NCBI RefSeq assembly: GCF_007559435.1
Contig: NZ_VMBP01000001.1
Coordinates: 807,406 to 871,405 of the forward strand
Reading direction: 5' to 3'
Length of the DNA stretch: 64,000 nt
Source: Ancylobacter moscoviensis
GTDB taxonomy: Bacteria > Pseudomonadota > Alphaproteobacteria > Rhizobiales > Xanthobacteraceae
Shown here piece by piece: positions 1 through 64,000 of this stretch (positions are counted from its first letter, which is position 1; each line of letters begins with the position of its first letter). A program made the translations under genes and the position numbers. A model generated the notes under the pieces. The model worked only from the letters and a program-made list of their open reading frames with translations, did not search any database and was not told the DNA's origin.

Positions 1-1
1 G

Positions 2-571
2 GAAGGAAAGATCCTGCTCGACGGCGCCGATCTGCTCGGCAAGCAGCTGGATTCCACCGTGGTGCGCTCGCGCATCGGCATGGTGTTCCAGAAGCCGACG
101 CCGTTCCCGATGTCGATCTACGACAACATCGCCTTCGGCGTGAAGCTGCACGAGAGCCTCGGCAAGGCGGCGATGGACGAGCGCGTCGAATGGTGCCTGC
201 GCAAGGCGGCGATCTGGGAGGAGACCAAGGACCGTCTCCACACCTCGGCGCTCGGCATGTCCGGTGGCCAGCAGCAGCGCCTGTGCATCGCTCGCACCAT
301 CGCGGTGCGCCCGGAAGTGATCCTGCTCGATGAGCCGACCTCGGCGCTCGACCCGATCTCGACCTCGAAGATCGAGGACCTGATCGACGAGCTGAAGCAG
401 GAATTCACCATCGTCATCGTGACGCACAACATGCAGCAGGCGGCGCGCTGCGCCGACATCACCTCGTTCTTCTATCTCGGCGAGCTGATCGAAGTCGGCC
501 CGTCCAACGAGATCTTCACCAATCCGCGCGAGGCCCGGACCCGCGACTACATCACCGGCCGCTTCGGCTGA
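2..571 (+). CDS. pstB: Phosphate ABC transporter ATP-binding protein, 5' end cut by window
   Basis: ATPase subunit of the high-affinity phosphate importer PstSCAB, working on the cytoplasmic face of the inner membrane. The frame is open from base 2, so the start codon and Walker A lie outside the window. Visible are the Q-loop ([11 protein letters not shown]), the ABC signature ([11 protein letters not shown]), Walker B with D-loop ([12 protein letters not shown]) and the switch histidine ([10 protein letters not shown]). The FQKPTPFP stretch is typical of PstB and separates it from other ABC ATPases. phoU follows 25 bp later and then phoB, the classic Pho operon order. Expression under PhoB control is expected from the family, but the operon promoter is not in the window. 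Confidence 0.95.
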
Positions 572-596
572 GCCGGCGACGAGAGAGGCTGATCCC

Positions 597-1310
597 ATGA
601 CCGAACATATCGTCTCGTCGTTCGACACCGACCTCAAGGAAATCGGCCGCAGCGTGGTCGAGATGGGCGGACAGGCCGAGCGCCTGGTCGCCGATTCCGT
701 GGAAGCGCTGGTCAAGCGTGACACCGAACTCGCCCAGAAGGTGATCGTGCTCGACGGCCCGGTCGACCTGTTGCAGCGGGAGATCGAGGAGAAGGCGGTT
801 CTCACCATCGCCCGTCGCCAGCCGCTGGCCAGCGACCTGCGCGAGATCGTCGCCGCCATGCGCATCGCCAACGATCTGGAGCGGATCGGCGATCTCGCCA
901 AGAACACCGCCAAGCGCGTCCTGGCGCTCACCGGCGAGTTCCACCCGCAGAAGCTGGTGCGCGGCGTCGAGCACATGTCCAACATCGTGCTCGAGCAGCT
1001 CAAGGTGGTGCTGGATTCCTATGCCAGCCGCGACGACGCGAAGGCGCTGGAAGTCTGGCAGCGCGATGGCGAGGTCGACATCCTCTACACCTCGCTGTTC
1101 CGGGAGCTTCTCACCTACATGATGGAAGACCCGCGCAACATCTCGCTGTGCACGCACCTGCTGTTCTGCGCCAAGAACATCGAGCGGATCGGCGACCACG
1201 CGACCAACATCGCCGAGACCGTGCACTACCTCGCCACCGGTCAGCTCCTTACCGAGGAACGCCCGAAGCAGGACACCAGCAGCCTGACCAGCGTGGCGTT
1301 CCCGGCCTGA
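597..1310 (+). CDS. phoU: Phosphate transport/signalling regulator PhoU
   Basis: PhoU links the Pst transporter to the PhoR-PhoB system and restrains phosphate uptake and Pho signalling when phosphate is plentiful. The 237-residue protein shows the two-repeat architecture of the family: each half carries the metal-binding helix motif, ERIGDLAKNTA in the first and ERIGDHATNIA in the second. The length is normal. The ATG at 597 lies shortly after a GAGAGG ribosome site. It sits between pstB and phoB in one apparent transcription unit. Confidence 0.95.
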   Translation: MTEHIVSSFDTDLKEIGRSVVEMGGQAERLVADSVEALVKRDTELAQKVIVLDGPVDLLQREIEEKAVLTIARRQPLASDLREIVAAMRIANDLERIGDLAKNTAKRVLALTGEFHPQKLVRGVEHMSNIVLEQLKVVLDSYASRDDAKALEVWQRDGEVDILYTSLFRELLTYMMEDPRNISLCTHLLFCAKNIERIGDHATNIAETVHYLATGQLLTEERPKQDTSSLTSVAFPA

Positions 1311-1347
1311 GGCCATCGGCGCCCTGCGAACGATCGGGAACGCGACC

Positions 1348-2049
1348 ATGCCGACCAATATTCTGATCGTGGAGGATGAGGAGCCCCTCACCCTCCTCCT
1401 GCGCTACAACCTCGAATCCGAGGGCTACTCGGTGGAGAGCGTCGGCCGTGGCGACGAGGCGGAGACCCGGCTGCGCGAGAGCGTGCCGGATCTCCTGATC
1501 CTCGACTGGATGCTGCCCGGCCTTTCCGGCATCGAGCTGTGCCGGCGCCTGCGCGCGCGCTCGGAGACCGAGCGCATGCCCATCCTCATGCTCACCGCCC
1601 GCGGCGAGGAGACCGAGCGCGTGCGCGGCCTCGCCACTGGCGCGGACGATTATGTGGTGAAGCCCTTCTCGGTGCCCGAGCTGGTGGCGCGCGTGCGTGC
1701 TCTGCTGCGGCGGGCAAAGCCAGAGCACATCTCGACGTTGCTGCGCGCCGGCGACATCGAGCTCGACCGCGAGACGAAACGTGTCCACAGGGCAGGACGC
1801 GAGCTGCATCTCGGTCCGACCGAGTTCCGTCTGCTGGAATTCCTCATGCAGTCGCCGGGACGGGTCTACTCGCGCGAGCAATTGCTCGACGGCGTCTGGG
1901 GGCAGGACGTCTATATCGACGAGCGCACGGTGGACGTGCATGTCGGGCGCCTGCGCAAGGCGCTGAACCGCCCGCGCCAGCCCGATCCGATCCGCACCGT
2001 GCGCGGCTCCGGCTATTCCTTCAACGAGATGTTTGCCCGCGCGCATTGA
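1348..2049 (+). CDS. phoB: Phosphate regulon response regulator PhoB
   Basis: OmpR/PhoB-type response regulator, 233 residues. The receiver domain (about 1-120) has the acidic pocket E9-D10-E11, the phosphoacceptor D53 in LLILDWMLPG, and K105 in DDYVVKPFSV. The C-terminal winged helix (about 130-228) has the usual ELHLGPTEFRLLEFL and RTVDVHVGRLRKAL elements. Phosphorylated PhoB would activate Pho-box promoters, including that of the pst operon it ends. PhoR is not in the window. The gene converges on ada with about 20 bp between the stops. Confidence 0.95.
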   Translation: MPTNILIVEDEEPLTLLLRYNLESEGYSVESVGRGDEAETRLRESVPDLLILDWMLPGLSGIELCRRLRARSETERMPILMLTARGEETERVRGLATGADDYVVKPFSVPELVARVRALLRRAKPEHISTLLRAGDIELDRETKRVHRAGRELHLGPTEFRLLEFLMQSPGRVYSREQLLDGVWGQDVYIDERTVDVHVGRLRKALNRPRQPDPIRTVRGSGYSFNEMFARAH

Positions 2050-2069
2050 GGTGCGGGCCGCGCCCCTTC

Positions 2070-3134
2070 TCAGGCGGCGGATGTGCGCCGGAACTGCTGT
2101 TCGATCTCCAGCAGCCGCTGCTTGCGCCACAGCCCGCCGCCATAGCCGGTCAGCGAGCCGTCGGCCCCGATCACGCGGTGGCAGGGTATGATGAGCGCCA
2201 GCTGGTTTGCGCCATTGGCCCGCGCGACGGCGCGGATGGCCGCGGGCTGCCCGATCCGGCGCGCGATCTCGGAGTAGCTCACCGTCACGCCGGGAGGGAT
2301 CCGTCGCAGCTCGCTCCAGACCGCCTTGGTGAAGGCGCTTCCGTCGAGCGCGAGAGCGGTACGGAACTCGGCGGAGGTTCCGGCGAAGAAGGCATCCAGC
2401 TCGGCGCGGATCTGCTCCGTCGGCGCATAGGTTCCTATGCCGAGGTCGCCCTTGGCGCGCTGGCGCAGCCGGCCGATCTCGGTGGAGAGTGCCTTGCGCT
2501 CGACGAACTCCAGAAGATGCAGATGCGAGGCGCTGGAGATCGCGATCATGTCGCCGAGCGGCGTGCGGATCCAGTCGGCCAGCAGCGTTCCTCGGCCGGA
2601 AATCTCGGCCGGCGCGCACCCCATCAGCCGGGCGAAGGCGGCGCGGAAGGCGCTGGGGGATTCAAAGCCGGCTTGCTGCTGGGCCTCGATCACCCTGCCG
2701 CCCTCCGCCAGCGTCTCGAATCCCTCGCGCAGGCGCCGGTGTCGCGCCATTTCGAGGAAGGTCATGCCGAACTGCCGTTTGAAGGCACGGCGGACCGTCG
2801 ACAGATCGAAGCCCATCCGCTCCAGATGCCCCTCGCTCCAGCGTCGCTCCGGCCGCGCGTCGAGGGCATCGAGCAGGGTGCCGATCATCGGATCGGCGGA
2901 GGCGGCGGGCTGCAGCGGATGGCAGCGCTTGCAGGGGCGGAAGCCGGCCTCGATGCACTCGCCGATCGTCGAGACGAAGGTGCAGTTCTCGGGGCGCGGC
3001 TTGCGCGCCGGACAGGTCATCCGGCAGAAAATGCCGGTGGTGGCCACGCACACATAGGCCCGCCCGTCATACCCTTCGTCACGGTCGAGAAGGGCGCGGT
3101 AGAGCGTGGCAGGATCGGGCAGGTCGAACAGCAT
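2070..3134 (-). CDS. ada: Ada: methylphosphotriester/O6-methylguanine-DNA methyltransferase and activator
   Basis: Three-part adaptive-response protein of 354 residues, the same size as E. coli Ada. The N-terminal zinc domain has C37, C41, C68 and C71; by family knowledge C37 accepts methyl groups from phosphotriesters. An AraC-type helix-turn-helix region follows (about 85-180). The C-terminal O6-alkylguanine transferase domain has the suicide cysteine in PCHR (C318), followed by a YGGGLWRK segment. All catalytic cysteines are present, so both repair activities look intact. It lies 79 bp downstream of phaZ on the same strand. No alkB neighbour is seen. Confidence 0.93.
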   Translation of the reverse strand: MLFDLPDPATLYRALLDRDEGYDGRAYVCVATTGIFCRMTCPARKPRPENCTFVSTIGECIEAGFRPCKRCHPLQPAASADPMIGTLLDALDARPERRWSEGHLERMGFDLSTVRRAFKRQFGMTFLEMARHRRLREGFETLAEGGRVIEAQQQAGFESPSAFRAAFARLMGCAPAEISGRGTLLADWIRTPLGDMIAISSASHLHLLEFVERKALSTEIGRLRQRAKGDLGIGTYAPTEQIRAELDAFFAGTSAEFRTALALDGSAFTKAVWSELRRIPPGVTVSYSEIARRIGQPAAIRAVARANGANQLALIIPCHRVIGADGSLTGYGGGLWRKQRLLEIEQQFRRTSAA

Positions 3135-3213
3135 GGCCCAGACCTAGCACGGCCATCAGATCACGCCGCCGCAAATCGGGCGTTTATTCTCGCCGTGCGT
3201 CCCGACGGCTGTC

Positions 3214-4566
3214 TCAACCCTGCCGATTGTGGCCTCTCCTCGGCCAGTTGTGCGTGAGCACGAAGTCGGCGATGCGCGGGGCGATCTCGGCGCGGAAGCG
3301 CGAGCCGTTGAATACACCGTAATGGCCGACGGTGGGCTGGAGATAGTGCACCCTCATGTCGTCGGGCAGGTTCGTGCAGAGTCGCTGGGCGGCCTGCGTC
3401 TGCCCGACGCCGGAAATGTCGTCGTTCTCGCCCTCGACGGTGAGCAGCGCCACGTTGCGGATCTTCGAGAGATCGACCCTCTCGCCGCGATGGGTCAGCG
3501 TGCCGCGCGGCAGGGCGTGGTCGATGAACACCGACTGCAACGTCTGGAGGTAGTACTCCGCCGGCAAATCCATGACGGAGAGATACTCGTCGTAGAATTC
3601 GCGGTGCTTGGCGGCGGAGTCGCCGTCGCCTTTCACCAGGTGGCCGAACATCTCGGCATGCGCCTGGAGATGACGCTCAAGGTTCATCGACACGAAGCCA
3701 TGCAGTTGCAGGAAGCCGGGGTAGACCTGCCGCATCACGCCGGGGTGGGGCCATGGAACGGTAGTGATGACGTTGCGGCGGAACCAGTCGATGCCGCGAT
3801 CCTTGGCGAAATGGTTCACCGCCGTGGGGCTTTCGCGGGTGTCGATGGGGCCGCCCATCAGCACCATGGAGGCCGGCACGTTCGGGTCTTCCATGGCTTC
3901 CATGCGCGCCACGGCAGCGAGCACGGGCACAGCCGGCTGACACACCGCAAGCGCATGCACGCCGCCGCCGAGATGGCGGAACATCTCGATCACGTAGTCG
4001 ATGTAATCGTCGAGATCGAAGCGGCCGGCGGCGGACGGCACGTCGCGCGCGTCCTCCCAGTCGGTGATGTAGATGTCATGGGTTGGCAGCAGCGTTTGTA
4101 CCGTGCCGCGCAGTAGCGTCGCGTAGTGGCCAGAGAGTGGCGCGACGATCAGCATACGGGGCTGCGGGCGGCGCGGTTGCTGGGGAAAGTCGCGCTTGAA
4201 GTGCAGTAGCCGACAGAAGGGGCGCTCCCACACGGTCTCGACCTCGACCGGCACATGGGTAGCGCCGACGACCGTCTCGGTGATGCCCCAGTCCGGCTTG
4301 CCGTAGCGCCGCGTCGCGCGCTCGAACAGTTCGCACGCCGCCGACATCGACTTTCCGAAGCCGGTATGGGCGAGCGGGTTGGCCGGGTTGCGATAGTAGA
4401 GCCGCCCCGCATCCGCCATGACCCGCAACGGGTCGAGGGCGGCGTGGCCCATCTCGAACATCCAGTAGAGCGGCTTGGACAACGCCGACGTCGTCTCGAT
4501 CGTCGCCGCCGGCGTCTGTGCCGCTTCCGCCGCGTCCGGGACATCTCCGAATACGCCGATCGCCAT
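3214..4566 (-). CDS. phaZ: Intracellular polyhydroxyalkanoate depolymerase
   Basis: Mobilises stored poly-3-hydroxybutyrate in the cytoplasm. The 450-residue protein has the full length and sequence character of the PhaZ family: KPLYWMFEMGHAALDP near the N-terminus, DIYITDWEDARDVP in the middle and a GHYGVFNGSRFR segment at the C-terminus. The nucleophile position reads VHALAVCQPAVPVL, with cysteine C209 rather than the serine of ordinary lipase boxes, as known for this intracellular family. The ATG at 4566 follows a purine-rich stretch. A possible promoter lies at 4635-4663. A PHA-synthase-like hydrolase at 39.7 kb is a second hint of PHA metabolism. Confidence 0.92.
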   Translation of the reverse strand: MAIGVFGDVPDAAEAAQTPAATIETTSALSKPLYWMFEMGHAALDPLRVMADAGRLYYRNPANPLAHTGFGKSMSAACELFERATRRYGKPDWGITETVVGATHVPVEVETVWERPFCRLLHFKRDFPQQPRRPQPRMLIVAPLSGHYATLLRGTVQTLLPTHDIYITDWEDARDVPSAAGRFDLDDYIDYVIEMFRHLGGGVHALAVCQPAVPVLAAVARMEAMEDPNVPASMVLMGGPIDTRESPTAVNHFAKDRGIDWFRRNVITTVPWPHPGVMRQVYPGFLQLHGFVSMNLERHLQAHAEMFGHLVKGDGDSAAKHREFYDEYLSVMDLPAEYYLQTLQSVFIDHALPRGTLTHRGERVDLSKIRNVALLTVEGENDDISGVGQTQAAQRLCTNLPDDMRVHYLQPTVGHYGVFNGSRFRAEIAPRIADFVLTHNWPRRGHNRQG

Positions 4567-4634
4567 GGCATGCCTCCTTCGCAGGGCCCGTCTCCGGTCG
4601 ATTTTCTCGGGACGGCTTTCTTGTGCGTTGCAAC

Positions 4635-4663
4635 ATAAATAGGCTCTTTGACGGCAACGTCAA
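4635..4663 (-). promoter_or_regulatory. Possible sigma70-type promoter for phaZ
   Basis: On the minus strand a TTGACG hexamer (4663-4658) is followed after 16 bp by TATTTAT (4641-4635), about 70 bp before the phaZ start. The surroundings are unusually AT-rich for this genome. The TTGACG is also one arm of an inverted repeat, TTGACG-N4-CGTCAA (4648-4663). Spacing is one base short of ideal and the call rests on motif shape only. Confidence 0.35.
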
Positions 4664-4750
4664 CGAAGCCGCCGCTCTCGCCCTCTGGCGGCATCTGCGG
4701 CTATAGAGGTCGCTCGGGCGCCGGCAGGGCGTCGCGGACGGGGCAAATCC

Positions 4751-6136
4751 ATGTCGCTCTCGCTCGACCATCCGATCGGCGAACGCTTTTTCGGGCTGCG
4801 GCTCGACACGCTGATCCGCTTGCGCTGGCTTGCTATTTCCGGCCAGACCCTCGCCATCGTCTTCGTGGAATGGGTGCTCGGCTTCTCGCTGCCCATCGGC
4901 GCCTGCCTTGCCGTGGTGGCGCTCTCCGCCTGGCTGAATCTCGCCCTGCGCCTGCGCAATCCCGGTGCGCGGCGGCTGTCGGACGCCGAGGCGGCATGGC
5001 TGCTGGCCTATGACATTCTCCAGCTCGCCGCGCTTCTGTTCCTCACCGGCGGCCTCGCCAACCCCTTCGCGCTGCTCTTCCTTGCGCCCGTGCTGATTTC
5101 GGCGACCGCGCTGTCGCCGCGCACCACCGTGCTGCTCGGCGTGCTCGCGGCGGTCTGCGCCGCGCTGGTGGGGCTGTGGCAGATGCCGCTGCCCTGGGCC
5201 GGCAGCGGGCACCTCGTCGGTGCCGCGCCGCTGCTGCCGCCGCTCTATCTCGTCGCCAACTGGCTGGCGCTGGCCATCGCCATCGCCTTCATGGGCGTGC
5301 ATGCCTGGCGGGTGGCGGAAGAAACGCGCGAACTTTCCGAGGCGCTGGCCGCCACCGAGCTGGTGCTGGCGCGCGAGCAGCACCTCTCGGCGCTGGACGG
5401 CCTCGCCGCCGCGGCGGCCCATGAGCTCGGCACGCCCCTTGCCACCATCACCGTGGTGGCGAAGGAACTCGCGCGCTCGCTGCCGCCCGACAATCCGGTG
5501 AGCGACGACGTCCGTCTGGTGAGCGAACAGGCCGAGCGCTGCCGGGCCATCCTGCGCACGCTCACCAGCCTCGGCGCCGGCGACGCGCCCTTCGACCGCA
5601 TGCCGATCTCGCACATCCTGGAGGATGTCGTCGCCCCGCACCGGAACTTCGGCATTACCATCGCGGTGACGCTGCCGGCGCGGGCGGCGGAAGGAAGCGA
5701 CGAGCCGATCATCGCCCGCAATCCCGGCCTGCTCTACGGCCTCGGCAACATCGTCGAGAACGCGGTCGATTTCGCCGAGAGCCGGGTGAACATCGTCGCC
5801 AACTGGACCGGCGAAGACGTGACCATCACCATCACGGATGACGGCCCCGGCTTCCCGCCCGAGCTGATCGACAGCATCGGCGCTCCCTATGTGACGAGCC
5901 GCGGCCGCCATCGCTGGCGGCGCGATGTCGAACCGGAGAGCGAGGAAGGGCAGCAGGGGCTCGGTCTGGGCGTGTTCATCGCCAAGACGCTGCTGGAACG
6001 GTCCGGCGCCGAGCTGGCCTTCGTCAACCGCCCGCCGCCCGCTCACGGGGCGTCGGTGAGCGTGCGCTGGCTGCGGCGGCTGATCGACATCTCCGGCGAG
6101 CGCGACGTCGTGGAAGAGGACACCACGAAGGCGTGA
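4751..6136 (+). CDS. actS: Redox-sensing histidine kinase, RegB/PrrB/ActS family
   Basis: Membrane sensor kinase (461 residues) that reports respiratory redox state. The N-terminal 185 residues form about six membrane helices and include GGLANPF (100-106), the GGxxNPF ubiquinone-binding signature of RegB. The H-box is AAAAHELGTPLATI with H224 as phosphoacceptor. C264 in ERCRAIL matches the conserved redox-active cysteine of RegB. The ATPase domain has NIVENAVDFA (N box), DDGPGFP (G1) and GLGLGVFIAKTLL (G2). The partner regulator follows at 6273. By family knowledge the pair controls carbon fixation, respiration, hydrogenase and nitrogen genes in alphaproteobacteria. Confidence 0.93.
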   Translation: MSLSLDHPIGERFFGLRLDTLIRLRWLAISGQTLAIVFVEWVLGFSLPIGACLAVVALSAWLNLALRLRNPGARRLSDAEAAWLLAYDILQLAALLFLTGGLANPFALLFLAPVLISATALSPRTTVLLGVLAAVCAALVGLWQMPLPWAGSGHLVGAAPLLPPLYLVANWLALAIAIAFMGVHAWRVAEETRELSEALAATELVLAREQHLSALDGLAAAAAHELGTPLATITVVAKELARSLPPDNPVSDDVRLVSEQAERCRAILRTLTSLGAGDAPFDRMPISHILEDVVAPHRNFGITIAVTLPARAAEGSDEPIIARNPGLLYGLGNIVENAVDFAESRVNIVANWTGEDVTITITDDGPGFPPELIDSIGAPYVTSRGRHRWRRDVEPESEEGQQGLGLGVFIAKTLLERSGAELAFVNRPPPAHGASVSVRWLRRLIDISGERDVVEEDTTKA

Positions 6137-6156
6137 TGACGCCGCCCTGTGACAAT

Positions 6157-6184
6157 TTTGCTCTCGCGGCCTCACGCGTATAAA
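6157..6184 (+). promoter_or_regulatory. Probable promoter for actR
   Basis: TTTGCT (6157-6162) and TATAAA (6179-6184) are separated by 16 bp, in the gap between actS and actR. It would start transcription about 80 bp before the actR ATG, so actR may be made independently of actS, as is known for regA-type genes. Confidence 0.45.
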
Positions 6185-6272
6185 CTTGCCGAAAAGTCGA
6201 ATAAGCGGGCGCGTCGTCCGGGAGTGGCACTGGCTGCGATCGACCGGCGACCGGCATCTGGGAAGGCTCGAA

Positions 6273-6821
6273 ATGCTCGATATCACCTCGGACCCGCAGG
6301 ACCGCACGCTCCTGATCGTCGATGACGACCGGCCTTTCCTGCAGCGCCTCGCCCGCGCCATGGAAACACGTGGTTTCACCGTGACCACGGCGGAGACGGT
6401 TGCCGACGGGCTCGCCAGCGTGGAGGGCAGCGCGCCCGCCTTCGCGGTGGTCGACATGCGGCTCGGCGACGGCAACGGCCTCGATGTCATCTCGGCGCTG
6501 AAGCGCCGCCGCCCCGAGGCGCGCGGCATCATCCTCACCGGCTACGGCAATATCGCCACGGCGGTGAACGCGGTGAAGATGGGGGCGGTCGATTATCTGG
6601 CGAAGCCCGCCGATGCCGACGACATCTGCGCCGCCCTGAACGCGCAGGGCGACTACAAGCCCCAGCTTCCGGAAAACCCGATGTCGGCCGACCGGGTGCG
6701 CTGGGAGCATATCCAGCGCGTCTACGAGCTGTGCGGGCGCAACGTGTCGGAAACCGCCCGCCGCCTGTCCATGCATCGCCGCACGCTCCAGCGTATCCTC
6801 GCCAAGCGCGCGCCGCGCTGA
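6273..6821 (+). CDS. actR: Redox response regulator, RegA/PrrA/ActR family
   Basis: Response regulator of 182 residues, typical for ActR/RegA. The receiver has an acidic cluster (VDDDRP), phosphoacceptor D61 in VVDMRLGDGNG and K111 in YLAKPADADD. The C-terminus is a Fis-type helix-turn-helix (NVSETARRLSMHRRTLQRIL). Start: an in-frame start at 6186 would add 29 residues without family character. The ATG at 6273 follows a GGAAGG ribosome site and gives the family N-terminus (LLIVDDDRPF), so it is preferred. It pairs with the upstream kinase. Confidence 0.93.
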   Translation: MLDITSDPQDRTLLIVDDDRPFLQRLARAMETRGFTVTTAETVADGLASVEGSAPAFAVVDMRLGDGNGLDVISALKRRRPEARGIILTGYGNIATAVNAVKMGAVDYLAKPADADDICAALNAQGDYKPQLPENPMSADRVRWEHIQRVYELCGRNVSETARRLSMHRRTLQRILAKRAPR

Positions 6822-6950
6822 GGGAGCCGCGCGCCTGTCAGTGGAGGCGCCGCAACCTGCGGAGCGGAATAGGGAAAAGTCCGGTAGGCGGGAGAGCATC
6901 GCGCCTTTAGGTTGGAGCCTCACGCAACGTCAGACGAGCGCCCCGGACCG

Positions 6951-9686
6951 ATGACCGTCGATGCCGTTTCGCAAAACGTTCCGCCCGCCACCGTCACCGA
7001 CCCCGCCGATCCCGCCGCCCGTTCCGACTGGCACGCCCTGCCTCACGAGGAGGTGGCGGGCCGGCTCGGTGTCACCGCCACCGGCCTGAGCGCCGGCGAG
7101 GCGCAGCTCCGCCTGGAGCGGCACGGGCCCAATGCGTTGCCCGAGACGCCCGGCCGGCATCCGCTCCTGCGCTTCCTCGCGCAGTTCAACAGCGCGCTGA
7201 TTTATTTCCTGCTGGCCGGCGCGACCGCCGCCCTCATCCTCGGCCATGGCGTCGATGCGGGCGTGATCATCGCCGTCGTGCTCATCAACGCCCTTGTCGG
7301 CTTCGTGCAGGAAGGCAAGGCCGAACAGGCGCTGCGCGCCATACGCAACATGATCTCGCCGCACGCCAATGTGCTGCGCGACAGCCGGCGCATCAGCGTG
7401 GAGGCACGCGATCTGGTGCCGGGGGACATCGTGCTGCTGGAGGCCGGCGACCGCGTGCCTGCGGATACGCGGCTCATCCGCGCGCGCGGCATGCTGATCG
7501 ACGAGGCCATTCTCACTGGCGAGTCGGTGGCGGCGGCCAAGCGCGAGGAGCCCGCCCCGGCGGAGGCGGCGCTCGGCGACCGTCATTCCATGGCGTTCTC
7601 GGGCACCACGGTGGCGGCCGGGCAGGGGGCGGGGATCGTCGTTTCCACCGGACCGCACACCCAGATCGGCCGCATCGGCCGGCTCATCGCCGAAGTGGAG
7701 CCGCTGGCCACCCCGTTGCTGCGCCAGGTCGATGCCTTCGCCCGCCGCTTCACCTGGACGGCGATCATCGGCGCGCTCGTGCTGTTCCTGTTCGCCGTGG
7801 CGGCGCGCGACTATGGCTGGACCGACGCCTTGATGGCCGTGGTGGCGCTGGCCGTCGGCGTGGTGCCGGAAGGACTGCCGGCGGTCATCACCATCACGCT
7901 GGCCATCGGCGTGCGGCGCATGGCGCGGCGCAACGCCGTCATCCGCCGGCTGCCGGCGGTGGAAACGCTCGGCGCGACCTCGGTCATCTGCTCGGACAAG
8001 ACCGGCACGCTGACCCGCAACGAGATGACGGCCCGCCGGCTGATCGTCGCCATGCCCACCGGCCCGGCCGCGATCGAGGTGTCGGGCACCGGATACTCGC
8101 CCGAGGGCGAGCTGAGCTGGCCGCAGCCCGGCACGCCGTCCGAAACGGCGCAGGACCTGCTGCGCTGCGGGCTGCTGTGCAACGACGCGCATCTCCACAA
8201 CGAAGCCGGCGTGTGGCGGGTCGAGGGCGACCCGATGGAAGGGGCGCTGGTGTCGCTCGCGGTCAAGGCGGGGCTGAGCCCGGCGCTGGAGCGCGGCGCC
8301 TGGGCGCGGCGGGACGAGATCCCCTTCGACGCGGCCTATCGCTTCATGGCGAGCCTGCATCAGGGGCCGCAGGGAGAAGCGGTCATCTTCGTGAAGGGCG
8401 CGCCGGAAGAGGTGCTCGCCCTTTGCCCGGCCCCCGGCGAGGGCTGGAACGACGCCATCGCGCAGGCGGCGGCCGAGGGCGAGCGGGTGCTCGGCTTCGC
8501 CATGAAGCGGCTCGCGGAGGCGCCGGCGCGGCTCGGCTTCGACGATGTGCGGGAAGGTTTCGTCTTTCTCGGCCTCGTCGGCTTCATCGATCCGCCGCGC
8601 CCCGAGGCGGTGGCGGCCATCGCCGAGTGCCGCACCGCCGGCATCGGCGTGAAGATGATCACCGGCGACCACGGCGCCACCGCCGGCGCCATTGCCCGCC
8701 AGCTCGGCCTCGCCGAGGAGCCGGTCGTCGTCACCGGCGCCGAGGTCGACGCGGCCTCCGACGAGGACCTCGTCGGCATCGCCGCCCGCACCTCGGTGTT
8801 CGCCCGCACCAGCCCGGAGAACAAGCTGCGCATCGTGCGGGCGCTGCAGTCCACCGGCGCGGTGGTGGCGATGACCGGCGACGGGGTGAACGACGCGCCC
8901 TCGCTCAAGCAGGCCGATGTCGGCATCGCCATGGGCCGCAAGGGCACGGAGGCGGCCAAGCAGGCCGCCGAGGTGGTGCTGCTCGACGACAATTTCGCCT
9001 CCATCGTCGCGGCGGTGAAGGAGGGGCGCACCGTCTACGACAACATCCGCAAGATGATCGCCTGGACGCTGCCGACCAATGGCGGCGAGGTGCTGGCCGT
9101 CATCGCCGCCATCATCGTCGGCAGCATCATGCCGATGTCGCCGGCCCAGATCCTCTGGATCAACCTCATCCTCACCGTCACCCTCGGCCTCGCGCTGGCC
9201 TTCGAGCCGACCGAGCCGGGCATCATGGACCGCCCGCCGCGCGCGGCCGGGGCGGCGCTGCTGTCCCGCTTCATGCTGTGGCGGGTGATCTTCGTCTCCG
9301 TGCTGTTCATGCTGGCGGCCTTCGCCATGTTCGCGCTGTCCATGGGGCGCGGGCAGGGGGTGGAGATGGCGCGCACCATCGTGGTCAACACCATCGTGGT
9401 GATGGAGATCTTCTACCTGTTCAACGTGCGCTTCCTGCACATGAGTTCCATCACCTGGCGGGGCGCGCTGGGCACCCCGGCGGTGCTGCTGGCGCTGGCG
9501 GCGGTGGTCGCGGGGCAGTTCGCCTTCACCTACCTGCCGGTGATGCAGGAGATCTTCGACACCCGCCCCGTCGCCTTCCTCGACGGCGTGATGATCGTCG
9601 GCGTCGGCGTGCTGCTGATGATCGTGCTGGAGGTGGAGAAGGCGCTGCTCCGGCGCCTCGGCGTGTTTTCCGCCGAGGAGATGTGA
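6951..9686 (+). CDS. P-type cation-transporting ATPase (P2 type)
   Basis: Membrane pump of about 911 residues that uses an aspartyl-phosphate intermediate. Domains in order are an N-terminal cation-ATPase segment, membrane helices 1-2, the actuator domain (ILTGESVAAAKRE), helix 4 with VVPEGLPAVITITLAIGVRRM, the phosphorylation site CSDKTGTLTRNEMT, a nucleotide domain with FVKGAPEEVL, the hinge TGDGVNDAPSLKQADVGIAMG, and a C-terminal helical block. The PEGLP helix 4 marks the P2 group (Ca, Na/K type) and excludes copper and zinc P1B pumps. The ion cannot be told from sequence alone. The ATG at 6951 is preferred over an upstream TTG at 6912. It follows actR and may be redox-related. Confidence 0.88.
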   Translation: MTVDAVSQNVPPATVTDPADPAARSDWHALPHEEVAGRLGVTATGLSAGEAQLRLERHGPNALPETPGRHPLLRFLAQFNSALIYFLLAGATAALILGHGVDAGVIIAVVLINALVGFVQEGKAEQALRAIRNMISPHANVLRDSRRISVEARDLVPGDIVLLEAGDRVPADTRLIRARGMLIDEAILTGESVAAAKREEPAPAEAALGDRHSMAFSGTTVAAGQGAGIVVSTGPHTQIGRIGRLIAEVEPLATPLLRQVDAFARRFTWTAIIGALVLFLFAVAARDYGWTDALMAVVALAVGVVPEGLPAVITITLAIGVRRMARRNAVIRRLPAVETLGATSVICSDKTGTLTRNEMTARRLIVAMPTGPAAIEVSGTGYSPEGELSWPQPGTPSETAQDLLRCGLLCNDAHLHNEAGVWRVEGDPMEGALVSLAVKAGLSPALERGAWARRDEIPFDAAYRFMASLHQGPQGEAVIFVKGAPEEVLALCPAPGEGWNDAIAQAAAEGERVLGFAMKRLAEAPARLGFDDVREGFVFLGLVGFIDPPRPEAVAAIAECRTAGIGVKMITGDHGATAGAIARQLGLAEEPVVVTGAEVDAASDEDLVGIAARTSVFARTSPENKLRIVRALQSTGAVVAMTGDGVNDAPSLKQADVGIAMGRKGTEAAKQAAEVVLLDDNFASIVAAVKEGRTVYDNIRKMIAWTLPTNGGEVLAVIAAIIVGSIMPMSPAQILWINLILTVTLGLALAFEPTEPGIMDRPPRAAGAALLSRFMLWRVIFVSVLFMLAAFAMFALSMGRGQGVEMARTIVVNTIVVMEIFYLFNVRFLHMSSITWRGALGTPAVLLALAAVVAGQFAFTYLPVMQEIFDTRPVAFLDGVMIVGVGVLLMIVLEVEKALLRRLGVFSAEEM

Positions 9687-9737
9687 GGGGGCGTCCGGGC
9701 GTGATAAAGCGCGTGTCGGGCCAAGGAGAAACGTGAC

Positions 9738-11168
9738 ATGCCTGACACCGCGATGCTGCAGCGCCTGCGCGATACGCTCGGCGAGGCGGGGGTGCTGACC
9801 GATCCGGAGCGGCTGGCGCCCTATCTCGTCGACCATCGCGATCTGGTGCGGGGCAAGGCGCCGGCGGTGCTGCGGCCGTCCTCCGTCGCGCAGGTGCAGG
9901 CGATCATGCGCCTTGCCGCCGAATACCGGGTCGGCATCGTGCCGCAGGCCGGCAACACCAGCTACTGCGCGGGCGCCACGCCGGACGCCTCCGGCGGGCA
10001 GTTCGTGCTGAGCCTCGAGCGGCTGGACAAGGTGCGCGCGGTCGATCCGCTCGATGCCGCCATCTCGGTCGATTCCGGCGTCATCCTCCAGCGTGCGCAG
10101 GAAGCGGCGGCGGCCGCGGGCCTGTATCTGCCGCTCAGCCTCGGTTCGGAGGGCTCCTGCCGGATCGGCGGCGTCATCGGCACCAATGCCGGCGGGCTCT
10201 CGGTGCTGCGCTACGGGATGACGCGCGACCTCGTCCTCGGGCTGGAGGTCGTGCTGGCGGACGGCACGCTGGTTTCCGACATGAAGAAGCTGCGCAAGAA
10301 CAACACCGGTTACGACATCCGGCAGAACTTCATCGGCGCGGAAGGCACGCTCGGGGTCGTCACCGGGGCCGTGCTCAAGCTCATTCCCGTCCCGCACCGG
10401 CGGGCCACCGCCTGGGTGGAGCTGACGGCCGGGGCGCCGCTGCCCGAGATGCTGGCGCTGGTGCGGCGCGAGAGCAGCGATCTCGTCTCTTCCTTCGAGT
10501 TCATCACGGCGCGCTCGCTGGCGCTGGTCTCCGGCGCCGACGGCCGGCTGAAGAGCGGCAGCGGCGGCGTCATCCTCGTCGAGCTCTCCTCCTCCTCGCA
10601 GCACCTGCCGATCGAGGAACTGCTGGAAGGCGTGATGGGCGAGGTGGTGGAGGCGGGCTGGGCGGAGGACGTCATCATCGCCCAGACCGAAGCGCAGCGC
10701 GCCGATATGTGGCGCATCCGCGAGACCATTCCCGAGGGCGAGAAGCACTTCGGCGGTTCGGTGAAGCACGACATCTCGGTGCCGCTTGGCCGCACGGTGG
10801 ACTTCCTCGCCGCCGGCGGCGCGGCGGTCGCCGCCTATGACCCGGCGCTCGAGCTGTCGGTCTACGGCCATGTCGGCGACGGCAATTTGCACTACAACGT
10901 GCTCGTTCCGCCGGGCGAGGACCGGCTCGCCTTCACCGACCGGATCGGCCGCGAACTGGCGCCGGCGCTCTACGACATCGCCATCGGCATGGGCGGCACC
11001 TTCAGCGCCGAGCACGGGGTCGGCCGCCTGAAGCGCGGCCTGCTCCAGCACTATGCCGATCCCGGCCGCTACCGGGTGCTGCGCGGCATCAAGGGCCTGT
11101 TCGATCCGCATGGCGTGATGAACCCCGGCGCCATGGTCGACCCGGCCGAGGGCCTGATCGCCGACTGA
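9738..11168 (+). CDS. FAD-binding 2-hydroxyacid dehydrogenase (GlcD/D2HGDH family)
   Basis: Flavoprotein of 476 residues that would oxidise a D-2-hydroxyacid such as D-lactate, glycolate or D-2-hydroxyglutarate. The FAD-binding PCMH domain shows VPQAGNTSYCAGA and GSCRIGGVIGTNAGG. The C-terminal substrate domain has SVYGHVGDGNLHYNV with metal-ligand histidines, and GGTFSAEHGVGRLKR, both diagnostic. It starts at ATG 9738 after AAGGAG. Next to hydantoinase and ureidoglycolate lyase genes it could oxidise a hydroxyacid made by that pathway (ureidoglycolate lyase yields glyoxylate). That link is inference. Confidence 0.85.
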   Translation: MPDTAMLQRLRDTLGEAGVLTDPERLAPYLVDHRDLVRGKAPAVLRPSSVAQVQAIMRLAAEYRVGIVPQAGNTSYCAGATPDASGGQFVLSLERLDKVRAVDPLDAAISVDSGVILQRAQEAAAAAGLYLPLSLGSEGSCRIGGVIGTNAGGLSVLRYGMTRDLVLGLEVVLADGTLVSDMKKLRKNNTGYDIRQNFIGAEGTLGVVTGAVLKLIPVPHRRATAWVELTAGAPLPEMLALVRRESSDLVSSFEFITARSLALVSGADGRLKSGSGGVILVELSSSSQHLPIEELLEGVMGEVVEAGWAEDVIIAQTEAQRADMWRIRETIPEGEKHFGGSVKHDISVPLGRTVDFLAAGGAAVAAYDPALELSVYGHVGDGNLHYNVLVPPGEDRLAFTDRIGRELAPALYDIAIGMGGTFSAEHGVGRLKRGLLQHYADPGRYRVLRGIKGLFDPHGVMNPGAMVDPAEGLIAD

Positions 11169-11169
11169 G

Positions 11170-11188
11170 CCGGGCCCTCGCCCGGTTT
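11170..11188 (+). terminator. Small GC hairpin after the FAD dehydrogenase gene
   Basis: CCGGGC-cctc-GCCCGG is a perfect 6-bp stem beginning two bases after the stop codon and followed by TTT. A second hairpin, CGCCAA-gcga-TTGGCG (11189-11204), is stacked right behind it. The T-run is short, so termination may be partial. Confidence 0.4.
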
Positions 11189-11343
11189 CGCCAAGCGATT
11201 GGCGGGACTGCCTATTTCATGGGCGTGGCGGCCAGAATTTGGAGTTGCGGGGCCGGCGGGGGCGGACGATCCTGCCGCAACACCAGATGGCGCGTGGCCG
11301 GCACTCCTTCCCCGCTTCCTCTGCCCGGATGCGAGGTTCCCCC

Positions 11344-12807
11344 ATGAGCGAATTCGATACGGTCATCCGCGGCGGCACTGTCGTCACCGCTGCCGACACG
11401 GTGCGCGCCGATGTCGGCATCCGCGACGGGCGCATCGTGGCGGTGGCGCAGACGCTGACCGGCGGAAGCAGGCAGATCGACGCTTCCGGTCTGCTGGTCA
11501 TGCCGGGCGGCATCGACAGCCATGTCCATCTCGCCCAGCCGTCCGGCGAGGCCGTGATGGCCGACGGGTTCGAGAGCGGGACGCGCTCGGCCATCGCCGG
11601 GGGCAACACCACCGTCATCCCTTTCGCCCTGCAGCCGCGCGGTGCGAGCCTGCGCCAGAGCGTGATGGACTATCATCGCGAGGCCGAGGGGCGGGCCTAT
11701 TGCGACTATGGCTTCCATCTCATCATCTCCGACCCCACCGCCAGCGTGCTGGGGCAGGAGCTGCCGGCGCTGGTGGAGGATGGCTACACCTCCTTCAAGG
11801 TCTTCATGACCTATGACGACCTGGTGCTGAACGACCGCGAGCTGCTCGAGGTGTTCGACTGCGCGCGCGGCTGCGGCGCGCTCGTCATGGTTCACTGCGA
11901 AGGCTACGACGCCATCCGCTTCATGACCGAGAAGCTGGAGCGCGCCGGCAGGACGGCGCCTTTCTTTCACGGCGCGTCGCGGCCGCAATCGGTGGAGCGC
12001 GAGGCGACGCACCGGGCCATCAGCCATGCGGAGCTGACCGACGTGCCGATCATGATCGTGCACGTCTCCGGCCGCGAGCCGATGGAGCAGATCCGCTGGG
12101 CACAGCACAAGGGCCTGCGCGTCTATGGCGAAACCTGCCCGCAATATGTGGCGCTCACCGAGGAGGACATGAAGGGCCTCAACATGGATGAGAGCGGCGG
12201 AAAATATGTCTGCTCGCCGCCGCCACGGGGCCCGGCGGACTGGGAGGCGATCTGGGAAGGCATTCGCACCGGGGTGTTCCAGACCTTCTCCTCCGACCAT
12301 TGCCCGTTCCGCTACGCGAGCGAGACGGGCAAGCTGAACCCGAAGGGGCGGACCTCCTTCCGCTGGGTGCCGAACGGGATCCCCGGCGTGGAGACGCGGC
12401 TGCCCATCCTGTTCTCCAAGGGGGTCGTCGAAGGGCGCATCACGCTCAACCAGTTCGTGGCGCTGACATCCACGAACCATGCGAGGATGTACGGGCTCTA
12501 TCCGCGCAAGGGCTCGGTGGCGCCCGGCTTCGACGCCGATCTGGTGCTGTGGGACCCGAACCGGCGCGAGACGATCCGCCAGAGCCTGCTGCATCACGGC
12601 GCCGACTACACGCCCTATGAGGGGCTGGCCGTGACCGGCTGGCCGGTGATGACGCTGCTGCGCGGCAAGGTGGTGGCGGAAGAAGGCAGGATTCTCGGCG
12701 CGCCCGGCGATGGCGGCTTCCTCAGGCGCGAGCGTTCGCCCTACGCCCTGCCGGCGGGAGCCGCCGCGCCCCGCCCGCTGAATGGGGCGATGCCGGCTGG
12801 AGCTTGA
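11344..12807 (+). CDS. Hydantoinase/dihydropyrimidinase (cyclic amidohydrolase)
   Basis: Binuclear-metal amidohydrolase of 487 residues opening cyclic ureides such as hydantoins or dihydropyrimidines. The metal ligands are all visible: H60 and H62 in GGIDSHVHL, the lysine to be carbamylated K152 in SFKVFMTYDD, H184 in VMVHCEG, H240 in MIVHVSG and D318 in FSSDHCPF. The SFKVFMTY context favours D-hydantoinase/dihydropyrimidinase over allantoinase. Start: ATG 11344 gives the family N-terminus (DTVIRGGTVVTA); an upstream start would add 35 unrelated residues. ureidoglycolate lyase follows 8 bp later and is probably cotranscribed. The natural substrate is unknown. Confidence 0.88.
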   Translation: MSEFDTVIRGGTVVTAADTVRADVGIRDGRIVAVAQTLTGGSRQIDASGLLVMPGGIDSHVHLAQPSGEAVMADGFESGTRSAIAGGNTTVIPFALQPRGASLRQSVMDYHREAEGRAYCDYGFHLIISDPTASVLGQELPALVEDGYTSFKVFMTYDDLVLNDRELLEVFDCARGCGALVMVHCEGYDAIRFMTEKLERAGRTAPFFHGASRPQSVEREATHRAISHAELTDVPIMIVHVSGREPMEQIRWAQHKGLRVYGETCPQYVALTEEDMKGLNMDESGGKYVCSPPPRGPADWEAIWEGIRTGVFQTFSSDHCPFRYASETGKLNPKGRTSFRWVPNGIPGVETRLPILFSKGVVEGRITLNQFVALTSTNHARMYGLYPRKGSVAPGFDADLVLWDPNRRETIRQSLLHHGADYTPYEGLAVTGWPVMTLLRGKVVAEEGRILGAPGDGGFLRRERSPYALPAGAAAPRPLNGAMPAGA

Positions 12808-12815
12808 GAACCGCA

Positions 12816-13340
12816 ATGATCCGAGCGAAGGGGGAGGGCGCCCCGGAAGTCCCGCCATTGCCGGTTTCCACGCCGCTTTTCCGCCCTTACGGCGATGTCG
12901 TCCGCCTCGGTGACGCCGCGCCGAGGCCGGTCAATGCGGGCACGGCACGGCGGCATGACGTCGCCGATTTCGGCTCGGACGAGCGGCGGGGCAGCCGGCT
13001 GATCGTCTCGGTCTTCGAGGCCGAACCGCAGCGCCTGCCGCGCGCGGTCCGCCTGCTGGAGCGCCATCCCTGTTCCCGGCAGGCCATCATCCCTCTGGGA
13101 GAGGCGGCCTTCGCCTTTCTCGCCGCCCTTTCAGGTTTGGACGAGCGGCCGGACATGGCGACGCTGCAGGCGTTCCACTGCCCGCCGGGCAGTGGCGTCA
13201 TCTACGGCCGGGGCGTCTGGCACAGCCCGATCATCGGCCTGCATCGCACCGGGCTCTTCCTCGTCCAGTCCTGGCAGGACGGCACGGCGACGGATTGCGA
13301 GGAGGTCGCCATTCCCGCCCACATCGTCACCGTCGTGTGA
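12816..13340 (+). CDS. allA: Ureidoglycolate lyase family protein
   Basis: AllA-type enzyme (174 residues) that by family knowledge splits ureidoglycolate into glyoxylate and urea at the end of allantoin breakdown. The cupin-like fold segments are recognisable: SRLIVSVFEAEPQRLP, LERHPCSRQAIIPLG and YGRGVWHSPIIGL, containing the family histidines and acidic residues. The ATG at 12816 is chosen over a TTG at 12804 that overlaps the previous stop. No clear allantoinase or allantoicase gene is in the window, so the source of ureidoglycolate is unresolved unless the adjacent hydantoinase or genes elsewhere supply it. Confidence 0.85.
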   Translation: MIRAKGEGAPEVPPLPVSTPLFRPYGDVVRLGDAAPRPVNAGTARRHDVADFGSDERRGSRLIVSVFEAEPQRLPRAVRLLERHPCSRQAIIPLGEAAFAFLAALSGLDERPDMATLQAFHCPPGSGVIYGRGVWHSPIIGLHRTGLFLVQSWQDGTATDCEEVAIPAHIVTVV

Positions 13341-13381
13341 GATGGAGTTCCGATGCGGCCTCGCAGGTCACTGTGCTGCGG

Positions 13382-14149
13382 TCACTGCGCGGCGGTGGCG
13401 AGCGTGTCGAGATGCTCGATGCGGGCCGCGAGCGCCGGGCTGAGGCCGCTGGTGGCCTTGGCCGGCGGCCGGCTGAAGGTGCCGGCGGCGGCCTTGCGCG
13501 GGGCCAGCGTCACCAGCGCCTCCGCCATCTTCACCGCGGCGACGATCGGATCGACCAGCGGCACGGGAACCTGCGCGCGCAGGCGCGGCGCCAGCCCCGC
13601 CAGCGGCGCGCCGCCGAGGATGACGACATCCGCGCCATCCAGCTCGACGGCCTCGCGGGCCAGCTCCGCGATGGCCTGTTCCTTCTCGGCCTGCACATTC
13701 TCGATAGCCGAGAAGGCGAGGCTGCGGGCCCGGATGCCGGCGCAGCGCGCGCCGAGCCGATAGGTGTCCACCGTGTCGAGATACCAGTTGGCCATCGTCG
13801 TGGTGAAGGTGACGATGCCGAATTTCTGGCCGAGGGTGCAGGCGGTCAGCATCGCCGCCTCGGCCATGCCGATTACCGGCAGGTCGAACAGCTCGCGCGC
13901 CGGCAGCAGGCCGGGATCGCCGAAGGCGGCGAGGATCGCGGCATCATAGTCCCGGTGATGATCGGCCAGCATTTCCAGCGTGATCGCGCCGCCGAGCTGC
14001 GCTTCCGCCCGCGAGGCGATGTAGGGCACGCCGCGCGGGGCCGTCAGCCCGACCAGCTCCGTGCCGTCCGCGACAGCGGGACGTGCGGCGGCGAGCAGCA
14101 TCTGCGTCACCGCCTCGGTGGTATTGGGATTGAGCACCAGAATGCGCAA
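13382..14149 (-). CDS. Asp/Glu/hydantoin racemase family protein lacking both catalytic cysteines
   Basis: The 255-residue protein has the hydantoin-racemase N-terminus (MRILVLNPNTTEAVT) and overall layout. Family racemases use two cysteines, in motifs like ACFDDPG and VLGCAG. Here the first reads LAAFGDPG (A75) and the second VILGGAPLAG (G180), so both acid/base cysteines are gone. Ordinary two-base racemisation is therefore unlikely. It may act as a lyase or decarboxylase, or be a binding protein. The start is TTG 14149, placed after an AGGGGG ribosome site. It begins about 10 bases after the gntR stop on the same strand and is probably cotranscribed with it. Confidence 0.85.
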   Translation of the reverse strand: MRILVLNPNTTEAVTQMLLAAARPAVADGTELVGLTAPRGVPYIASRAEAQLGGAITLEMLADHHRDYDAAILAAFGDPGLLPARELFDLPVIGMAEAAMLTACTLGQKFGIVTFTTTMANWYLDTVDTYRLGARCAGIRARSLAFSAIENVQAEKEQAIAELAREAVELDGADVVILGGAPLAGLAPRLRAQVPVPLVDPIVAAVKMAEALVTLAPRKAAAGTFSRPPAKATSGLSPALAARIEHLDTLATAAQ

Positions 14150-14159
14150 GATGGCCCCC

Positions 14160-14906
14160 TCAGGCGGCGTCGCCGGCGACGGCGCTTGCGGCGAGCAGCG
14201 CCAGAACACCCGTTCCCGTATGCATGACATGGGCGGCGAGAAGCCGCCCGGCGGTTTCCGGTTCGCGCGCTTCCAGCGCGGCGAGGATGTCCCTGTGCTC
14301 CTGGATGGATTCCACCCAGCGCGCGTGCCGGCCCAGCGCGAAATAGCGCGCGCGCTCGGCGCGGGCGAACAGCCAGCGGTGCATCTCCACCAGCGTGGCG
14401 TTGCGGGCGCCGGCGAGGATGGCGCTGTGAATGGCCTGGTTGACCGCGAAATAGGCGGCGAGGTCGCCCTCGCCGTAGTAGCGCTCCATGGTCTCCTGCA
14501 TCTGCCGCAGGGATGAGAGCTCCGTCGCCGTCAGCCGGAGGGCGGCGTATTCGGCGGCGATCCGCTCGACATTGCCCAGTGCTTCGAACAGATCGGTGAC
14601 GTGGCTCGCATCCATGGGCGCGACGCGGGCGCTGCGGTTGGGGCGCAGTTCCACCAGTCCCTGCGCGGCGAGCATCTTGACCGCCTCGCGCAGCGGCGTG
14701 CGGGAAATGCCGAGAACCTCGCAAAGCTCGGCTTCTACTATCGGGGCGCCGCCTGGAAGCTTGCCGGTGACGATCATGCTGCGCAATTGACGCGCGGCGC
14801 GCTCGTGCAGGCCGGCGCGCGGAAGGCGTTCCGTGCCGGCGGCGTCCGCGGGCCGGGGCTTGCGCGGGCGCCCTCTTTTTCTCGGGATGTCCGACTGTTC
14901 CGTCAC
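14160..14906 (-). CDS. GntR family regulator (FadR/FCD subfamily)
   Basis: Transcription factor of 248 residues. A basic N-terminal tail (RKRGRPRKPRP) precedes the winged helix-turn-helix (about 30-95; IVEAELCEVLGISRTPLREAVKMLAAQGLVEL). The C-terminal all-helical FCD ligand domain has metal-binding histidines (NQAIHSAIL and VESIQEHRDILAAL). It probably controls the neighbouring hydantoin-type genes and the divergent ABC importer. An inverted repeat at 15001-15017, about 95 bp upstream, is a candidate operator. The effector is unknown but likely a small organic acid or ureide, as for FCD regulators generally. Confidence 0.88.
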   Translation of the reverse strand: MTEQSDIPRKRGRPRKPRPADAAGTERLPRAGLHERAARQLRSMIVTGKLPGGAPIVEAELCEVLGISRTPLREAVKMLAAQGLVELRPNRSARVAPMDASHVTDLFEALGNVERIAAEYAALRLTATELSSLRQMQETMERYYGEGDLAAYFAVNQAIHSAILAGARNATLVEMHRWLFARAERARYFALGRHARWVESIQEHRDILAALEAREPETAGRLLAAHVMHTGTGVLALLAASAVAGDAA

Positions 14907-15486
14907 CGCTCGATCCTACCATGCCCGCCGGCTGCGGATAGCGGCTCAGGCGCTGCAATTATAATCACATTATGCCTTTATCATAGCCTATTAGAGTAAA
15001 TTGTATTCAACATACAAAAAATTGTTGCGTGGCCTTCGGGGGCGGCTTTTACTTCCCTCCCGCGAACCGCTGGAAGGTTTTGAAAGAGGGTGCTCGTGTC
15101 GGGGCGCTTCGGGATTTGTCTTGCCGGGGCGCTGTCGGATGAATGGGGAGCCGGCATTTCCGGTCGTGCCGTCGGTCGTGTCGGGTGACGGTGCAGATCA
15201 AGTAGGCCGGTGGTCATTGGCATATTTTTTAGTCAAACGGCAGAATTCGTGACGTTTATTTGCGCTTTCTAGGCCGTATTTGCCGAGTATAGTTGCGGCT
15301 GTTTTCGCCGCACCGTTGGTGTAGCGCAGGGCGAAAATGCTCTTTCGGGTTGGCGTGCCCATCATCGTGATCCCGTCCGCGGATCCCGCTGTTGCGGCAC
15401 CAGGCCGTGACGGCTGATCCGGCGGTTCGACAACGATCGGGCCGGCAGGATGGGGTCGTATCGGTTCTCAAGATCCGGAGGGGATC
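14907..15486. other. 580-bp divergent intergenic region between gntR and the ABC substrate-binding gene
   Basis: No convincing gene is seen here. The part near gntR (about 14955-15030) is strikingly AT-rich for this genome, with a TATAAT on the minus strand (14963-14958) and the inverted repeat at 15001-15017. A second AT-rich patch lies at about 15215-15260. The remainder is GC-rich without an evident start for the rightward ABC genes; the AGGGGATC just before 15487 is their ribosome site. The region probably holds both divergent promoters. Confidence 0.5.
15001..15017. promoter_or_regulatory. Inverted repeat, candidate GntR operator
   Basis: TTGTAT-TCAAC-ATACAA is a perfect 6-bp inverted repeat with a 5-bp spacer, in the AT-rich patch upstream of the gntR gene. 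GntR/FCD proteins bind short T-rich/A-rich dyads of this kind, so this is the best operator candidate in the gap. There is no second copy to support it. Confidence 0.45.
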
Positions 15487-16545
15487 ATGTGTGATCGTGA
15501 CGGCACCTTCTTTCGTAATTTCTCGCGCCGCAGCTTCCTGAAATCGTCCGTGGCCGGCGCTGCGGCGACCATCGCGCTGCCGGCATCGCTCGCCGGCCTT
15601 CTGGCGCCGAGCGCGGCGCGCGCCGCCAACACCACCATCAAGGCGACGCACGGCTCCGGCTTCTGCAACATGGGCATCTTCCTCGCCAAGGAGCGGGAAC
15701 TGACCAAGGCGGACGGCGTCGACCTGGAATTCGTGGTCACCCCGTCCAACACCGAGATCACCACCATGTTCGGCGCCGGGCTCGTCGATATGTCGATGAT
15801 CCCCTATTCGAACTTCCTGACGCTCTACGATGCCGGCGCGCCGGTGAAGATCGTCGCCGGCGGCGGCGTCGAGGGCTGCATCATCGTCGCCAAGGAAGGC
15901 ATCACCTCAGCGGCGGATCTGAAGGGCAAGACCTTCGGTACCTTCCAGGCCGATACGCTGGAAGTTCTTCCCTATGATTACCTGAAGAAGGCCGGGCTTT
16001 CCTTCAAGGACGTCGAGATCAAGTATCTCGACACCTCCCCGGAGCTGGCCCAGGCCTTCATGGCGGGCGCCATCGACGCGATCTGCCACATCGAGCCCTA
16101 CGCCTCGCAATGCGTGCTCGGCCGCAAGGGGGCGACGGTCCTCTCCAACGGCACGGACGTCTACGGCAAGGGCTATTCGGACTGCGTGCTGGCCGTGCGC
16201 ACGCCGCTGCTCGAGAGCAACCCGGCGGCGGTGAAGGCGGTCATCAAGGCGCTGTTCGTCGCCCAGTCGCAGGCCGAGGCGGACAAGGGCGCCGCGCTCA
16301 AGGACACGGTCGGCAAGTACTACAAGACCAGCATGGAGGCGGCCATCGACGCGTCCAGCAAGCAGCCGATCGTCGTCGACCAGCGCAGCCAGACGCAGTT
16401 CATCATCGACCGCGGCAATTCCATGAAGGAGCTCGGCTACGTCAAGAAGCTGCCCGACCAGGGCGCCTTCGACTGGAGCCTGATGGAGGCCGTGATCGCC
16501 GAGAACAAGGCGCTCTATGACGGGCTGAAGCTCAAGTCCGTCTGA
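15487..16545 (+). CDS. ABC substrate-binding protein, NMT1/THI5-like, Tat-exported
   Basis: Periplasmic binding protein of 352 residues. The N-terminus carries a twin-arginine signal (SRRSFLK) followed by a hydrophobic stretch and an AxA cleavage region (SAARAAN), so it is exported folded. The mature part starts TTIKATHGSGFCNMGIFLAKE, as in NMT1/SsuA-like proteins that bind pyrimidines, sulfonates, taurine or nitrate. The permease and ATPase follow in order. Given the hydantoinase, carbon-nitrogen hydrolase and aminohydrolase neighbours, a cyclic ureide, purine or pyrimidine ligand is likely. That is inference from context. Confidence 0.88.
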   Translation: MCDRDGTFFRNFSRRSFLKSSVAGAAATIALPASLAGLLAPSAARAANTTIKATHGSGFCNMGIFLAKERELTKADGVDLEFVVTPSNTEITTMFGAGLVDMSMIPYSNFLTLYDAGAPVKIVAGGGVEGCIIVAKEGITSAADLKGKTFGTFQADTLEVLPYDYLKKAGLSFKDVEIKYLDTSPELAQAFMAGAIDAICHIEPYASQCVLGRKGATVLSNGTDVYGKGYSDCVLAVRTPLLESNPAAVKAVIKALFVAQSQAEADKGAALKDTVGKYYKTSMEAAIDASSKQPIVVDQRSQTQFIIDRGNSMKELGYVKKLPDQGAFDWSLMEAVIAENKALYDGLKLKSV

Positions 16546-16554
16546 CGCATCGCC

Positions 16555-16587
16555 GCCGCCCGACCGTGCCGTGCGCGGCCGGGCGGC
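16555..16587 (+). other. Hairpin between substrate-binding and permease genes
   Basis: GCCGCCCG (16555-16562) and CGGGCGGC (16580-16587) form a perfect 8-bp stem with a 17-nt loop, starting 10 bases after the substrate-binding gene stop. No T-run follows, so it is more likely an mRNA-stabilising or transcript-balancing hairpin than a terminator. Similar hairpins follow the other two ABC binding-protein genes of the window. Confidence 0.5.
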
Positions 16588-16615
16588 CGTCTGCCTGCAA
16601 CCTCGGAAGGACGCC

Positions 16616-17542
16616 ATGACGATGAGCGCAGATGCCGGCCGCACCGGCCTCGGCGAGGCCGCGCCCGCCCGCGGGGGAGCGCCGCTCGATCCGCCCGGAT
16701 TCTCGCTGTCGCCGGCCTGGCGCCGGCGCCTTTCCACCCTCGTCTGGGGCGTGGTCTCGGTCGGCCTGTTCGCCGGCATCTGGGAGGGGCTGTGGGCGCT
16801 CGGCTATGCCGATCCGCTGCTGCTGCCGCCCCCGCATCTCTTCCTCGCCGACATTCCCGGCACGCTGCAGTTCTTCGACCGTTCCAACCGCGTCGGCTCG
16901 GTGGCGACGGGAGGCGGGGTGGGGGCGCTGCTCATCACCATGGCCTGGACGACGATGCGGGTGGTCGTCGGTCTGGCGCTCGGCTTCGCCTGCGGCGTCG
17001 CGGTGGGCGCGACGATCCACTACGTGAAGTTCCTGCGCAACCTGCTGCTGCCGACCATCCTGCTGCTGGCGCCGATCTCGCCGGTGGCCTGGCTGCCGGT
17101 GGCGATCTTCGTCTTCGGCATCGGCGACGTGCCGGCGATCTTCCTCGTCTTCATCACGGTGTTCTTCGCCATCGTGCTCTCGACCGGCGCGCAGATCGAA
17201 AGCGTGCCGAAGAACTACATCCATGTCGCCCGCATCATGGGGGCGAGCCAGCGCCAGACCTTCTGGAAGGTCATCCTCCCGGCGATCCTGCCGAGCCTGT
17301 TCATGACGCTGCGGCTGAACCTGTTCGCGGCCTGGATGGTGGTGCTGATCGCCGAGACGGTCGGCGTCGGCACGGGCCTCGGCCAGATCACCTCCATGGC
17401 GCGCTCGACCTTCAACGCCAAGCTGGTCTTCTTCACCATGGCGATCATCGGCCTGCTCGGCTTCCTCTCGGACTTCGCGCTGCGCCAGGTCCAGCGCCGG
17501 ATGCTCTGGTGGATCGCCCCGAACCAGGGAGGCGCGCGATGA
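16616..17542 (+). CDS. ABC transporter permease (SsuC/TauC type)
   Basis: Inner-membrane channel subunit of 308 residues with about six membrane helices. The cytoplasmic EAA loop reads ARIMGASQRQTFWKVILPAILPSLF, which contacts the ATPase. The ATG at 16616 follows GGAAGG; an earlier in-frame start would add 15 residues without signal. The last codon overlaps the ATPase start (ATGA). With the preceding binding protein it forms an SsuABC/TauABC-like importer. Confidence 0.88.
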   Translation: MTMSADAGRTGLGEAAPARGGAPLDPPGFSLSPAWRRRLSTLVWGVVSVGLFAGIWEGLWALGYADPLLLPPPHLFLADIPGTLQFFDRSNRVGSVATGGGVGALLITMAWTTMRVVVGLALGFACGVAVGATIHYVKFLRNLLLPTILLLAPISPVAWLPVAIFVFGIGDVPAIFLVFITVFFAIVLSTGAQIESVPKNYIHVARIMGASQRQTFWKVILPAILPSLFMTLRLNLFAAWMVVLIAETVGVGTGLGQITSMARSTFNAKLVFFTMAIIGLLGFLSDFALRQVQRRMLWWIAPNQGGAR

Positions 17543-18327
17543 CCCGCCCCGCCGTTTCGATCCAGTCGGTCTCCAAGCGCTGGACGCCGGAAGGCCGCGC
17601 GCCCGTGCAGGCCCTGAGCGACCTCACCTTCGACGTCGCGCCGGGCGAGTTCATCGTCCTGCTCGGCCCTTCGGGCTGCGGCAAGTCCACCCTGCTCTAC
17701 ATGATCGCGGGGCTGGAGGAGGTCTCCGGCGGACGCATCGCCTGCGACGGCGAGCCCGTCACCGAGCCTTCCGCCGAACGGGGCCTCATCTTTCAGGAAG
17801 CCTCGCTCTTTCCGTGGCTGACCATCGCCGACAACGTCGCCTTCGGGCTTTCCGTTCAGCATGTCCAGCCGGTCCGCCGGCGGGAGATCGCGGTGGAGAT
17901 GCTCAAGCGCGTCGGCCTGGGCGACATGCTGGACAAGAAGCCCGACGAGCTTTCCGGCGGCATGCGCCAGCGCGCCGCCTGCGCCCGGGCGCTGGCCATG
18001 CGGCCGAAGGTGCTGATGATGGACGAGCCCTTCGCGGCGCTCGACGTGCAGACGCGGGCGCGCATGCAGGACTTTCTGCTGCAGATCTGGCGCGACAGCG
18101 GGGCCTCGATCCTGCTCGTCACCCATTCGATCGACGAGGCGATCTCGCTGGCCGACCGCGTGGTGGTGTTCACCGCCCGTCCCGGCCGGGTGAAGACCAT
18201 CGTGCCGATCGACCTGCCGCGCCCGCGGGAAAGCCGCGATCCGCGCTACCACGCCTATCGCGACATGTTCGCCGAGCTGCTCGCGGACGAGGTGGACCGC
18301 GCCTTCGCCGAACAGGAAGCGGTGTAG
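17539..18327 (+). CDS. ABC transporter ATP-binding protein (SsuB/TauB type)
   Basis: ATPase of 262 residues energising the importer encoded just upstream. Walker A is GPSGCGKST, the Q-loop LIFQEASLFPWLT, the signature LSGGMRQRAACARAL, Walker B VLMMDEPFAALD and the switch region LLVTHSIDEA. The FPWLT after the Q-loop is typical of the taurine/nitrate/sulfonate subfamily. The start overlaps the permease stop by four bases (ATGA), implying translational coupling. Confidence 0.92.
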   Translation: MTRPAVSIQSVSKRWTPEGRAPVQALSDLTFDVAPGEFIVLLGPSGCGKSTLLYMIAGLEEVSGGRIACDGEPVTEPSAERGLIFQEASLFPWLTIADNVAFGLSVQHVQPVRRREIAVEMLKRVGLGDMLDKKPDELSGGMRQRAACARALAMRPKVLMMDEPFAALDVQTRARMQDFLLQIWRDSGASILLVTHSIDEAISLADRVVVFTARPGRVKTIVPIDLPRPRESRDPRYHAYRDMFAELLADEVDRAFAEQEAV

Positions 18328-18333
18328 CCCGCC

Positions 18334-19197
18334 ATGAACCGCGTGCTCACCGTCGCTGCCGTGCCCATCGGGCCGGCCGGCCGCGATCCCGCGCCGCAAT
18401 GGCGGGAGGCGGAGGCCGGCATCGCCGCCGCCGCCCGTGCCGGCGCGATGCTTGCCGTTCTGCCCGAGCTGTTCGCCCATCCCTATGTAGCCGGCGAAGC
18501 ACCGGAGGCATGGGCCGATCTGGCGGAAGCGGAGGACGGGCCCACGGTCTCGCGGATGCGCGATGTCGCGACGACGCACGGCATCGCCGTGCTGTTCGGG
18601 CTGGCGCTCCGCCATGACGAGGGGCTGCCCTGCAACGCGGCGCTGCTTGCCCATGCGGACGGGCGGATCGAACGGGCCGCCGTCAAGGTCCACCTGCCGC
18701 CCGCGGGCATGGGCGAGCGTTTCGGCGAGGCGGATCACTTCGCGCCCGGTCCGCCGGAGATCGGCTCGGTAGCGATCGGCGCGCTGCGGGTGGCGGCGCT
18801 CGTCTGCTACGACCGCCGCTTTCCCGAATGCTGGCGCGCTGCCGCCGCCTCGGGCGCCGATCTGGTCGCGGTTCTCGTGGGTGGGCCGGCGCCGGGCGAC
18901 CCGGAGGGGCTTTTCGCCGCCGAGCTTCGGGCGAGCGCCCGCGCCAACGCCGTCTATGCGTTGGCGGCGTCGCGCTACGGCACCGAGACGGTCTCCGGCC
19001 GCCCGGTGAACCATGACGGCGAGACCCTCGCCTTCGGCCCGGACGGGGATTTCATCGCCGGCCTGCCGCAAGGCGACGCCCGGCCCCTCCTTCTCTCCAT
19101 CGACCCGGAGCGCATCGCCCGCGCCCGGCAGACCAATGCCACGGCACGGCGCCTGCGCCTGCCCTTACAGTCCAAGGAAGCATCATGGCTGAACTGA
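18334..19197 (+). CDS. Carbon-nitrogen hydrolase (nitrilase superfamily), possible N-carbamoyl amidase
   Basis: The 287-residue protein has the complete Glu-Lys-Cys triad of the superfamily: E45 in VLPELFAHP, K118 in AAVKVHLPP and C158 in ALVCYDRRFPE. Family members hydrolyse amides, nitriles, or N-carbamoyl amino acids and beta-ureidopropionate. It starts 6 bp after the importer ATPase and overlaps the next gene, so it belongs to the transport operon. As the step after a hydantoinase, N-carbamoyl amino acid hydrolysis is an attractive role, but the nitrilase branch cannot be fixed by eye. Confidence 0.82.
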   Translation: MNRVLTVAAVPIGPAGRDPAPQWREAEAGIAAAARAGAMLAVLPELFAHPYVAGEAPEAWADLAEAEDGPTVSRMRDVATTHGIAVLFGLALRHDEGLPCNAALLAHADGRIERAAVKVHLPPAGMGERFGEADHFAPGPPEIGSVAIGALRVAALVCYDRRFPECWRAAAASGADLVAVLVGGPAPGDPEGLFAAELRASARANAVYALAASRYGTETVSGRPVNHDGETLAFGPDGDFIAGLPQGDARPLLLSIDPERIARARQTNATARRLRLPLQSKEASWLN

Positions 19198-20726
19198 TCG
19201 TCCAGGCCCGCTGGGTCGTCACCGGCATCAAGGATCGCTCTACGCCGATCGTCATCGAGGACGGCGCGGTGCTGTCGCGTGACGGCGTGATCGTCGCGAC
19301 GGGCGCGCTGGAGGAGATGCAGAAGCTCGCCCCGACGGCCGAGACCCGCAAGTACCCCGACCATGCCATGCTGCCGGGCTTCGTCAACAGCCATCACCAT
19401 GTCGGCATGACGCCCCTCCAGCTCGGCTCGCCCGACCATGCGCTGGAGCTGTGGTTCGCCAGCCGCCTGCCGGCGCGGCGACTCGACCTGACGCTCGACA
19501 CGCTCTACTCCGCCTTCGAGATGATCGCTTCCGGCATCACCACGGTGCAGCACATCCATGGCTGGATGCCGGGCGGCTATGAGGCGATCCACGGCGCGGC
19601 GAGCAAGGTGCTGGGCGCCTATCGCGCGCTCGGCATGCGCGCCTCCTACTGCTACGCGGTGCGCGAGCAGAACCGCCTCGTCTACGAGGCCGACGAGGAT
19701 TTCTGCGCCCGGCTGCCGGCGGAGCTCGGCGAGAAGCTCGCCCGGCACCTGAAGGCGCAGGCCATGCCCTTCGACGATTTCCTCAAGCTGTTCGACCAGC
19801 TCACGGCCGAGAACGCCGGCCAGAGCCTCACCCGCATCCAGCTGGCGCCGGCGAACCTGCACTGGTGCACGGATGAGGGGCTTCAGGCGCTCGACGCCAA
19901 GGCGAAGGCCGCCGGCGTGCCGATGCACATGCATCTGCTGGAGACGATCTACCAGAAGGAATATGCCCGCCGCCGCACCGGCAAGACGGCGCTGCGCCAT
20001 CTCCACGATCTCGGGGTGCTCGGCCCGCACATGACGCTCGGCCACGGCGTGTGGCTGAACGAGGAGGATATCGATATCGTCGCCGACACCGGCACCTGCA
20101 TCTGCCACAACTGCTCCTCCAACTTCCGCCTGCGCTCGGGCCTCGCCCCGCTCAACAGGTGGGAGGCGAAGGGCATCAATGTCGGCATGGGGCTCGACGA
20201 GGCGGGCATCAACGACGACCGCGACATGCTCTCCGAGCTGCGCCTCGCGCTGCGCGTACATCGCGTGCCGGGCATGGAGGACGCGGACGTGCCGACCTGC
20301 CCGCAGGTGGTGAAGATGGCGACCGAGGCGGGCGCCATGACCACCGCCTTCGGCGCCTCCATCGGCCGGCTTGACGAGGGGCGGTTCTTCGACGCGGCGC
20401 TGATCAACTGGACCAAGGCGACCTATCCCTTCCAGGATCCTGATATCCCGATGCTCGACGCGCTGGTGCAGCGCGCCAAGACCGGGGCGGTCGACGCCGT
20501 CTTCATCAATGGCGAGGTCGTCTACGAGGACGGGCGCTTCACCAAGGTGGATCGCGACGCGGTGCTGGCGGAGATCGCCGATACGCTCGCCACGCCGCGC
20601 AGCGCCGACGAAGTTGCCCGTCGGGAACTCGGCCTCGCCGTGTTCCCCCATGTGAAGAAGTTCTACGAGGGCTATCTGCCCGAGGCCGAACCGACCCCCT
20701 TCTACGCGAATTCGGCCAGGATTTAA
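19185..20726 (+). CDS. Aminohydrolase of the TRZ/ATZ/guanine deaminase group
   Basis: Single-metal amidohydrolase of 513 residues. The ligands are visible: the HxH pair in FVNSHHHVGMT, a histidine in VPMHMHLLE, one in MTLGHGVWL and the aspartate in MGLDEAGIND. The group includes guanine and 8-oxoguanine deaminases, cytosine deaminases and s-triazine hydrolases. There is no carbamylated lysine, so it is mononuclear. The ATG at 19185 overlaps the upstream hydrolase by 13 bases. Deamination of an imported purine or other amino-heterocycle is the natural guess. The exact substrate is open. Confidence 0.85.
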   Translation: MAELIVQARWVVTGIKDRSTPIVIEDGAVLSRDGVIVATGALEEMQKLAPTAETRKYPDHAMLPGFVNSHHHVGMTPLQLGSPDHALELWFASRLPARRLDLTLDTLYSAFEMIASGITTVQHIHGWMPGGYEAIHGAASKVLGAYRALGMRASYCYAVREQNRLVYEADEDFCARLPAELGEKLARHLKAQAMPFDDFLKLFDQLTAENAGQSLTRIQLAPANLHWCTDEGLQALDAKAKAAGVPMHMHLLETIYQKEYARRRTGKTALRHLHDLGVLGPHMTLGHGVWLNEEDIDIVADTGTCICHNCSSNFRLRSGLAPLNRWEAKGINVGMGLDEAGINDDRDMLSELRLALRVHRVPGMEDADVPTCPQVVKMATEAGAMTTAFGASIGRLDEGRFFDAALINWTKATYPFQDPDIPMLDALVQRAKTGAVDAVFINGEVVYEDGRFTKVDRDAVLAEIADTLATPRSADEVARRELGLAVFPHVKKFYEGYLPEAEPTPFYANSARI

Positions 20727-20736
20727 CCTTCGAAGA

Positions 20737-20764
20737 GCCGGCGCGGGCGTGGTCCTGCGCCGGC
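20737..20764. terminator. Bidirectional terminator-like hairpin
   Basis: GCCGGCGC (20737-20744) and GCGCCGGC (20757-20764) form a perfect 8-bp stem around a 12-nt loop, exactly between the converging aminohydrolase and AMDase-like genes. There is no long T-run on either side. Position and symmetry suggest it serves both genes. Confidence 0.55.
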
Positions 20765-20778
20765 CTCATCCGCATCGC

Positions 20779-21543
20779 TCAGAGGGCGAACGGCCCGCCC
20801 CAAGGACGCAGCGCCGACGGGTCGCGTCCTGCGAGGGCAAGGCACTTCCATAGCGTCACCGCGATGGAATCGAGCACGGGAACGCCCAGTTCGCGTTCCA
20901 GCACCGGGGCGATGGCCGCGCCCTTCACATTGGTGCAGACGATCGCCACGGCCTCGCAGCCCTCCTCGGCCACCTGCCGCGCCATCGCGCTGACCGTTTC
21001 CTCACCGACCTCCGCGAAGGAGAAATTGTCCTGCAGGCCGAGATGGCGCTCGGTCGCGCAATCGAAGCCGGCCGCCTGCCAGTTGGCGCGGATGCGCTGC
21101 TGCACGTCCGCCAGATAGGGTGTGACGAGGCCGATGCGGCGGAAGCCGTGCGTCTCGAACAGCTCCCGGAAGGCGAGCACGGCGGTGCAGGCGGGAATGC
21201 CGGTGCGTTCCGTGATGGCGGCGCACAGGGCCTCGTCGCGCTCGAAGCCGAGCCAGGCGGCGGAGGTGCCGTTCCAGCCGATGACATCGACGCGGGCATC
21301 GGCCAGCAGCTCGGCGGCCGGCAGGATGGCGGAAAAATCGAACTGGTTCAGCGCACCTTCCGACAGCGCGATCTCGGTGACGCGGAAGCGGGAGAAATGA
21401 GCGGAGATACCGGGAGTGCCGGCAAGCATGCGCGCCGTGAGCGGCTCGAGCGCCGTGTTCGATGAGGGCGTGAGCATGCCCAGGCGTGTATATGCGGCGG
21501 GTGGAAGGGAAGACACGGGGAGGACCTCGAGGAAGGACGGCAT
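20779..21543 (-). CDS. Asp/Glu racemase superfamily protein, arylmalonate decarboxylase-like (single cysteine)
   Basis: 254-residue member of the superfamily that includes maleate isomerase and arylmalonate decarboxylase (AMDase). It has the typical N-terminus RLGMLTPSSNTALEP. The first catalytic cysteine position of isomerases reads GWNGTSAAWL (glycine G92), while the second is kept in AIVCTNVKG (C203). This single-cysteine arrangement is that of AMDase, which decarboxylates malonates rather than isomerising maleate. ATG 21543 is the start giving this N-terminus. It lies 122 bp downstream of the amidotransferase gene. The substrate is unknown. Confidence 0.78.
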   Translation of the reverse strand: MPSFLEVLPVSSLPPAAYTRLGMLTPSSNTALEPLTARMLAGTPGISAHFSRFRVTEIALSEGALNQFDFSAILPAAELLADARVDVIGWNGTSAAWLGFERDEALCAAITERTGIPACTAVLAFRELFETHGFRRIGLVTPYLADVQQRIRANWQAAGFDCATERHLGLQDNFSFAEVGEETVSAMARQVAEEGCEAVAIVCTNVKGAAIAPVLERELGVPVLDSIAVTLWKCLALAGRDPSALRPWGGPFAL

Positions 21544-21665
21544 GGGGGCATGAGGCCGCCGTGAACAGGCGACACTTAGCCGGCCTCGTAATCGATGCAA
21601 TCGACGTGCCGCCCGCGCGAGGCGCGTGCCCGGAATCGATGCCGGGGAGAGGCTCTGCGGCTTCT

Positions 21666-22484
21666 TCAGGAGAGAATGGCGCCCGCCATCCGGGGCATGA
21701 TTCCGCTCGACCGGCCTTCCCCGATGCCGGCGACGGCAGGCTGCTCTTCGGGGAAGAGTTCCGCCAACCATCCCTCGAAGATGTCGTCCGCGAGCTGGCG
21801 GGCTCGTTCGGCCTCGGCCCGCCCATCCCGGCGCAGGCGCTTGAGATCGATGCCGGCGGCGTTCAGTTCCACCGCGTGGCCGACATACCATTCCTCGAGA
21901 CCGCGGGCGTCGGCCTCGATGTGAAACTGCAGCGCCAGCCCGGCCGTGCCATGGGAGAAGGCCTGGTTCGCATATTGCGCATTGAAGGCGAGGCGGCGCG
22001 CACCGGGCGGCAGGTCGAAGCTGTCGCCGTGCCAGTGCAGCACCTTCGCGCCCGGCCGGTCGAGCGGGGCCAGCGGCGAACGAAGACCGTCCGGCGTGAG
22101 CGAGACCTCGCCCCAGCCGATCTCCTTCACATGCCCGGCGAAGACGCGTCCGCCGAGCGCCGCGGCCATGAGCTGGGCGCCGAGGCAGATCCCCAGCACC
22201 GGCTTGCCGCGCGCGAGGCGGCGCTCGATCAGGTGCATCTCGCTGGAGAGGAAGCGGTAGGTCGTCATGTCCGCGACGCCGATCGGGCCGCCGAGCACGA
22301 TGACGAGATCGGCGTCGCGGATGGAGCGGTGGGAAAGCTGGTCGGTGCTGGCTTCGCAATAGGCGATGTCCCATCCGCGCGCGTCGAGCGTGCGGGCGAG
22401 CGTGCCCAGATCCTCGAAGGCGACATGGCGGATCGCGACGACGGAGCGCCGCCGTTCGGGCCGGTATCTTCCGCTCATCCGCAT
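21666..22484 (-). CDS. Class I glutamine amidotransferase-like protein
   Basis: The 272-residue protein has the class I triad: nucleophile C100 in VLGICLGAQLMA, H188 and E190 in ALQFHIEAD. It resembles stand-alone GMP-synthase-type glutaminase or gamma-glutamyl hydrolase proteins; no synthetase domain is attached. Start: ATG 22484 has GAGG five bases upstream. Longer readings would run through the ModE palindrome at 22495-22520 and are rejected. That palindrome sits right at the expected promoter, so molybdate or ModE control is likely. A role in glutamine or gamma-glutamyl-amine breakdown is possible. Confidence 0.82.
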   Translation of the reverse strand: MRMSGRYRPERRRSVVAIRHVAFEDLGTLARTLDARGWDIAYCEASTDQLSHRSIRDADLVIVLGGPIGVADMTTYRFLSSEMHLIERRLARGKPVLGICLGAQLMAAALGGRVFAGHVKEIGWGEVSLTPDGLRSPLAPLDRPGAKVLHWHGDSFDLPPGARRLAFNAQYANQAFSHGTAGLALQFHIEADARGLEEWYVGHAVELNAAGIDLKRLRRDGRAEAERARQLADDIFEGWLAELFPEEQPAVAGIGEGRSSGIMPRMAGAILS

Positions 22485-22494
22485 GGTCGCCTCA

Positions 22495-22520
22495 TCGCTA
22501 TATTCAAACATATATAGCGA
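22495..22520. promoter_or_regulatory. ModE-type operator upstream of the amidotransferase gene
   Basis: TCGCTATAT-N8-ATATAGCGA is a perfect 9-bp inverted repeat. Arms of the form CG(n)TATAT with an 8-bp spacer match the E. coli ModE site (CGTTATAT-N8-ACATAACG). It ends 11 bp before the amidotransferase ATG and lies downstream of modE, so it probably controls the amidotransferase. A further half site, ATATAGC, lies next to it at 22524-22530. Confidence 0.75.
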
Positions 22521-22559
22521 CGAATATAGCTGCGGGTGCAAGTCCGATCTGTCGCCGTT

Positions 22560-22940
22560 TCAGCCGGTGCGGACCGGGAGGCTTCCCCGGGCGGCCAGCG
22601 ATTCCCTGGGCGTGTTTGCCTGCAGCGCGTCCAGATGCGGCCGGACGGCAGCGGCGGCGAGCTGCTCGATCTCGCGGTAGCGGGCGATCAGCTCCTCGCC
22701 GAAGGGCGTCAGCCGCGCGCCGCCGCCATGCCTGCCGCCGGCCTGCGAGGTGACGACCGGCTGATCGAAGATGCGGCCGAGTTCGTCCACCAGATCCCAG
22801 GCCCGCTTGTAGGACATGTCCATCGCCCGGCCCGCGGCTGAGATCGAGCCGGTGCGGGCGATGGCTTCCAGCAGGGCGATCTTGCCGGGCCCGACGCGGC
22901 CGTCCGGATCGAGGTCAATGCGGATCGACAGCGAGGCCAT
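22560..22940 (-). CDS. modE: ModE-type molybdate regulator, DNA-binding domain only
   Basis: 126-residue winged helix-turn-helix protein matching the N-terminal domain of ModE: KIALLEAIARTGSISAAGRAMDMSYKRAWDLVDEL, a GGRHGGGARLTPFGEELIARYREIE wing, then a short tail. The C-terminal di-Mop molybdate-binding domains of E. coli ModE are absent, so how it senses molybdate is unclear. Its first codons overlap the DUF2478 gene by 26 bases, an operon. ModE-like palindromes lie upstream of DUF2478 (23559-23582) and downstream of modE (22495-22520), consistent with autoregulation. Confidence 0.88.
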   Translation of the reverse strand: MASLSIRIDLDPDGRVGPGKIALLEAIARTGSISAAGRAMDMSYKRAWDLVDELGRIFDQPVVTSQAGGRHGGGARLTPFGEELIARYREIEQLAAAAVRPHLDALQANTPRESLAARGSLPVRTG

Positions 22941-23532
22941 GGTCCCGTGTGGCGTTGACGGGGCGCGGCGGTCGCGGCCCGTGGAGTGTGCCCGCCAGCA
23001 AGCCTTCTGAAGGCGGCGAGGTCAAATCCGGTCTCACGGTTTGCCACCAATCCTCGATTTCAGCCGCATCCGGCCGGGCGAACGTCGCGAGATCGCCAGC
23101 GAACCGGACCCAGCCGGCCGTGTAGATCGGCGCGACGGCGGTGAGGATGGGGATGCCACGCTCGATGGCACGTCCGAAGGCGTCGACGAGGCCGCTGCGC
23201 GTCGATTCCAGCTTGCCGAACTTGGCGAGCACCAGAACGTCGCAGCCATCGGCCAGCGCATTGGTCACGGCCTGACAGGCGGTGGCCACACCGTCGCCGT
23301 CGAGGTGGCAGGAATCCGAATGACGCCCGAGGTCCTGGGCGATCGGGTAGCGCCGGCCGCTGCGCAGATCCTGCAGCGCATGGCCGGCACATCCGGGGCC
23401 GTCGGTCGCGTCGGTGACTTCCACAAGTCCGGCGATCCGACAGCCGTCTACGTGGCGTCGGGCGGCGAAGGTCGCGAGCGCAGCCTGGATGACGGCGCGC
23501 GGCCCCCCTTGCAAGGCGAGGATCAGGCTCAT
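22915..23532 (-). CDS. DUF2478 protein associated with molybdenum genes
   Basis: 205-residue protein of the DUF2478 family, which is often beside mod genes in alphaproteobacteria and has a fold reminiscent of small NTPases. Seen here are an N-terminal beta-strand and glycine turn (LILALQGGPRAV), FAARRHVDGCRIAGLVEV, conserved DLGRHSDSCHLD, and LVLAKFGKLE with later EDWW. I see no classical P-loop. It is translationally coupled to modE and preceded by a ModE-like palindrome. Function is unproven. No molybdate transporter is present in the window. Confidence 0.8.
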   Translation of the reverse strand: MSLILALQGGPRAVIQAALATFAARRHVDGCRIAGLVEVTDATDGPGCAGHALQDLRSGRRYPIAQDLGRHSDSCHLDGDGVATACQAVTNALADGCDVLVLAKFGKLESTRSGLVDAFGRAIERGIPILTAVAPIYTAGWVRFAGDLATFARPDAAEIEDWWQTVRPDLTSPPSEGLLAGTLHGPRPPRPVNATRDHGLAVDPH

Positions 23533-23558
23533 GCGGCAGCCCCTTCGCGCCGGCGCTC

Positions 23559-23582
23559 AGTTATATCAACGAAAATATAGCT
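23559..23582. promoter_or_regulatory. ModE-type operator upstream of DUF2478-modE
   Basis: AGTTATAT-N8-ATATAGCT is an inverted repeat with one mismatch and the same 8-bp spacer as the box at 22495-22520. It ends 27 bp before the DUF2478 start codon, a position suited to repression of the DUF2478-modE operon. Two boxes with equal geometry in one locus support both calls. Confidence 0.7.
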
Positions 23583-23631
23583 AAATACCGGACCCGGTCT
23601 CAACCGGCACCCCGCGCTTTCCGCTGCTGCT

Positions 23632-23874
23632 TTAATGCAGCACGAAGACGGGGCGGCTGAAGTGAGGGTCAACCTTGAGCTGGTTGACGACGGTGAAACC
23701 GCCGGCGAGGCGGCTGATCGTCTGCTCGATGCCGATCTGCGTGCAGCGCGAGCGGACCCGGCCGGTGAGCATGATGATGCGCTTTTCCGGCGAGAGGCGG
23801 ATATCGACGTCGGCGCTTTCGCCGTCATGCTCGATCGCCTCGATGAGACGCCGGTGGAGTTCCTTTTCCTGCAT
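23632..23874 (-). CDS. Small BON-domain protein
   Basis: 80-residue cytoplasmic or periplasmic-surface protein made almost entirely of one BON domain: LHRRLIEAIEHDGESADVDIRLSPEKRIIMLTGRV, then a conserved GG in LAGGFTVVNQLKV. No signal peptide is seen. The ATG at 23874 follows a strong AGGAGG; longer readings add 59 residues of no character. BON domains bind phospholipid or act as partners in stress proteins. It lies between DUF2478 and the porin without obvious operon partners. Confidence 0.7.
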   Translation of the reverse strand: MQEKELHRRLIEAIEHDGESADVDIRLSPEKRIIMLTGRVRSRCTQIGIEQTISRLAGGFTVVNQLKVDPHFSRPVFVLH

Positions 23875-24074
23875 CGCATCCTCCTGTCGGAGTTGGGATC
23901 GGCATGACCCATGTCCGCACGACAGGGTCAGGCACGGTCGCATCAAGCAAATGACAGGTTGTGCTCGCGCGCATTGATCTGCCGCAAGTAGTGACGGCGC
24001 GGGGGGCGAGAGAATCCGGGGTCGTTTCGCGCAGGGCCGCGCGGAAGACAACGCCTTACTCGGCTCGGGCGCTC

Positions 24075-25334
24075 TCAGAAGGTGGCGGCAACCATCAGCA
24101 GCACCTCATGCGCCTTCTGCGAGGCGACGGGCAAGCCGTTGCCGGTCGGGCGATAGTCGTCCGCCCGATAGAGGTTGTAATCATATTGCAGGGTGACGGC
24201 GAGGGGAGCGACCGGCGTCCAGGTCAGGTTGGCGCCGACATTGACGTTGGTCACCCCGCTGGCGCCATAGGCGGCGCGGGCCACGGGATCGTCGATGTCG
24301 AAGCGGCCCATGCCGCCGAAGAATGCGGAGTTCCACCGGTCGTTCCAGTTGTGCAGATACTGGGTGACGGCGCTCCAGCCGCGCACTTTCGACAGGCCGC
24401 CGTCGGCGCGGACGAAGGCGTCCGGCGCCGAGAAGTCGCCGCTTGCATCGATGAGGCCGAGATAGGACACCGCGCCGTCCGCGTAGGCGGCCTGGAGATA
24501 GAGCGTGTCGCCTTTGGCGATGACAGGCAGGTTGAACATCACGCCGCCCTGCACGGCATAACCCCAGTCGTCCGTCGTGCGGCCGAGGCCGGCCTGCGTG
24601 CTCGCCGCGCCGATCTGGTGCAGCGCGCCGGATAGCAGGAAGGAGCCCCAATCGCCGCTCTGGCCGAAGGTGGCCACGATCTCCGGCAGGCGTGCCGTCG
24701 CGCCGTACGCTTCCTCCGGGTCGGCGGATGCGGGGCTGGCGGGCAGCAGGCCGGCGTCGCGCGCGGAAGAATCCTCCAGCGAGACCTGCGCCGCGAAGCC
24801 GTTGCCGAGCTTCCATGTGTAGCCGACGAGGCCGATCTGCGTCTCGTCGCCGATGGTGGCGGGGTCGGTGCCGAGCACATCGGCATTGGCGTAGAAGTCG
24901 AAGAAGGACTGCAGGTAGCCGAAGGTGAAGCCGGCGAAGTCGATGTGCATGTCCCACGGCTGGAAGTCGGCGCCCGCCGGCCCGTCCGACCAGGGATCGG
25001 CGGAGCGCCAGATCATCCGTGCCTCCATATGCGAGCGCAGCGGGCCGTAATCGGTGGCGGTGCGTGCGTCGACCTGCAGGCCGAAGGTCGAAACCCAGTA
25101 GGTCCGGTCGTTCTGGCGCGGGTAGTCCGTGTAGCTGTTGTAATAGCTCTCGGTCCAGAGATAGCCGCCGATGCGCAGGCAGGTATCGGTGCCGGGGACG
25201 TAGTAGAAGCCCGGGCCTTCCGCCTGGCACTGCCGGGCGGCGGTACGGGACGGGGAAGACGGGGGATCGGCGGCGAAGGCCGCCGGGGGCAGCATGCCCA
25301 GCGCGGCGGCCAGCCCGATTCCCGCAATTCTCAT
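24075..25334 (-). CDS. Outer-membrane porin, alphaproteobacterial type
   Basis: 419-residue porin. The signal peptide (MRIAGIGLAAALGMLPPAAFA, cut after AFA) precedes a mature start with paired cysteines (CQAEGPGFYYVPGTDTCLRIGGYL), the hallmark of porin family 2 in Rhizobiales. Alternating beta-strand patterns continue to a C-terminal strand ending in F (VLLMVAATF). ATG 25334 gives a proper signal; earlier starts add a non-signal prefix. It is on the same strand as, and 92 bp downstream of, the double nitrilase gene. It may be the diffusion pore of the amide system, as FmdC is in Methylophilus. That is inference. Confidence 0.88.
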   Translation of the reverse strand: MRIAGIGLAAALGMLPPAAFAADPPSSPSRTAARQCQAEGPGFYYVPGTDTCLRIGGYLWTESYYNSYTDYPRQNDRTYWVSTFGLQVDARTATDYGPLRSHMEARMIWRSADPWSDGPAGADFQPWDMHIDFAGFTFGYLQSFFDFYANADVLGTDPATIGDETQIGLVGYTWKLGNGFAAQVSLEDSSARDAGLLPASPASADPEEAYGATARLPEIVATFGQSGDWGSFLLSGALHQIGAASTQAGLGRTTDDWGYAVQGGVMFNLPVIAKGDTLYLQAAYADGAVSYLGLIDASGDFSAPDAFVRADGGLSKVRGWSAVTQYLHNWNDRWNSAFFGGMGRFDIDDPVARAAYGASGVTNVNVGANLTWTPVAPLAVTLQYDYNLYRADDYRPTGNGLPVASQKAHEVLLMVAATF

Positions 25335-25426
25335 CCGTATCCCCCTGCCGGACATCCGCCGCCCGGCCACGCAAATCACCCGGGGATACTACCGGGGCGG
25401 CCGGGCGAACGGAACGCCGGAGGATG

Positions 25427-27148
25427 TCAGCGGATCAGCGGTTGGTAGTGATGCGGCAGGCGCATCGTCACCAGATCCTTGCGCCGCACCACGTTGGTCG
25501 GGTAGCGGCTGTCGAGGTTCGAGGTGTCGATGTCGCAGGCGATGACGCCTTCGCCCTCGCCGAGAATGGCCTCGCGGCGGGGGAACTCGAAGGTGTCCGG
25601 CCCGAAGACACCGCTCTTGCCGCTATAGCCGGCTGCCGGATCGAGCACGTTGGCGAAGGCGAGGTGCACGTTGTTCTCGCCGGCACGGGCGCGCATCAGA
25701 TGCCAGTGATGCGGATCGGCGCCGGTCGGAATCGGGTAGTTCTGCGCCACCGCGCTGCCCGCATGCGAATTTATTAGCCGGCTGCGCAGCGCGGCGGGGG
25801 CGAGGATCAGGTCGCAGCCGCGCAGCGCGAGCACGCGGCCAGATTCGGGAAAAGCGGCGTCATGGCCGATCAGCAGGCCGATCCGGCCGAATTTGGTGTC
25901 GAAAACACCCCATTCGTCGCCCGGTTGCGCCCAGTTGTGATCGGTCGCGTCGAGGTGGGTCTTGCGGTAGCGGCCGATGACGCCCTGCGGGCCGACCAGC
26001 ACCGCGCTGTTGTAGAGCGTGCCTGCGTCATCCTCGGCGAGGCCGGCGGCGATGTGGAGGTCGTGCCGGGCGGCGATGGCGACGAGCTTCGCCACGGCGG
26101 CGCCGTCGGGCGGCACCGCGCCCGGCGCGTCGAGGCCGGTGACGGCGCGCTCGGGGAATACGACGAGCTCCGCGCCCTCCTCGCGCGCGGCCTTCACCGC
26201 GAGCTCCTCGATGCGGGCGAGGTTCGCCTCCACGTCGCCGCCCGGCGCGAACTGCGCGACGGCGATGCGCGAACGGCGGCCCGGCGGCAGCGGGCGGTGG
26301 CCGTAGAGGGTGAAGAAGTCGAGCGGGTTCCACAGATAGGTGTTGGTCGGCAGCTCCATGTAGAGCTCCGGCCGGCGCTGCTCGAACACCTTCTCGCCGA
26401 GCACGCGGCGGGCGCGGGCGCGTTCGAGGTCGAGCTCGGCATAGGCGACGCCGTCGCCCGCGTCGATCACCGCCTCGATGGCGCCGTCCGGCCCGATGAC
26501 GCAGCTGCCGCCGGAGAACTGCACGGTGCGCTCCAGCCCCCAGCGGTTGGCCTCGATGAGGTAGCAGCTGTTCTCGACGGCACGGGTGATCCAGTAGGGG
26601 GCCGGGGTGCGCTCGGCCAGCCAGTTGGAGATGTGGCAGATGATGTCGGCGCCGGCCAGCCCGACAAGGCGGGCGGTCTCGACGAAGTGGATGTCCATGC
26701 ACACCAGCATGGCGATGCGGCCGATGGGCGTCTCGAACACCTGATGGCCGAGATCGCCCGGCGCCGACCATTTCGGCTCGGCGATGTAGGGGTGCGTCTT
26801 GCGGTGAGTGCCGACGACGCCCTCGGGGCCGACCAGCACGCCGACATTGTAATAGAGGTTGGTCGTGGGATCGACCTCGGGCATGCCGACGACGATGTAG
26901 CAATCATGCGCGCGCGCCACGTCGGCGAAGCGGTCGGTGGTGGGGCCGGGGATCGGCTCGACGAAGGGCGCGACCTCGGCGCGGTCGACCCAGCAATAGC
27001 CGGTGGTGCCCATTTCCGGCGTCACGATGAGCTTCGCGCCGGCCTCCGCGGCCTCGGTGACCATCTCGATCAGGCGCGTGATGTTGCGCTCCTTCTCGAA
27101 CATGGTGGGCTCGAACTGGACGGTGGCGACCTTGAGCGGCTTCGTCAT
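25427..27148 (-). CDS. Fused double nitrilase: active N-terminal and degenerate C-terminal domain
   Basis: 573-residue fusion of two carbon-nitrogen hydrolase domains. Domain 1 (about 1-285) has the full triad: E45 (VTPEMGTTG), K117 (HRKTHPY), C150 (MLVCMDIHF). Domain 2 (about 293-573) keeps E333 (VFPERAVTG) and K396 (RKTHLDATDH), but the cysteine position reads LLIGHDAAFPE with glycine G428, so it should be inactive as a hydrolase. It is the last enzyme gene of the amide operon and would hydrolyse an amide or nitrile to acid plus ammonia. The dead domain may scaffold oligomers or sense ligand. Confidence 0.85.
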   Translation of the reverse strand: MTKPLKVATVQFEPTMFEKERNITRLIEMVTEAAEAGAKLIVTPEMGTTGYCWVDRAEVAPFVEPIPGPTTDRFADVARAHDCYIVVGMPEVDPTTNLYYNVGVLVGPEGVVGTHRKTHPYIAEPKWSAPGDLGHQVFETPIGRIAMLVCMDIHFVETARLVGLAGADIICHISNWLAERTPAPYWITRAVENSCYLIEANRWGLERTVQFSGGSCVIGPDGAIEAVIDAGDGVAYAELDLERARARRVLGEKVFEQRRPELYMELPTNTYLWNPLDFFTLYGHRPLPPGRRSRIAVAQFAPGGDVEANLARIEELAVKAAREEGAELVVFPERAVTGLDAPGAVPPDGAAVAKLVAIAARHDLHIAAGLAEDDAGTLYNSAVLVGPQGVIGRYRKTHLDATDHNWAQPGDEWGVFDTKFGRIGLLIGHDAAFPESGRVLALRGCDLILAPAALRSRLINSHAGSAVAQNYPIPTGADPHHWHLMRARAGENNVHLAFANVLDPAAGYSGKSGVFGPDTFEFPRREAILGEGEGVIACDIDTSNLDSRYPTNVVRRKDLVTMRLPHHYQPLIR

Positions 27149-27254
27149 CGGCTCTCTCCGGACGGAAGGGGGCGTTCGGCGCCCGCACGGTCAGGCGGTC
27201 GCGCCGGGAATGGGTGTCGGGCGGTCTTCGGGGCGAGGCCCGCCGGGCGTCCCC

Positions 27255-27269
27255 CTCCCCGGCGGGGAG
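27255..27269. other. GC hairpin between fmdA and the nitrilase gene
   Basis: CTCCCC-GGC-GGGGAG forms a short perfect hairpin in the 142-bp gap between the formamidase stop and the nitrilase start. It looks like the small dispersed GC palindromes common in such genomes. It could modulate the nitrilase level. No T-run is present. Confidence 0.35.
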
Positions 27270-27290
27270 AGGGAGCTGGGGCCCCGGAGG

Positions 27291-28280
27291 TCAGCCCAGA
27301 TAGGACTTCAGGATCGAGGCGCCCATCGTGTATTTGGGATCCACCATGTTGCCGAGGCGCACGCGCCCGCACTGGGTCAGCAGCATGTAGGCCTCCACCT
27401 CGTCGAAGCCGTAATCGGCCGCCATCCAGCGGATGAGGTCGCGATAGGCCATGCGGGTGGCGTCCTCCATCGGGCGGGTCGAGCCGATGGACATGATGAA
27501 GTCCTTGGTCTCGAGGCGGGGCGTGTGGACGCTCCAGCCCTTGATGAGGTCGATCTGGATCGTCGTGACGGTGGGATGCTCCAGCGCCACGCCGCACAGC
27601 TCGCCATCGCCCTGGGTGGCGTGGCAGTCGCCGAGATAGAGCAGGCCGCCCTTGGTGTTCACCGGCAGGTAGATGACGGCGCCGACGCCGACGTCCGGCA
27701 GGTCCATGTTGCCGCCGTAATAGTCGGGCTGCAGCGAGGTGATCGCCTCGATCTCCGGCGAGGTGCCGATGGTGCCGATGAACGGCACATAGGGAAGGGT
27801 CAGCTTGTCGCTCCACTTCGTGCCGGTCTCGGCGTCGACGTGCAGCTTCTTCACCTTGATCGGCAGCGGCGCGTTGAGCATCGCCGTGTCCTTGGTCGGC
27901 ACGAGACCGCCGAACTCCGGCATGATCAGCGTGGTGCCGCGCGGCTGCGGGCCGCGGGGGACGATGGACTTGATGTAGACGGCGAGCGTGTCGCCCTTCT
28001 CGGCGCCGTTGACGAAGATCGGGCCGTTCTGCGGGTTGAGATAGGGGAAGTTCAGGATCTCGAGCGGGTTGTCCGTCTCGTGCTTGATCTTGCCCTCGAA
28101 GGCGTCGTGCGTCTCGGCGGCCACCACCGCGCCGGGATCCACCTTCAGCACGGGATCGACATAGGGGCCGTAGACGTAGTGGTACGTGCCCTGCTCCGCC
28201 TCGGTGATGGTGTGGGAGGCGCCCGCCTGGCCCTTGGCGAGGCCTTTGCGAGCCATGATGGAGTTCTCGAGCCAGGACAT
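27291..28280 (-). CDS. fmdA: Formamidase/acetamidase (FmdA/AmdA family)
   Basis: 329-residue cytoplasmic amidase of the FmdA/AmdA family, which releases ammonia from formamide and other short amides. Recognisable blocks are VDPGAVVAAETHDAFEG, NPQNGPIFVNGAEKGDTLAV, PRGTTLIMPEFGG, LYLGDCHATQGDGELCGVALE and MSIGSTRPMEDATRMAY. The length is somewhat short of the roughly 400-residue Methylophilus enzyme but all core blocks are present. It follows the five-gene importer of the same operon. Together they predict uptake and hydrolysis of formamide, acetamide or similar compounds. Confidence 0.88.
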   Translation of the reverse strand: MSWLENSIMARKGLAKGQAGASHTITEAEQGTYHYVYGPYVDPVLKVDPGAVVAAETHDAFEGKIKHETDNPLEILNFPYLNPQNGPIFVNGAEKGDTLAVYIKSIVPRGPQPRGTTLIMPEFGGLVPTKDTAMLNAPLPIKVKKLHVDAETGTKWSDKLTLPYVPFIGTIGTSPEIEAITSLQPDYYGGNMDLPDVGVGAVIYLPVNTKGGLLYLGDCHATQGDGELCGVALEHPTVTTIQIDLIKGWSVHTPRLETKDFIMSIGSTRPMEDATRMAYRDLIRWMAADYGFDEVEAYMLLTQCGRVRLGNMVDPKYTMGASILKSYLG

Positions 28281-28324
28281 GATGTTCTCCTTGAAGCTGG
28301 CTATCCCGAAACAGGCTGTCTCGA

Positions 28325-29038
28325 TCAGACGGCGAGGTGGCGCCGCATCGCTTCGCCGTCGGCGAGCTGTTCGCGTTCGAGCTCGGCGACGATGCGGCCC
28401 TTGTCCATGACGTAGCAGCGCTGGGCCATCGCCCGGATCATGTCGATGTTCTGCTCGACGAGGACGATGGTGACGCCGGTGTCCTTGTTGAGCTGCACCA
28501 TGATGCGGGCGATGTCCTGCACGATGTTGGGCTGGATGCCCTCGGAGGGTTCGTCGAGCAGGATCAGCGACGGATTGGCGACCAGTACGCGGCCGATGGC
28601 GAGCTGCTGCTGCTGGCCGCCCGACATGGTGCCGGCGCGCTGCGACCAGCGTTCCTCCAGAATCGGGAAATAGCCCAGTACCCGCCGGCGGTCCGCCTCG
28701 GTGACGCCGCCCGCCCGCATGCCGCCGACGGCGATGTTCTCGCCGACGGTGAGGCGCGGGAAGACGTCGCGGCCCTGCGGCACGTAACCGATGCCGAGCC
28801 GGGCCCGGCGATGGGGGGAGATGTGCTCGACCGGCTTGTCGCGGTAGACGATGGAGCCGTCCATGGCCGGGACGAGGCCGATGAGGCTTTTCATCAACGT
28901 GGACTTGCCGACACCGTTGCGCCCGATCACCGCGACGATCTCGCCCTCGCGGACCTCGAGGTCGAGGCCCTGCAGGACAGGCTTGCCGCCGTAGCCGGCC
29001 CGCAGGCCGAGGGTGGAGAGCATGATTTCCTTACGCAT
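28325..29038 (-). CDS. Branched-chain/urea-type ABC ATP-binding protein (UrtE/LivF-like)
   Basis: 237-residue ATPase. Walker A GRNGVGKST, Q-loop YVPQGRDVFPRLTV, signature MSGGQQQQLAIGR, Walker B LILLDEPSEGIQPNI and switch VLVEQNIDM are all present. The GIQPNIV segment is the UrtE/LivF hallmark. The start at 29038 overlaps the urtD-like stop by 8 bases; an earlier start would add 11 residues. It is the last transporter gene, followed by formamidase, as in fmd operons. Confidence 0.9.
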   Translation of the reverse strand: MRKEIMLSTLGLRAGYGGKPVLQGLDLEVREGEIVAVIGRNGVGKSTLMKSLIGLVPAMDGSIVYRDKPVEHISPHRRARLGIGYVPQGRDVFPRLTVGENIAVGGMRAGGVTEADRRRVLGYFPILEERWSQRAGTMSGGQQQQLAIGRVLVANPSLILLDEPSEGIQPNIVQDIARIMVQLNKDTGVTIVLVEQNIDMIRAMAQRCYVMDKGRIVAELEREQLADGEAMRRHLAV

Positions 29039-29786
29039 GGAGGCCCCCCGGCTGCTGATGGGCGGTGGCATGGGCCGTCGTCTGCCCGAGATAGATCGCG
29101 GCGACTTCCTCGTCGGCGACGATGTCGTCGATCGAGCCCTGGGCGAACACCTTGCCCAGATGCAGCACCGTCACCTTGTCGGCGACCTGCCGCACGAAGG
29201 CCATGTCGTGCTCGACGGCGAGCACCGTCATGCCGTCGGCGTTCAGGCGCTTGATCATCTCGCCGGTGGCATGGGTCTCTTCCGGCGACATGCCGGCGGT
29301 CGGCTCGTCGAGCAGCAGGAGGCGCGGCTTGAGGCTGATCGCCATGCCGATCTCCAGCCACTGCTTCTGGCCGTGGCTGAGATTGCCGGCGAGGCGCCGC
29401 GCATCGCCGGAGAGGTTCAGGAAGGCGAGCAGCCGGTCGATCTCCTCCGCCAGCGTGGCCGGCTCGTAATGGTGCTGCATCGCGATTTCGAGGTTCTGCC
29501 GCACGCTCAGCGCCTTGAAGATGCCCGGCACCTGGAACTTCACGCTCATGCCCCGGCGGATGCGCTGGAAGGACTTGAACGCGGTGATGTCCTCGCCGCC
29601 GAACAGGATCGAGCCGCTGCTCGGCAGGTGCTCGCCGAGGATCAGGCGGAACAGGGTCGACTTGCCGGCGCCGTTCGGGCCGATGAGGCAGTGCACCTCG
29701 CCGGTTTCCAGCACCAGATCGACATTGTTGGTGACGTGCAGGCCGCCGAAGCGCTTGTTGAGGGCACGGGTTTCGAGGAGCGGCAT
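29031..29786 (-). CDS. Branched-chain/urea-type ABC ATP-binding protein (UrtD/LivG-like)
   Basis: 251-residue ATPase. Walker A is GPNGAGKST; the UrtD/LivG-type signature LSHGQKQWLEIGMAI and Walker B LLLLDEPTAGMSPEET follow, with EHDMAFVRQVAD. The LSHGQKQWLEIGMA signature is characteristic of UrtD and FmdF-like proteins rather than amino-acid LivG. The ATG overlaps the permease stop (ATGA), showing tight translational coupling through the transporter genes. Confidence 0.9.
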   Translation of the reverse strand: MPLLETRALNKRFGGLHVTNNVDLVLETGEVHCLIGPNGAGKSTLFRLILGEHLPSSGSILFGGEDITAFKSFQRIRRGMSVKFQVPGIFKALSVRQNLEIAMQHHYEPATLAEEIDRLLAFLNLSGDARRLAGNLSHGQKQWLEIGMAISLKPRLLLLDEPTAGMSPEETHATGEMIKRLNADGMTVLAVEHDMAFVRQVADKVTVLHLGKVFAQGSIDDIVADEEVAAIYLGQTTAHATAHQQPGGLHA

Positions 29787-30850
29787 CAGGCGTCTCCCGG
29801 CTGGCGCTTGGCGAAGGGGCGGGCGACGAGCCTGGCGAGCGCGAAGATCAGGCCGCTCGGCGCGAGCAGCACGGTGACCACCAGCATGGCGCCCATCACC
29901 ACCAGCGCGTACTGGCTGCCGTGGATGGTCAGTGCCTGGAACACGGCGAGCACGGTGACGGTGCCGATCAGCGTCGTCGTGAGGTCCGAGCGGCCGCCGA
30001 CCGCCACCCACACGATGGGCAGCGCCGCGGCGGTCATGCCCATGCTGGAGGGCGTGATGTACTGGCCCCAGCTCGTGTAGAGCACGCCCGACAGGCCGGC
30101 CAGCGCCGCGCCGATGACGAAGGTGCCGAGCTGGTACTTGCGGATGTCGTAGCCGAGCATCTCGGCACGCTCGGGATTCTCGCGGATGGCGACGAGAATG
30201 TTGCCGAAGGACGAGTTCACCAGGATGCGCAGGCCGAGATAGACTACGACCAGCAGCCCGAGCACGACATAGTAGAGCTGGACGTCCGGGAACAGCACGA
30301 TGTCGCCGCCGGGCCAGGGAAGGGTGAGCGGCGGCATGTTGCTCATGCCGTTGAAGCCGTTGAGGCGGGCGGCGCCGATGCGCCATTCCGGGCCGGCGGT
30401 CTGGGCCATGAAGCGCTCCAGCACCAGCGTCACCGACAGGGTGACGATGCCGAGGAACACGCCGGAGATGCGGCCGAAGAACAGGAAGTAGCCGAGCAGC
30501 GCCGCGAACAGCGCCGCGATCGCCACCGCGAAGACCAGCGCCACCAGGGTGAAGCCGTAAGCGGCGCCGAAATTGATGGTGAGGATGCCGTAGCTGTAGC
30601 CGGCGATGCCGAAGAAGGCCGTCTGCCCGAAGCTGAGCGAGCCGCCATAGCCCCAGATGAGGCACAGGCCGAGCGCCATGAAGATCCAGGTGAAGAAGTA
30701 GACGGTGTTGCCGACCGTGTAGCCGTCCGAGAACAGCGGATAGGCGCAGGCGCCGGCCAGCACGACGAGGAAGCCGACCCAGAAGGCCGGGCCTCGGCCC
30801 AGCGTCTGCGGGCCTTCCAGGCGGCGGAAGAAGCGGGAGAGCGCGTTCAT
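29786..30850 (-). CDS. Branched-chain/urea-type ABC permease (UrtC/LivM-like)
   Basis: 354-residue inner-membrane permease with about ten hydrophobic helices. SYGGSLSFGQTAFFGIAGYSYG and the cytoplasmic loop IRENPERAEMLGYDIRKYQL are the LivM/UrtC family blocks. It is second permease of the importer and 21 bp downstream of the UrtB-like gene. Confidence 0.9.
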   Translation of the reverse strand: MNALSRFFRRLEGPQTLGRGPAFWVGFLVVLAGACAYPLFSDGYTVGNTVYFFTWIFMALGLCLIWGYGGSLSFGQTAFFGIAGYSYGILTINFGAAYGFTLVALVFAVAIAALFAALLGYFLFFGRISGVFLGIVTLSVTLVLERFMAQTAGPEWRIGAARLNGFNGMSNMPPLTLPWPGGDIVLFPDVQLYYVVLGLLVVVYLGLRILVNSSFGNILVAIRENPERAEMLGYDIRKYQLGTFVIGAALAGLSGVLYTSWGQYITPSSMGMTAAALPIVWVAVGGRSDLTTTLIGTVTVLAVFQALTIHGSQYALVVMGAMLVVTVLLAPSGLIFALARLVARPFAKRQPGDA

Positions 30851-30871
30851 TGGTGTCCTTCTCGTGTCCTG

Positions 30872-31744
30872 TCAGGCGCGCTCGCGCAGGAGGAAGCCGG
30901 AGATGCCGCGCGGCAGGACGCGGATGACGATGATGACGGCGATGAGCAGGCCGATCTGTCCGGCGAGCTGGCCGTACCAGGAGGTCATGGTCGCCTTGAC
31001 CACGGCGAGCAACGCCGCCGCCGGGGCGGTTCCCAGGAACACGTCGGCGCCGCCGACGACCACCGTCACGAAGGCTTCCATGATGAAGGTGGTACCCATG
31101 GTCGGCACCAGCGTCATGGTCGGGGCGTAGAGGCCGCCGGCGAGGCCCGCCAGACCCGCGCCGAGGGCGAAGGTCAGGCTGTAGACAAGGCGGGTGTCGA
31201 CGCCGAGCGCGGCCGCCATGTGCGGCACCTGGATGGTGGCGCGGGCCATGACGCCGAAGCGTGTCCAGTTGAACAGGGCGTAGAGCGCCGCCAGCACGAG
31301 CACGGCCATGCCAAACAGGACGAGGCGGTAGACGGAATAGGAATAGTCGCCGACCTGGAAGCTGCCGAAGGGCGTGCCGACGCCCGCCATGGTCGAGCCG
31401 AGCAGGATCAGCGTGCCCTGCGTGCCGATGAGGCTGAGGCCCCAGGTGGCGACGATGGTGTCGAGGGGCCGGTCGTACAGATGCCGGATGACGAGGATCT
31501 CCACCAGCGCGCCCACCGCCGCCGAGACCAGCGCGCCGATGACGACGGCGACCGGCAGCGGAATGCCGGCATGGACGGCGGAGACGGTGACATAGGCACC
31601 GCACATGATGAATTCGCCGTGGGCGAGGTTGATCACGCCCATCATCCCGAAGATGACGGCGAGCCCGCAGGCGGACAGCACCAGGAAGGCGAAGGCGTCG
31701 CCGAACTGGTAGAGGGCGGAGAAGGCGAGAGTTCCGACATCCAT
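30872..31744 (-). CDS. Branched-chain/urea-type ABC permease (UrtB/LivH-like)
   Basis: 290-residue permease with about eight membrane helices. GLAVIFGMMGVINLAHGEFIMCGAY is the LivH/UrtB block, and ATIQVPHMAAALGVDTRLVYSLTF the cytoplasmic coupling loop. It follows the binding-protein gene after a 186-bp gap that carries three perfect hairpins. The UrtB reading is supported by its ATPase partners. Confidence 0.9.
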   Translation of the reverse strand: MDVGTLAFSALYQFGDAFAFLVLSACGLAVIFGMMGVINLAHGEFIMCGAYVTVSAVHAGIPLPVAVVIGALVSAAVGALVEILVIRHLYDRPLDTIVATWGLSLIGTQGTLILLGSTMAGVGTPFGSFQVGDYSYSVYRLVLFGMAVLVLAALYALFNWTRFGVMARATIQVPHMAAALGVDTRLVYSLTFALGAGLAGLAGGLYAPTMTLVPTMGTTFIMEAFVTVVVGGADVFLGTAPAAALLAVVKATMTSWYGQLAGQIGLLIAVIIVIRVLPRGISGFLLRERA

Positions 31745-31774
31745 CGGCGAGCGGCCCTATGCTAGAAGGAAAAG

Positions 31775-31809
31775 GTTGCCCCGGCACTGAGGGGGTCGGC
31801 CGGGGCAAC
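31775..31809 (-). terminator. Third stacked hairpin, terminator-like, before the permease genes
   Basis: GTTGCCCCGGC and GCCGGGGCAAC form a perfect 11-bp stem with a 13-nt loop. On the minus strand it is followed by CTTTTCCTTC, so it resembles a leaky intrinsic terminator. It lies 30 bp before the UrtB-like start. It probably lowers permease expression relative to the binding protein. Confidence 0.6.
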
Positions 31810-31854
31810 GCACGGGACGGCCGCGTCGGCGGCAGCCCGTGAAGCGGTCGAAGC

Positions 31855-31874
31855 GCGATCGGCGGACCGATCGC
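31855..31874 (-). repeat. Second stacked hairpin in the binding-protein/permease gap
   Basis: GCGATCGG-CGGA-CCGATCGC is a perfect 8-bp inverted repeat with a 4-nt loop. It is the middle one of three consecutive hairpins between the binding-protein and permease genes. No T-run follows. Confidence 0.55.
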
Positions 31875-31885
31875 CGCGCCGGAGA

Positions 31886-31912
31886 CCGCCGGTCAGGCTT
31901 TCCGACCGGCGG
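31886..31912 (-). repeat. First stacked hairpin in the binding-protein/permease gap
   Basis: CCGCCGGTC and GACCGGCGG form a perfect 9-bp stem with a 9-nt loop, starting 18 bases after the binding-protein stop codon. It would protect the 3' end of the binding-protein message from exonucleases, as REP-type hairpins do in other operons. Confidence 0.55.
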
Positions 31913-31930
31913 GTTGTTCCGGCTGCCGGC

Positions 31931-33181
31931 TCAGGGCTTCGGCGGCGGGTTCGAGGGCGTGTACTGCGCGCTCGGGTCGCTCTTGGTCAGGTCGCAGCCG
32001 GCCTCGCCCAGCCAGTAGGGCTTGATGTCCTGCCACACCTTCGGGAAGGAGATGGAGTGATCCTCGCTCACCTTCGCGAGATAGATGGTGTGGGACATGT
32101 GCTGGCTCTTCGGGTCGATGCAGACCTTGCCCTCGGGGGCGTCCATGCACACGTCGCCCTTGGCGATCTCCTTGCGCAGCGCCTCGCGGTCGGTCGTCCC
32201 GGCCCGCTCCACCATCTGCTTGTAGAGGTAGACGGCGAGGTAGGAGTTCTCCATCTCCTGGTTGATATAGGGCTCGTTCGGGTACTTGGCCTTGAACTTG
32301 GCGACGAACGCCTTCGATTCCGGCGAGTCGATCTCTTCGATGTAGTTGGTGGTGACGTACATGTCCTTCAGGGATGGCGGCTTGAAGCGCTTGTGCTCGT
32401 AGCCCTGGCCGACATTCACCGAGGAGGCCATCGGCAGGCCGACATTGGCGGCGGCGGCCTGCTCGTAATAGGAGGCCTGCGCCGTGCCGACGAGCAGCGT
32501 CACCACGAAGTCGGGCTTGGCCTTCTGGATGTTCTGGATGTTCTGCGAGAACTGCGACACGCCGAGCGGGATGAAATCCTCGCCGACCATCTCGCCGCCG
32601 TTCTCCTTGACGATGTTGCGCACCCACTCGGCCGAGATCTGGCCGAAATTGTAGTCGGCGGCGAGCGTGTAGACCTTCTTGCCGTACTTCTCCATCATCC
32701 ACGGGATGAGGGTGGAGAACTGCTGCTCGGGCACCGCGCCGGTGACGATCATGTTGGCGTCGCAGACGCCGCCTTCATACTGGTTGTTGTAGAAGGCCAG
32801 GCCGTTGAACTGGTTCACGATCGGCCGGTAGGCCTCGCGCGAGGCCGAGGAGAAGCCCGCGAACACGGCGTCCACCTTGTCGCGCTGGAGCACGCGGCGC
32901 ATGAACTCCTGATAGCGCGTGTTGTCGGACTGGGTGTCGTAGATCACGAGTTCCAGCGGGCGGCCGGCGATGCCGCCGGCCTTGTTGATCTCGTCGGCGG
33001 CGAGCTGGATGGCGTTCACCTTGCCGTTGGTCACGGCGGCGAAGTCGCCGGACTGGTCTTCGAGCACGCCGAGCTTGATCGGGTCGGCGGCGAGAGCAGG
33101 GGTGAAGCTGTGGGCGGCGCCGAGCAAAAGCGTCCCCGTGAGGGCCGCGGCACGCAGCCCCCGCATGGTCTTCCCAGTCAT
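31931..33181 (-). CDS. Urea/short-chain amide ABC substrate-binding protein (UrtA/FmdD-like)
   Basis: 416-residue periplasmic binding protein. Signal peptide: positive start, hydrophobic core LRAAALTGTLLLGAA, cleavage near PALAADP. The mature part has IKLGVLEDQSGDFAAVTNGKV, AFYNNQYEGGVCDANMIVTGAVPEQQ and WMMEKYGKKVYTLAADYNFGQ, all typical of UrtA/FmdD rather than LivK amino-acid proteins. It starts 19 bp after the amiR-like stop with an AGGAGAA ribosome site. A urea, formamide or acetamide ligand is expected. Confidence 0.9.
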   Translation of the reverse strand: MTGKTMRGLRAAALTGTLLLGAAHSFTPALAADPIKLGVLEDQSGDFAAVTNGKVNAIQLAADEINKAGGIAGRPLELVIYDTQSDNTRYQEFMRRVLQRDKVDAVFAGFSSASREAYRPIVNQFNGLAFYNNQYEGGVCDANMIVTGAVPEQQFSTLIPWMMEKYGKKVYTLAADYNFGQISAEWVRNIVKENGGEMVGEDFIPLGVSQFSQNIQNIQKAKPDFVVTLLVGTAQASYYEQAAAANVGLPMASSVNVGQGYEHKRFKPPSLKDMYVTTNYIEEIDSPESKAFVAKFKAKYPNEPYINQEMENSYLAVYLYKQMVERAGTTDREALRKEIAKGDVCMDAPEGKVCIDPKSQHMSHTIYLAKVSEDHSISFPKVWQDIKPYWLGEAGCDLTKSDPSAQYTPSNPPPKP

Positions 33182-33200
33182 TTTCTTCTCCTGTGAAAGG

Positions 33201-33857
33201 TTATCGTCTTTCCGAGCTGCGCTCCGCGAGGAGCGGTCGCATCGGTGGGTCGAGGGCTTCCGCCCTCGTCTTCATGAAAGCCTCGCAGTAGTCTTCGAGA
33301 GTCAGCCGCGAGCGCATGCTTTCGCGACGGAGCCACTCATAGGCTTCGTCGTCATCGACGCCCGTGTCCTTCATGCGGGCGATGATGGCCTTCACCACCG
33401 CGCGGCGGCCACGCCGGCGGCGATCCATGTCGTCGAGCCGCGACCGGAGGTCGCCGCGCAACAGGAACTGGTTGATGCCGAGGAACAGCGCGGTGTAGAC
33501 GGCGGCACCCTGCACGGGCTTGCGCAGGAACGCCGTCGCGCCGAGGTTGACGAGGTGCTTGAGCCGGCTCGGCGCCTCGACGCCGACGAGGCCGATCACC
33601 GGCACCGGCGGCTGGCGGGAGCCGGCATCGATGTCGAGGGCGACGGGATTGTCGAGATCGCCGTCGACGAACAGGATGTCGCGCTCCGCCTGCAGGGCGC
33701 CGAGATCGATGTCGGCGCGCCCGTCGACGAGCGCGGGAAAGGTCGCGCTCACGCCCAGCTTGCCGAGGGTGGTGTGCAGCGCTTCGACGGCCGTGAGATT
33801 GGACGTGACGATATAGGCCCGGCCGCCGTTGAAGTTCTGGAGCAGTCGAGGAGCCAT
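33201..33857 (-). CDS. amiR: ANTAR-domain antiterminator (AmiR-like)
   Basis: 218-residue regulator. The N-terminal half is a pseudo-receiver (YIVTSNLTAVEALHTTLGKLGVSA, LFVDGD, KPVQGAA), then a coiled linker (LRSRLDDMDRRRRGRR) and an ANTAR domain (VVKAIIARMKDTGVDDDEAYEWLRRESM, then RLTLEDYCEAFM). ANTAR domains bind paired hexaloop hairpins in leader RNA and prevent termination. The ATG at 33857 overlaps the amiC stop (TGATG), so the two are made together and probably form the silencing complex known from Pseudomonas AmiC-AmiR. The likely RNA target lies in the operon leader (35030-35141). Confidence 0.9.
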   Translation of the reverse strand: MAPRLLQNFNGGRAYIVTSNLTAVEALHTTLGKLGVSATFPALVDGRADIDLGALQAERDILFVDGDLDNPVALDIDAGSRQPPVPVIGLVGVEAPSRLKHLVNLGATAFLRKPVQGAAVYTALFLGINQFLLRGDLRSRLDDMDRRRRGRRAVVKAIIARMKDTGVDDDEAYEWLRRESMRSRLTLEDYCEAFMKTRAEALDPPMRPLLAERSSERR

Positions 33858-35005
33858 CACTTTACCACTCTCAGTGAAGAGTTGCGGGCAGCGACCGCAT
33901 AGCGCGGCGACGACTGGACGAGATAAGGGTCCGGACGGACCGGGCCGGGCGCCTCGACGATCAGCTCGAAGCGCGAGGCAGCGTTTGAAATCCCGATTCG
34001 CGGCGTCAGATGGGCGTGCAGCGTCTGCGGGTCGATGTGCACCTCGCCCTGCGGGGCGAGGAGATGCTGGCGCGTGGCGGCTTCCTTCACCGCCTCGACG
34101 TCGTCCGTGCCGGCCTCGGCGAGCGCGAGGACGAGCAGCTTCATCGCGATGTAGGAGGCTTCCGCGTCGGCGGAGGTGGAGGGGCCCTCGGGGAAGGCCG
34201 CGCGATAGGCACGGGTGAAAGCCTCGTTGGTCGGCGAGGCGAGGGAGGAGAAATAGACGCTGCAGCTCAGGTGCCCGTCGACCGCATCCGTGCCGATCTC
34301 TTCCAGCTCCGGTTCGGACAGCGTGCAGCTCGCCACCGGGATGACGCGCGGCTGGTCGATGCCGCGGGCATTGCAGGCGGCGCGGAAGGCGCGGAAGAAG
34401 GCGTAGTTGCTGGTGCCGATGAGGTTATTGAAGACGAAGCTCGGCCGGGCTTCGAGGATTGCCTCGACGACCTGGTCGATCTCGGTGTCGCCGACCGGCA
34501 CGTAGCGCTCGGCGAGGACCCGTGCCCCGCGCGCGGTCATCGCCTCACGGAAGATGCGGGTGTTCTCCCAGGCCCAGATGTAATTGGAGCCGATGCAGAA
34601 GGCGCTCGACCCGACATGGGCCAGCATGTGGTCGACGAGCGGCAGGACGTGCTGGTTCGGCGAGGCGCCGGTGTAGATGACGTTGTTGGAGCTCTCGAAG
34701 CCCTCATAATGCGAGGGGTACCAGAGCAGCGCGTCGTGCTTCTCGAAGCAGGGGATGACCTCCTTGCGGCTGGAGGAGGTGTAGCAGCCGACCACGTGCC
34801 GCACGCCCGACTGCAGCAGGTCGCGGCTGAGCGCGGCGTAGCTGGCGAGGTCGCCGCCCGGATTGACCACGACGGGTTCGACGGAGATGCCGGGCGCGAC
34901 CTGTTCGGCAACCGCCAGCAGCGCCCCGTTCAGCATGGAACGGGCGACGACGCTGTAGGGTCCGGTGGTCGAGAACATGACCCCTATGCGGTAGTGCTTC
35001 GACAC
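33857..35005 (-). CDS. amiC: Amide-binding negative regulator AmiC-like
   Basis: 382-residue cytoplasmic periplasmic-binding-protein fold without signal peptide, almost the length of Pseudomonas AmiC (385). Blocks include YRIGVMFSTTGPYSVVARSMLNGA, LWYPSHYEGFESSNNVIYTGASPNQH and IGSNYIWAWENTRIFREA, diagnostic of AmiC. It should bind AmiR when amide is absent and release it when amide binds. The start is GTG 35005, which gives the first beta strand (SKHYRIGVMF); an upstream ATG at 35077 would run through the leader terminator and is rejected. It is the first gene of the operon. Confidence 0.9.
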   Translation of the reverse strand: MSKHYRIGVMFSTTGPYSVVARSMLNGALLAVAEQVAPGISVEPVVVNPGGDLASYAALSRDLLQSGVRHVVGCYTSSSRKEVIPCFEKHDALLWYPSHYEGFESSNNVIYTGASPNQHVLPLVDHMLAHVGSSAFCIGSNYIWAWENTRIFREAMTARGARVLAERYVPVGDTEIDQVVEAILEARPSFVFNNLIGTSNYAFFRAFRAACNARGIDQPRVIPVASCTLSEPELEEIGTDAVDGHLSCSVYFSSLASPTNEAFTRAYRAAFPEGPSTSADAEASYIAMKLLVLALAEAGTDDVEAVKEAATRQHLLAPQGEVHIDPQTLHAHLTPRIGISNAASRFELIVEAPGPVRPDPYLVQSSPRYAVAARNSSLRVVK

Positions 35006-35017
35006 CCTGCGCTCCGA

Positions 35018-35058
35018 CCAAAACAAAAAACGCCCGCCGGCCTTTCGACCGTGGGCGT
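35018..35058 (-). terminator. Leader attenuator (intrinsic terminator) directly before amiC
   Basis: Minus strand: ACGCCC-ac-GGTC-gaaa-GGCC-ggc-GGGCGT followed by TTTTTGTTTT. The outer 6-bp stem, the inner GGTC/GGCC stem and the GNRA-type gaaa loop form a strong hairpin (35030-35058) with a T-run (35030-35021). No gene lies upstream on this strand to be terminated, so the hairpin must act inside the amiC leader. It ends about 15 bases before the amiC start codon. Confidence 0.85.
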
Positions 35059-35067
35059 CGTTGCCAC
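35051..35067 (-). promoter_or_regulatory. ANTAR-type hexaloop hairpin P2 (antiterminator)
   Basis: Minus strand: GTGGC-AACGAC-GCCCAC. A GGC/GCC stem, extended by GU/AC across one bulged C, closes the six-base loop AACGAC with A at position 1 and G at position 4, as required for ANTAR recognition. Its 3' arm (35051-35058) is also the 5' arm of the terminator stem, so P2 and the terminator exclude each other. Confidence 0.7.
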
Positions 35068-35127
35068 CAACCCGCAATGCCGATCGGCACCGTCGTTGGA
35101 AATGTTCACCGAAATTGCCGCGACATT

Positions 35128-35141
35128 GGGCATCCTTGCCC
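35128..35141 (-). promoter_or_regulatory. ANTAR-type hexaloop hairpin P1
   Basis: Minus strand: GGGC-AAGGAT-GCCC. Four GC pairs close a six-base loop with A at position 1 and G at position 4, the ANTAR consensus. It is about 60 bases upstream of P2, a longer linker than in most described ANTAR sites, so assignment as P1 is likely but not certain. Confidence 0.6.
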
Positions 35142-35576
35142 GCCGCTCGTTTCTTAGGCTCGCGTGAAGCCGCGCCTTTGTCAAGCGCTTTTCCTGTCCG
35201 TCACAGGCGGGTGAATAACTCGGCCCCGGCCGGCTGTCACCTGTCCGTCGCAAGGGTTCGGAGGGTGGTGACGGGGTGTGTCCCTGGTGAGGGTTTCACC
35301 CGGAGCGCCGGCAGCGGATCCTTCCGGTAAGATATGGACGCACGATGTGAACGAAACGGCGTCTTCGCACTTGATAGAGCACAGGCGGACCCGCCGGGAG
35401 GAAGTTGCCGGAGGCAACGATGCCATTCCCTAGCGTATCACATCGGGGTGTTGTCGCCCGCACGGGTTGTCGTGGCGTATTTCAGGCTTGCGGGCCGGAT
35501 GGGAACGGCTCGCGAGGCCAGGATTCAAAGTCGTCCCTTAGGAACCATCAAGACGTCGATAGCTGGAGTCTGCCGG

Positions 35577-35590
35577 TTGATCCGCATCAA
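35577..35590 (+). promoter_or_regulatory. FNR/FixK-type box upstream of the CBS-BON gene
   Basis: TTGAT-CCGC-ATCAA is a perfect FNR/FixK consensus palindrome. Its centre (35583.5) lies about 30 bp before an AACAAT hexamer (35613-35618) that could serve as -10 region, so the geometry fits a class II site around -41.5 with transcription starting near 35625. The CBS gene ATG is at 35645 after GGGAGG. Confidence 0.75.
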
Positions 35591-35644
35591 TCCTGTCGAT
35601 GTCGGATCATGAAACAATGAAGACAATAAAATCGGGAGGTTAAC

Positions 35645-36331
35645 ATGAAGGCACGTGACGTGATGACGTCGCCGGTGATCACGGCGAAATCCACCGACCT
35701 CGTGGTGCACGTGGCGCGGCAACTGCTCGACAACCGTATCAGCGCCGTACCGATCGTGGACGATGGCGGAGAGGTGGTGGGCATCGTCAGCGAGGGCGAC
35801 CTGCTGCGCCGCGCCGAGGCGGGGACCGAGCGGCGGCGCTCCTGGTGGCTGGAGGCGCTGCTCGACGACAGCACGCTCGCCGCGGAATATGTGAAGGCGC
35901 ATGGGCGCACCGCCACCGACGTGATGCGCCGGCCGGTGGTGACGGCCAAGCCCGACACGCCGCTCGACGAGATCGCCTCCCTGATGGAGGAGCACCGCAT
36001 CAAGCGCATCCCCATCGTCGAAGGCGGCAAGCTGGTCGGCATCGTCAGCCGCTCCAACCTCATTCAGGCGGTGGCGCGCCGGAGCATGGGACTGGAGATC
36101 CCGCTTTCCGACAGCGCCATCCGCGAGCAGGTGATGACCCGGCTGCGCGAGCAGCCCTGGGCCAATACGTGGCGTCTGAACGTCACCGTGGATGACGGCG
36201 TGGTGAACCTCTGGGGCATCGCCAATGCGGATGCCGAGAGGCGGGCGCTGCGCGTCGTCGCCGAGACGACGCCGGGCGTGCGGGCGGTGAACGATCACCT
36301 GATCCGGGAACCGATGGGCGGTTGGGCATGA
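35645..36331 (+). CDS. CBS-pair plus BON domain protein
   Basis: 228-residue cytoplasmic protein. Two CBS domains come first (about 1-56, MKARDVMTSPVITAKSTDLV; about 95-150, DVMRRPVVTAKPDTPLDEIA), then a C-terminal BON domain (about 158-222, IREQVMTRLREQPW to GVRAVNDHLI). CBS pairs bind adenosine nucleotides and report energy status. Similar CBS-BON proteins occur in rhizobial low-oxygen regulons. An FNR/FixK-type box precedes it. A universal stress protein gene follows 55 bp downstream, probably in the same unit. Confidence 0.88.
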   Translation: MKARDVMTSPVITAKSTDLVVHVARQLLDNRISAVPIVDDGGEVVGIVSEGDLLRRAEAGTERRRSWWLEALLDDSTLAAEYVKAHGRTATDVMRRPVVTAKPDTPLDEIASLMEEHRIKRIPIVEGGKLVGIVSRSNLIQAVARRSMGLEIPLSDSAIREQVMTRLREQPWANTWRLNVTVDDGVVNLWGIANADAERRALRVVAETTPGVRAVNDHLIREPMGGWA

Positions 36332-36386
36332 TGGCTCGGGCCGCGGGGGCGCTCGTCCCCGTGGCGCCCATGCAAGGAGACGCACC

Positions 36387-36824
36387 ATGTTCGCCCATAT
36401 CCTCATCCCCACCGACGGCTCGCCGCTGTCGAACACCGCCGTGCAATCGGCCATGGCTCTGGCGCGCGACGCCGGCGCCAAGGTGACGGTGTTCACGGCG
36501 GTGGAGCCGTTCCGCCTCCTCACCTGGTCCTCGTCGCAGATCGAAGCCACCCGGGCCGACTATGAACGGCAGGCGCATGCGACGGCGGGCGAGTTCCTCT
36601 CCGCCGCCGAGCAGATCGCCCGGCAGTTCGGCGTGCCCTGCGACGTGGTGCAGGTGGAGAGCGACGACCCCTGGCGCGCCATCGTCGAGACCGCCGATGC
36701 CCGCGACTGCGACCTGATCGCCATGGCCTCGCACGGCCGGCGCGGCGTCGCGGCGCTGGTGCTGGGCAGCGTGACGCAGAAGGTGCTGACGCATTCGACG
36801 GTGCCGGTCCTCGTCTATCGCTGA
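36387..36824 (+). CDS. Universal stress protein (UspA family)
   Basis: 145-residue single Usp domain. It starts MFAHILIPTDGSPLSNTAV and ends with the ATP-binding motif G-x2-G-x9-GS (ASHGRRGVAALVLGSVTQKVL) followed by STVPVLVYR, so it is of the ATP-binding type. An AAGGAG ribosome site precedes the ATG. Its place after a CBS-BON gene and before a phosphoribosyltransferase is typical of oxygen-limitation stress clusters. Confidence 0.92.
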   Translation: MFAHILIPTDGSPLSNTAVQSAMALARDAGAKVTVFTAVEPFRLLTWSSSQIEATRADYERQAHATAGEFLSAAEQIARQFGVPCDVVQVESDDPWRAIVETADARDCDLIAMASHGRRGVAALVLGSVTQKVLTHSTVPVLVYR

Positions 36825-36845
36825 CGCCCGGCGCGGGAGGCCGCG

Positions 36846-37505
36846 ATGGTGTTCGCCGACCGAAGCGATGCCGGGCGCCGGCTGGCGGCCGCGCTCCTGC
36901 CCTACCGGACGAAGCGCCCGGTGGTGCTCGCCCTGCCGCGTGGCGGCGTGCCGGTGGCGGCGGAGGTGGCGCGGGCGCTGGCGGCCCCGCTCGACCTCGT
37001 TCTCGTGCGCAAGATCGGCCTGCCCTGGCAGCCGGAGCTCGCCATCGGTGCGGTGGTCGACGGCGCCGAGCCGGTGATCGTGCGCAACGAGGAGATCATC
37101 GCGCATGAGGGCGTGGGCGAGGCGGAGTTCCAGCGCGTCTGCCGTCGGGAACTGGCGGAGATCGAGCGCCGCCGGGCTCGTTATCTCGGGGCCCGCGAGC
37201 GGGCGGAAATCGCCGGGCGGGTGGTGATCATCGTCGATGACGGCATCGCCACCGGCGCCACGGTGAAGGCGGCGCTGCGGGCGATCCGCCGGCGCGGGCC
37301 GGCGCAGCTGGTGTTGGCCGTTCCGGTCGCCCCGCCCGAGGCGGTGGCCGAGCTGCGGCCGGAGGTCGACGATCTCGTCTGCCTGGAGATGCCGGAGCGT
37401 TTCGGCGCGCTCGGGCATTTCTATCGGGATTTCGGCCAGCTCGGCGACGAGGAGGTGATCGCGACGCTGGCGCGCTTTCCCGTCCGTCCGCCGTCGCCCG
37501 CCTGA
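36846..37505 (+). CDS. Phosphoribosyltransferase family protein
   Basis: 219-residue type I phosphoribosyltransferase. VFADRSDAGRRLAAALLPY at the N-terminus, GGVPVAAEVARAL, and the PRPP-binding loop VVIIVDDGIATGATVKAAL are clear. Such proteins often accompany usp, alpha/beta hydrolase and PHA genes and their substrate is unknown; a role in base or nucleotide salvage during stress is possible. It is 21 bp after the usp gene. Confidence 0.85.
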   Translation: MVFADRSDAGRRLAAALLPYRTKRPVVLALPRGGVPVAAEVARALAAPLDLVLVRKIGLPWQPELAIGAVVDGAEPVIVRNEEIIAHEGVGEAEFQRVCRRELAEIERRRARYLGARERAEIAGRVVIIVDDGIATGATVKAALRAIRRRGPAQLVLAVPVAPPEAVAELRPEVDDLVCLEMPERFGALGHFYRDFGQLGDEEVIATLARFPVRPPSPA

Positions 37506-37622
37506 AGGGCGGCGCGGGGCGCGGTGGTTTTCATCTGGCCGTCGGCGGCGGGGCGGGTAAAGATCGTCGCCGTTCGGGCGATCGGCGAGGATGCCGGCGG
37601 CCCTTGCGGTCGCGGGGATGGG

Positions 37623-39665
37623 ATGGCCGATTTCAACTGCCTGTACAGCCATGGCTTCCTGCGCGTCGCCTCCTGCGTGCCGAGCGGACGCGTCGCCGAT
37701 CCGGCCTTTGCCGCCCGCGCGCATCTGGAGCTGGCGGCGCAGGGGCATGCGCGCGATGTCGGGGTGATGCTGTTCCCGGAGCTGGGGCTGTCCTCCTACG
37801 CCATCGACGACCTGCTGCTGCAGGACGCGCTGCTCGACCGGGTGGAGGCGGCGGTGGGCGATCTCGTCGCGGCCTCGCACGATCTCTATCCGGTGCTCGT
37901 CGTCGGCGCGCCGCTGCGCCGTGAGGGACAGCTCTTCAACACCGCCCTCGTCATCCATCGCGGCGCGCTGCTGGGAGCGGTGCCGAAGAGCTACCTGCCC
38001 AATTACCGCGAATTCTACGAGCGGCGGCACTTCGTCCCCGGACTCGGCCAGCGCGGCGGGACGATCAGGGTCGCCGGGCAGGAGGTGCCGTTCGGGACCG
38101 ACCTGCTCTTCCGCTCGCGGGGCAGCGTGCCCTTCACCTTCCATGTGGAGGTCTGCGAGGACATCTGGGTGCCGCTGCCGCCCTCCACGCGGGCGGCGTT
38201 GGCGGGGGCGGAACTGCTGCTCAACCTCTCGGCGAGCAACATCACCATCGGCAAGGCGCGTCACCGCCGTCTGCTCTGCGCCAGCCATTCGGCGCGATGC
38301 ATAGCCGCCTATGCATACTCCGCCGCGGGGCCGGGGGAATCGACGACCGACCTCGCCTGGGACGGTCAGGCAGCGATCTTCGAGAATGGCGACGCGCTCG
38401 GCGAGAGCGAACGCTTCCCGGCCGGGCCGACCCTCGTCGCCGCCGATATCGACCTCGAACGCTTGCGTCAGGAGCGCATGCGCACCAACACGTTCGGCGA
38501 CTGCGTGCGGGAAGAGGGGACGGGCGGTTTCCGCACCGTCGGCTTCGTCCTCGACCGGCCAGCGGCGGCGGTTCCGCTGGAGCGGGTGATCGAGCGCTTC
38601 CCCTATGTGCCGGCGGACGCCTCGCGCCTCGCCGAGGAGTGCTACGAGGCCTACAACATCCAGGTTCAGGGGCTGGCGCAGCGGCTTGCGGCGACGGGCG
38701 TCCGGCACGCGGTGATCGGCGTTTCCGGCGGGCTCGATTCCACCCAGGCGCTGATCGTCGCGACGCGGGCGATGGATCGCCTCGGCCGGCCGCGTTCGGA
38801 TGTGCTGGCCTACACGCTGCCCGGCTTCGCCACCTCCGATGCCACGCGCGCGAATGCGCAGGCGCTGATCGCCGCGCTCGGCGTGACCGGGGGCGAGATC
38901 GACATCCGGCCGGCGGCGCGGCAGATGCTGGCGGATCTCGGCCATCCCTTCGCCAGGGGCGAGCCGGTCTACGACGTGACCTTCGAGAACGTGCAGGCGG
39001 GCCTGCGCACGGACTACCTGTTCCGGCTCGCCAACCGGGCCGGCGGGCTGGTGGTGGGCACCGGCGACCTCTCCGAGCTGGGGCTCGGCTGGTGCACCTA
39101 TGGCGTCGGCGATCACATGTCGCATTACAATGTGAACGCCTCCGTGCCGAAGACGCTGATCCAGCACCTGATCCGCTTCGTCGCCGCCTCCGGAGACGTC
39201 TCGCCGGAGACGGCGGGGGTACTCGACGCGGTGCTGGCCACCGAGATCTCGCCCGAGCTGGTGCCGGCCGAAGCGGGAGCGGCGATCCAGTCGACGCAGC
39301 AGGTGGTCGGTCCCTATGCGCTGCAGGACTTCAACCTGTTCTACCTGACGCGCTACGGCTTCCGCCCCTCGCGCATCGCCTACCTCGCCGAGCGGGCCTG
39401 GGGCGATGTGGAGCGCGGGCGCTGGCCGACGAACATCCCGCCGGAGGATCGGCGGGCCTATTCCCGCGCCGAAATCCGCCACTGGCTGCGGGTGTTCCTG
39501 ACGCGCTTCTTCGCCAACCAGTTCAAGCGCTCGGCGCTGCCCAACGGCCCGAAGATCACCGCCGGCGGCTCCCTGTCGCCGCGCGGCGACTGGCGGGCGC
39601 CGTCCGATGCGGGGGCGCAGCTCTGGCTCGAGGAACTCGACGCGGTCTTGCCGCCGGAGACGTAA
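37623..39665 (+). CDS. nadE: NAD(+) synthetase, glutamine-hydrolysing
   Basis: 680-residue bifunctional enzyme making NAD from deamido-NAD, ATP and glutamine. The N-terminal glutaminase domain (nitrilase fold) has E53 (FPELGLSSY), K122 (VPKSYLPNY) and C178 (VEVCEDIW). The C-terminal synthetase domain has the ATP pyrophosphatase loop [12 protein letters not shown] and [12 protein letters not shown]. The full set of catalytic residues is present. ATG 37623 gives the family start; an upstream start would add 33 residues of intergenic character. It follows the phosphoribosyltransferase gene after 117 bp. A nicotinamidase gene at 42.6 kb is functionally related. Confidence 0.93.
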
Positions 39666-39671
39666 ACCGGT

Positions 39672-40754
39672 TCAGGCGCGGGCGACGATCCAGTCGGCGA
39701 TGCGCGGCCATAGCTCGGCATGCGCCTGCCGGCCCGCGAGCACGGCCAGGTGCTGCAGCCCGACGCCGACTTCCGCGGGATGGGTGAGCACCTGCGTGTC
39801 GGCGTCGCCCATGCGGGCGAAGAACGGTTCGACGCTGGCGCGTGGGCCGATCTCGTCCGCCTCGTTGACCACGGCGAGAACGGGGAGCGCGAGGTCCGCC
39901 GGCCCGAGCGTGCGCCCGCCGAGGGTGAATGCGCCCCGGCGGAAACGGTCCTCCCGGTACAGTTCTTCGACGAGTTCATGGACCAGCCGGCCGGGCAGGG
40001 CCACCTCGTCCAGCGCCCAGCGCTCGACATGGATGTGGATGTCGAGCGCGGCCGGATCGCCGAGACAGAGGGCTCCGTCCATCCAGCGCGCCCAGAGGAA
40101 GGTGCCGGGTGAGAGCAGGGCGCAGGACTGGGAGAGCTGCGAGCCCGCTATGGCGTCGTCGCTCGGGGGGCGGCGCTCCTGCGCGACCACCATGTCGCGG
40201 AACGGGCTGGAACCCGGCTCGAAGCTCAGCGGCGCGCCGAGCAGCACGAGGCCGCGCGCGAGGCCCGGTTGTGCCGCGCAGGCGAGGGCGGCGAGCGTGC
40301 CGCCGAGCGAATGGCCGAGCAGGAAGGGAGCGGCGCCCATGCGGGTCGCGATCGCCTCGCGCGCGGTTGCAATGGCCCGAACATAGGCTTCGATGCCGGC
40401 GCTGCCGTCGCCATCCGCTGGCGGAAGCCATTCCAGCAGATGGACCCCGAACTTCCGGTCGAGGCAGAAGCGCACCGTGCTGACGGCCGGCGTCAGGTCC
40501 CAGATGTAGGGACGCTTGATCGGCGCCGGCACCATGAACAGGGCGGGGCCGGCCGTCTCGCCGGGATAATGCCGCAACCGCCAGTGCGGGCCGGAGGCCA
40601 CCACCTCGAACGCGCATTCATGCGTGCCGAAGCCGAACAGGTCGAGCGTGCGTGCCTGCATGCCGCGCCACTGGTCCATGGCCGAGAGCTGGGTCGCGCG
40701 CAGCCCGGCGAAGAAGCGCGGATCGACCGGCGATGATGATGGGGGGCGGGGCAT
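39672..40754 (-). CDS. Alpha/beta hydrolase, PHA synthase-like with serine nucleophile
   Basis: 360-residue protein. ALFMVPAPIKRPYIWDLTPAVSTVRFCLDRKFGVHLLEW resembles class I/III PHA synthase, but the nucleophile box is LLGHSLGGTLA with S149, whereas PHA synthases use cysteine (GxCxG). Acid and base candidates are in VVNEADEIGP and VGLQHLAVL. It is therefore more likely a hydrolase or acyl-transferase of PHA-related substrates than a polymerase. It overlaps the chaB stop (ATGA), so both are cotranscribed. phaZ is 36 kb away. Confidence 0.8.
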   Translation of the reverse strand: MPRPPSSSPVDPRFFAGLRATQLSAMDQWRGMQARTLDLFGFGTHECAFEVVASGPHWRLRHYPGETAGPALFMVPAPIKRPYIWDLTPAVSTVRFCLDRKFGVHLLEWLPPADGDGSAGIEAYVRAIATAREAIATRMGAAPFLLGHSLGGTLAALACAAQPGLARGLVLLGAPLSFEPGSSPFRDMVVAQERRPPSDDAIAGSQLSQSCALLSPGTFLWARWMDGALCLGDPAALDIHIHVERWALDEVALPGRLVHELVEELYREDRFRRGAFTLGGRTLGPADLALPVLAVVNEADEIGPRASVEPFFARMGDADTQVLTHPAEVGVGLQHLAVLAGRQAHAELWPRIADWIVARA

Positions 40755-40960
40755 CAGAGCGGCACCCAGCGTTCGCCGTCCTTGACGTAGGAGCGCTTCA
40801 CCGCGGCCCAGGCGATGCGGTGGGCGCGCTCCTCGCGGTCGGGTTCGCCCGCATGCGTGCCAAAGGCGTGGTTGAAGGCCTCACGATAGATGTCCTGAGC
40901 GTGGGCAGGCAGATGCGCGCGGACCGGCGGTGGCAGGTCGGCATTGGTCGCGTAAGGCAT
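40754..40960 (-). CDS. chaB: ChaB family protein
   Basis: 68-residue protein with the complete ChaB family sequence: MPYATNADLPPPVRAHLPAHAQDIYREAFNHAF and AWAAVKRSYVKDGERW. E. coli chaB lies next to the cation exchanger chaA, but the function is poorly known. ATG 40960 follows GGAGGTCC. Its 3' end overlaps the start of the alpha/beta hydrolase gene, an operon. Confidence 0.9.
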   Translation of the reverse strand: MPYATNADLPPPVRAHLPAHAQDIYREAFNHAFGTHAGEPDREERAHRIAWAAVKRSYVKDGERWVPL

Positions 40961-41061
40961 GGTGGACCTCCGCAATAGGTCTCGGCTGAGCTGTCGGCGG
41001 CACCTCTCGGGCGGCGTCCCGGTATCGTGCCGGGCTTCGCGCTCGCGAGCGTTGATGCAGG

Positions 41062-41922
41062 TCAGCGCGGCTCCGCTCGCAGAACCGGCGACAGGCTCAG
41101 CACGGGATCATGCCAGAAGGCGCGCCGGTCGGCGAGGAATCGTGCGGCGATCTCGTTGCCGCGCCGCACGGCCGCCACCGCCGGCGCGCCGCGCAGCAGG
41201 CCGTCGATGAGGCCGGCGGCAAAGACATCGCCCGCGCCGGTGGTATCCGTGGGGCGAGTGAGAGGCGCGACCGGCACGCCCGAGCGCCCGGCGTCGTCGC
41301 AGACCTCGACCGGCCGGGCGCCGTCCGTCAGCACCAGCGCCGACAGGGCCGGGCTGCCGATCTGGCGCGCCTGCCGCAAAGCGCCCTCGCCTGAAGGGAA
41401 GGCGTGGTCGGAGGCGGAGGCGACCAGTATCTCGGCCGGCCGGTGCTCGCCGGCCTCCAGCGGCACCTGTGCGACGACGCGCGTGCGCCCCGCCAGCTCC
41501 GCCAGCAGGCCCGGCTCCGCCCGGCGGACGTTCACATAGGCCATGTCCACCGTCGCCGGCGGCAGCGCGGTGAGGCGGCGGGCTTCGGTGGTTGCCGGCG
41601 CGAGGATGGTCCGTTCGCCGGAAGGGTCGATGAAGATCTCCAGCGGGATGGTCGGCGCCTCGGTGAGGCGCACATGCCGTACGTCGAAGCGGAGCCGCGA
41701 CAACGCTTCGAGGCAGGCGCGGCCGGCATCGTCGGTCGAGAGCGTGGTGACGAGGGTCACGTGATGCCCCAGCGCCAGCAGCGTGGCGCCGGTGCCGAAG
41801 CCTCCGCCGCCGATGCGCAGCTCCGTGCCGCCATGAGTGACGCGTCCGCCGGCGGCAAGCGGGCCGGCGAGCCGCCAGAGGCGATCGACATTGATGCTGC
41901 CGGCGACGAGGACGTGCGCCAT
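41062..41922 (-). CDS. PfkB/ribokinase family sugar kinase
   Basis: 286-residue kinase. N-terminal MAHVLVAGSINVDRLWRL and GGGGFGTGATLLALGHHVTLV form the sugar-binding side. The C-terminal PfkB signature DTTGAGDVFAAGLIDGLL carries the catalytic aspartate. The substrate (sugar or nucleoside) is not evident. It stands alone on the minus strand, 34 bp from DUF3775. Because of its distance from the carbohydrate island at 46-56 kb a link is unproven. Confidence 0.85.
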   Translation of the reverse strand: MAHVLVAGSINVDRLWRLAGPLAAGGRVTHGGTELRIGGGGFGTGATLLALGHHVTLVTTLSTDDAGRACLEALSRLRFDVRHVRLTEAPTIPLEIFIDPSGERTILAPATTEARRLTALPPATVDMAYVNVRRAEPGLLAELAGRTRVVAQVPLEAGEHRPAEILVASASDHAFPSGEGALRQARQIGSPALSALVLTDGARPVEVCDDAGRSGVPVAPLTRPTDTTGAGDVFAAGLIDGLLRGAPAVAAVRRGNEIAARFLADRRAFWHDPVLSLSPVLRAEPR

Positions 41923-41956
41923 CAGGCCGCTCGGGAGTCGGTCGACGGAAGGGGCG

Positions 41957-42403
41957 TCACAGCCGGCCTTCCTCGAACTCCCCGCAGGAATAGCCGAGCA
42001 GCGACAGCCCCTCCTCGAGGAAATCGCCGAGCAGCGGCATGCCGAGGAGATAGCTTGCGGTGCGGGCGTTGTGGGCCTGTGTCGCCTCCTCGCGCACGCT
42101 GTCCCAGTCGCTCGCGTCGTAATCGTCGCGGCCGAGCCAGGCGAGGGTGACGAGGTCGATCTGCTCGTCCTCGCTCAGCGCGTCGATGAAGCCGGTCAGC
42201 TCCTCGACGACGGGATCGTCGCCGTGATCCTCCAGCACCTCGATGTCGTCGTCATCGGACGGGTTGGAGGCCGGATCGGGTTCGGTCACCTCGTCCTTGG
42301 CGTCGAACTCCTTCGCCTTGACGATGATGAAGCAGACCTTCTCCGGAGAGATGGTGAGCGGGGAATCGTCGTTGCCGTCGTCCTGCGTCGATTTCGCCTG
42401 CAT
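41957..42403 (-). CDS. DUF3775 protein
   Basis: 148-residue acidic protein of the DUF3775 family. LTISPEKVCFIIVKAKEFDAKDE, then an acidic linker with DDDDIEVLEDHGDD, then ELTGFIDALSEDEQIDLVTLAWLGRDDYDASDW and a C-terminal EEGLSLLGYSCGEFEEG. The DDDD stretch looks disordered. ATG 42403 follows GGAGACGGAGC. The function is unknown. It is common in Rhizobiales genomes as a stand-alone gene. Confidence 0.75.
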   Translation of the reverse strand: MQAKSTQDDGNDDSPLTISPEKVCFIIVKAKEFDAKDEVTEPDPASNPSDDDDIEVLEDHGDDPVVEELTGFIDALSEDEQIDLVTLAWLGRDDYDASDWDSVREEATQAHNARTASYLLGMPLLGDFLEEGLSLLGYSCGEFEEGRL

Positions 42404-42576
42404 GCTCCGTCTCCTGCTCCGGGAGGCTCTTTCATAGAGCTGAAGGACGATTGCCAAAGGCCGGCCATGAGGCAAGTCAATCCTCGGCCGGATCCCCCGC
42501 CCCGGTCCTCCGCTCCCGCAATCCGCCGTGCGGACTGGCAACGGATGGTCGGCGGAGGTTGTTCCGCGATCGTCGG

Positions 42577-43287
42577 CTATGGGCGGTGGCGAGGATCGCC
42601 AATCGCGGCGGCCGGCAGGCAGGCGATGCCGAGCTCGTCGAAGCGGGCGCGCGCGGCCTGCGCCGAGCCGTCGACGTCGATGCTGCGGCAGGCATCCTCG
42701 ATCACCACGGTCTCGAAACCCACCCGCCGGGCATCCTCGGCCGAGTAGCGGACGCAGAAATCGAAGGCGAGGCCGGCGAGGAAGACGCGGCGCATGCCGC
42801 GCTCGCGCAGGTAGCTGGCGAGGCCAGTGGGGGTGCGCCGGTCGTTTTCGTAGAAGGCGGAATAGGAATCGATGGAGGGATGATAGCCCTTGCGCAGCAC
42901 GAGCTGGGCATGGGGGATGTCGAGATCGTCGCGGAAGGCGGCGCCGCGCGTGCCCTGCACGCAATGGTCCGGCCAGAGGATCTGCGCGCCGTACTCGACG
43001 TCGATGGTCTCGAACGGCCGGGCGTCGGGATGGGAGGACGCGAAGGAGAGGTGGCCCGGCGGGTGCCAGTCCTGCGTGAGCACGACATGCGCAAAGCGGG
43101 CGGCGAGCCGGTTGATCACCGGCACGACCTCGTCTCCCCGGGGCACGGCGAGCCGGCCGCCGGGGCAGAAATCGTTCTGGATGTCGACCACCAGCAGCAC
43201 GTCGCCGCTGCCGGGAATGAGTCCTTGGGTCACGACAGCGCCCTCGTTCCACCTGAGAGGCCGGCGCCGCAGGGCGGGCCGAGTCAT
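42577..43287 (-). CDS. pncA: Nicotinamidase/isochorismatase family hydrolase
   Basis: About 236-residue cysteine hydrolase converting nicotinamide to nicotinate for NAD salvage. Triad: aspartate in LLVVDIQNDFCPGG, lysine in LVLRKGYHPSIDSYSAF, cysteine in GLAFDFCVRYSA. The metal site is seen in TQDWHPPGHLSF. All typical PncA blocks are present. Start is uncertain: ATG 43287, or GTG 43233 which has a GAGG before it and begins VTQGLIPGSGD nearer the family length. It follows dadA beyond a hairpin (43331-43354). nadE lies 3 kb away. Confidence 0.88.
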   Translation of the reverse strand: MTRPALRRRPLRWNEGAVVTQGLIPGSGDVLLVVDIQNDFCPGGRLAVPRGDEVVPVINRLAARFAHVVLTQDWHPPGHLSFASSHPDARPFETIDVEYGAQILWPDHCVQGTRGAAFRDDLDIPHAQLVLRKGYHPSIDSYSAFYENDRRTPTGLASYLRERGMRRVFLAGLAFDFCVRYSAEDARRVGFETVVIEDACRSIDVDGSAQAARARFDELGIACLPAAAIGDPRHRP

Positions 43288-43330
43288 CGCGCGAGCGTTG
43301 TGGAGAGGTTGAGCGCTGCAATCAAGAGGG

Positions 43331-43354
43331 GCAAGCGGCTGGAGGGCCGCTTGC
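43331..43354 (-). terminator. Hairpin after dadA
   Basis: GCAAGCGGC and GCCGCTTGC make a perfect 9-bp stem with a 6-nt loop, 21 bp downstream of the dadA stop. On the minus strand CCCCTCTTGATT follows, a weak T-rich tail. It probably ends or reduces alr-dadA transcription before pncA. Confidence 0.55.
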
Positions 43355-43374
43355 ATGCAAATGGAGCTTCGACC

Positions 43375-44628
43375 TTAGGCGTAGCGGGCGAGCGAGAGGT
43401 CGGCCGCCTCGATGTCGGGCTTGCGGCCGCTGACCAGATCGGCGAGCACGCGGCCCGAGCCGCAGGACATGGTCCAGCCCAGCGTGCCGTGGCCGGCATT
43501 GAGGAAGAGGTTGGGGTAGCGCGTGGGGCCGATGACCGGCGTGCCATCCGGCGTCATCGGGCGCAGGCCGCACCAGAAGGTCGCCCGGCTCTGGTCGCCG
43601 GCGCCGCCGAACAGGTCCTCGGCCGAGTGCTCCAGCGTCGCGCGCCGCGCCGGCGGCAGGTCGAGGTTGAAGCCGGCGATTTCCGCCATGCCACCGATGC
43701 GGATGCGGTCTCCCAGCCGGGTGATGGCGACCTTGTAGGTCTCGTCCATCACGGTGGAGACCGGGGCGCGGGCGGCGTCGACGATCGGCACGGTGAGCGA
43801 GTAGCCCTTCACCGGATAGACCGGCAGGTCGAGGCCGAGCGGCTGCACCAGAGCGGGAGCGTAGCTGCCGAGGGCGAGGACGTAGAGATCGGCGCCGACC
43901 TCGCCCGTCGCCGTTTCGACGCCGGTGAGCCGGCCATCCGCGACCTTCAGCCGGCGGATATCGACGCCGTAGCGGAAGGTGACCCCCAGCCCCTCGCAGA
44001 GCTTGGCCAGCGCGTTGGTGAACTTGAAGCAGTCGCCGGTCTCGTCGTCCGGCAGGCGCAGGCCGCCGACGATCTTTGAGGCCGCGGGAGCGAGACCGGG
44101 CTCGGCGGCGACGCAGCCGGCGCGGTCGAGCACCTCGAAGGGCACGCCGTCGGCCTTGAGCACCTCGATGTCCTTGCCGATGCCGTCGAGCTGTTTCTGG
44201 GTGCGGAACACCTGCAGCGTGCCCTGCATGCGCTCGTCATAGGCAATGCCGGTCTCCGCCCGCAGCGCCATCAGGCAATCGCGGCTGTATTCGGCGATCC
44301 GCACCATACGGCCCTTGTTCAGCGCGTAGCGGGCGGCGGTGCAGTTGCCGAGCATCGCCAGCATCCAGCGCCAGGTCGCGAGGTCCGCCATCGGACGGAT
44401 GACCAGCGGGGCGTGCTTCATGAACAGCCATTTGACCGCCTTCACCGGGATGCCGGGCGCGGCCCAGGGCGAGGCATAGCCGGGCGAGACCTCGCCGGCA
44501 TTGGCGAAGCTGGTCTCCAGCGCCGGGCCGGTCTGGCGGTCCAGCACCGTCACCTCGTGTCCCGCCTTGGCGAGGTAATAGGCGGAGGTGACGCCGATGA
44601 CGCCGGCTCCGAGAACAACGATCTTCAT
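43375..44628 (-). CDS. dadA: D-amino acid dehydrogenase
   Basis: 417-residue FAD enzyme of the inner membrane that oxidises D-alanine to pyruvate and ammonia. N-terminal dinucleotide motif [28 protein letters not shown], then [17 protein letters not shown] (DadA hallmark), and a C-terminal [29 protein letters not shown]. The length is usual. It follows the racemase gene by 30 bp on the same strand, so L-alanine is racemised and then oxidised. Divergent Lrp is the likely regulator. Confidence 0.93.
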
Positions 44629-44658
44629 GATGGCCTCTGGCTGGTTCTTTGGTGCGGC

Positions 44659-45777
44659 TCAGCGGTAGACGCGGTGGTAGCGCGTCCCGAGGCCGGTGAG
44701 GATTTCGTAGGAGATGGTGCCGGCATCGGCCGCGAGGGCCTCCAGCGTCTGGTGCGGACCGATCAGCTCGACGAGGCTGCCGCCCCGAAGCGTGCCCGGC
44801 GGCAGGGCGGTGACATCGAGCGTCAGGCTGTCCATGGAGACGCGCCCGGCGATGGGCAGGCGCACGTCGCCCAGATAGGCGGAGCCGCGATCGCTCAACG
44901 AACGGGGCAGGCCGTCGGCATAGCCGGCCGCGATGGTGGCGAGGCGCGTCTCGCCGGCGGTGACATGGGTGGCGCCATAGCCGACTCGCGCGCCGGCGGG
45001 GACGGTACGGGTCTGGATCACCCGCACGTCGAGGCGCACCACCGGCGTCATCGGGTTGGCGGTTCCGCCAGTCGGGGCGCCGCCATACAGCGCGATGCCC
45101 GGACGCGCGAGCGCGCCGTGATAGTCGTTGCCGAGGAAGATGCCGCCGGAATTGGCGAAGCTCAGCGCGACGCCGGGGAAGGCGGCCGCCACGCGCTGCA
45201 TGGCGGCGAGCTGGTCGGCGTTCTGCGCGTTGTCGGGCTCGTCGGCGCAGGCGAGATGGCTCATGAGGTAAAGCACGCGCACGCCGGCGAGGCGCGCCGG
45301 ATCGGCGGCGAGGGCTTCCGCCTCCTCCGGCGACAGGCCGAACCGCGACATGCCGGTATCGAACTGCAGCAGCGCGGGAAGTTCGGCGCCCCGCGCGCGG
45401 GCGAGGCGCGACCAATCGTCGATCTGGTCGAGGCTGTTCAGCACCGGGACGACGCCGGCCTCCGCGCAGGTGCGCTCGGCGCCGGGCTGAAGGCCGCTGA
45501 GCACATAAAGGCGGGCGTCCGCGCCAAGGGCGGGCTTCAGCGCCAGCGCTTCGGAAAGCTGGACGACGAAGAAATCGCGGCAGCCAGCGGCATAGAGGGC
45601 CGGGGCCACGCGAAGGGCGCCGAGACCGTAGGCGTCGGCCTTGACCACACCGGCGACCCGGGCGGGAGCGGCGCGCTGCTGCAAGGCGCGGTAATTGGCG
45701 ACGAGCGCGCCGAGATCGATGGTCAGGATACCCGGCGCCGTGTCGGTCGCCTGCCGTTCCGAAATCTCGCCGAACAT
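44659..45777 (-). CDS. alr: Alanine racemase (catabolic, DadX-like)
   Basis: 372-residue PLP enzyme. The lysine that binds PLP is K46 in AGVVKADAYGLGA, and the catalytic tyrosine is in ARVGYGATHVT. A C-terminal family block RVSMDSLTLDVTALPPGT is present. ATG 45777 opens with the family start; longer readings add about 31 unlikely residues. It comes first, before dadA, the reverse of the usual dadAX order. The neighbour Lrp suggests a catabolic rather than cell-wall role, although an essential role cannot be excluded from one window. Confidence 0.92.
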   Translation of the reverse strand: MFGEISERQATDTAPGILTIDLGALVANYRALQQRAAPARVAGVVKADAYGLGALRVAPALYAAGCRDFFVVQLSEALALKPALGADARLYVLSGLQPGAERTCAEAGVVPVLNSLDQIDDWSRLARARGAELPALLQFDTGMSRFGLSPEEAEALAADPARLAGVRVLYLMSHLACADEPDNAQNADQLAAMQRVAAAFPGVALSFANSGGIFLGNDYHGALARPGIALYGGAPTGGTANPMTPVVRLDVRVIQTRTVPAGARVGYGATHVTAGETRLATIAAGYADGLPRSLSDRGSAYLGDVRLPIAGRVSMDSLTLDVTALPPGTLRGGSLVELIGPHQTLEALAADAGTISYEILTGLGTRYHRVYR

Positions 45778-45854
45778 CCGTCCGTCCCCGTCCTGCCGAC
45801 ATCCCGGCCGGCGTCGCCAGCCGACGCCCCTTGCCGAACGGAGGGAGATTGTAG

Positions 45855-45943
45855 TGCAAGGATCGCGCAAAGGGCGGTCGATACGTGCATGTTTGTTTCA
45901 ACGAATACTTTTCTATGCAAGGATCGACGATCTTTTCGTTGAA
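45855..45943. promoter_or_regulatory. Candidate Lrp operator region between alr and lrp
   Basis: Two signals interleave here. A direct repeat TGCAAGGATCG occurs at 45855-45865 and 45916-45926, exactly 61 bp apart (about six helical turns). An inverted repeat TTCAACGAA (45897-45905) and TTCGTTGAA (45935-45943) has 29 bp between its arms. Lrp-type octamers bind phased sites and wrap DNA, so both fit control of the divergent alr-dadA and lrp genes. Confidence 0.5.
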
Positions 45944-45959
45944 TCCGTCAGAGGCTCCC

Positions 45960-46421
45960 GTGAGCGCGCTCGACGCCATCGATCGCAACATCCTGCGCCT
46001 GCTGCGCCTCGACGCGCGCATGCCGACGGCGAAGATCGCCGAGGAGGTGGGGCTTTCCGCCTCGACCTGCCTGCGTCGCATCAGGCTGATGGAGCACAGC
46101 GGCGTCATCCGCGGCTACACGGCGCTGGTCGACCATTCCGCGCGCGACGCCGCGATGGCGGTGATCATCAACATCACGCTGGAGCGCCAGACCGAGGATT
46201 ATCTCACGCGCTTCGAGGCGGCGGTGCGCCGGCATCCGGAGATTCAGGAGTGCTACCTGATGACCGGCGGCGCGGACTACCTGCTGCGGGTCGAGGTGGA
46301 GAATGCCGCCGAGTTCGAGCGCATCCACACCGACATCCTGTCGACGCTGCCGGGAGTGTTGCGCATCCATTCCAGCTTTTCGATCCGCAACGTGCTGGCG
46401 ACGCGCCGGCGGCCGAAATAG
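45960..46421 (+). CDS. Lrp/AsnC family regulator of alanine catabolism (DadR-like)
   Basis: Leucine-responsive-type regulator, 153 residues from the GTG at 45960. The helix-turn-helix is DAIDRNILRLLRLDARMPTAKIAEEVGLSASTCLRRI, followed by the RAM ligand domain (AMAVIINITLERQTEDYL to LLRVEVENAAEFERIHTDI). Start: GTG 45960 has GAGG upstream and gives the usual Lrp N-terminus; ATGs at 45885 and 45915 would extend through the operator-like repeats. It diverges from alr-dadA. By analogy with DadR it should activate dadA expression in response to alanine. Confidence 0.88.
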   Translation: MSALDAIDRNILRLLRLDARMPTAKIAEEVGLSASTCLRRIRLMEHSGVIRGYTALVDHSARDAAMAVIINITLERQTEDYLTRFEAAVRRHPEIQECYLMTGGADYLLRVEVENAAEFERIHTDILSTLPGVLRIHSSFSIRNVLATRRRPK

Positions 46422-46453
46422 GCGGGAAGCTCGAGGGGCGAGTTGAGCGCGCC

Positions 46454-47092
46454 TCAGGAGAAGAGCGGCAGGATGTTCTCCAGCCGGTCGATCTCCAGAT
46501 CGACGCTGTCGAAGCCGCCGCCGCTCGGCGTGTAGCCGACGACGTAGAGACTCGCCGCCCGCGCCGACAGCGCGCCCGAGCGGCTGTCCTCGATCGCCGC
46601 GACCTCCTGCGGGGGCAGCCCGAGCCGCGCGCAGGCGCACCGGTAAGGCTCGGGATCGGGCTTGCCGTTCGTCACGTCGTCGAGGCTAAGCGAGAAGGCG
46701 AGGGCGTCGGCGATGCCGAGGGCGTCGATATTGGCGTCCACGACGCTGCGGCTGGAATTGGAGACGCAGACCTGCGGCACGCCGAGCCTCGCCAGCGCGC
46801 GGATGGTGGCCACGGCGCCGGGAAGCGCGATCAGGCTGTTGCGATGGGCCACATAGTGGTCGTTGATGCGCGCCAGCCACTCGGCCTGCGCCACATCCGC
46901 CGGCAGGCGCGGCGCGATCTGCTTCCATACATTGCCCATATGGATGCCGCGAAACGCCTGGTCGGGCAGGTCGGAGATGTCCGAGCCCAGCGCCCGGCAG
47001 GCCGCGACGAGCGCGCGGTGGTGCAGGGGCTCGCTGTCGATCAGCGTACCGTCAATGTCCCACGCGACCGCGCGCAGCCGGCGAGCGCTCAC
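46454..47092 (-). CDS. HAD superfamily phosphatase/phosphoglucomutase-like
   Basis: 212-residue HAD hydrolase with the beta-PGM-type cap. Motif I AWDIDGTLIDSEPLHH, motif II CVSNSSRSVV, motif III and IV TNGKPDPEPY and AIEDSRSG. The nucleophile and acid-base aspartates are the pair DID. It starts at GTG 47092, which overlaps the FGGY kinase stop, so both are coupled. In a sugar-alcohol cluster such proteins dephosphorylate a phospho-sugar or convert a sugar phosphate. The exact substrate is unknown. Confidence 0.85.
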   Translation of the reverse strand: MSARRLRAVAWDIDGTLIDSEPLHHRALVAACRALGSDISDLPDQAFRGIHMGNVWKQIAPRLPADVAQAEWLARINDHYVAHRNSLIALPGAVATIRALARLGVPQVCVSNSSRSVVDANIDALGIADALAFSLSLDDVTNGKPDPEPYRCACARLGLPPQEVAAIEDSRSGALSARAASLYVVGYTPSGGGFDSVDLEIDRLENILPLFS

Positions 47093-48588
47093 GCGGCGTC
47101 CCTTCCGGCAAGGCGACGGTAGAGATCCCGATAGCGTGCATAGCCGGCGGCGTAGGCCTGTGCATGGGCAGGGTTCGGCTCCAGCGTCTCGTCCTGCTGG
47201 ACGAAGCGGGAGATGCCCGCCCAGTCCGCCGCGCCGATGCCGACCGCCGCTGTCCAGGCCGCGCCGAGCGAGGATCCGGGATGTCCCTTCAGGCGATGGA
47301 CGGGCTGCTGGAGCACATCGGCGATGATCTGCATCCACACGCGCGAGTTCGAGCCGCCGTCGGAGACCATGACGCGGGCGGCGGCATGCCCCATGTCGCG
47401 GAGCACTTCGACATGGTGGGCGCAGGCGTAGGCGTAGCCTTCCAGCAGCGCCCGCCACACATGGCCGATATCGTGCGAGAGGGTGAGCCCGTCCACAACG
47501 CCCCGCGCGGCGGGATCGTGGATCGGGGTCTTCTCGCCGAGGAAATAGGGCAGGACGGTCAGCCCTTCCGCGCCGGCGGGGCGGGCGTCGGCGAGGCGGT
47601 CGAGATGCTGGTGCAGGCTCAACCCGGCGCGCTCGGCGGCCGCCGCCTCGCCGCCGGCGAAGTTGCGCACGAACCAGTTGAGTCCCGAGCCGCCGGTCGA
47701 CATGCACCCGTTGGGCATGAACAGGCCGGGGATGAGGTGATAGTCGAGATAGAGGCGCGGATCGGGCTTCACCTGATCGGTGGCGACGAGGATGTCGATG
47801 GCGCCGCCGAATTTGAGCAGGATGTCGCCGCGCCGGGTGACGCCGGCGCCGAGCGCCGAGGCGATCATGTCCGCCGCGCCGCCGATGACCGGCGTGCCGG
47901 GGGCGAGGCCGGTTTCGACCGCGCCTTCCGCCGAGACGCGTCCCATCACCTCATGCGAGGCGGTCTTGCGCGGGATGGCACCGCGCGGGATACGCGCCCA
48001 GGCGACGAGGTCGTCGTCGATCTCGTGGCTCGCCACGTCGACGAAACCGGCCTCCAGCGCCCAGTTCTGCTCCACCGCCCGCGCGCCGGTGAGGCGCCAG
48101 TTCACATAATCATAGGAGCCGAACACGGTGGCGATGCGCGCGAAGACGTCCGGCTCGTGTCGGGCGATCCAGCGCAGCTTGGCGGTGACGAGCTGCTGAT
48201 TGATGCCGTTGCCGGCCCTGGCGATGAAGGCGGCCTCGTCGCGCTCGTCGCGCAGCTCGGCGACTTCCGCTCCGCAGCGCCCGTCGCTCTGCTGGATGGA
48301 GGGGCGAAGGAGCCCGCCCTGCGCATCCAGCAGCACGACCGCCGGCAGCATGCCGGTGACACCCACGGCGGCGATCTCGGCCGGGTCGATCCCGGCCGTG
48401 TCGATCAGCTCACGGGTGATGGCGCATACATTCGCCCACCATTCCGCGGGATCCTCCTCCGCCCAGCCGGCATGCTTCGAGGTCAGCGTGACCGGCCGCG
48501 AGACCACGCCCAGTATCTCCCCCGGAAGCCGGAGAAGCAGGCCGATGGTCGAGGTCGTGCCGATGTCGAGGCCGAGAACGCAGCTCAT
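47089..48588 (-). CDS. FGGY family carbohydrate kinase
   Basis: 499-residue kinase. The N-terminal LGLDIGTTSTIGLLLRLPGE is the FGGY ATP-binding start and VSDGGSNSRVWMQIIADVLQQPVHRL the C-terminal signature region. The fold family covers xylulose, glycerol, gluconate and fucose kinases. The substrate is not decidable from the motifs alone. It lies between the HAD phosphatase and the BtpA-like gene, within 30 bp of both, in one leftward operon under the adjacent DeoR repressor. Confidence 0.88.
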   Translation of the reverse strand: MSCVLGLDIGTTSTIGLLLRLPGEILGVVSRPVTLTSKHAGWAEEDPAEWWANVCAITRELIDTAGIDPAEIAAVGVTGMLPAVVLLDAQGGLLRPSIQQSDGRCGAEVAELRDERDEAAFIARAGNGINQQLVTAKLRWIARHEPDVFARIATVFGSYDYVNWRLTGARAVEQNWALEAGFVDVASHEIDDDLVAWARIPRGAIPRKTASHEVMGRVSAEGAVETGLAPGTPVIGGAADMIASALGAGVTRRGDILLKFGGAIDILVATDQVKPDPRLYLDYHLIPGLFMPNGCMSTGGSGLNWFVRNFAGGEAAAAERAGLSLHQHLDRLADARPAGAEGLTVLPYFLGEKTPIHDPAARGVVDGLTLSHDIGHVWRALLEGYAYACAHHVEVLRDMGHAAARVMVSDGGSNSRVWMQIIADVLQQPVHRLKGHPGSSLGAAWTAAVGIGAADWAGISRFVQQDETLEPNPAHAQAYAAGYARYRDLYRRLAGRDAA

Positions 48589-48616
48589 GAAGCAACCGGA
48601 AGGGAGGAGGGAGGGA

Positions 48617-49417
48617 TCAGCGGATGGCGTTCACGACGTCCATGAAGCGGGACACGCGCCCCGCCTCGACCGGGTTCCAGGTGTTGCCGTCGACCTTGAA
48701 ATGGGTGCCGATGACGACGCCGGAGGCGACGGAGAAGATGTCGCGGATGTTGTCGATGTTCACGCCCGTATTGGCGAAGATCGGCACGTCCTTGACGGTT
48801 TCGGCCACCTTCTTGAGGTGCGACTGGTCGGCCGGTTGGCCGGTGAGCGGGCCGGAGACGAGGATGGCGTCGGCGAGCGAGGAGAAGACGGCGCTCTTGG
48901 CGCGCAGCTCGATCGGGCGCTGGTCCAGCGAATGGGCGAACTCGGCGTTGATGTTGAAGAGCAGCTTCATATCGTCGCGGCGCAGGTCGTGGCGCAGGCG
49001 CGCCGCCTCGGCGGCGTTCGGCTCCCACAGGCCCATGTCGGAGGCGAACAGGCCGGTGAAGATCTCGCGCACGAAGGACGCGCCGGTGACCGCGCCGATG
49101 GAGACGCTGGCGACCGGATCCCAGAGATAGTTGACGCCGAACGGCACCTTCAGGCTCGGCTTGACCGCCTGGACGATGGCGGACATGGCGGCGATCGCGG
49201 CGGGCGAACCCTTGAAGACGTAGGGACGGTCGTTCTCGTTGCCGAACATGATGGCGTCGACGCCGCCGGCCTGCAGCTTCTCGACATCGGCCAGCACGCC
49301 CTCGATCAGCTTGTCGAGGCCACCGTCTGCGTCATAGAGCGGGGCGCCGGGAAGGGCCCCGATATGGGCCATGGCGATGACGACCTTCTTCTTGGCGCCG
49401 AAACACTCGAATACCAT
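48617..49417 (-). CDS. BtpA/SgcQ family protein
   Basis: 266-residue protein of the BtpA/SgcQ family (TIM-barrel-like). MVFECFGAKKKVVIAMAHIGALPGAPLYDADGG, DAIMFGNENDRPYVFKG, and the C-terminal DVPIFANTGVNIDNIRDIFSVASGVVIGTHFKVDG are all typical. Originally linked to photosystem I biogenesis in cyanobacteria, it occurs in sugar operons such as sgc of E. coli. ATG 49417 follows AAGGAGT. Its place between kinase and DeoR makes it a catabolic enzyme candidate here, of unknown reaction. Confidence 0.85.
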   Translation of the reverse strand: MVFECFGAKKKVVIAMAHIGALPGAPLYDADGGLDKLIEGVLADVEKLQAGGVDAIMFGNENDRPYVFKGSPAAIAAMSAIVQAVKPSLKVPFGVNYLWDPVASVSIGAVTGASFVREIFTGLFASDMGLWEPNAAEAARLRHDLRRDDMKLLFNINAEFAHSLDQRPIELRAKSAVFSSLADAILVSGPLTGQPADQSHLKKVAETVKDVPIFANTGVNIDNIRDIFSVASGVVIGTHFKVDGNTWNPVEAGRVSRFMDVVNAIR

Positions 49418-49457
49418 TCCAACTACTCCTTGGGGGACGGGACGCGCGCGGGGCGCA

Positions 49458-50321
49458 TCAATCTGCGGGGGCCGGCGGCGCGATGCGCAGGTCGACGCGC
49501 GCGGCAGCGAGCGCGGCGGCGATGCGCGGGGGCGGTTCGGCATCGGTGACGAGGATGTTGATGTCGGCGAGGGCGCCGACCTGCACCAGCGACATGCGCT
49601 GGAACTTCGCGGAATCGCACAGCAGGATGCGCAGGCCCGACCGGCGCAGATAGACGCGCTTCATGTCGGTGTCCTCGAAGGAATAATCGAAGAAGCCGTC
49701 GGCGGTGACGCCCGAGGTGCCGAGCACGGCGACGTCGAACCACAGCTTCTCGAACTGGGCGATGGCGGTGGGGCCCCACACCGACATCTCCTCCGCCCGC
49801 ACGCGCCCGCCGGCCACGTAGACCTCGGGCGCGCCGCCGTCGAGAAGGGCCGAGACGCGCAGGCTGTTGGTGAAGATCTTCAGGTGCCCGACATCGCGCA
49901 GATGGCCGGCCATGAGATAGGTGGTGGTGCCCACGTCGATGGCGGCGGTGCGGTAGCCGGCGACGAGGCTGGCGGCATAGGCGGCGATGGCGCTCTTGGC
50001 CTCGCTGCCGCGGCGCAGGCGCGCGTCGAAGCGCGGCTCCTCGCTGTCCATGGCGACGCTGGCCGGGGTCTCGGCGAGCACGGCGCCGCCATGCACGCGC
50101 ACCAGCCGGCCCTCGCGCTCGAGCTCCAGCAGGTCGCGGCGGATCGTCATGTCCGACACCCCGAGCTCGGCGGCGATGGTGGTGACGCTGATCGAGCCGG
50201 AAAGCGCGAGCTGATCGAGAATGCGGGCGTGGCGCACATGCGAGAGCATGCGCTGGCGGTCCTCGCCAGCCGCGAGTTCGGCAACGGATTTGTCCTGGAA
50301 AGACACGTCGTCGGCCATCAT
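49458..50321 (-). CDS. DeoR family transcriptional repressor
   Basis: 287-residue repressor. The helix-turn-helix ILDQLALSGSISVTTIAAELGVSDMTIRRDLLELEREG is followed by VRVHGGAV, the classic DeoR block. The C-terminal sensor has DVGTTTYLMAGHL and SGVTADGFFDYSFEDTDMKR, a phospho-sugar-sensing fold. It begins GTG/ATG near 50321 after a purine-rich stretch. It controls presumably the leftward kinase cluster and the rightward SDR-ABC operon. Repeats GATGTTCG at 50438 and 51342 are candidate operators. Confidence 0.9.
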   Translation of the reverse strand: MMADDVSFQDKSVAELAAGEDRQRMLSHVRHARILDQLALSGSISVTTIAAELGVSDMTIRRDLLELEREGRLVRVHGGAVLAETPASVAMDSEEPRFDARLRRGSEAKSAIAAYAASLVAGYRTAAIDVGTTTYLMAGHLRDVGHLKIFTNSLRVSALLDGGAPEVYVAGGRVRAEEMSVWGPTAIAQFEKLWFDVAVLGTSGVTADGFFDYSFEDTDMKRVYLRRSGLRILLCDSAKFQRMSLVQVGALADINILVTDAEPPPRIAAALAAARVDLRIAPPAPAD

Positions 50322-50437
50322 TGCACCCTGCCTCGTTGCGATCCGTCGGAGATGAACGGATTCGCCGCGCGTCGGCCACTCCTCTCTAGCGCATCAATCG
50401 AACAAGATCAAACATCAGATTGTTCTTGATGTGCGAT

Positions 50438-50446
50438 GATGTTCGG
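50438..50446. promoter_or_regulatory. GATGTTCG element, candidate DeoR operator half site
   Basis: GATGTTCGG occurs in the deoR-SDR gap, and GATGTTCG recurs before the ABC genes at 51342-51349. Further GAACA/TGTTC segments surround both. DeoR/GlpR operators carry TTCG and CGAA half sites, so these are plausible, but spacing is irregular. Confidence 0.35.
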
Positions 50447-50478
50447 ATAAAGTGCGCGTCGAACATAAGGAGCCGACC

Positions 50479-51279
50479 ATGATCCCCACGACCGCCCCGA
50501 CGCCTGTCTATCCCGAACTTTCCGGCCGGCTGGCCTTCGTGACGGGGGCGGCGACGGGGATCGGGCGGGCCATCGCCACGGCCCTGGCGCGCCAGGGCGT
50601 GCGGGTCGCGATCGGCGATATCAATCTCGCGGCGGCCGAGGACGCGGCGGTGGCGATTGGCGGCGGCGCCGTGGCGGTCCAGGTGGATGTACGCCAGCGG
50701 GCTTCGGTCGAGGCGGGGTTCGCCCGTGTGCTCGATCTGCTCGGCGGTTGCGACCTGCTGGTCGCCAATGCCGGCGTCTCGACCATGCAGGCGGCGCTGG
50801 AACTGACCGACGAGGAGTGGGACTTCAACTTCGACGTCAACACGCGCGGCGTGTTCCTCACCAACCAGATCGTGGCCCGGCATTTCGTGGCGAAGGGCAA
50901 GGGCTGCATCGTCAACACCGCCTCGCTCGCCGCCAAGGTCGGCGCGCCGCTGCTGGCGCATTACTCGGCGTCCAAGTTCGCCGTCCTCGGCTGGACGCAG
51001 GCGCTGGCCCGCGAGCTTGCCTCCAAGGGAATCCGCGTCAATGCCGTCTGCCCGGGTTTCGTGGCGACCGGCATGCAATCGCGCGAGGTGCAGTGGGAAG
51101 CGACGCTGCGCGGCGTGACCCCGCAGCGGGTGGTCGACGACTACATCGCCCAGACCCCGCTCGGCCGGCTGGAGCAGCCGGAGGACGTCGCCGACGTGGT
51201 GGTCTTCCTGTGTTCGGAGCAGGCCCGCTTCATGACCGGGCAGGGCGTCAACGTCACCGGCGGCGTCTACACGACCTGA
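50479..51279 (+). CDS. SDR family oxidoreductase
   Basis: 266-residue short-chain dehydrogenase. NAD(P)-binding TGAATGIGRAI, NAG motif in LLVANAGVSTM, catalytic serine in VNTASLAAK, YxxxK in HYSASKFAVLG, and a C-terminal GGVYTT. Start ATG 50479 follows AAGGAG. Expected to oxidise a sugar or sugar alcohol before phosphorylation by the FGGY kinase. It is divergent from deoR and precedes the ABC importer by 176 bp. Confidence 0.9.
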   Translation: MIPTTAPTPVYPELSGRLAFVTGAATGIGRAIATALARQGVRVAIGDINLAAAEDAAVAIGGGAVAVQVDVRQRASVEAGFARVLDLLGGCDLLVANAGVSTMQAALELTDEEWDFNFDVNTRGVFLTNQIVARHFVAKGKGCIVNTASLAAKVGAPLLAHYSASKFAVLGWTQALARELASKGIRVNAVCPGFVATGMQSREVQWEATLRGVTPQRVVDDYIAQTPLGRLEQPEDVADVVVFLCSEQARFMTGQGVNVTGGVYTT

Positions 51280-51341
51280 GGTCGGGCGTGCTGTGCGAAT
51301 GTGATCGGTTGCAGAACTGATCCGTTCGAATTAGTGCTTGC

Positions 51342-51349
51342 GATGTTCG
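51342..51349. promoter_or_regulatory. Second GATGTTCG element before the sugar ABC operon
   Basis: Repeats the 8-base core of the element at 50438-50446, here within CGATGTTCGT and followed by TTTTGTTCC. A CGAA lies 12 bp upstream at 51327-51330. It is about 107 bp before the ATPase start, suitable for a DeoR-controlled promoter. Confidence 0.35.
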
Positions 51350-51455
51350 TTTTTGTTCCACTACTATCCGCGAACTGCCGGTGCCCCGGCCTGGGAAAAC
51401 CCTCCGGTGCTTCCCGCGCGACGGGGTGGTTCCCGTTCCGGGCAGAGGATTGCTG

Positions 51456-52589
51456 ATGTCGTCGATCGAGCTCGATCATGTCTCCAAGCTCTACGCCAAC
51501 GGCGCCTATGGCGTGCGTGACGTGGATCTTTCCATCGGAGAAGGCGAGTTCGTGATCTTCCTCGGCCCCTCGGGCTGCGGGAAGTCGACCACGCTGCGCA
51601 TGATCGCCGGGCTGGAGGGCATCTCCTCGGGCGATCTGCGCATCGGCGGGCGGAGCGTGAACAACGTGCCCCCGCGCGACCGCAACATCGCCGTCGTGTT
51701 CCAGTCCTACGCGCTCTACCCGCACATGAGCGTGCGCGACAATATGGGCTTCGGTCTCAAGATGCGCGGCGTGGGCAAAGCCGTCATCGACGAGAAGATC
51801 CGCGAGGCGGCGGGCCTGCTCGGCCTCACCCCCTATCTCGACCGCAAGCCGGCGGCGCTCTCGGGCGGCCAGCGCCAGCGCGTGGCGCTCGGCCGCGCCA
51901 TCGTGCGCGATCCCGTCGCCTTCCTTCTCGACGAACCGCTGTCCAATCTTGACGCGCAGCTGCGCGCGGAGATGCGGCTCGAGCTCGTGAAGCTGCACCG
52001 CCGGCTCGGCCGCACCATCGTCCACGTCACCCACGACCAGGTGGAGGCGATGACCATGGGCGACCGCATCTGCATCATGCGCGAGGGCAGCATGATCCAG
52101 GTCGGCAAGCCGCTGGAGGTCTACGCCAACCCGGTCGACACCTTCGTCGCCCGCTTCCTCGCCACGCCGCCGATGAACCTGATCCCCGCCCGGCTGGAAG
52201 GCCGGGGCGACGGGCTCGCCGTCATCGGCGACGGCCTCGACGTGCCGGTGCCGGACATGCACCGGACCGCCTATGCGCCGGTGGCCGGGCGCGAGGTGAT
52301 CTTCGGGCTGCGTCCCGAGGACCTGCACGAGACGCCCCAGCCCGGCTGCGCGCGCATCGACGTCACCGTGGTGGCGATGGAGGCGCTCGGCGTTGAGAAC
52401 ATCCTCGTCGGCCAGATCGGCGGCGCGGGCGGAAAGCCGGTGGAGATCGCCGCCCGGCTCTCACGTCATTTCACGGCGCCGGTGGGGGCGAGCGTTCCGC
52501 TCTACCTCGATGCGCGGCCCATGCATCTGTTCGACCCGGAGACGACGCGGGCCTTTCCGCGTCCCGCCCTCCGCATCGTCAAATCCTGA
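51456..52589 (+). CDS. CUT1-type sugar ABC transporter ATP-binding protein (UgpC/MalK-like)
   Basis: 377-residue ATPase. Walker A GPSGCGKST, Q-loop VFQSYALYPHMSVRDNM, signature LSGGQRQRVALGRAI, Walker B FLLDEPLSNLDAQLR, switch VTHDQVEAM. A C-terminal regulatory TOBE/MalK extension (about 240-377) is present. ATG 51456 gives the family start SSIELDHVSKLY. It heads a four-gene importer with unusual order: ATPase, permease, binding protein, permease. Confidence 0.92.
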   Translation: MSSIELDHVSKLYANGAYGVRDVDLSIGEGEFVIFLGPSGCGKSTTLRMIAGLEGISSGDLRIGGRSVNNVPPRDRNIAVVFQSYALYPHMSVRDNMGFGLKMRGVGKAVIDEKIREAAGLLGLTPYLDRKPAALSGGQRQRVALGRAIVRDPVAFLLDEPLSNLDAQLRAEMRLELVKLHRRLGRTIVHVTHDQVEAMTMGDRICIMREGSMIQVGKPLEVYANPVDTFVARFLATPPMNLIPARLEGRGDGLAVIGDGLDVPVPDMHRTAYAPVAGREVIFGLRPEDLHETPQPGCARIDVTVVAMEALGVENILVGQIGGAGGKPVEIAARLSRHFTAPVGASVPLYLDARPMHLFDPETTRAFPRPALRIVKS

Positions 52590-52608
52590 TCGAAGCGGAG
52601 GGGAGGCC

Positions 52609-53406
52609 ATGCGGCGCGTCGCACTTCATCTCGGGTTGCTTCTGACCTGCGCCGTCATCCTCCTGCCCATCCTCTGGGTGGTCCGCACCAGCTTCCTGCC
52701 GGAGCCGCTGTCCTATTCGCCGGAGCTGATGCCGGCGGCGACGCTCGACAATTACGTCGCGCTGTTCACCTCGACCCGCTACGGCCAGTCCTACCTCAAC
52801 AGCCTGATCGTCGCCCTCGGCTCGGTCGTGGTCGCGCTGCCCTTCGCGGCGATGACCGGCTATGCCTTCGCCCGCTTCAAGACCGGCGGGCGGACCGGGC
52901 GCTTCGCGGTGCTGGCGACGCAGATGCTGCCGCCGGTGGCGATCGTGCTGCCTGCCTTCGCGCTGCTGCGCACCGTCGGGCTCACCAATTCGCTGACCGG
53001 CCTGATCATCGTCTACGCGGCGGTGAACCTGCCCTTCCTCATCTGGATCCTGATGGGCTTCTTCGAGGGCATTCCGGTCGATCTCGAATGGGCGGCGCAG
53101 ACGGATGGGGCGACCGCCTGGGGCGCCTTCTGGCGGATCGTGCTGCCGGTCTCGCTGCCGGGCATCGCGGCGGCCGGCGTGCTCGGCTTCATCCTGACCT
53201 GGAACGAGTTCCTGTTCGCGCTGGTGCTCAGCGGTCCGCAGACCGCCACCGTGCCGGTGGCGCTCGCCTCGCTTCAGACCTCGAACGGCGTGCAGATCGC
53301 TAAGGTCTCCGCCGGGGTGGTGCTCGCCGTGCTGCCGCTGGTGATCGCCTCCCGCTTCATCCAGCGCTTCATCGTCCAGGGCCTGACTTTCGGCAGCGTG
53401 AAGTGA
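52609..53406 (+). CDS. CUT1 sugar ABC permease (MalG-like)
   Basis: 265-residue permease with about six membrane helices and the EAA loop EWAAQTDGATAWGAFWRIVLPVSLPGI. AVILLPILWVVRTSF begins the family N-terminus, and ILTWNEFLFALVL is the MalG-like region. The ATG at 52609 follows GGAGGGGAGG. It lies 19 bp after the ATPase. Confidence 0.9.
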   Translation: MRRVALHLGLLLTCAVILLPILWVVRTSFLPEPLSYSPELMPAATLDNYVALFTSTRYGQSYLNSLIVALGSVVVALPFAAMTGYAFARFKTGGRTGRFAVLATQMLPPVAIVLPAFALLRTVGLTNSLTGLIIVYAAVNLPFLIWILMGFFEGIPVDLEWAAQTDGATAWGAFWRIVLPVSLPGIAAAGVLGFILTWNEFLFALVLSGPQTATVPVALASLQTSNGVQIAKVSAGVVLAVLPLVIASRFIQRFIVQGLTFGSVK

Positions 53407-53419
53407 CGTCGATTGCGCC

Positions 53420-53435
53420 GCGCCCGGCCGGGCGC
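53420..53435. repeat. 16-bp perfect palindrome
   Basis: GCGCCCGGCCGGGCGC lies in the gap between the permease and the binding-protein gene. Self-complementary without a loop, it could form a hairpin in RNA. A role in raising or separating the downstream transcript is possible. Confidence 0.35.
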
Positions 53436-53487
53436 GCGCCAACAAGCGGGCGAAACAGTGCCCGTACCAGAGGAACAGGAGAACCAG

Positions 53488-54765
53488 ATGCAGTTGAAGT
53501 GTAGCCTCAAGGCCGCCCTGCTCGGCGCCACCCTGCTGGCGGCGGCCGGTTCGGCGCACGCCCAGAACGTCACGCTGCGCGCCCTCATGGAGGACGTGCC
53601 GGAGACGCAGATCATCGAGAAGCTGCTGCCGGAATTCGAGAAGGAAACCGGCATCAAGATCGAGTTCGAGAAGATCGGCTATGGCGACATGCACGACAAG
53701 CTGGTGGCCCAGCTCGTCTCGCCGGAGAGCTACTACAATGTGCTGGAGGTCGATTTCCTGTGGGCCGGCGAGTTCCCCACCGCCGGCTGGCTGGAGGATC
53801 TGAACCCCTATATCGCCAAGTCCGGTTTCGACCTGAAGCCGTTCATCCCGTCCATGCTGGAACTGCTCGGCCAGACGAAGGACGCGACGCCGATCCTGCC
53901 CATGTACAACTACTCCATGGGCCTGATCTACCGGGCCGACCTGCTCGATGACGCCAAGGTCAAGGCCGACTACAAGGCCAAGACCGGCAAGGAACTCGCC
54001 CTGCCGAAGACGCTCGCCGAGTATGTGGAGCTCTCCAAGTTCTTCAAGGCCGGCGGCAATGTCGTCGGCGCCGCTATGCAGGCGCAGCGCGGCGATCCGA
54101 ACGCCATGGAGTTCTCCAACTACCTGTTCTCCTCCGGCGGCGCCTATCTCGACGCCGGCCGCAAGGTGGTGCTGAACAGCCCGGAAGGGCTGACCGCGCT
54201 CAAGCTCTACGCCGACAACGTGCAGAACGGCGCCCAGCAGGGCGCGCTGTCGGCCACGCTCGACGACACGATGCGCCTGATGTGCGCGGGCAAGGCGTTC
54301 AGCATGGTCACCTACTGGTGGATGCTGCCGCAGCTCGACAACAAGGAGAAGTGCCCGGAAGTCGCCGGCAAGCTGGCGCTGTCGGTCATGCCCGGCGGCC
54401 ATGGCGAGAGCGGCGGCTGGGGTTGGGGCATTCCGAAGAACACCTCCGACGAATCCAAGGCCGCGGCCTGGAAGTTCATCGAGTGGGTGCAGGGCAAGAA
54501 GGTCTCGATCGCCCGCGCGCTGGAAGGCCATGCGCCGGTGCGCTCGGACGTGTTCGAGGATGAGGCGGTGCTGAAGAAGTACCCCTTCTACAAGACCGGC
54601 CTCGACATCGTCGCCTCCGGCAAGTCCTTCCCGATCTTCGCCTATTCGGCGCAGTACGAGGACGTGCTGGGCGCCCAGCTCTCGCTGGCGGCCGGCGGCC
54701 AGGCCAAGCCCGAGGACGCGCTGAAGGCGGCGGCCGACGGCCTGACCCAGCTTCTCGCCAAATGA
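53488..54765 (+). CDS. CUT1 sugar ABC substrate-binding protein
   Basis: 425-residue periplasmic protein of family 1. Signal peptide MQLKCSLKAALLGATLLAAA with cleavage near AHAQN. The mature part has VTLRALMEDVPETQIIEKLLPEFEKETGIKIEFEKIGYGDMHDKL and tryptophan/aromatic residues of sugar sites (GGWGWGIPKNTSDESKAAAWKFIEW). The C-terminal repeats show conserved lysines. The ligand is unknown, likely a sugar or polyol. A strong hairpin (54823-54864) follows before the second permease. Confidence 0.9.
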   Translation: MQLKCSLKAALLGATLLAAAGSAHAQNVTLRALMEDVPETQIIEKLLPEFEKETGIKIEFEKIGYGDMHDKLVAQLVSPESYYNVLEVDFLWAGEFPTAGWLEDLNPYIAKSGFDLKPFIPSMLELLGQTKDATPILPMYNYSMGLIYRADLLDDAKVKADYKAKTGKELALPKTLAEYVELSKFFKAGGNVVGAAMQAQRGDPNAMEFSNYLFSSGGAYLDAGRKVVLNSPEGLTALKLYADNVQNGAQQGALSATLDDTMRLMCAGKAFSMVTYWWMLPQLDNKEKCPEVAGKLALSVMPGGHGESGGWGWGIPKNTSDESKAAAWKFIEWVQGKKVSIARALEGHAPVRSDVFEDEAVLKKYPFYKTGLDIVASGKSFPIFAYSAQYEDVLGAQLSLAAGGQAKPEDALKAAADGLTQLLAK

Positions 54766-54822
54766 TCGCGCTCTTCACCGACTGATCGCCTTGGCGGGCG
54801 CTTCCCCCGAAGTGCCTGCCGT

Positions 54823-54864
54823 CCGGCGCGCCGACCACCCCCTCGGTTCGGCGCGCCGGCTTTT
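54823..54864 (+). terminator. Terminator-like hairpin after the sugar binding-protein gene
   Basis: CCGGCGCGCC and GGCGCGCCGG form a perfect 10-bp stem with a 17-nt loop and are followed by CTTTTCTG. It would terminate much of the transcription after the binding protein and leave a small read-through for the last permease gene, which starts 29 bp later. Confidence 0.65.
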
Positions 54865-54892
54865 CTGACCCCGACGAGACGGAAAGACGAGC

Positions 54893-55774
54893 ATGCGCGT
54901 TCCGGCATTTGCGGATCGGGATTGGCGGACCGGCTGGGCCTTCGCCGCGCCGGGGCTGCTGACGCTCGCCGTCGTCATGGGCTTCCCGCTGGTCTATGCG
55001 GCGCTCATCTCGCTTTCCTCGCTGACGCTGCTCAAGCCGATGCTCCAGCCCTTCGTCGGGCTGAAGAACTTCGCCACCGTCATGGCCGATCCGCTGTTCT
55101 GGAGCGCGCTGTGGCTGACTATCAAATATTCTCTCGTCACCGTCCTCGGCGAGTTCGTCGTCGGGCTGGGCATCGCGCTGATGCTCAACCGCACGGTGAC
55201 GATGAAGCCGGTCTATTTCGCGGTGCTGACCATCCCGATGGCGATGTCGCCGGTCAGCGTGGCGCTGATCTGGCGCATGCTGCTGCAGCCCAATCTCGGC
55301 ATCGCCAACCAGGTGATGGAGAGCCTCGGCCTGCCGCGCATCGACTGGCTGGGCAATGCGGACCTCGCCCTGTGGACGATGGCGGCCATCGACATCTGGC
55401 AGCAGACGTCCTTCGTGGTGCTGATCCTCGCCGCCGGCCTCGCCTCGCTGCCGCGCGACCCCTACGAGGCCGCGGAGGTGGACGGCGCCACGCCGCTCCA
55501 GCAATTCTGGTACATCACCCTGCCGATGCTGCGGCCGGTGGCGGCGATCGCCGTCATCATCCAGCTCATCAACGAGTTCCGCACCTACGACCTGCCCTAC
55601 ATCCTCACCAAGGGCGGGCCGGGCAACGCGACCGAGGTGCTGAGCTTCTTCGCCTATCGCCGGGCCTTCCTCGGCCTCTCGCTCAACGAGGGCGCGGCCG
55701 CCGCCTTCGTGCTGCTGCTCATCGTGCTGGGCCTCACCATCCTGTTCTTCGCCACGCTGGAGCGGCGGCGCTAG
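54893..55774 (+). CDS. CUT1 sugar ABC permease (MalF-like)
   Basis: 293-residue permease with about six helices. Family parts are FAAPGLLTLAVVMGFPLVYAALISLSSL and the EAA loop YEAAEVDGATPLQQFWYITLPMLRP. NEFRTYDLPYILTKGGPGNATEVLSFFAYRRAF is the MalF-type region. It completes the importer and ends the rightward operon. The next gene converges at 55804. Confidence 0.9.
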   Translation: MRVPAFADRDWRTGWAFAAPGLLTLAVVMGFPLVYAALISLSSLTLLKPMLQPFVGLKNFATVMADPLFWSALWLTIKYSLVTVLGEFVVGLGIALMLNRTVTMKPVYFAVLTIPMAMSPVSVALIWRMLLQPNLGIANQVMESLGLPRIDWLGNADLALWTMAAIDIWQQTSFVVLILAAGLASLPRDPYEAAEVDGATPLQQFWYITLPMLRPVAAIAVIIQLINEFRTYDLPYILTKGGPGNATEVLSFFAYRRAFLGLSLNEGAAAAFVLLLIVLGLTILFFATLERRR

Positions 55775-55803
55775 CGCGGCCCGCGCTCACGGCTTCGCCC
55801 TTG

Positions 55804-56289
55804 TTACAGTTTCGCCCTTGTGCTGCGCGGCGTCGCCAGCAGCAGGCTGGTCTCGCTGCCGGTGATGCCGGGGATGAGGCGGATTCGCCGGAGCACGTGG
55901 TCGAAATCCGTCAGCGTCGAGGTGGAGAGTTCGACGACGAGGTCCCAGCGGCCGTTCGTCGTGTGAACGCTCGATATCTCCGGGAAGCCGCCGAGCGCCT
56001 GGATGACGCGGTCGGCCGAATGGCCTTCCACCTCCACCATCATGATGCCCCGCACCGGCAGCTCCACAGCGTCGGCGCGCAGGATGACCGTGTAGCCGAT
56101 GATGGTGCCGGAGCGTTCCAGACGCTCCATGCGCGCGCGCACCGTCGCCCGCGAGACGCCGAGATCCAGCGCGATGTCCGACAGGCTGCGCCGTCCGTCG
56201 TGGCGCAGCAGGGTGATCAGTCTCTGGTCGAGATCGTCCACTGACGTTTTGTCCGAAGTGTCCGCCGTTTTGGCAAGAAGACCTATCAT
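55804..56289 (-). CDS. Lrp/AsnC family regulator
   Basis: 161-residue Lrp-type regulator. HTH: DDLDQRLITLLRHDGRRSLSDIALDLGVSRATVRARMERLERSG; RAM domain: VRGIMMVEVEGHSADRVIQALGG to VLRRIRLIPGITGSETSLLL. ATG 56289. It is divergent to arginase and ornithine cyclodeaminase genes, so it probably responds to arginine or another basic amino acid, as known for ArgR-like AsnC proteins in Rhizobiaceae. Confidence 0.88.
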   Translation of the reverse strand: MIGLLAKTADTSDKTSVDDLDQRLITLLRHDGRRSLSDIALDLGVSRATVRARMERLERSGTIIGYTVILRADAVELPVRGIMMVEVEGHSADRVIQALGGFPEISSVHTTNGRWDLVVELSTSTLTDFDHVLRRIRLIPGITGSETSLLLATPRSTRAKL

Positions 56290-56382
56290 ATCCGGCAATT
56301 TGGCCTGTTCAAACTGCCAGCGTCGTGTGCCGAAATGGTGGCGACACCAGATTCGATCTCCGGATCGCGTATTCGACGGGAC

Positions 56383-57324
56383 ATGATGACCGAACCCAGG
56401 AACACCCGCTGCACGCTGATCGGCGCCCCCATCCAGGTCGGGGCTGGGCATCTGGGCTGCGAGATGGGGCCGAGCGCGCTGCGCACCGCGGGGCTGCATA
56501 CTGCGCTTGAGGAACTGGGCTACCGCGTCAGCGACCTCGGCAACGTCGTTCCCACCGACATTCCCGACCTTCGCCATCCCAACGGCGCGGTGCACCACCT
56601 CGCCGACATGGCGGCGTGGACGGCGCTGCTGGCCGAGGTGGCGTACCGCGAAAGCGAAGGCGCGATGCCGATCTTCCTCGGCGGCGATCACGCCCTTTCG
56701 GCCGGCACGGTGGCGGGCGTGGCGCGCCGGGCGGAGGAGGCGGGACGTCCGCTCTTCGTGCTGTGGCTCGACGCGCACACCGATTTCCATACGCTGGAGA
56801 CCACGCAGAGCGGCAATCTGCACGGCGTGCCGATGGCCTATTTCACCGGCCGTGAGGGTTTCGAGGGCTATCTGCCGCCGCTGGCGGCGCCGGTCGATCC
56901 CGCCCGCGTCTGCATGATCGGCATACGCAGCGTCGATCCCGCCGAGCGCGAGGCGCTGGCCCGCACGGCGATCACCGTCCACGACATGCGCATGATCGAC
57001 GAGCACGGCGTCGGCGTGCTGCTGCGCTCCTTCCTGGAGAAGGTGGCGGCCGAGGACGGAATGCTGCATGTCAGCCTCGACGTCGACTTCCTCGACCCGG
57101 ACATCGCGCCGGGCGTCGGCACGACGGTGCCGGGCGGCGCCACCTTCCGCGAGGCTCATCTGGTCATGGAGATGCTGCACGACAGCGGCCTCGTCACCAG
57201 CCTCGATCTCGTGGAGCTCAACCCCTTCCTCGACGAGCGCGGCCGTACCGCGCGGCTGCTGGTGGACCTGACCGGCAGCCTGATGGGCCGCCGCGTTCTC
57301 GACCGCCCGACAAGGAGCTTCTGA
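56383..57324 (+). CDS. rocF: Arginase
   Basis: 313-residue manganese enzyme splitting arginine to ornithine and urea. The Mn ligands are in GGDHALSAG (H), DAHTDFHTLE (D-x-H-x-D) and SLDVDFLDPD (D-x-D). CTLIGAPIQVGAGHLGCEMGPSALR at the start is the typical arginase N-terminus and favours arginase over agmatinase. ATG 56383. It overlaps ornithine cyclodeaminase by one base, so its product ornithine is handed to the next enzyme. Confidence 0.93.
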   Translation: MMTEPRNTRCTLIGAPIQVGAGHLGCEMGPSALRTAGLHTALEELGYRVSDLGNVVPTDIPDLRHPNGAVHHLADMAAWTALLAEVAYRESEGAMPIFLGGDHALSAGTVAGVARRAEEAGRPLFVLWLDAHTDFHTLETTQSGNLHGVPMAYFTGREGFEGYLPPLAAPVDPARVCMIGIRSVDPAEREALARTAITVHDMRMIDEHGVGVLLRSFLEKVAAEDGMLHVSLDVDFLDPDIAPGVGTTVPGGATFREAHLVMEMLHDSGLVTSLDLVELNPFLDERGRTARLLVDLTGSLMGRRVLDRPTRSF

Positions 57325-58379
57325 TGGTTCGCGCGCCCCACCTGAACATCGTGCCGTTCGTCAGCGTCGACCACATGATGAAGCTGGTGCTTCGGATCGG
57401 CGTTGAGACGTTCCTGAAGGAGCTGGCGGGCTATGTCGAGGAGGACTTCCGCCGCTGGGAGGTCTTCGACAAGACCCCCCGCGTCGCCGCGCATTCGGCG
57501 GAGGGCGTGATCGAGCTGATGCCGACCAGCGACGGGCAGCTCTACGGTTTCAAATACGTCAACGGCCACCCGAAGAACATGCGGGAGGGGCTGCAGACGG
57601 TGGTGGCGTTCGGCGCGCTCTCGGATGCGGGCAACGGCTACCCGATGCTGCTGACCGAGATGACGCTGCTCACCGCGCTGCGCACCGCCGCGACCTCCTC
57701 GCTCGCCGCCCGCTATCTCGCGCCGAAGGGCGCGCGCTGCATGGCGATCATCGGCAATGGCGCGCAGAGCGAGTTCCAGGCGATGGCCTTCAAGGCCCTG
57801 CTCGGCATCGACCGGCTGCGGCTCTACGATCTTGATCCTGCGGCCACCGCCAAATGCGCGCGCAATCTCGCCGGCCAGGGCTTCGCCATCGAGACCTGCC
57901 GCTCGCCCGAGGAGGCGGTGGAAGGGGCGCAGATCATCACCACCGTCACCGCCGACAAGCAGTTCGCCACCATCCTCACCGACAACATGGTCGGGCCGGG
58001 CGTGCACATCAACGCGGTGGGCGGCGATTGCCCGGGCAAGACCGAGCTGCACCCGGACATATTGCGGCGCTCCGACATCTTCGTCGAATACCCGCCGCAG
58101 ACGCGCATCGAGGGCGAAATCCAGCAATTGCCGCCGGACTACCCGGTCAACGAGCTCTGGGAAGTCATCGCCGGCAAGCGGGAGGGGCGTCGCGACGCGC
58201 GCCAGATCACGCTGTTCGACAGCGTGGGCTTCGCCACCGAGGACTTCTCCGCGCTGCGCTATGTGCGCGACAAGATCGCCGGGACGGGCCTCTACGAGGA
58301 GCTCGACCTGCTGGCGGACCCGGACGATCCGCGCGATCTCTTCGGCATGCTGCTGAGGTGCCAGAAGGCGGTGGCGTAG
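57324..58379 (+). CDS. ocd: Ornithine cyclodeaminase
   Basis: 351-residue NAD enzyme converting ornithine to proline and ammonia. N-terminal VPFVSVDHMMKLVLRIGVETFL, the substrate part GQLYGFKYVNGHPKN, the dinucleotide fold CMAIIGNGAQSEFQAMAF and VGGDCPGKTELHPDIL are all typical. With arginase it makes the short arginine to proline route (arginine, ornithine, proline) that releases urea and ammonia. Both genes are likely under the divergent AsnC regulator. Confidence 0.93.
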   Translation: MVRAPHLNIVPFVSVDHMMKLVLRIGVETFLKELAGYVEEDFRRWEVFDKTPRVAAHSAEGVIELMPTSDGQLYGFKYVNGHPKNMREGLQTVVAFGALSDAGNGYPMLLTEMTLLTALRTAATSSLAARYLAPKGARCMAIIGNGAQSEFQAMAFKALLGIDRLRLYDLDPAATAKCARNLAGQGFAIETCRSPEEAVEGAQIITTVTADKQFATILTDNMVGPGVHINAVGGDCPGKTELHPDILRRSDIFVEYPPQTRIEGEIQQLPPDYPVNELWEVIAGKREGRRDARQITLFDSVGFATEDFSALRYVRDKIAGTGLYEELDLLADPDDPRDLFGMLLRCQKAVA

Positions 58380-58512
58380 GCCCGCCCCGCCACCGCTCTG
58401 CCGACATCCTGCCGAGTTCCGGTCGATCCGCCTGTGTGCGCCTCGTTCACGCCTCTCCAATCCGGCGCATGGCAGCGCTATCATGTCCGGGTGAGGCTGT
58501 GAGGATTCGTGC

Positions 58513-59580
58513 ATGCGCAGGAGACGGAACGGGGGGCGCCCGACCATCGCGGATGTCGCCAAGCGCGCGGGGGTGAGTTCGATCACCGTCTCGCGGGCCC
58601 TGCGCGACCCCGAGCGGGTATCGCCGCAGCTGCGCCAGCAGATCGAGGAGGCGGTGCGCGCGCTCGACTATGTGCCGGACCAGCACGCCCGCGCGCTCGC
58701 CTCGGCCCGCACCGACGTCGTCGGCGTCATCATCCCGTCGCTGACCAACAACGTGTTCGCCGATGTGCTGCGCGGCATCTATGACGGCCTCGCGCAGACG
58801 AGCCATCAGGTGCAGCTCGGCAATAGCCGCTATTCCCCGATCGAGGAGGAGCGCCTGCTCGCCACCTTCCTCAGCCAGCGGCCGGCGGCCCTCATCGTCG
58901 CCGGTATCGACCAGACCGCGCGGAGCCGCGAGCTTCTGGAGAATGCCGGCTGCCCGGTCGTCCAGATCATGGAGCTGGACGAGGGTCCGGTGGACATGAT
59001 GGTAGGCTTCTCGCACCGGGCGGCCGGCCATCTGGTCACCAGCCATCTGGTGGAGGCCGGCTACCGGCGCATCGGCTTCCTCGGCGCGCGCATGGACCCG
59101 CGCACCCAGCGCCGTCTGGAGGGCTACCGCGCGGCACTGATGGAAGCCGGCCTCTACGATCCCGACCGCGTCACCGCTACCCCGACCCCTTCCAGCGTGA
59201 CGCTCGGCCGCGACCTGCTGCGCGACCTGCTCGCCCGCATGCCGGACACCGACGCGGTGTTCTGCATCAATGACGACCTGGCGCTCGGCGCTCTGTTCGA
59301 ATGCCAGAGCGCCGCGCTCGCCGTGCCGGATACCATCGGCATCGCCGGCTTCAACGATCTGGAGATGATGGCGGCCGCCTGGCCGGCGCTGACCAGCGTG
59401 CGCACGCCGCGCTACGAGATCGGCAGCCGGGCGGTGCAGATGGCGCGCGCCGCCATCGCCGGCCGGCGCCCGGCCGAGCGCGTCGTCGATGTCGGCGTCG
59501 AGCTGCAGGTGCGCGCCAGCACGATGCGTCGAGGAAGCGCGCAGGTGCCGTCGCAGAAGGCGCCGGTCCGCGCCATCTGA
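58513..59580 (+). CDS. LacI family regulator (GntR/IdnR-like)
   Basis: 355-residue repressor. HTH: GRPTIADVAKRAGVSSITVSRALRDPERVS, then the hinge YVPDQHARALASARTDVVGVIIPS and a periplasmic-binding-protein-like effector domain (GIAGFNDLEMMAAAWPALTSVRTP). The HTH helix with SSITVSRALRDPE is close to gluconate repressors. It lies just upstream of gluconokinase and a TRAP importer. Palindromes at 59618 and 59730 contain AGCGCT, as expected for LacI operators. Confidence 0.88.
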   Translation: MRRRRNGGRPTIADVAKRAGVSSITVSRALRDPERVSPQLRQQIEEAVRALDYVPDQHARALASARTDVVGVIIPSLTNNVFADVLRGIYDGLAQTSHQVQLGNSRYSPIEEERLLATFLSQRPAALIVAGIDQTARSRELLENAGCPVVQIMELDEGPVDMMVGFSHRAAGHLVTSHLVEAGYRRIGFLGARMDPRTQRRLEGYRAALMEAGLYDPDRVTATPTPSSVTLGRDLLRDLLARMPDTDAVFCINDDLALGALFECQSAALAVPDTIGIAGFNDLEMMAAAWPALTSVRTPRYEIGSRAVQMARAAIAGRRPAERVVDVGVELQVRASTMRRGSAQVPSQKAPVRAI

Positions 59581-59603
59581 GCGATCCGGCCGGAGCGGCG
59601 TTC

Positions 59604-59632
59604 TTTACAAGCCGATTTGATAGCGCTAACAT
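59604..59632 (+). promoter_or_regulatory. Promoter for the gluconokinase-TRAP operon
   Basis: TTTACA (59604-59609) and TAACAT (59627-59632) are separated by 17 bp, the optimum spacing. The operator at 59618-59631 overlaps spacer and -10, so repressor binding would block polymerase. Transcription would start near 59639, about 125 bp before the kinase ATG. Confidence 0.6.
59618..59631. promoter_or_regulatory. LacI-type operator 1
   Basis: TGATAGCGCTAACA, a 14-bp palindrome (one mismatched pair) around the CG step typical of LacI-family sites. It overlaps the promoter's -10 region. The same core TTAGCGCT recurs at 59730. Confidence 0.65.
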
Positions 59633-59729
59633 TTTTCGACTTCATAACAAGAACAGTGAATCTGCCGCTCCTTGGTCCGGACAAATCTGGGCTGGAATCA
59701 AGGGGATGATCGGGAGGAAGACGGGTGTC

Positions 59730-59743
59730 TGTTAGCGCTGTCC
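59730..59743. promoter_or_regulatory. LacI-type operator 2
   Basis: TGTTAGCGCTGTCC shares the TAGCGCT core with operator 1. It is 112 bp downstream of it and 20 bp before the kinase ATG. Two operators at such a distance could allow looping by a tetrameric or dimeric LacI protein. Confidence 0.55.
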
Positions 59744-59762
59744 TATCGGTGCGCGCGCGGCC

Positions 59763-60320
59763 ATGAGCGGCGCGGCGTCCACTATTGCCCCCATCACTTC
59801 CCCTATCGTCGTGGTGATGGGCGTGTGCGGCAGCGGCAAGTCCAGCATCGGCCGGGCGCTGGCCGGTCGTCACGGCTGGTCGTTCCTCGAAGGCGACGAC
59901 CTGCATCCGCCCGGCAATGTCGAGCGCATGTCGCAGGGCCAGCCCCTGACGGATGACGACCGCCACGACTGGCTCGCCGCCATCGGCGAGCGGATCGCGG
60001 AAGCGGATCACGCCGGTGCCGGGCTCGTCGTCGCCTGCTCGGCGCTGAAGCGCAGCTATCGCGACCAGCTCTCCGCCGTCAGCCCGCGGGTGATGTTCCT
60101 GCACCTTTCCGGCGACCGCGCGCTGATCGAGGCGCGCATGGCGGCGCGTGCCGGCCATTTCATGCCGCTCAGCCTCATCGACAGCCAGTTCGCGACGCTG
60201 GAGCCCCCGCAGCCCGACGAGCGCGCCGTGACCCTGCCCATCGACATGGAGCCGGGGGCGCTCCTGGACGAGGCCGAGGATCGGCTCGACCGGCTCCAGC
60301 TCCAGGAGAGTGCCCGATGA
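59763..60320 (+). CDS. gntK: Gluconokinase
   Basis: 185-residue kinase phosphorylating gluconate to 6-phosphogluconate. P-loop VVMGVCGSGKSSIGRAL, then FLEGDDLHPPGNVERMSQGQPLTDDDR, the gluconokinase hallmark, and CSALKRSYRDQL. ATG 59763. It is coupled to the TRAP small permease gene (ATGA overlap), which suggests that the imported acid is gluconate or a compound that can be converted to it. Confidence 0.92.
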   Translation: MSGAASTIAPITSPIVVVMGVCGSGKSSIGRALAGRHGWSFLEGDDLHPPGNVERMSQGQPLTDDDRHDWLAAIGERIAEADHAGAGLVVACSALKRSYRDQLSAVSPRVMFLHLSGDRALIEARMAARAGHFMPLSLIDSQFATLEPPQPDERAVTLPIDMEPGALLDEAEDRLDRLQLQESAR

Positions 60321-60895
60321 AACGTATCGCGAACGGCCTCCAGACCGCCATCGAATGGCTGATCGGGGCCATGCTCCTCGTGATGGTGGTGCTGGTCTTC
60401 GCCAATGCCGCCGGGCGCTATCTCTTCGGCACGGGCGTCGCCGCCTCGGAAGAGATCGCCCGCCTCGCCTTCGTCTGGCTCATCTTCCTCGGCGCCATTC
60501 TCGCGGTGCGCGAGCGCACCCATGTCGGCGTCGACATGCTGGTGCAGCGCCTGCCGCGCGCCGCGCAGAAGGCCTGCCTCGTCATCTGCAACCTTCTCAT
60601 CCTCTATGCCCTCTGGCTCTTCGCACAGGGCAGCTGGCAGCAGGTGATCGTCGGCCTCAACAGCCGCATGCCGGTCACCGACATTTCGCTGGCCGCGTTC
60701 GCCGCCGCCGGGCTCGTCACCTCGGTGGCCATGGCGGCGCTGTTCCTGGCGGATCTGGTCCGGCTGTTCAGCGGCCGGATGGCCGACGCCGAGCTCGTGC
60801 AGGTGCGCGAGACGGCGGATGCCGAGGAAATCAGGGAATTCGAGCGCGAATTCGCCGCCGGCGGCAGCACGGCTCACTCGGGGAAGGCGCCATGA
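60317..60895 (+). CDS. TRAP transporter small permease (DctQ family)
   Basis: 192-residue membrane protein with four helices, MLLVMVVLVFANAAGRYLFGTGV in the first part. EEIARLAFVWLIFLGAILAVRERTHVGVDML is the DctQ signature. It is stitched between gntK and the large permease by ATGA overlaps at both ends. The C-terminal cytoplasmic tail is charged. Confidence 0.9.
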   Translation: MKRIANGLQTAIEWLIGAMLLVMVVLVFANAAGRYLFGTGVAASEEIARLAFVWLIFLGAILAVRERTHVGVDMLVQRLPRAAQKACLVICNLLILYALWLFAQGSWQQVIVGLNSRMPVTDISLAAFAAAGLVTSVAMAALFLADLVRLFSGRMADAELVQVRETADAEEIREFEREFAAGGSTAHSGKAP

Positions 60896-62169
60896 CCATC
60901 GCCCTGTTTCTCGGCTCGCTGCTGGGCCTGATGGCCATCGGCATGCCGATCGCCTTCGCGCTGATGCTGACCGGCGTCGCGCTGATGTACCAGCTCGACT
61001 TCTTCGACGCGCAGCTGCTCGCCCAGAACATGCTGGGCGGGGCCGACAATTTCCCGCTCATGGCGGTGCCGTTCTTCCTGCTGGCCGGCGAGCTGATGAA
61101 CGCCGGCGGCCTGTCGAAGCGTATCGTGGCGCTCGCCGTCACCCTGTTCGGCCACATCCGGGGCGGGCTCGGCTATGTGGCCATCGGTACCTCGGTAGTG
61201 CTGGCGAGCCTGTCGGGCTCGGCCATCGCGGATACCGCGGCCATCGCCGCGCTGCTCATCCCGATGATGCGCAACAACGGCTACAACCTCGAACGTTCCT
61301 CGGGCCTCATCGCCGCGGGCGGTATCATCGCGCCGATCATTCCGCCGAGCATGTCCTTCATCATCTACGGCGTCGCCACCAACATCTCGATCACCAAGCT
61401 GTTCATGGCCGGCATCGTGCCGGGCCTTCTGATGGGCGTGACGCTGGTGCTGATCTGGATGCGGGTGGCGCGCCGGGAAGACGTGCCGGTGCAGCCGCGC
61501 CAGCCCTGGTCTGTCCGCTTCAAGGCGGCGGTGGACGGTATCTGGGCGCTGGTCATGCCGGTGATCATCATCGGCGGCATGCGGTTCGGCCTGTTCACGC
61601 CGACCGAGGCGGCGGTGGTCGCCGCCGTCTATGCGCTTATTGTCGGCTTGTTCGTCTACCGCGAGATCTCCCTCCGCGACCTGCCGCTGCTGTTCGTTTC
61701 CGCCGCCAAGACGACGGCGGTGGTGATGTTCCTCGTCGCGGCGGCGATGGTCACGGCCTACATGATCACGCTGGCGGAGCTGCCGGGGCAGGTGATCTCC
61801 CTGCTCGAGCCGATGCTCGACCATCCCAAATGGCTGATGGCCGCCATCGTCGTGCTGCTGACCCTCGTCGGCACCGCGATGGACCTCACCCCGACCATCC
61901 TGATCCTCGGCCCGGTGCTGGTGCCGCTCATCACCAAGGCCGGCATCGACCCGGTCTATTTCGGGGTGATGTTCGTCATGGTCGGCGCGGTCGGGCTGCT
62001 CACCCCGCCGGTCGGCACGGTGCTCAACGTCGTGTGCGGCGTCGGCCGGGTGAGCATGGAAGGCATCATTCGCGGCGTCTGGCCCTATGTCGTCGCCTAT
62101 ACGGCGCTGATCGGGCTCTTCGTCGTGTTCCCGGAGATCATCACCGTGCCGGCGGGCTGGCTGCACTGA
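60892..62169 (+). CDS. TRAP transporter large permease (DctM family)
   Basis: 425-residue membrane protein with about twelve helices. FLGSLLGLMAIGMPIAFALML at the start, the SGSAIADTAAIAALLIPMM motif, IIAPIIPPSMSFIIYG, and LLTPPVGTVLNVVCGVGRVS are DctM blocks. It carries the sodium-coupled transport of the substrate given by the DctP protein. ATG 60892 overlaps the DctQ stop. Confidence 0.92.
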   Translation: MTIALFLGSLLGLMAIGMPIAFALMLTGVALMYQLDFFDAQLLAQNMLGGADNFPLMAVPFFLLAGELMNAGGLSKRIVALAVTLFGHIRGGLGYVAIGTSVVLASLSGSAIADTAAIAALLIPMMRNNGYNLERSSGLIAAGGIIAPIIPPSMSFIIYGVATNISITKLFMAGIVPGLLMGVTLVLIWMRVARREDVPVQPRQPWSVRFKAAVDGIWALVMPVIIIGGMRFGLFTPTEAAVVAAVYALIVGLFVYREISLRDLPLLFVSAAKTTAVVMFLVAAAMVTAYMITLAELPGQVISLLEPMLDHPKWLMAAIVVLLTLVGTAMDLTPTILILGPVLVPLITKAGIDPVYFGVMFVMVGAVGLLTPPVGTVLNVVCGVGRVSMEGIIRGVWPYVVAYTALIGLFVVFPEIITVPAGWLH

Positions 62170-62213
62170 CAGCGGCCGCGCCGGCCAATATCGACGCCAA
62201 GGAGGAAACACGC

Positions 62214-63227
62214 ATGAAGAAATGGCTGCTTACCGCCGCCGCGGCGGCACTCACCCTGTCGTTCGGCGCCCACGCCTACGCGCAGAACATCCAGCCCCGG
62301 CTGATCCGCTTCGGCTACGGCCTCAATGAGGACAGCAATCAGGGCCGCGCCGCCCGCTTCTTCGCCGAGGAGGTCGCCAAACGCTCCGGCGGTAAGCTGA
62401 AGGTGCGCACCTTCGGCGCCGCCACGCTCGGCCCCGACCCGCAGATGCAGAACGCGCTCATTGGCGGGGCGCAGGAGATGATGGTCGGCTCCACCGCGAC
62501 GCTCGTCGGTACGGTGAAGGAGTTCGCCATCTGGGACGTGCCCTTCATGTTCGCCAACGAGAAGGAAGCCGACGCGGTGCTCGACGGCCCGGTCGGGCAG
62601 AAGCTGCTCGACAAGCTGCAGGAGAAGGGCCTCGTCGGCCTCGTCTATTGGGAGAACGGCTTCCGCAACCTGACCAACAGCCGGCACAAGATCGAGAAGG
62701 CCGAGGACCTGCAGGGCGTGAAGCTGCGGGTGATGCAGAACCCCGTCTTCATCGACACCTTCAAGGCCGCCGGCGCCAACGCCGTGCCGCTCGCCTTCGC
62801 CGAGCTGTTCACCGCGCTGGAGACCAAGGCGGTGGACGGGCAGGAGAACCCGTACACCACCATCGTCTCGTCGAAGTTCTACGAGGTTCAGAAGTACCTC
62901 ACCGTCACCAACCACGTGTACAGCCCGTGGATCATGACGGCGAGCAAGGTGTGGTGGGACAAGCTCTCGCCGGACGAGCAGAAGATCCTCATCGACGCGG
63001 CCGTCGCCTCGCGCGACTTCGAGCGCGCCGACACCCGCGCCGAGGCCGCGAAGGCGCTCGACCAGCTCAAGGCCGATGGCATGGACGTCACCGTCATGCC
63101 GCCGGAAGAGGTCGCCAAGCTGCGCGAGAAGGCGGCGCCGGTGACCAAGACCGTGATCGACAGCGTCGGCCAGCCGCTCTGGGACGAGGTGCAGGCCGAA
63201 ATCCGCAAGACGCGCGGGACGAACTGA
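62214..63227 (+). CDS. TRAP transporter substrate-binding protein (DctP family)
   Basis: 337-residue periplasmic protein. Signal peptide MKKWLLTAAAAALTLSFGAHAYAQ. The mature part has LIRFGYGLNEDSNQGRAARFFAEEVAKRSGGKLKVRTF and the conserved arginine for carboxylate binding in LRVMQNPVFIDTFKAAGANAVPLAFAELFTALE. Sugar acid binding (gluconate-like) is likely from context. AAGGAGG ribosome site. It is followed by a strong hairpin terminator. Confidence 0.92.
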   Translation: MKKWLLTAAAAALTLSFGAHAYAQNIQPRLIRFGYGLNEDSNQGRAARFFAEEVAKRSGGKLKVRTFGAATLGPDPQMQNALIGGAQEMMVGSTATLVGTVKEFAIWDVPFMFANEKEADAVLDGPVGQKLLDKLQEKGLVGLVYWENGFRNLTNSRHKIEKAEDLQGVKLRVMQNPVFIDTFKAAGANAVPLAFAELFTALETKAVDGQENPYTTIVSSKFYEVQKYLTVTNHVYSPWIMTASKVWWDKLSPDEQKILIDAAVASRDFERADTRAEAAKALDQLKADGMDVTVMPPEEVAKLREKAAPVTKTVIDSVGQPLWDEVQAEIRKTRGTN

Positions 63228-63250
63228 CGCCATCCGTCGTCGTGAAGATG

Positions 63251-63290
63251 CAGGCGCGGCAACCTGACGGGTGCCGCGCCTGTTGCTTGC
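63251..63290 (+). terminator. Terminator of the gluconokinase-TRAP operon
   Basis: CAGGCGCGGCA and TGCCGCGCCTG form a perfect 11-bp stem around a 10-nt loop, 24 bases after the dctP-type stop codon. TTGCTTG follows. The T-run is interrupted, but stem and position are convincing. Confidence 0.7.
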
Positions 63291-63351
63291 GCCCCGGCCT
63301 TGCGTGCTATCCACGGCGACGGCCCTGTCCGTCGGGCCCGGGGAGACGCGC

Positions 63352-64000
63352 ATGAAGGCGAGCGGGACAGCGATATTCCCAAGCATGGCCCTCGTCCTGG
63401 CGCTTGCCTCGGCGGTGATGGCCCCGACATCCGCCGTGGCGAATGATGATGTGCTCCGGCGCACCGCCGATCCCGCCCAGCAGGTGCTGCAGACCGTCGA
63501 TTACGCCAACACCCGCTATTCCCGCCTCGACCGGATCAACGCCGGCAATGTCGGCCAGCTCCAGGTGGCCTGGACCTTCTCGACCGGCGTGCTGCGCGGC
63601 CACGAGGGCAGCCCGCTGGTCGTCGACGGCGTGATGTATGTCCATACGCCCTTTCCCAACGTGGTCTACGCGCTCGATCTCGACAATGACGGGCGCATCC
63701 TGTGGAAATACGAGCCGCAGCAGGACCGCGACGTCGCCGCCATCATGTGCTGCGATCTGGTCTATCGCGGCCTCGCCTATGCGCAGGGGCTGGTGTTCCT
63801 GCATCAGGCCGATACGACCCTCGTCGCGCTCGACGCGAAGACCGGCGCGGTGCGCTGGAAGGTGGCGAACGGCGATCCCAGGAAGGGCGAGACCAACACC
63901 GCCACGGTGATGCCGGTGAAGGACAAGCTGATCGTCGGCATCGCCGGCGCCGAGTTCGGTGCGCGCGGCCATATCAGCGCCTACAACATCGCCGACGGCA
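63352..64000 (+). CDS. xoxF: PQQ-dependent methanol dehydrogenase, XoxF type, 3' end cut by window
   Basis: The first 216 residues of a periplasmic quinoprotein that oxidises methanol or a related alcohol. The signal peptide ends near TSAVAND. Blocks YANTRYSRLDRINAGNVGQ, VAWTFSTGVLRGHEGSPLVV, MYVHTPFPNVVYALDLDNDG and the vicinal disulfide pair in IMCCDLVYRGLAYA are those of methanol dehydrogenases, with a sequence closest in memory to the lanthanide-dependent XoxF. The lanthanide aspartate would be further downstream, outside the window. No mxa genes are seen. It has its own start 124 bp after the TRAP gene. Confidence 0.85.
   Translation, partial: MKASGTAIFPSMALVLALASAVMAPTSAVANDDVLRRTADPAQQVLQTVDYANTRYSRLDRINAGNVGQLQVAWTFSTGVLRGHEGSPLVVDGVMYVHTPFPNVVYALDLDNDGRILWKYEPQQDRDVAAIMCCDLVYRGLAYAQGLVFLHQADTTLVALDAKTGAVRWKVANGDPRKGETNTATVMPVKDKLIVGIAGAEFGARGHISAYNIADG

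Follow-up and report, generated by a model that had tools for sequence, protein, structure and literature searches.

A putative AmiR-controlled ANTAR antitermination leader with a long linker upstream of an amide operon in Ancylobacter moscoviensis

The amiC-like gene that opens a putative amide operon on the minus strand of the analyzed window (the whole 64-kb stretch of Ancylobacter moscoviensis DNA) is preceded by a leader that, judging from its sequence and those of its relatives, is very likely an ANTAR-type antitermination leader, i.e. an AmiR-controlled attenuator of a known kind. This reading, which the initial annotation had put forward, is supported by the parts of the leader and the mutual exclusion of its P2 hairpin and its terminator, by the AmiR-like protein encoded in the operon, and by the conservation of the leader, the covariation of P1, hairpin M and terminator, and the co-occurrence with AmiR, all of which were computed here. 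The leader is ordinary in kind and unusual in geometry, its long-linker form being in conflict with the spacing rule of EutV. We consider it about 75% probable that it acts as the attenuator of a short-chain amide operon, that the AmiR subfamily to which it responds has a long reach and would bridge the loops of both P1 and P2, and that M, located between them, would be a folded insert.

Along the minus strand, the leader begins with a promoter-like element, TTGACA-17 nt-GAGCCT (35156..35184), with a predicted start at about 35149. Next comes P1, GGGC-AAGGAT-GCCC (35141-35128), whose upper stem (35141-35138/35131-35128) closes the hexaloop AAGGAT (35137-35132) and stands on a lower helix (35146-35142 with 35124-35120), P1 and lower helix together spanning 35120..35146. 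An unpaired stretch of 20 nt (35100..35119) leads to hairpin M (35067..35099), made of an outer helix, CCAAC (35099-35095) with GTTGG (35071-35067), and an inner stem-loop of variable sequence. It is followed by the antiterminator hairpin P2, GGC-AACGAC-GCC (35054..35065), and by an intrinsic terminator (35020..35057) that consists of a stem (35057-35031) and the T-tract TTTTTTGTTTT (35030-35020) and indeed lies directly before the amiC-like gene. P1 and P2 were found exactly where the initial annotation had placed them, each with at least 3 bp and with a six-base loop carrying A at position 1 and G at position 4. Because the 3' arm of P2 (35056-35054) lies within the 5' arm of the terminator, P2 and the terminator exclude each other, as had been proposed. 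No co-directional upstream gene was seen, and the neighboring gene, which encodes a CBS/BON-domain protein (35645-36331), is divergent; thus, no upstream gene seen needs the terminator, which bears out another of the original observations. The P1-P2 linker, first estimated at about 60 nt, measures 62 nt; it had been underplayed, and it is the most interesting feature of the leader and at odds with the spacing rule in the literature. Three parts had not been noticed before, namely the lower helix of P1, hairpin M and the positionally fixed TTGACA-17 nt-GAGCCT element.

The amiC-like gene (33857..35005, minus strand) encodes an amide sensor that matches PF13433 with 419 bits and whose best solved relatives are the Pseudomonas aeruginosa AmiC structures 1qnl and 1pea/1qo0 (E 3.5e-68). 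Its start is probably the GTG at 35005-35003, and the protein scans used the annotated start at 35002, without the GTG codon. Its frame overlaps by 4 bases that of the adjacent amiR-like gene (33201..33860, minus strand), which was correctly read as coding for an AmiR-like protein, with a C-terminal ANTAR domain (PF03861, 42.4 bits; cut-off 27.3). The AmiR_N pseudo-receiver, by which the P. aeruginosa type would be recognized, scored 24.2 bits in this protein, below the cut-off of 27. When the single sequence was searched against solved chains AmiR came third, behind Rv1626 and EutV; with a ten-sequence alignment (A1) as profile, the best match was AmiR 1qo0_D (E 5e-8). The predicted model (mean pLDDT 83.5) also matched AmiR chains best, followed by EutV, and the comparison with 1qo0_E gave an E of 6.7e-10, TM scores of 0.65/0.72 and 18% identity. 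Residues K143 and K147 of EutV, named as RNA contacts in the available text of PMC8934654, appear to align with R153 and K157 of the window AmiR in a single-sequence alignment with an inferred numbering offset.

Downstream of amiC and amiR, the rest of the putative operon (27291..33181, minus strand) codes, in this order, for an UrtABCDE-like transporter (UrtA-, UrtB-, UrtC-, UrtD- and UrtE-like proteins) and an FmdA-like amidase; the UrtD-like frame (about 29031-29786) was assigned from the reading of open frames without a domain scan. Adjoining the amidase gene, a 573-amino acid protein with two tandem carbon-nitrogen hydrolase (PF00795) stretches is encoded at 25427-27148 (minus strand) and may also be part of the operon.

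Taken by itself, the window sequence provides modest evidence for a switch. A strict scan for P1, P2 and a terminator with the A1/G4 rule returned the leader as its one match in the 64-kb window, and the same scan of 12 dinucleotide shuffles of the window returned one match (0.083 per 64 kb), so that the motif alone is only moderately above chance. The leader was folded with and without P2 enforced, a check proposed in the initial annotation. The plain fold did not stand out (z -1.27; equalled by 22 of 200 shuffles) and its minimum-energy structure contained neither M nor P2, the 5' half of M being paired elsewhere; enforcing P2 restored M at a cost of 5.3 kcal/mol. A consensus scan of 27000-37000 did not list this terminator and reported no sigma-70 promoter. 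The search with existing covariance models came out negative, as Rfam gave no match at the gathering score in the 64-kb window and, with a lax E-value, no relevant one. The motif count in the shuffles and the unremarkable fold are what could be said for chance hairpins beside an ordinary terminator, an explanation that is hardly credible (conservation, covariation, co-occurrence and the matches of a covariance model, all given below, refute it). We accept the leader as real because this comparative evidence decides.

At an E of 1e-10, 44 of 200 relatives carried AmiR-like genes, and with the A1 alignment 80 named contigs were retained of the 112 that encode a relative, from Ancylobacter, Bradyrhizobium, Tardiphaga, Rhodopseudomonas, Kaistia, Labrys, Bosea, Xanthobacter, Chelatococcus and other genera. 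The sequences upstream of amiC yielded 115 leaders including that of the window, of which 90 were distinct. A core set of 75 was chosen from these by eye for a long linker with CCAAC/GTTGG-like arms and aligned (A2), one leader (L064) being trimmed and the start coordinates of two (L086 and L111) being adjusted beforehand; the other 15 distinct leaders and three plasmid leaders (18 outside the core set) were treated apart. The percentage of pairing in M is partly built in by this selection, which does not apply to its two-sided changes nor to the test of its inner stem.

The covariation score of the 75 core leaders exceeded that of 500 out of 500 shuffles, and six slid versions of the structure all scored lower (0.142 against a slid maximum of 0.054 in one analysis; 0.136 against 0.085 in that of the terminator). 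Unaided, RNAalifold recovered P1 with pairs of the lower helix, M and the terminator from the core alignment. Two-sided changes occurred at three of the five pairs of the P1 lower helix (90.9% of cells paired), two of the four pairs of the P1 upper stem (99.7% paired), two of the five pairs of the M outer helix and three of the nine terminator pairs. Hence P1 and the terminator are conserved and covary among relatives, and the lack of conservation and covariation that had been named beforehand as the outcome against the switch was not observed. The expectation that the P1 and P2 stems would both covary held for P1 only; the three base pairs of P2 are invariant in all 75 leaders (0/3 changed), and covariation is mute on them. 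RNAalifold also paired position 5 of the P2 loop with the base that opens the T-tract (G-C in 39, A-U in 30 and G-U in 6 of 75), a predicted pairing that ties the P2 loop to the terminator.

The promoter-like element was equally constant. TTGAC aligned in 74 of the 75 leaders, the exception being the trimmed L064; of the 74, 71 have a spacer of 17 nt and three one of 16 nt, the second hexamer always has A as its second and T as its sixth base, and TTGAC lies 47 nt from the P1 loop in 66. GAGCCT is a poor match to TATAAT. Transcription starting downstream of P2, which would have spoken against the switch, finds no favor here, as this conserved element and the predicted start lie upstream of P1.

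A covariance model of such leaders (R1), with 27 of the 80 named loci in its training set, matched 79 of the 80 AmiR-selected named loci and the window, and its other matches at E <=0.05 in 1.36 Mb were five second leaders only. In the A. moscoviensis genome R1 gave one strong match, the window leader itself (112.5 bits). The next one, at 27.1 bits, covered model positions 86-121 only, had no T-tract and was rejected as a further regulon member; 10 weaker matches up to E 10 were left aside. Among 297 genomes of the order, 18 had an R1 match of at least 38 bits and 18 an AmiR at E <=1e-45, 17 being common to both lists, which together comprise 19 genomes; the corresponding Fisher value, 1.7e-25, is descriptive only, because the thresholds were set after seeing the lists, the genomes are related and some leaders belong to the R1 training set. 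Two further R1 matches in this sample, G743 (32.6 bits) and G375 (29.9 bits), look like coding sequence and were discarded. Of the two exceptions, one is a leader at 6996-7116 (minus strand) of L201, with 89.3 bits; the amiC behind it appears to be truncated, and no AmiR of the leader-linked subfamily was present in that genome at an E of 1e-20. In the other, an internal stop interrupts the AmiR frame, and the leader there reached 32 bits in a local search. From their sequences, both look like decaying copies.

The hexaloop rule is followed loosely within the core set. The P1 loop has A1 in 71 of 75 leaders and both A1 and G4 in 40, and the P2 loop has G4 in 69 and both bases in 30; only 28 leaders, that of the window among them, obey the rule at both loops, and two (L111 and L112) have a P1 loop of 7 bases. 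In a Bradyrhizobium-like group the P2 loop is mostly GAGGGC (G1) and the P1 loop often lacks G4, departures that may reflect either an altered recognition (AmiR specificity) or a weaker role of P1. This degeneracy of position 4 of the P1 loop, set against the G4 of P2 in 69 of 75, is the main support for a second explanation, in which AmiR acts on P2 alone without bridging it to P1; the linker would then be unremarkable, and P1 with its lower helix would serve otherwise, e.g. in the stability of the 5' end or as a first landing site. It is also favored by the binding of NasR to P2 as a lone hairpin, at about 12 uM compared with about 1 uM for P1P2, in the accessible part of PMC7496416, and by the similar affinity of EutV for each isolated hexaloop in that of PMC8934654. 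Yet the P1 stem and lower helix covary and are kept in 75 of 75 leaders, the distance of P1 from the promoter element is fixed, and 17 of the 18 leaders outside the core set (all but L163) have an A1/G4 hexaloop in P1, and we thus regard action on P2 alone as unlikely, at roughly the odds of one against four.

Under the preferred reading, in which both loops are bridged, the linker is the feature to be explained. The length noted in the window turned out to be a property of the whole core set, with 56-66 nt in 75 of 75 leaders (median 61) and the constant order P1 lower helix, 17-21 nt, M, one nucleotide and P2. The 17-21-nt stretch is present in all 75, and 42 of its 56 distinct segments lack any fold. 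The covariation events in the M outer helix are few, one pair being G-C in three rows and the other in a single row. For the inner stem, 66 distinct segments had a mean of -9.2 kcal/mol versus -4.9 for mononucleotide shuffles, and every one of them gave a z below -1 (median -1.96); its sequence and length vary freely among relatives and its pairing is kept. That pairing rather than sequence is retained in these 66 segments, and that M lies downstream of the promoter element, makes it very improbable that its symmetry reflects the binding of a transcription factor to the DNA, as the conserved CCAAC/GTTGG inverted repeat might suggest.

Two candidate interpretations of the linker were rejected. 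One was a P1 located within the linker and thus nearer to P2; a further A1/G4 hexaloop hairpin (at least 3 bp) is present there in no more than 8 of 75 leaders and at inconsistent places, and a CC-AACGAC-GG look-alike before M has a 2-bp closure in only 18 of 75. The other was M as a kink-turn; its internal loop, inspected by eye, lacks conserved G-A pairs. Outside the core set, an evident M is lacking in L161, L123 and L038, where the lower helix and P2 are 18-22 nt apart, three leaders (L126-L128) have 26 nt, and a different hairpin occupies the position of M in L130, L120, L121, L117 and L037, being itself an A1/G4 hexaloop (ACAGAC) in L120 and L121. The unpaired span thus seems to be conserved among these sequences while M comes and goes. 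Those ACAGAC loops, together with the nearly invariant unpaired CATTT before M (columns 88-92, each in at least 70 of 75) and the pairing of the 5' half of M elsewhere in the free fold of the window leader, are the observations that would fit M as an active element, which might offer AmiR a third contact, cause a pause or compete with P2. We give this only a small chance of being right, as the inner sequence and length of M vary freely and leaders lacking M exist in L161, L123 and L038 and, as described next, in the same genomes.

With R1, a second leader divergent from amiC was found in eight loci (L130, L199, L208, L117, L120, L121, L037 and L118). The genes downstream encode nitrile hydratase beta and alpha subunits over the cut-off in L199, L117, L120 and L208 and the alpha subunit in L130, and in L037 a frame with the same N-terminus that is cut by the end of the examined stretch; nitrile hydratase was thus identified in six of the eight loci, and in L118 the contig ends. 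In seven of the eight, the second leader has a linker of 33-34 nt, with 23-25 nt from the lower helix to P2 that fold with 0 to -2.8 kcal/mol, and the paired amiC leader has a linker of 43-54 nt, or 32-43 nt from the lower helix, whose hairpin folds with -5.8 to -16.2 kcal/mol; in L118 both leaders contain hairpins. From their position and shared architecture, we infer that one AmiR would serve both divergent leaders.

The A. moscoviensis genome contains two further AmiC-AmiR pairs, with linkers of 5-6 nt. At one of them (L165 9250-9331; C5, near 1267 kb), an ANTAR-like leader with a 5-nt linker lies between amiR and urease genes, and its loops, GAGGCT and GATGTA, begin with G instead of A. 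At the other (L164 7913-8026; C11, near 230 kb), the leader is that of amiE (aliphatic amidase, 730.8 bits), which follows amiC-amiR; its linker is about 6 nt (10 in a scan counting a 3-base stem), and there is a single mismatch in its P1. Their AmiR proteins score 125-131 bits for AmiR_N versus 24-25 for the window AmiR. Scans at ten other loci (L166-L175) found no classic amiE leader of the P. aeruginosa type. In a separate group of AmiC-AmiR loci (L040, L041, L044, L046, L047 and L048), the leaders end in a terminator after two close hairpins, and their loops mostly break the A1/G4 rule (e.g. GGGC-AACAGC-GCCC).

The P. aeruginosa AmiC-AmiR system resembles that of the window in its AmiC-like sensor adjoining an AmiR-like ANTAR protein, its amide operon and its hexaloop hairpin overlapping a terminator, but its leader precedes amiE rather than amiC, and the window AmiR differs in an AmiR_N score below the cut-off. 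The Enterococcus faecalis EutV leaders, as described in the available text of PMC3369931 and PMC8934654, share with the window leader two A1/G4 hexaloop hairpins and a P2 that competes with the terminator, whereas their natural linker is 5-12 nt, compared with 62 nt, a hairpin M and a helix under P1 in the window; a 14-nt linker (PMC3369931) or the addition of 20 nt (PMC8934654) abolished or strongly reduced function. The 62 nt also exceed the 2-25 nt retained in the actinobacterial curation according to the available part of PMC8164766, whose RNAs are alike in their dual hexaloop motif, and leaders like that of the window would be left out by this limit. Since the 2012 definition of ANTAR leaders, as worded in the accessible text of PMC3369931, asks only for a variable linker, the long linker lowers the likeness to EutV and not the membership in the ANTAR class. 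The nasF leader of Klebsiella oxytoca (PMC7496416, from the part available) is similar in its tandem hexaloops in two consecutive hairpins and its transcription attenuation, but NasR senses nitrate itself. The NasS-NasT leaders of Alphaproteobacteria, in the available portions of PMC5424462 and PMC6759348, also depend on a pair of sensor and ANTAR protein, with another ligand and sensor; hairpins HI and HII are placed there 137 and 91 bp upstream of Paracoccus denitrificans nasA, a spacing that may also be wide, with HII possibly being the terminator. Among the papers listed in searches of the open literature, no title or abstract opening described this long-linker form, and none combined 'ANTAR' and 'nitrile hydratase'; the supplementary tables of Ramesh et al., to go by the accessible text, hold many variable-linker hits, and single leaders of this type may be among them.

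In the mechanism that we propose, the leader would be a transcription attenuator of an operon for the uptake and hydrolysis of short-chain amides (formamide/acetamide/urea-like). RNA polymerase would start just upstream of P1, and by default the terminator would form and transcription would stop before amiC. By analogy with AmiC-AmiR of P. aeruginosa, amide-bound AmiC would free the AmiR-like protein, whose dimeric ANTAR domains would presumably bind the RNA and hold the loops of P1 and P2. A P2 hairpin held in this way would keep its 3' arm out of the terminator and allow readthrough into the operon, amiC and amiR included. The two loops would be bridged over about 20 unpaired nt, with M folded out of the path beside P2 as a neutral insert, and the AmiR subfamily of such leaders would have a longer reach than the EutV type. 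A point against this best explanation is that folding out M still leaves about 20 nt, compared with 5-12 in EutV leaders.

We lean slightly towards a more specific proposal, namely a long-reach AmiR branch that would hold hexaloops across at least about 20 unpaired nt, with M against P2, and in part of which one AmiR would act on two divergent leaders, with and without the insert, so that nitrile hydratase would be coupled to the uptake and hydrolysis of amides. EutV, with its strict spacing, is the sole case from which the bridging of two hairpins by ANTAR proteins has been argued, and such a branch, if true, would break the EutV rule of 5-12 nt. A conserved family with linkers of 56-66 nt, together with side-by-side leaders with and without the insert next to one amiR, makes the spacing rule directly testable. 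In addition, a covariance model of such leaders would detect switches missed under linker limits of 2-25 nt, and it connects nitrile hydratase genes with antitermination that senses amides.
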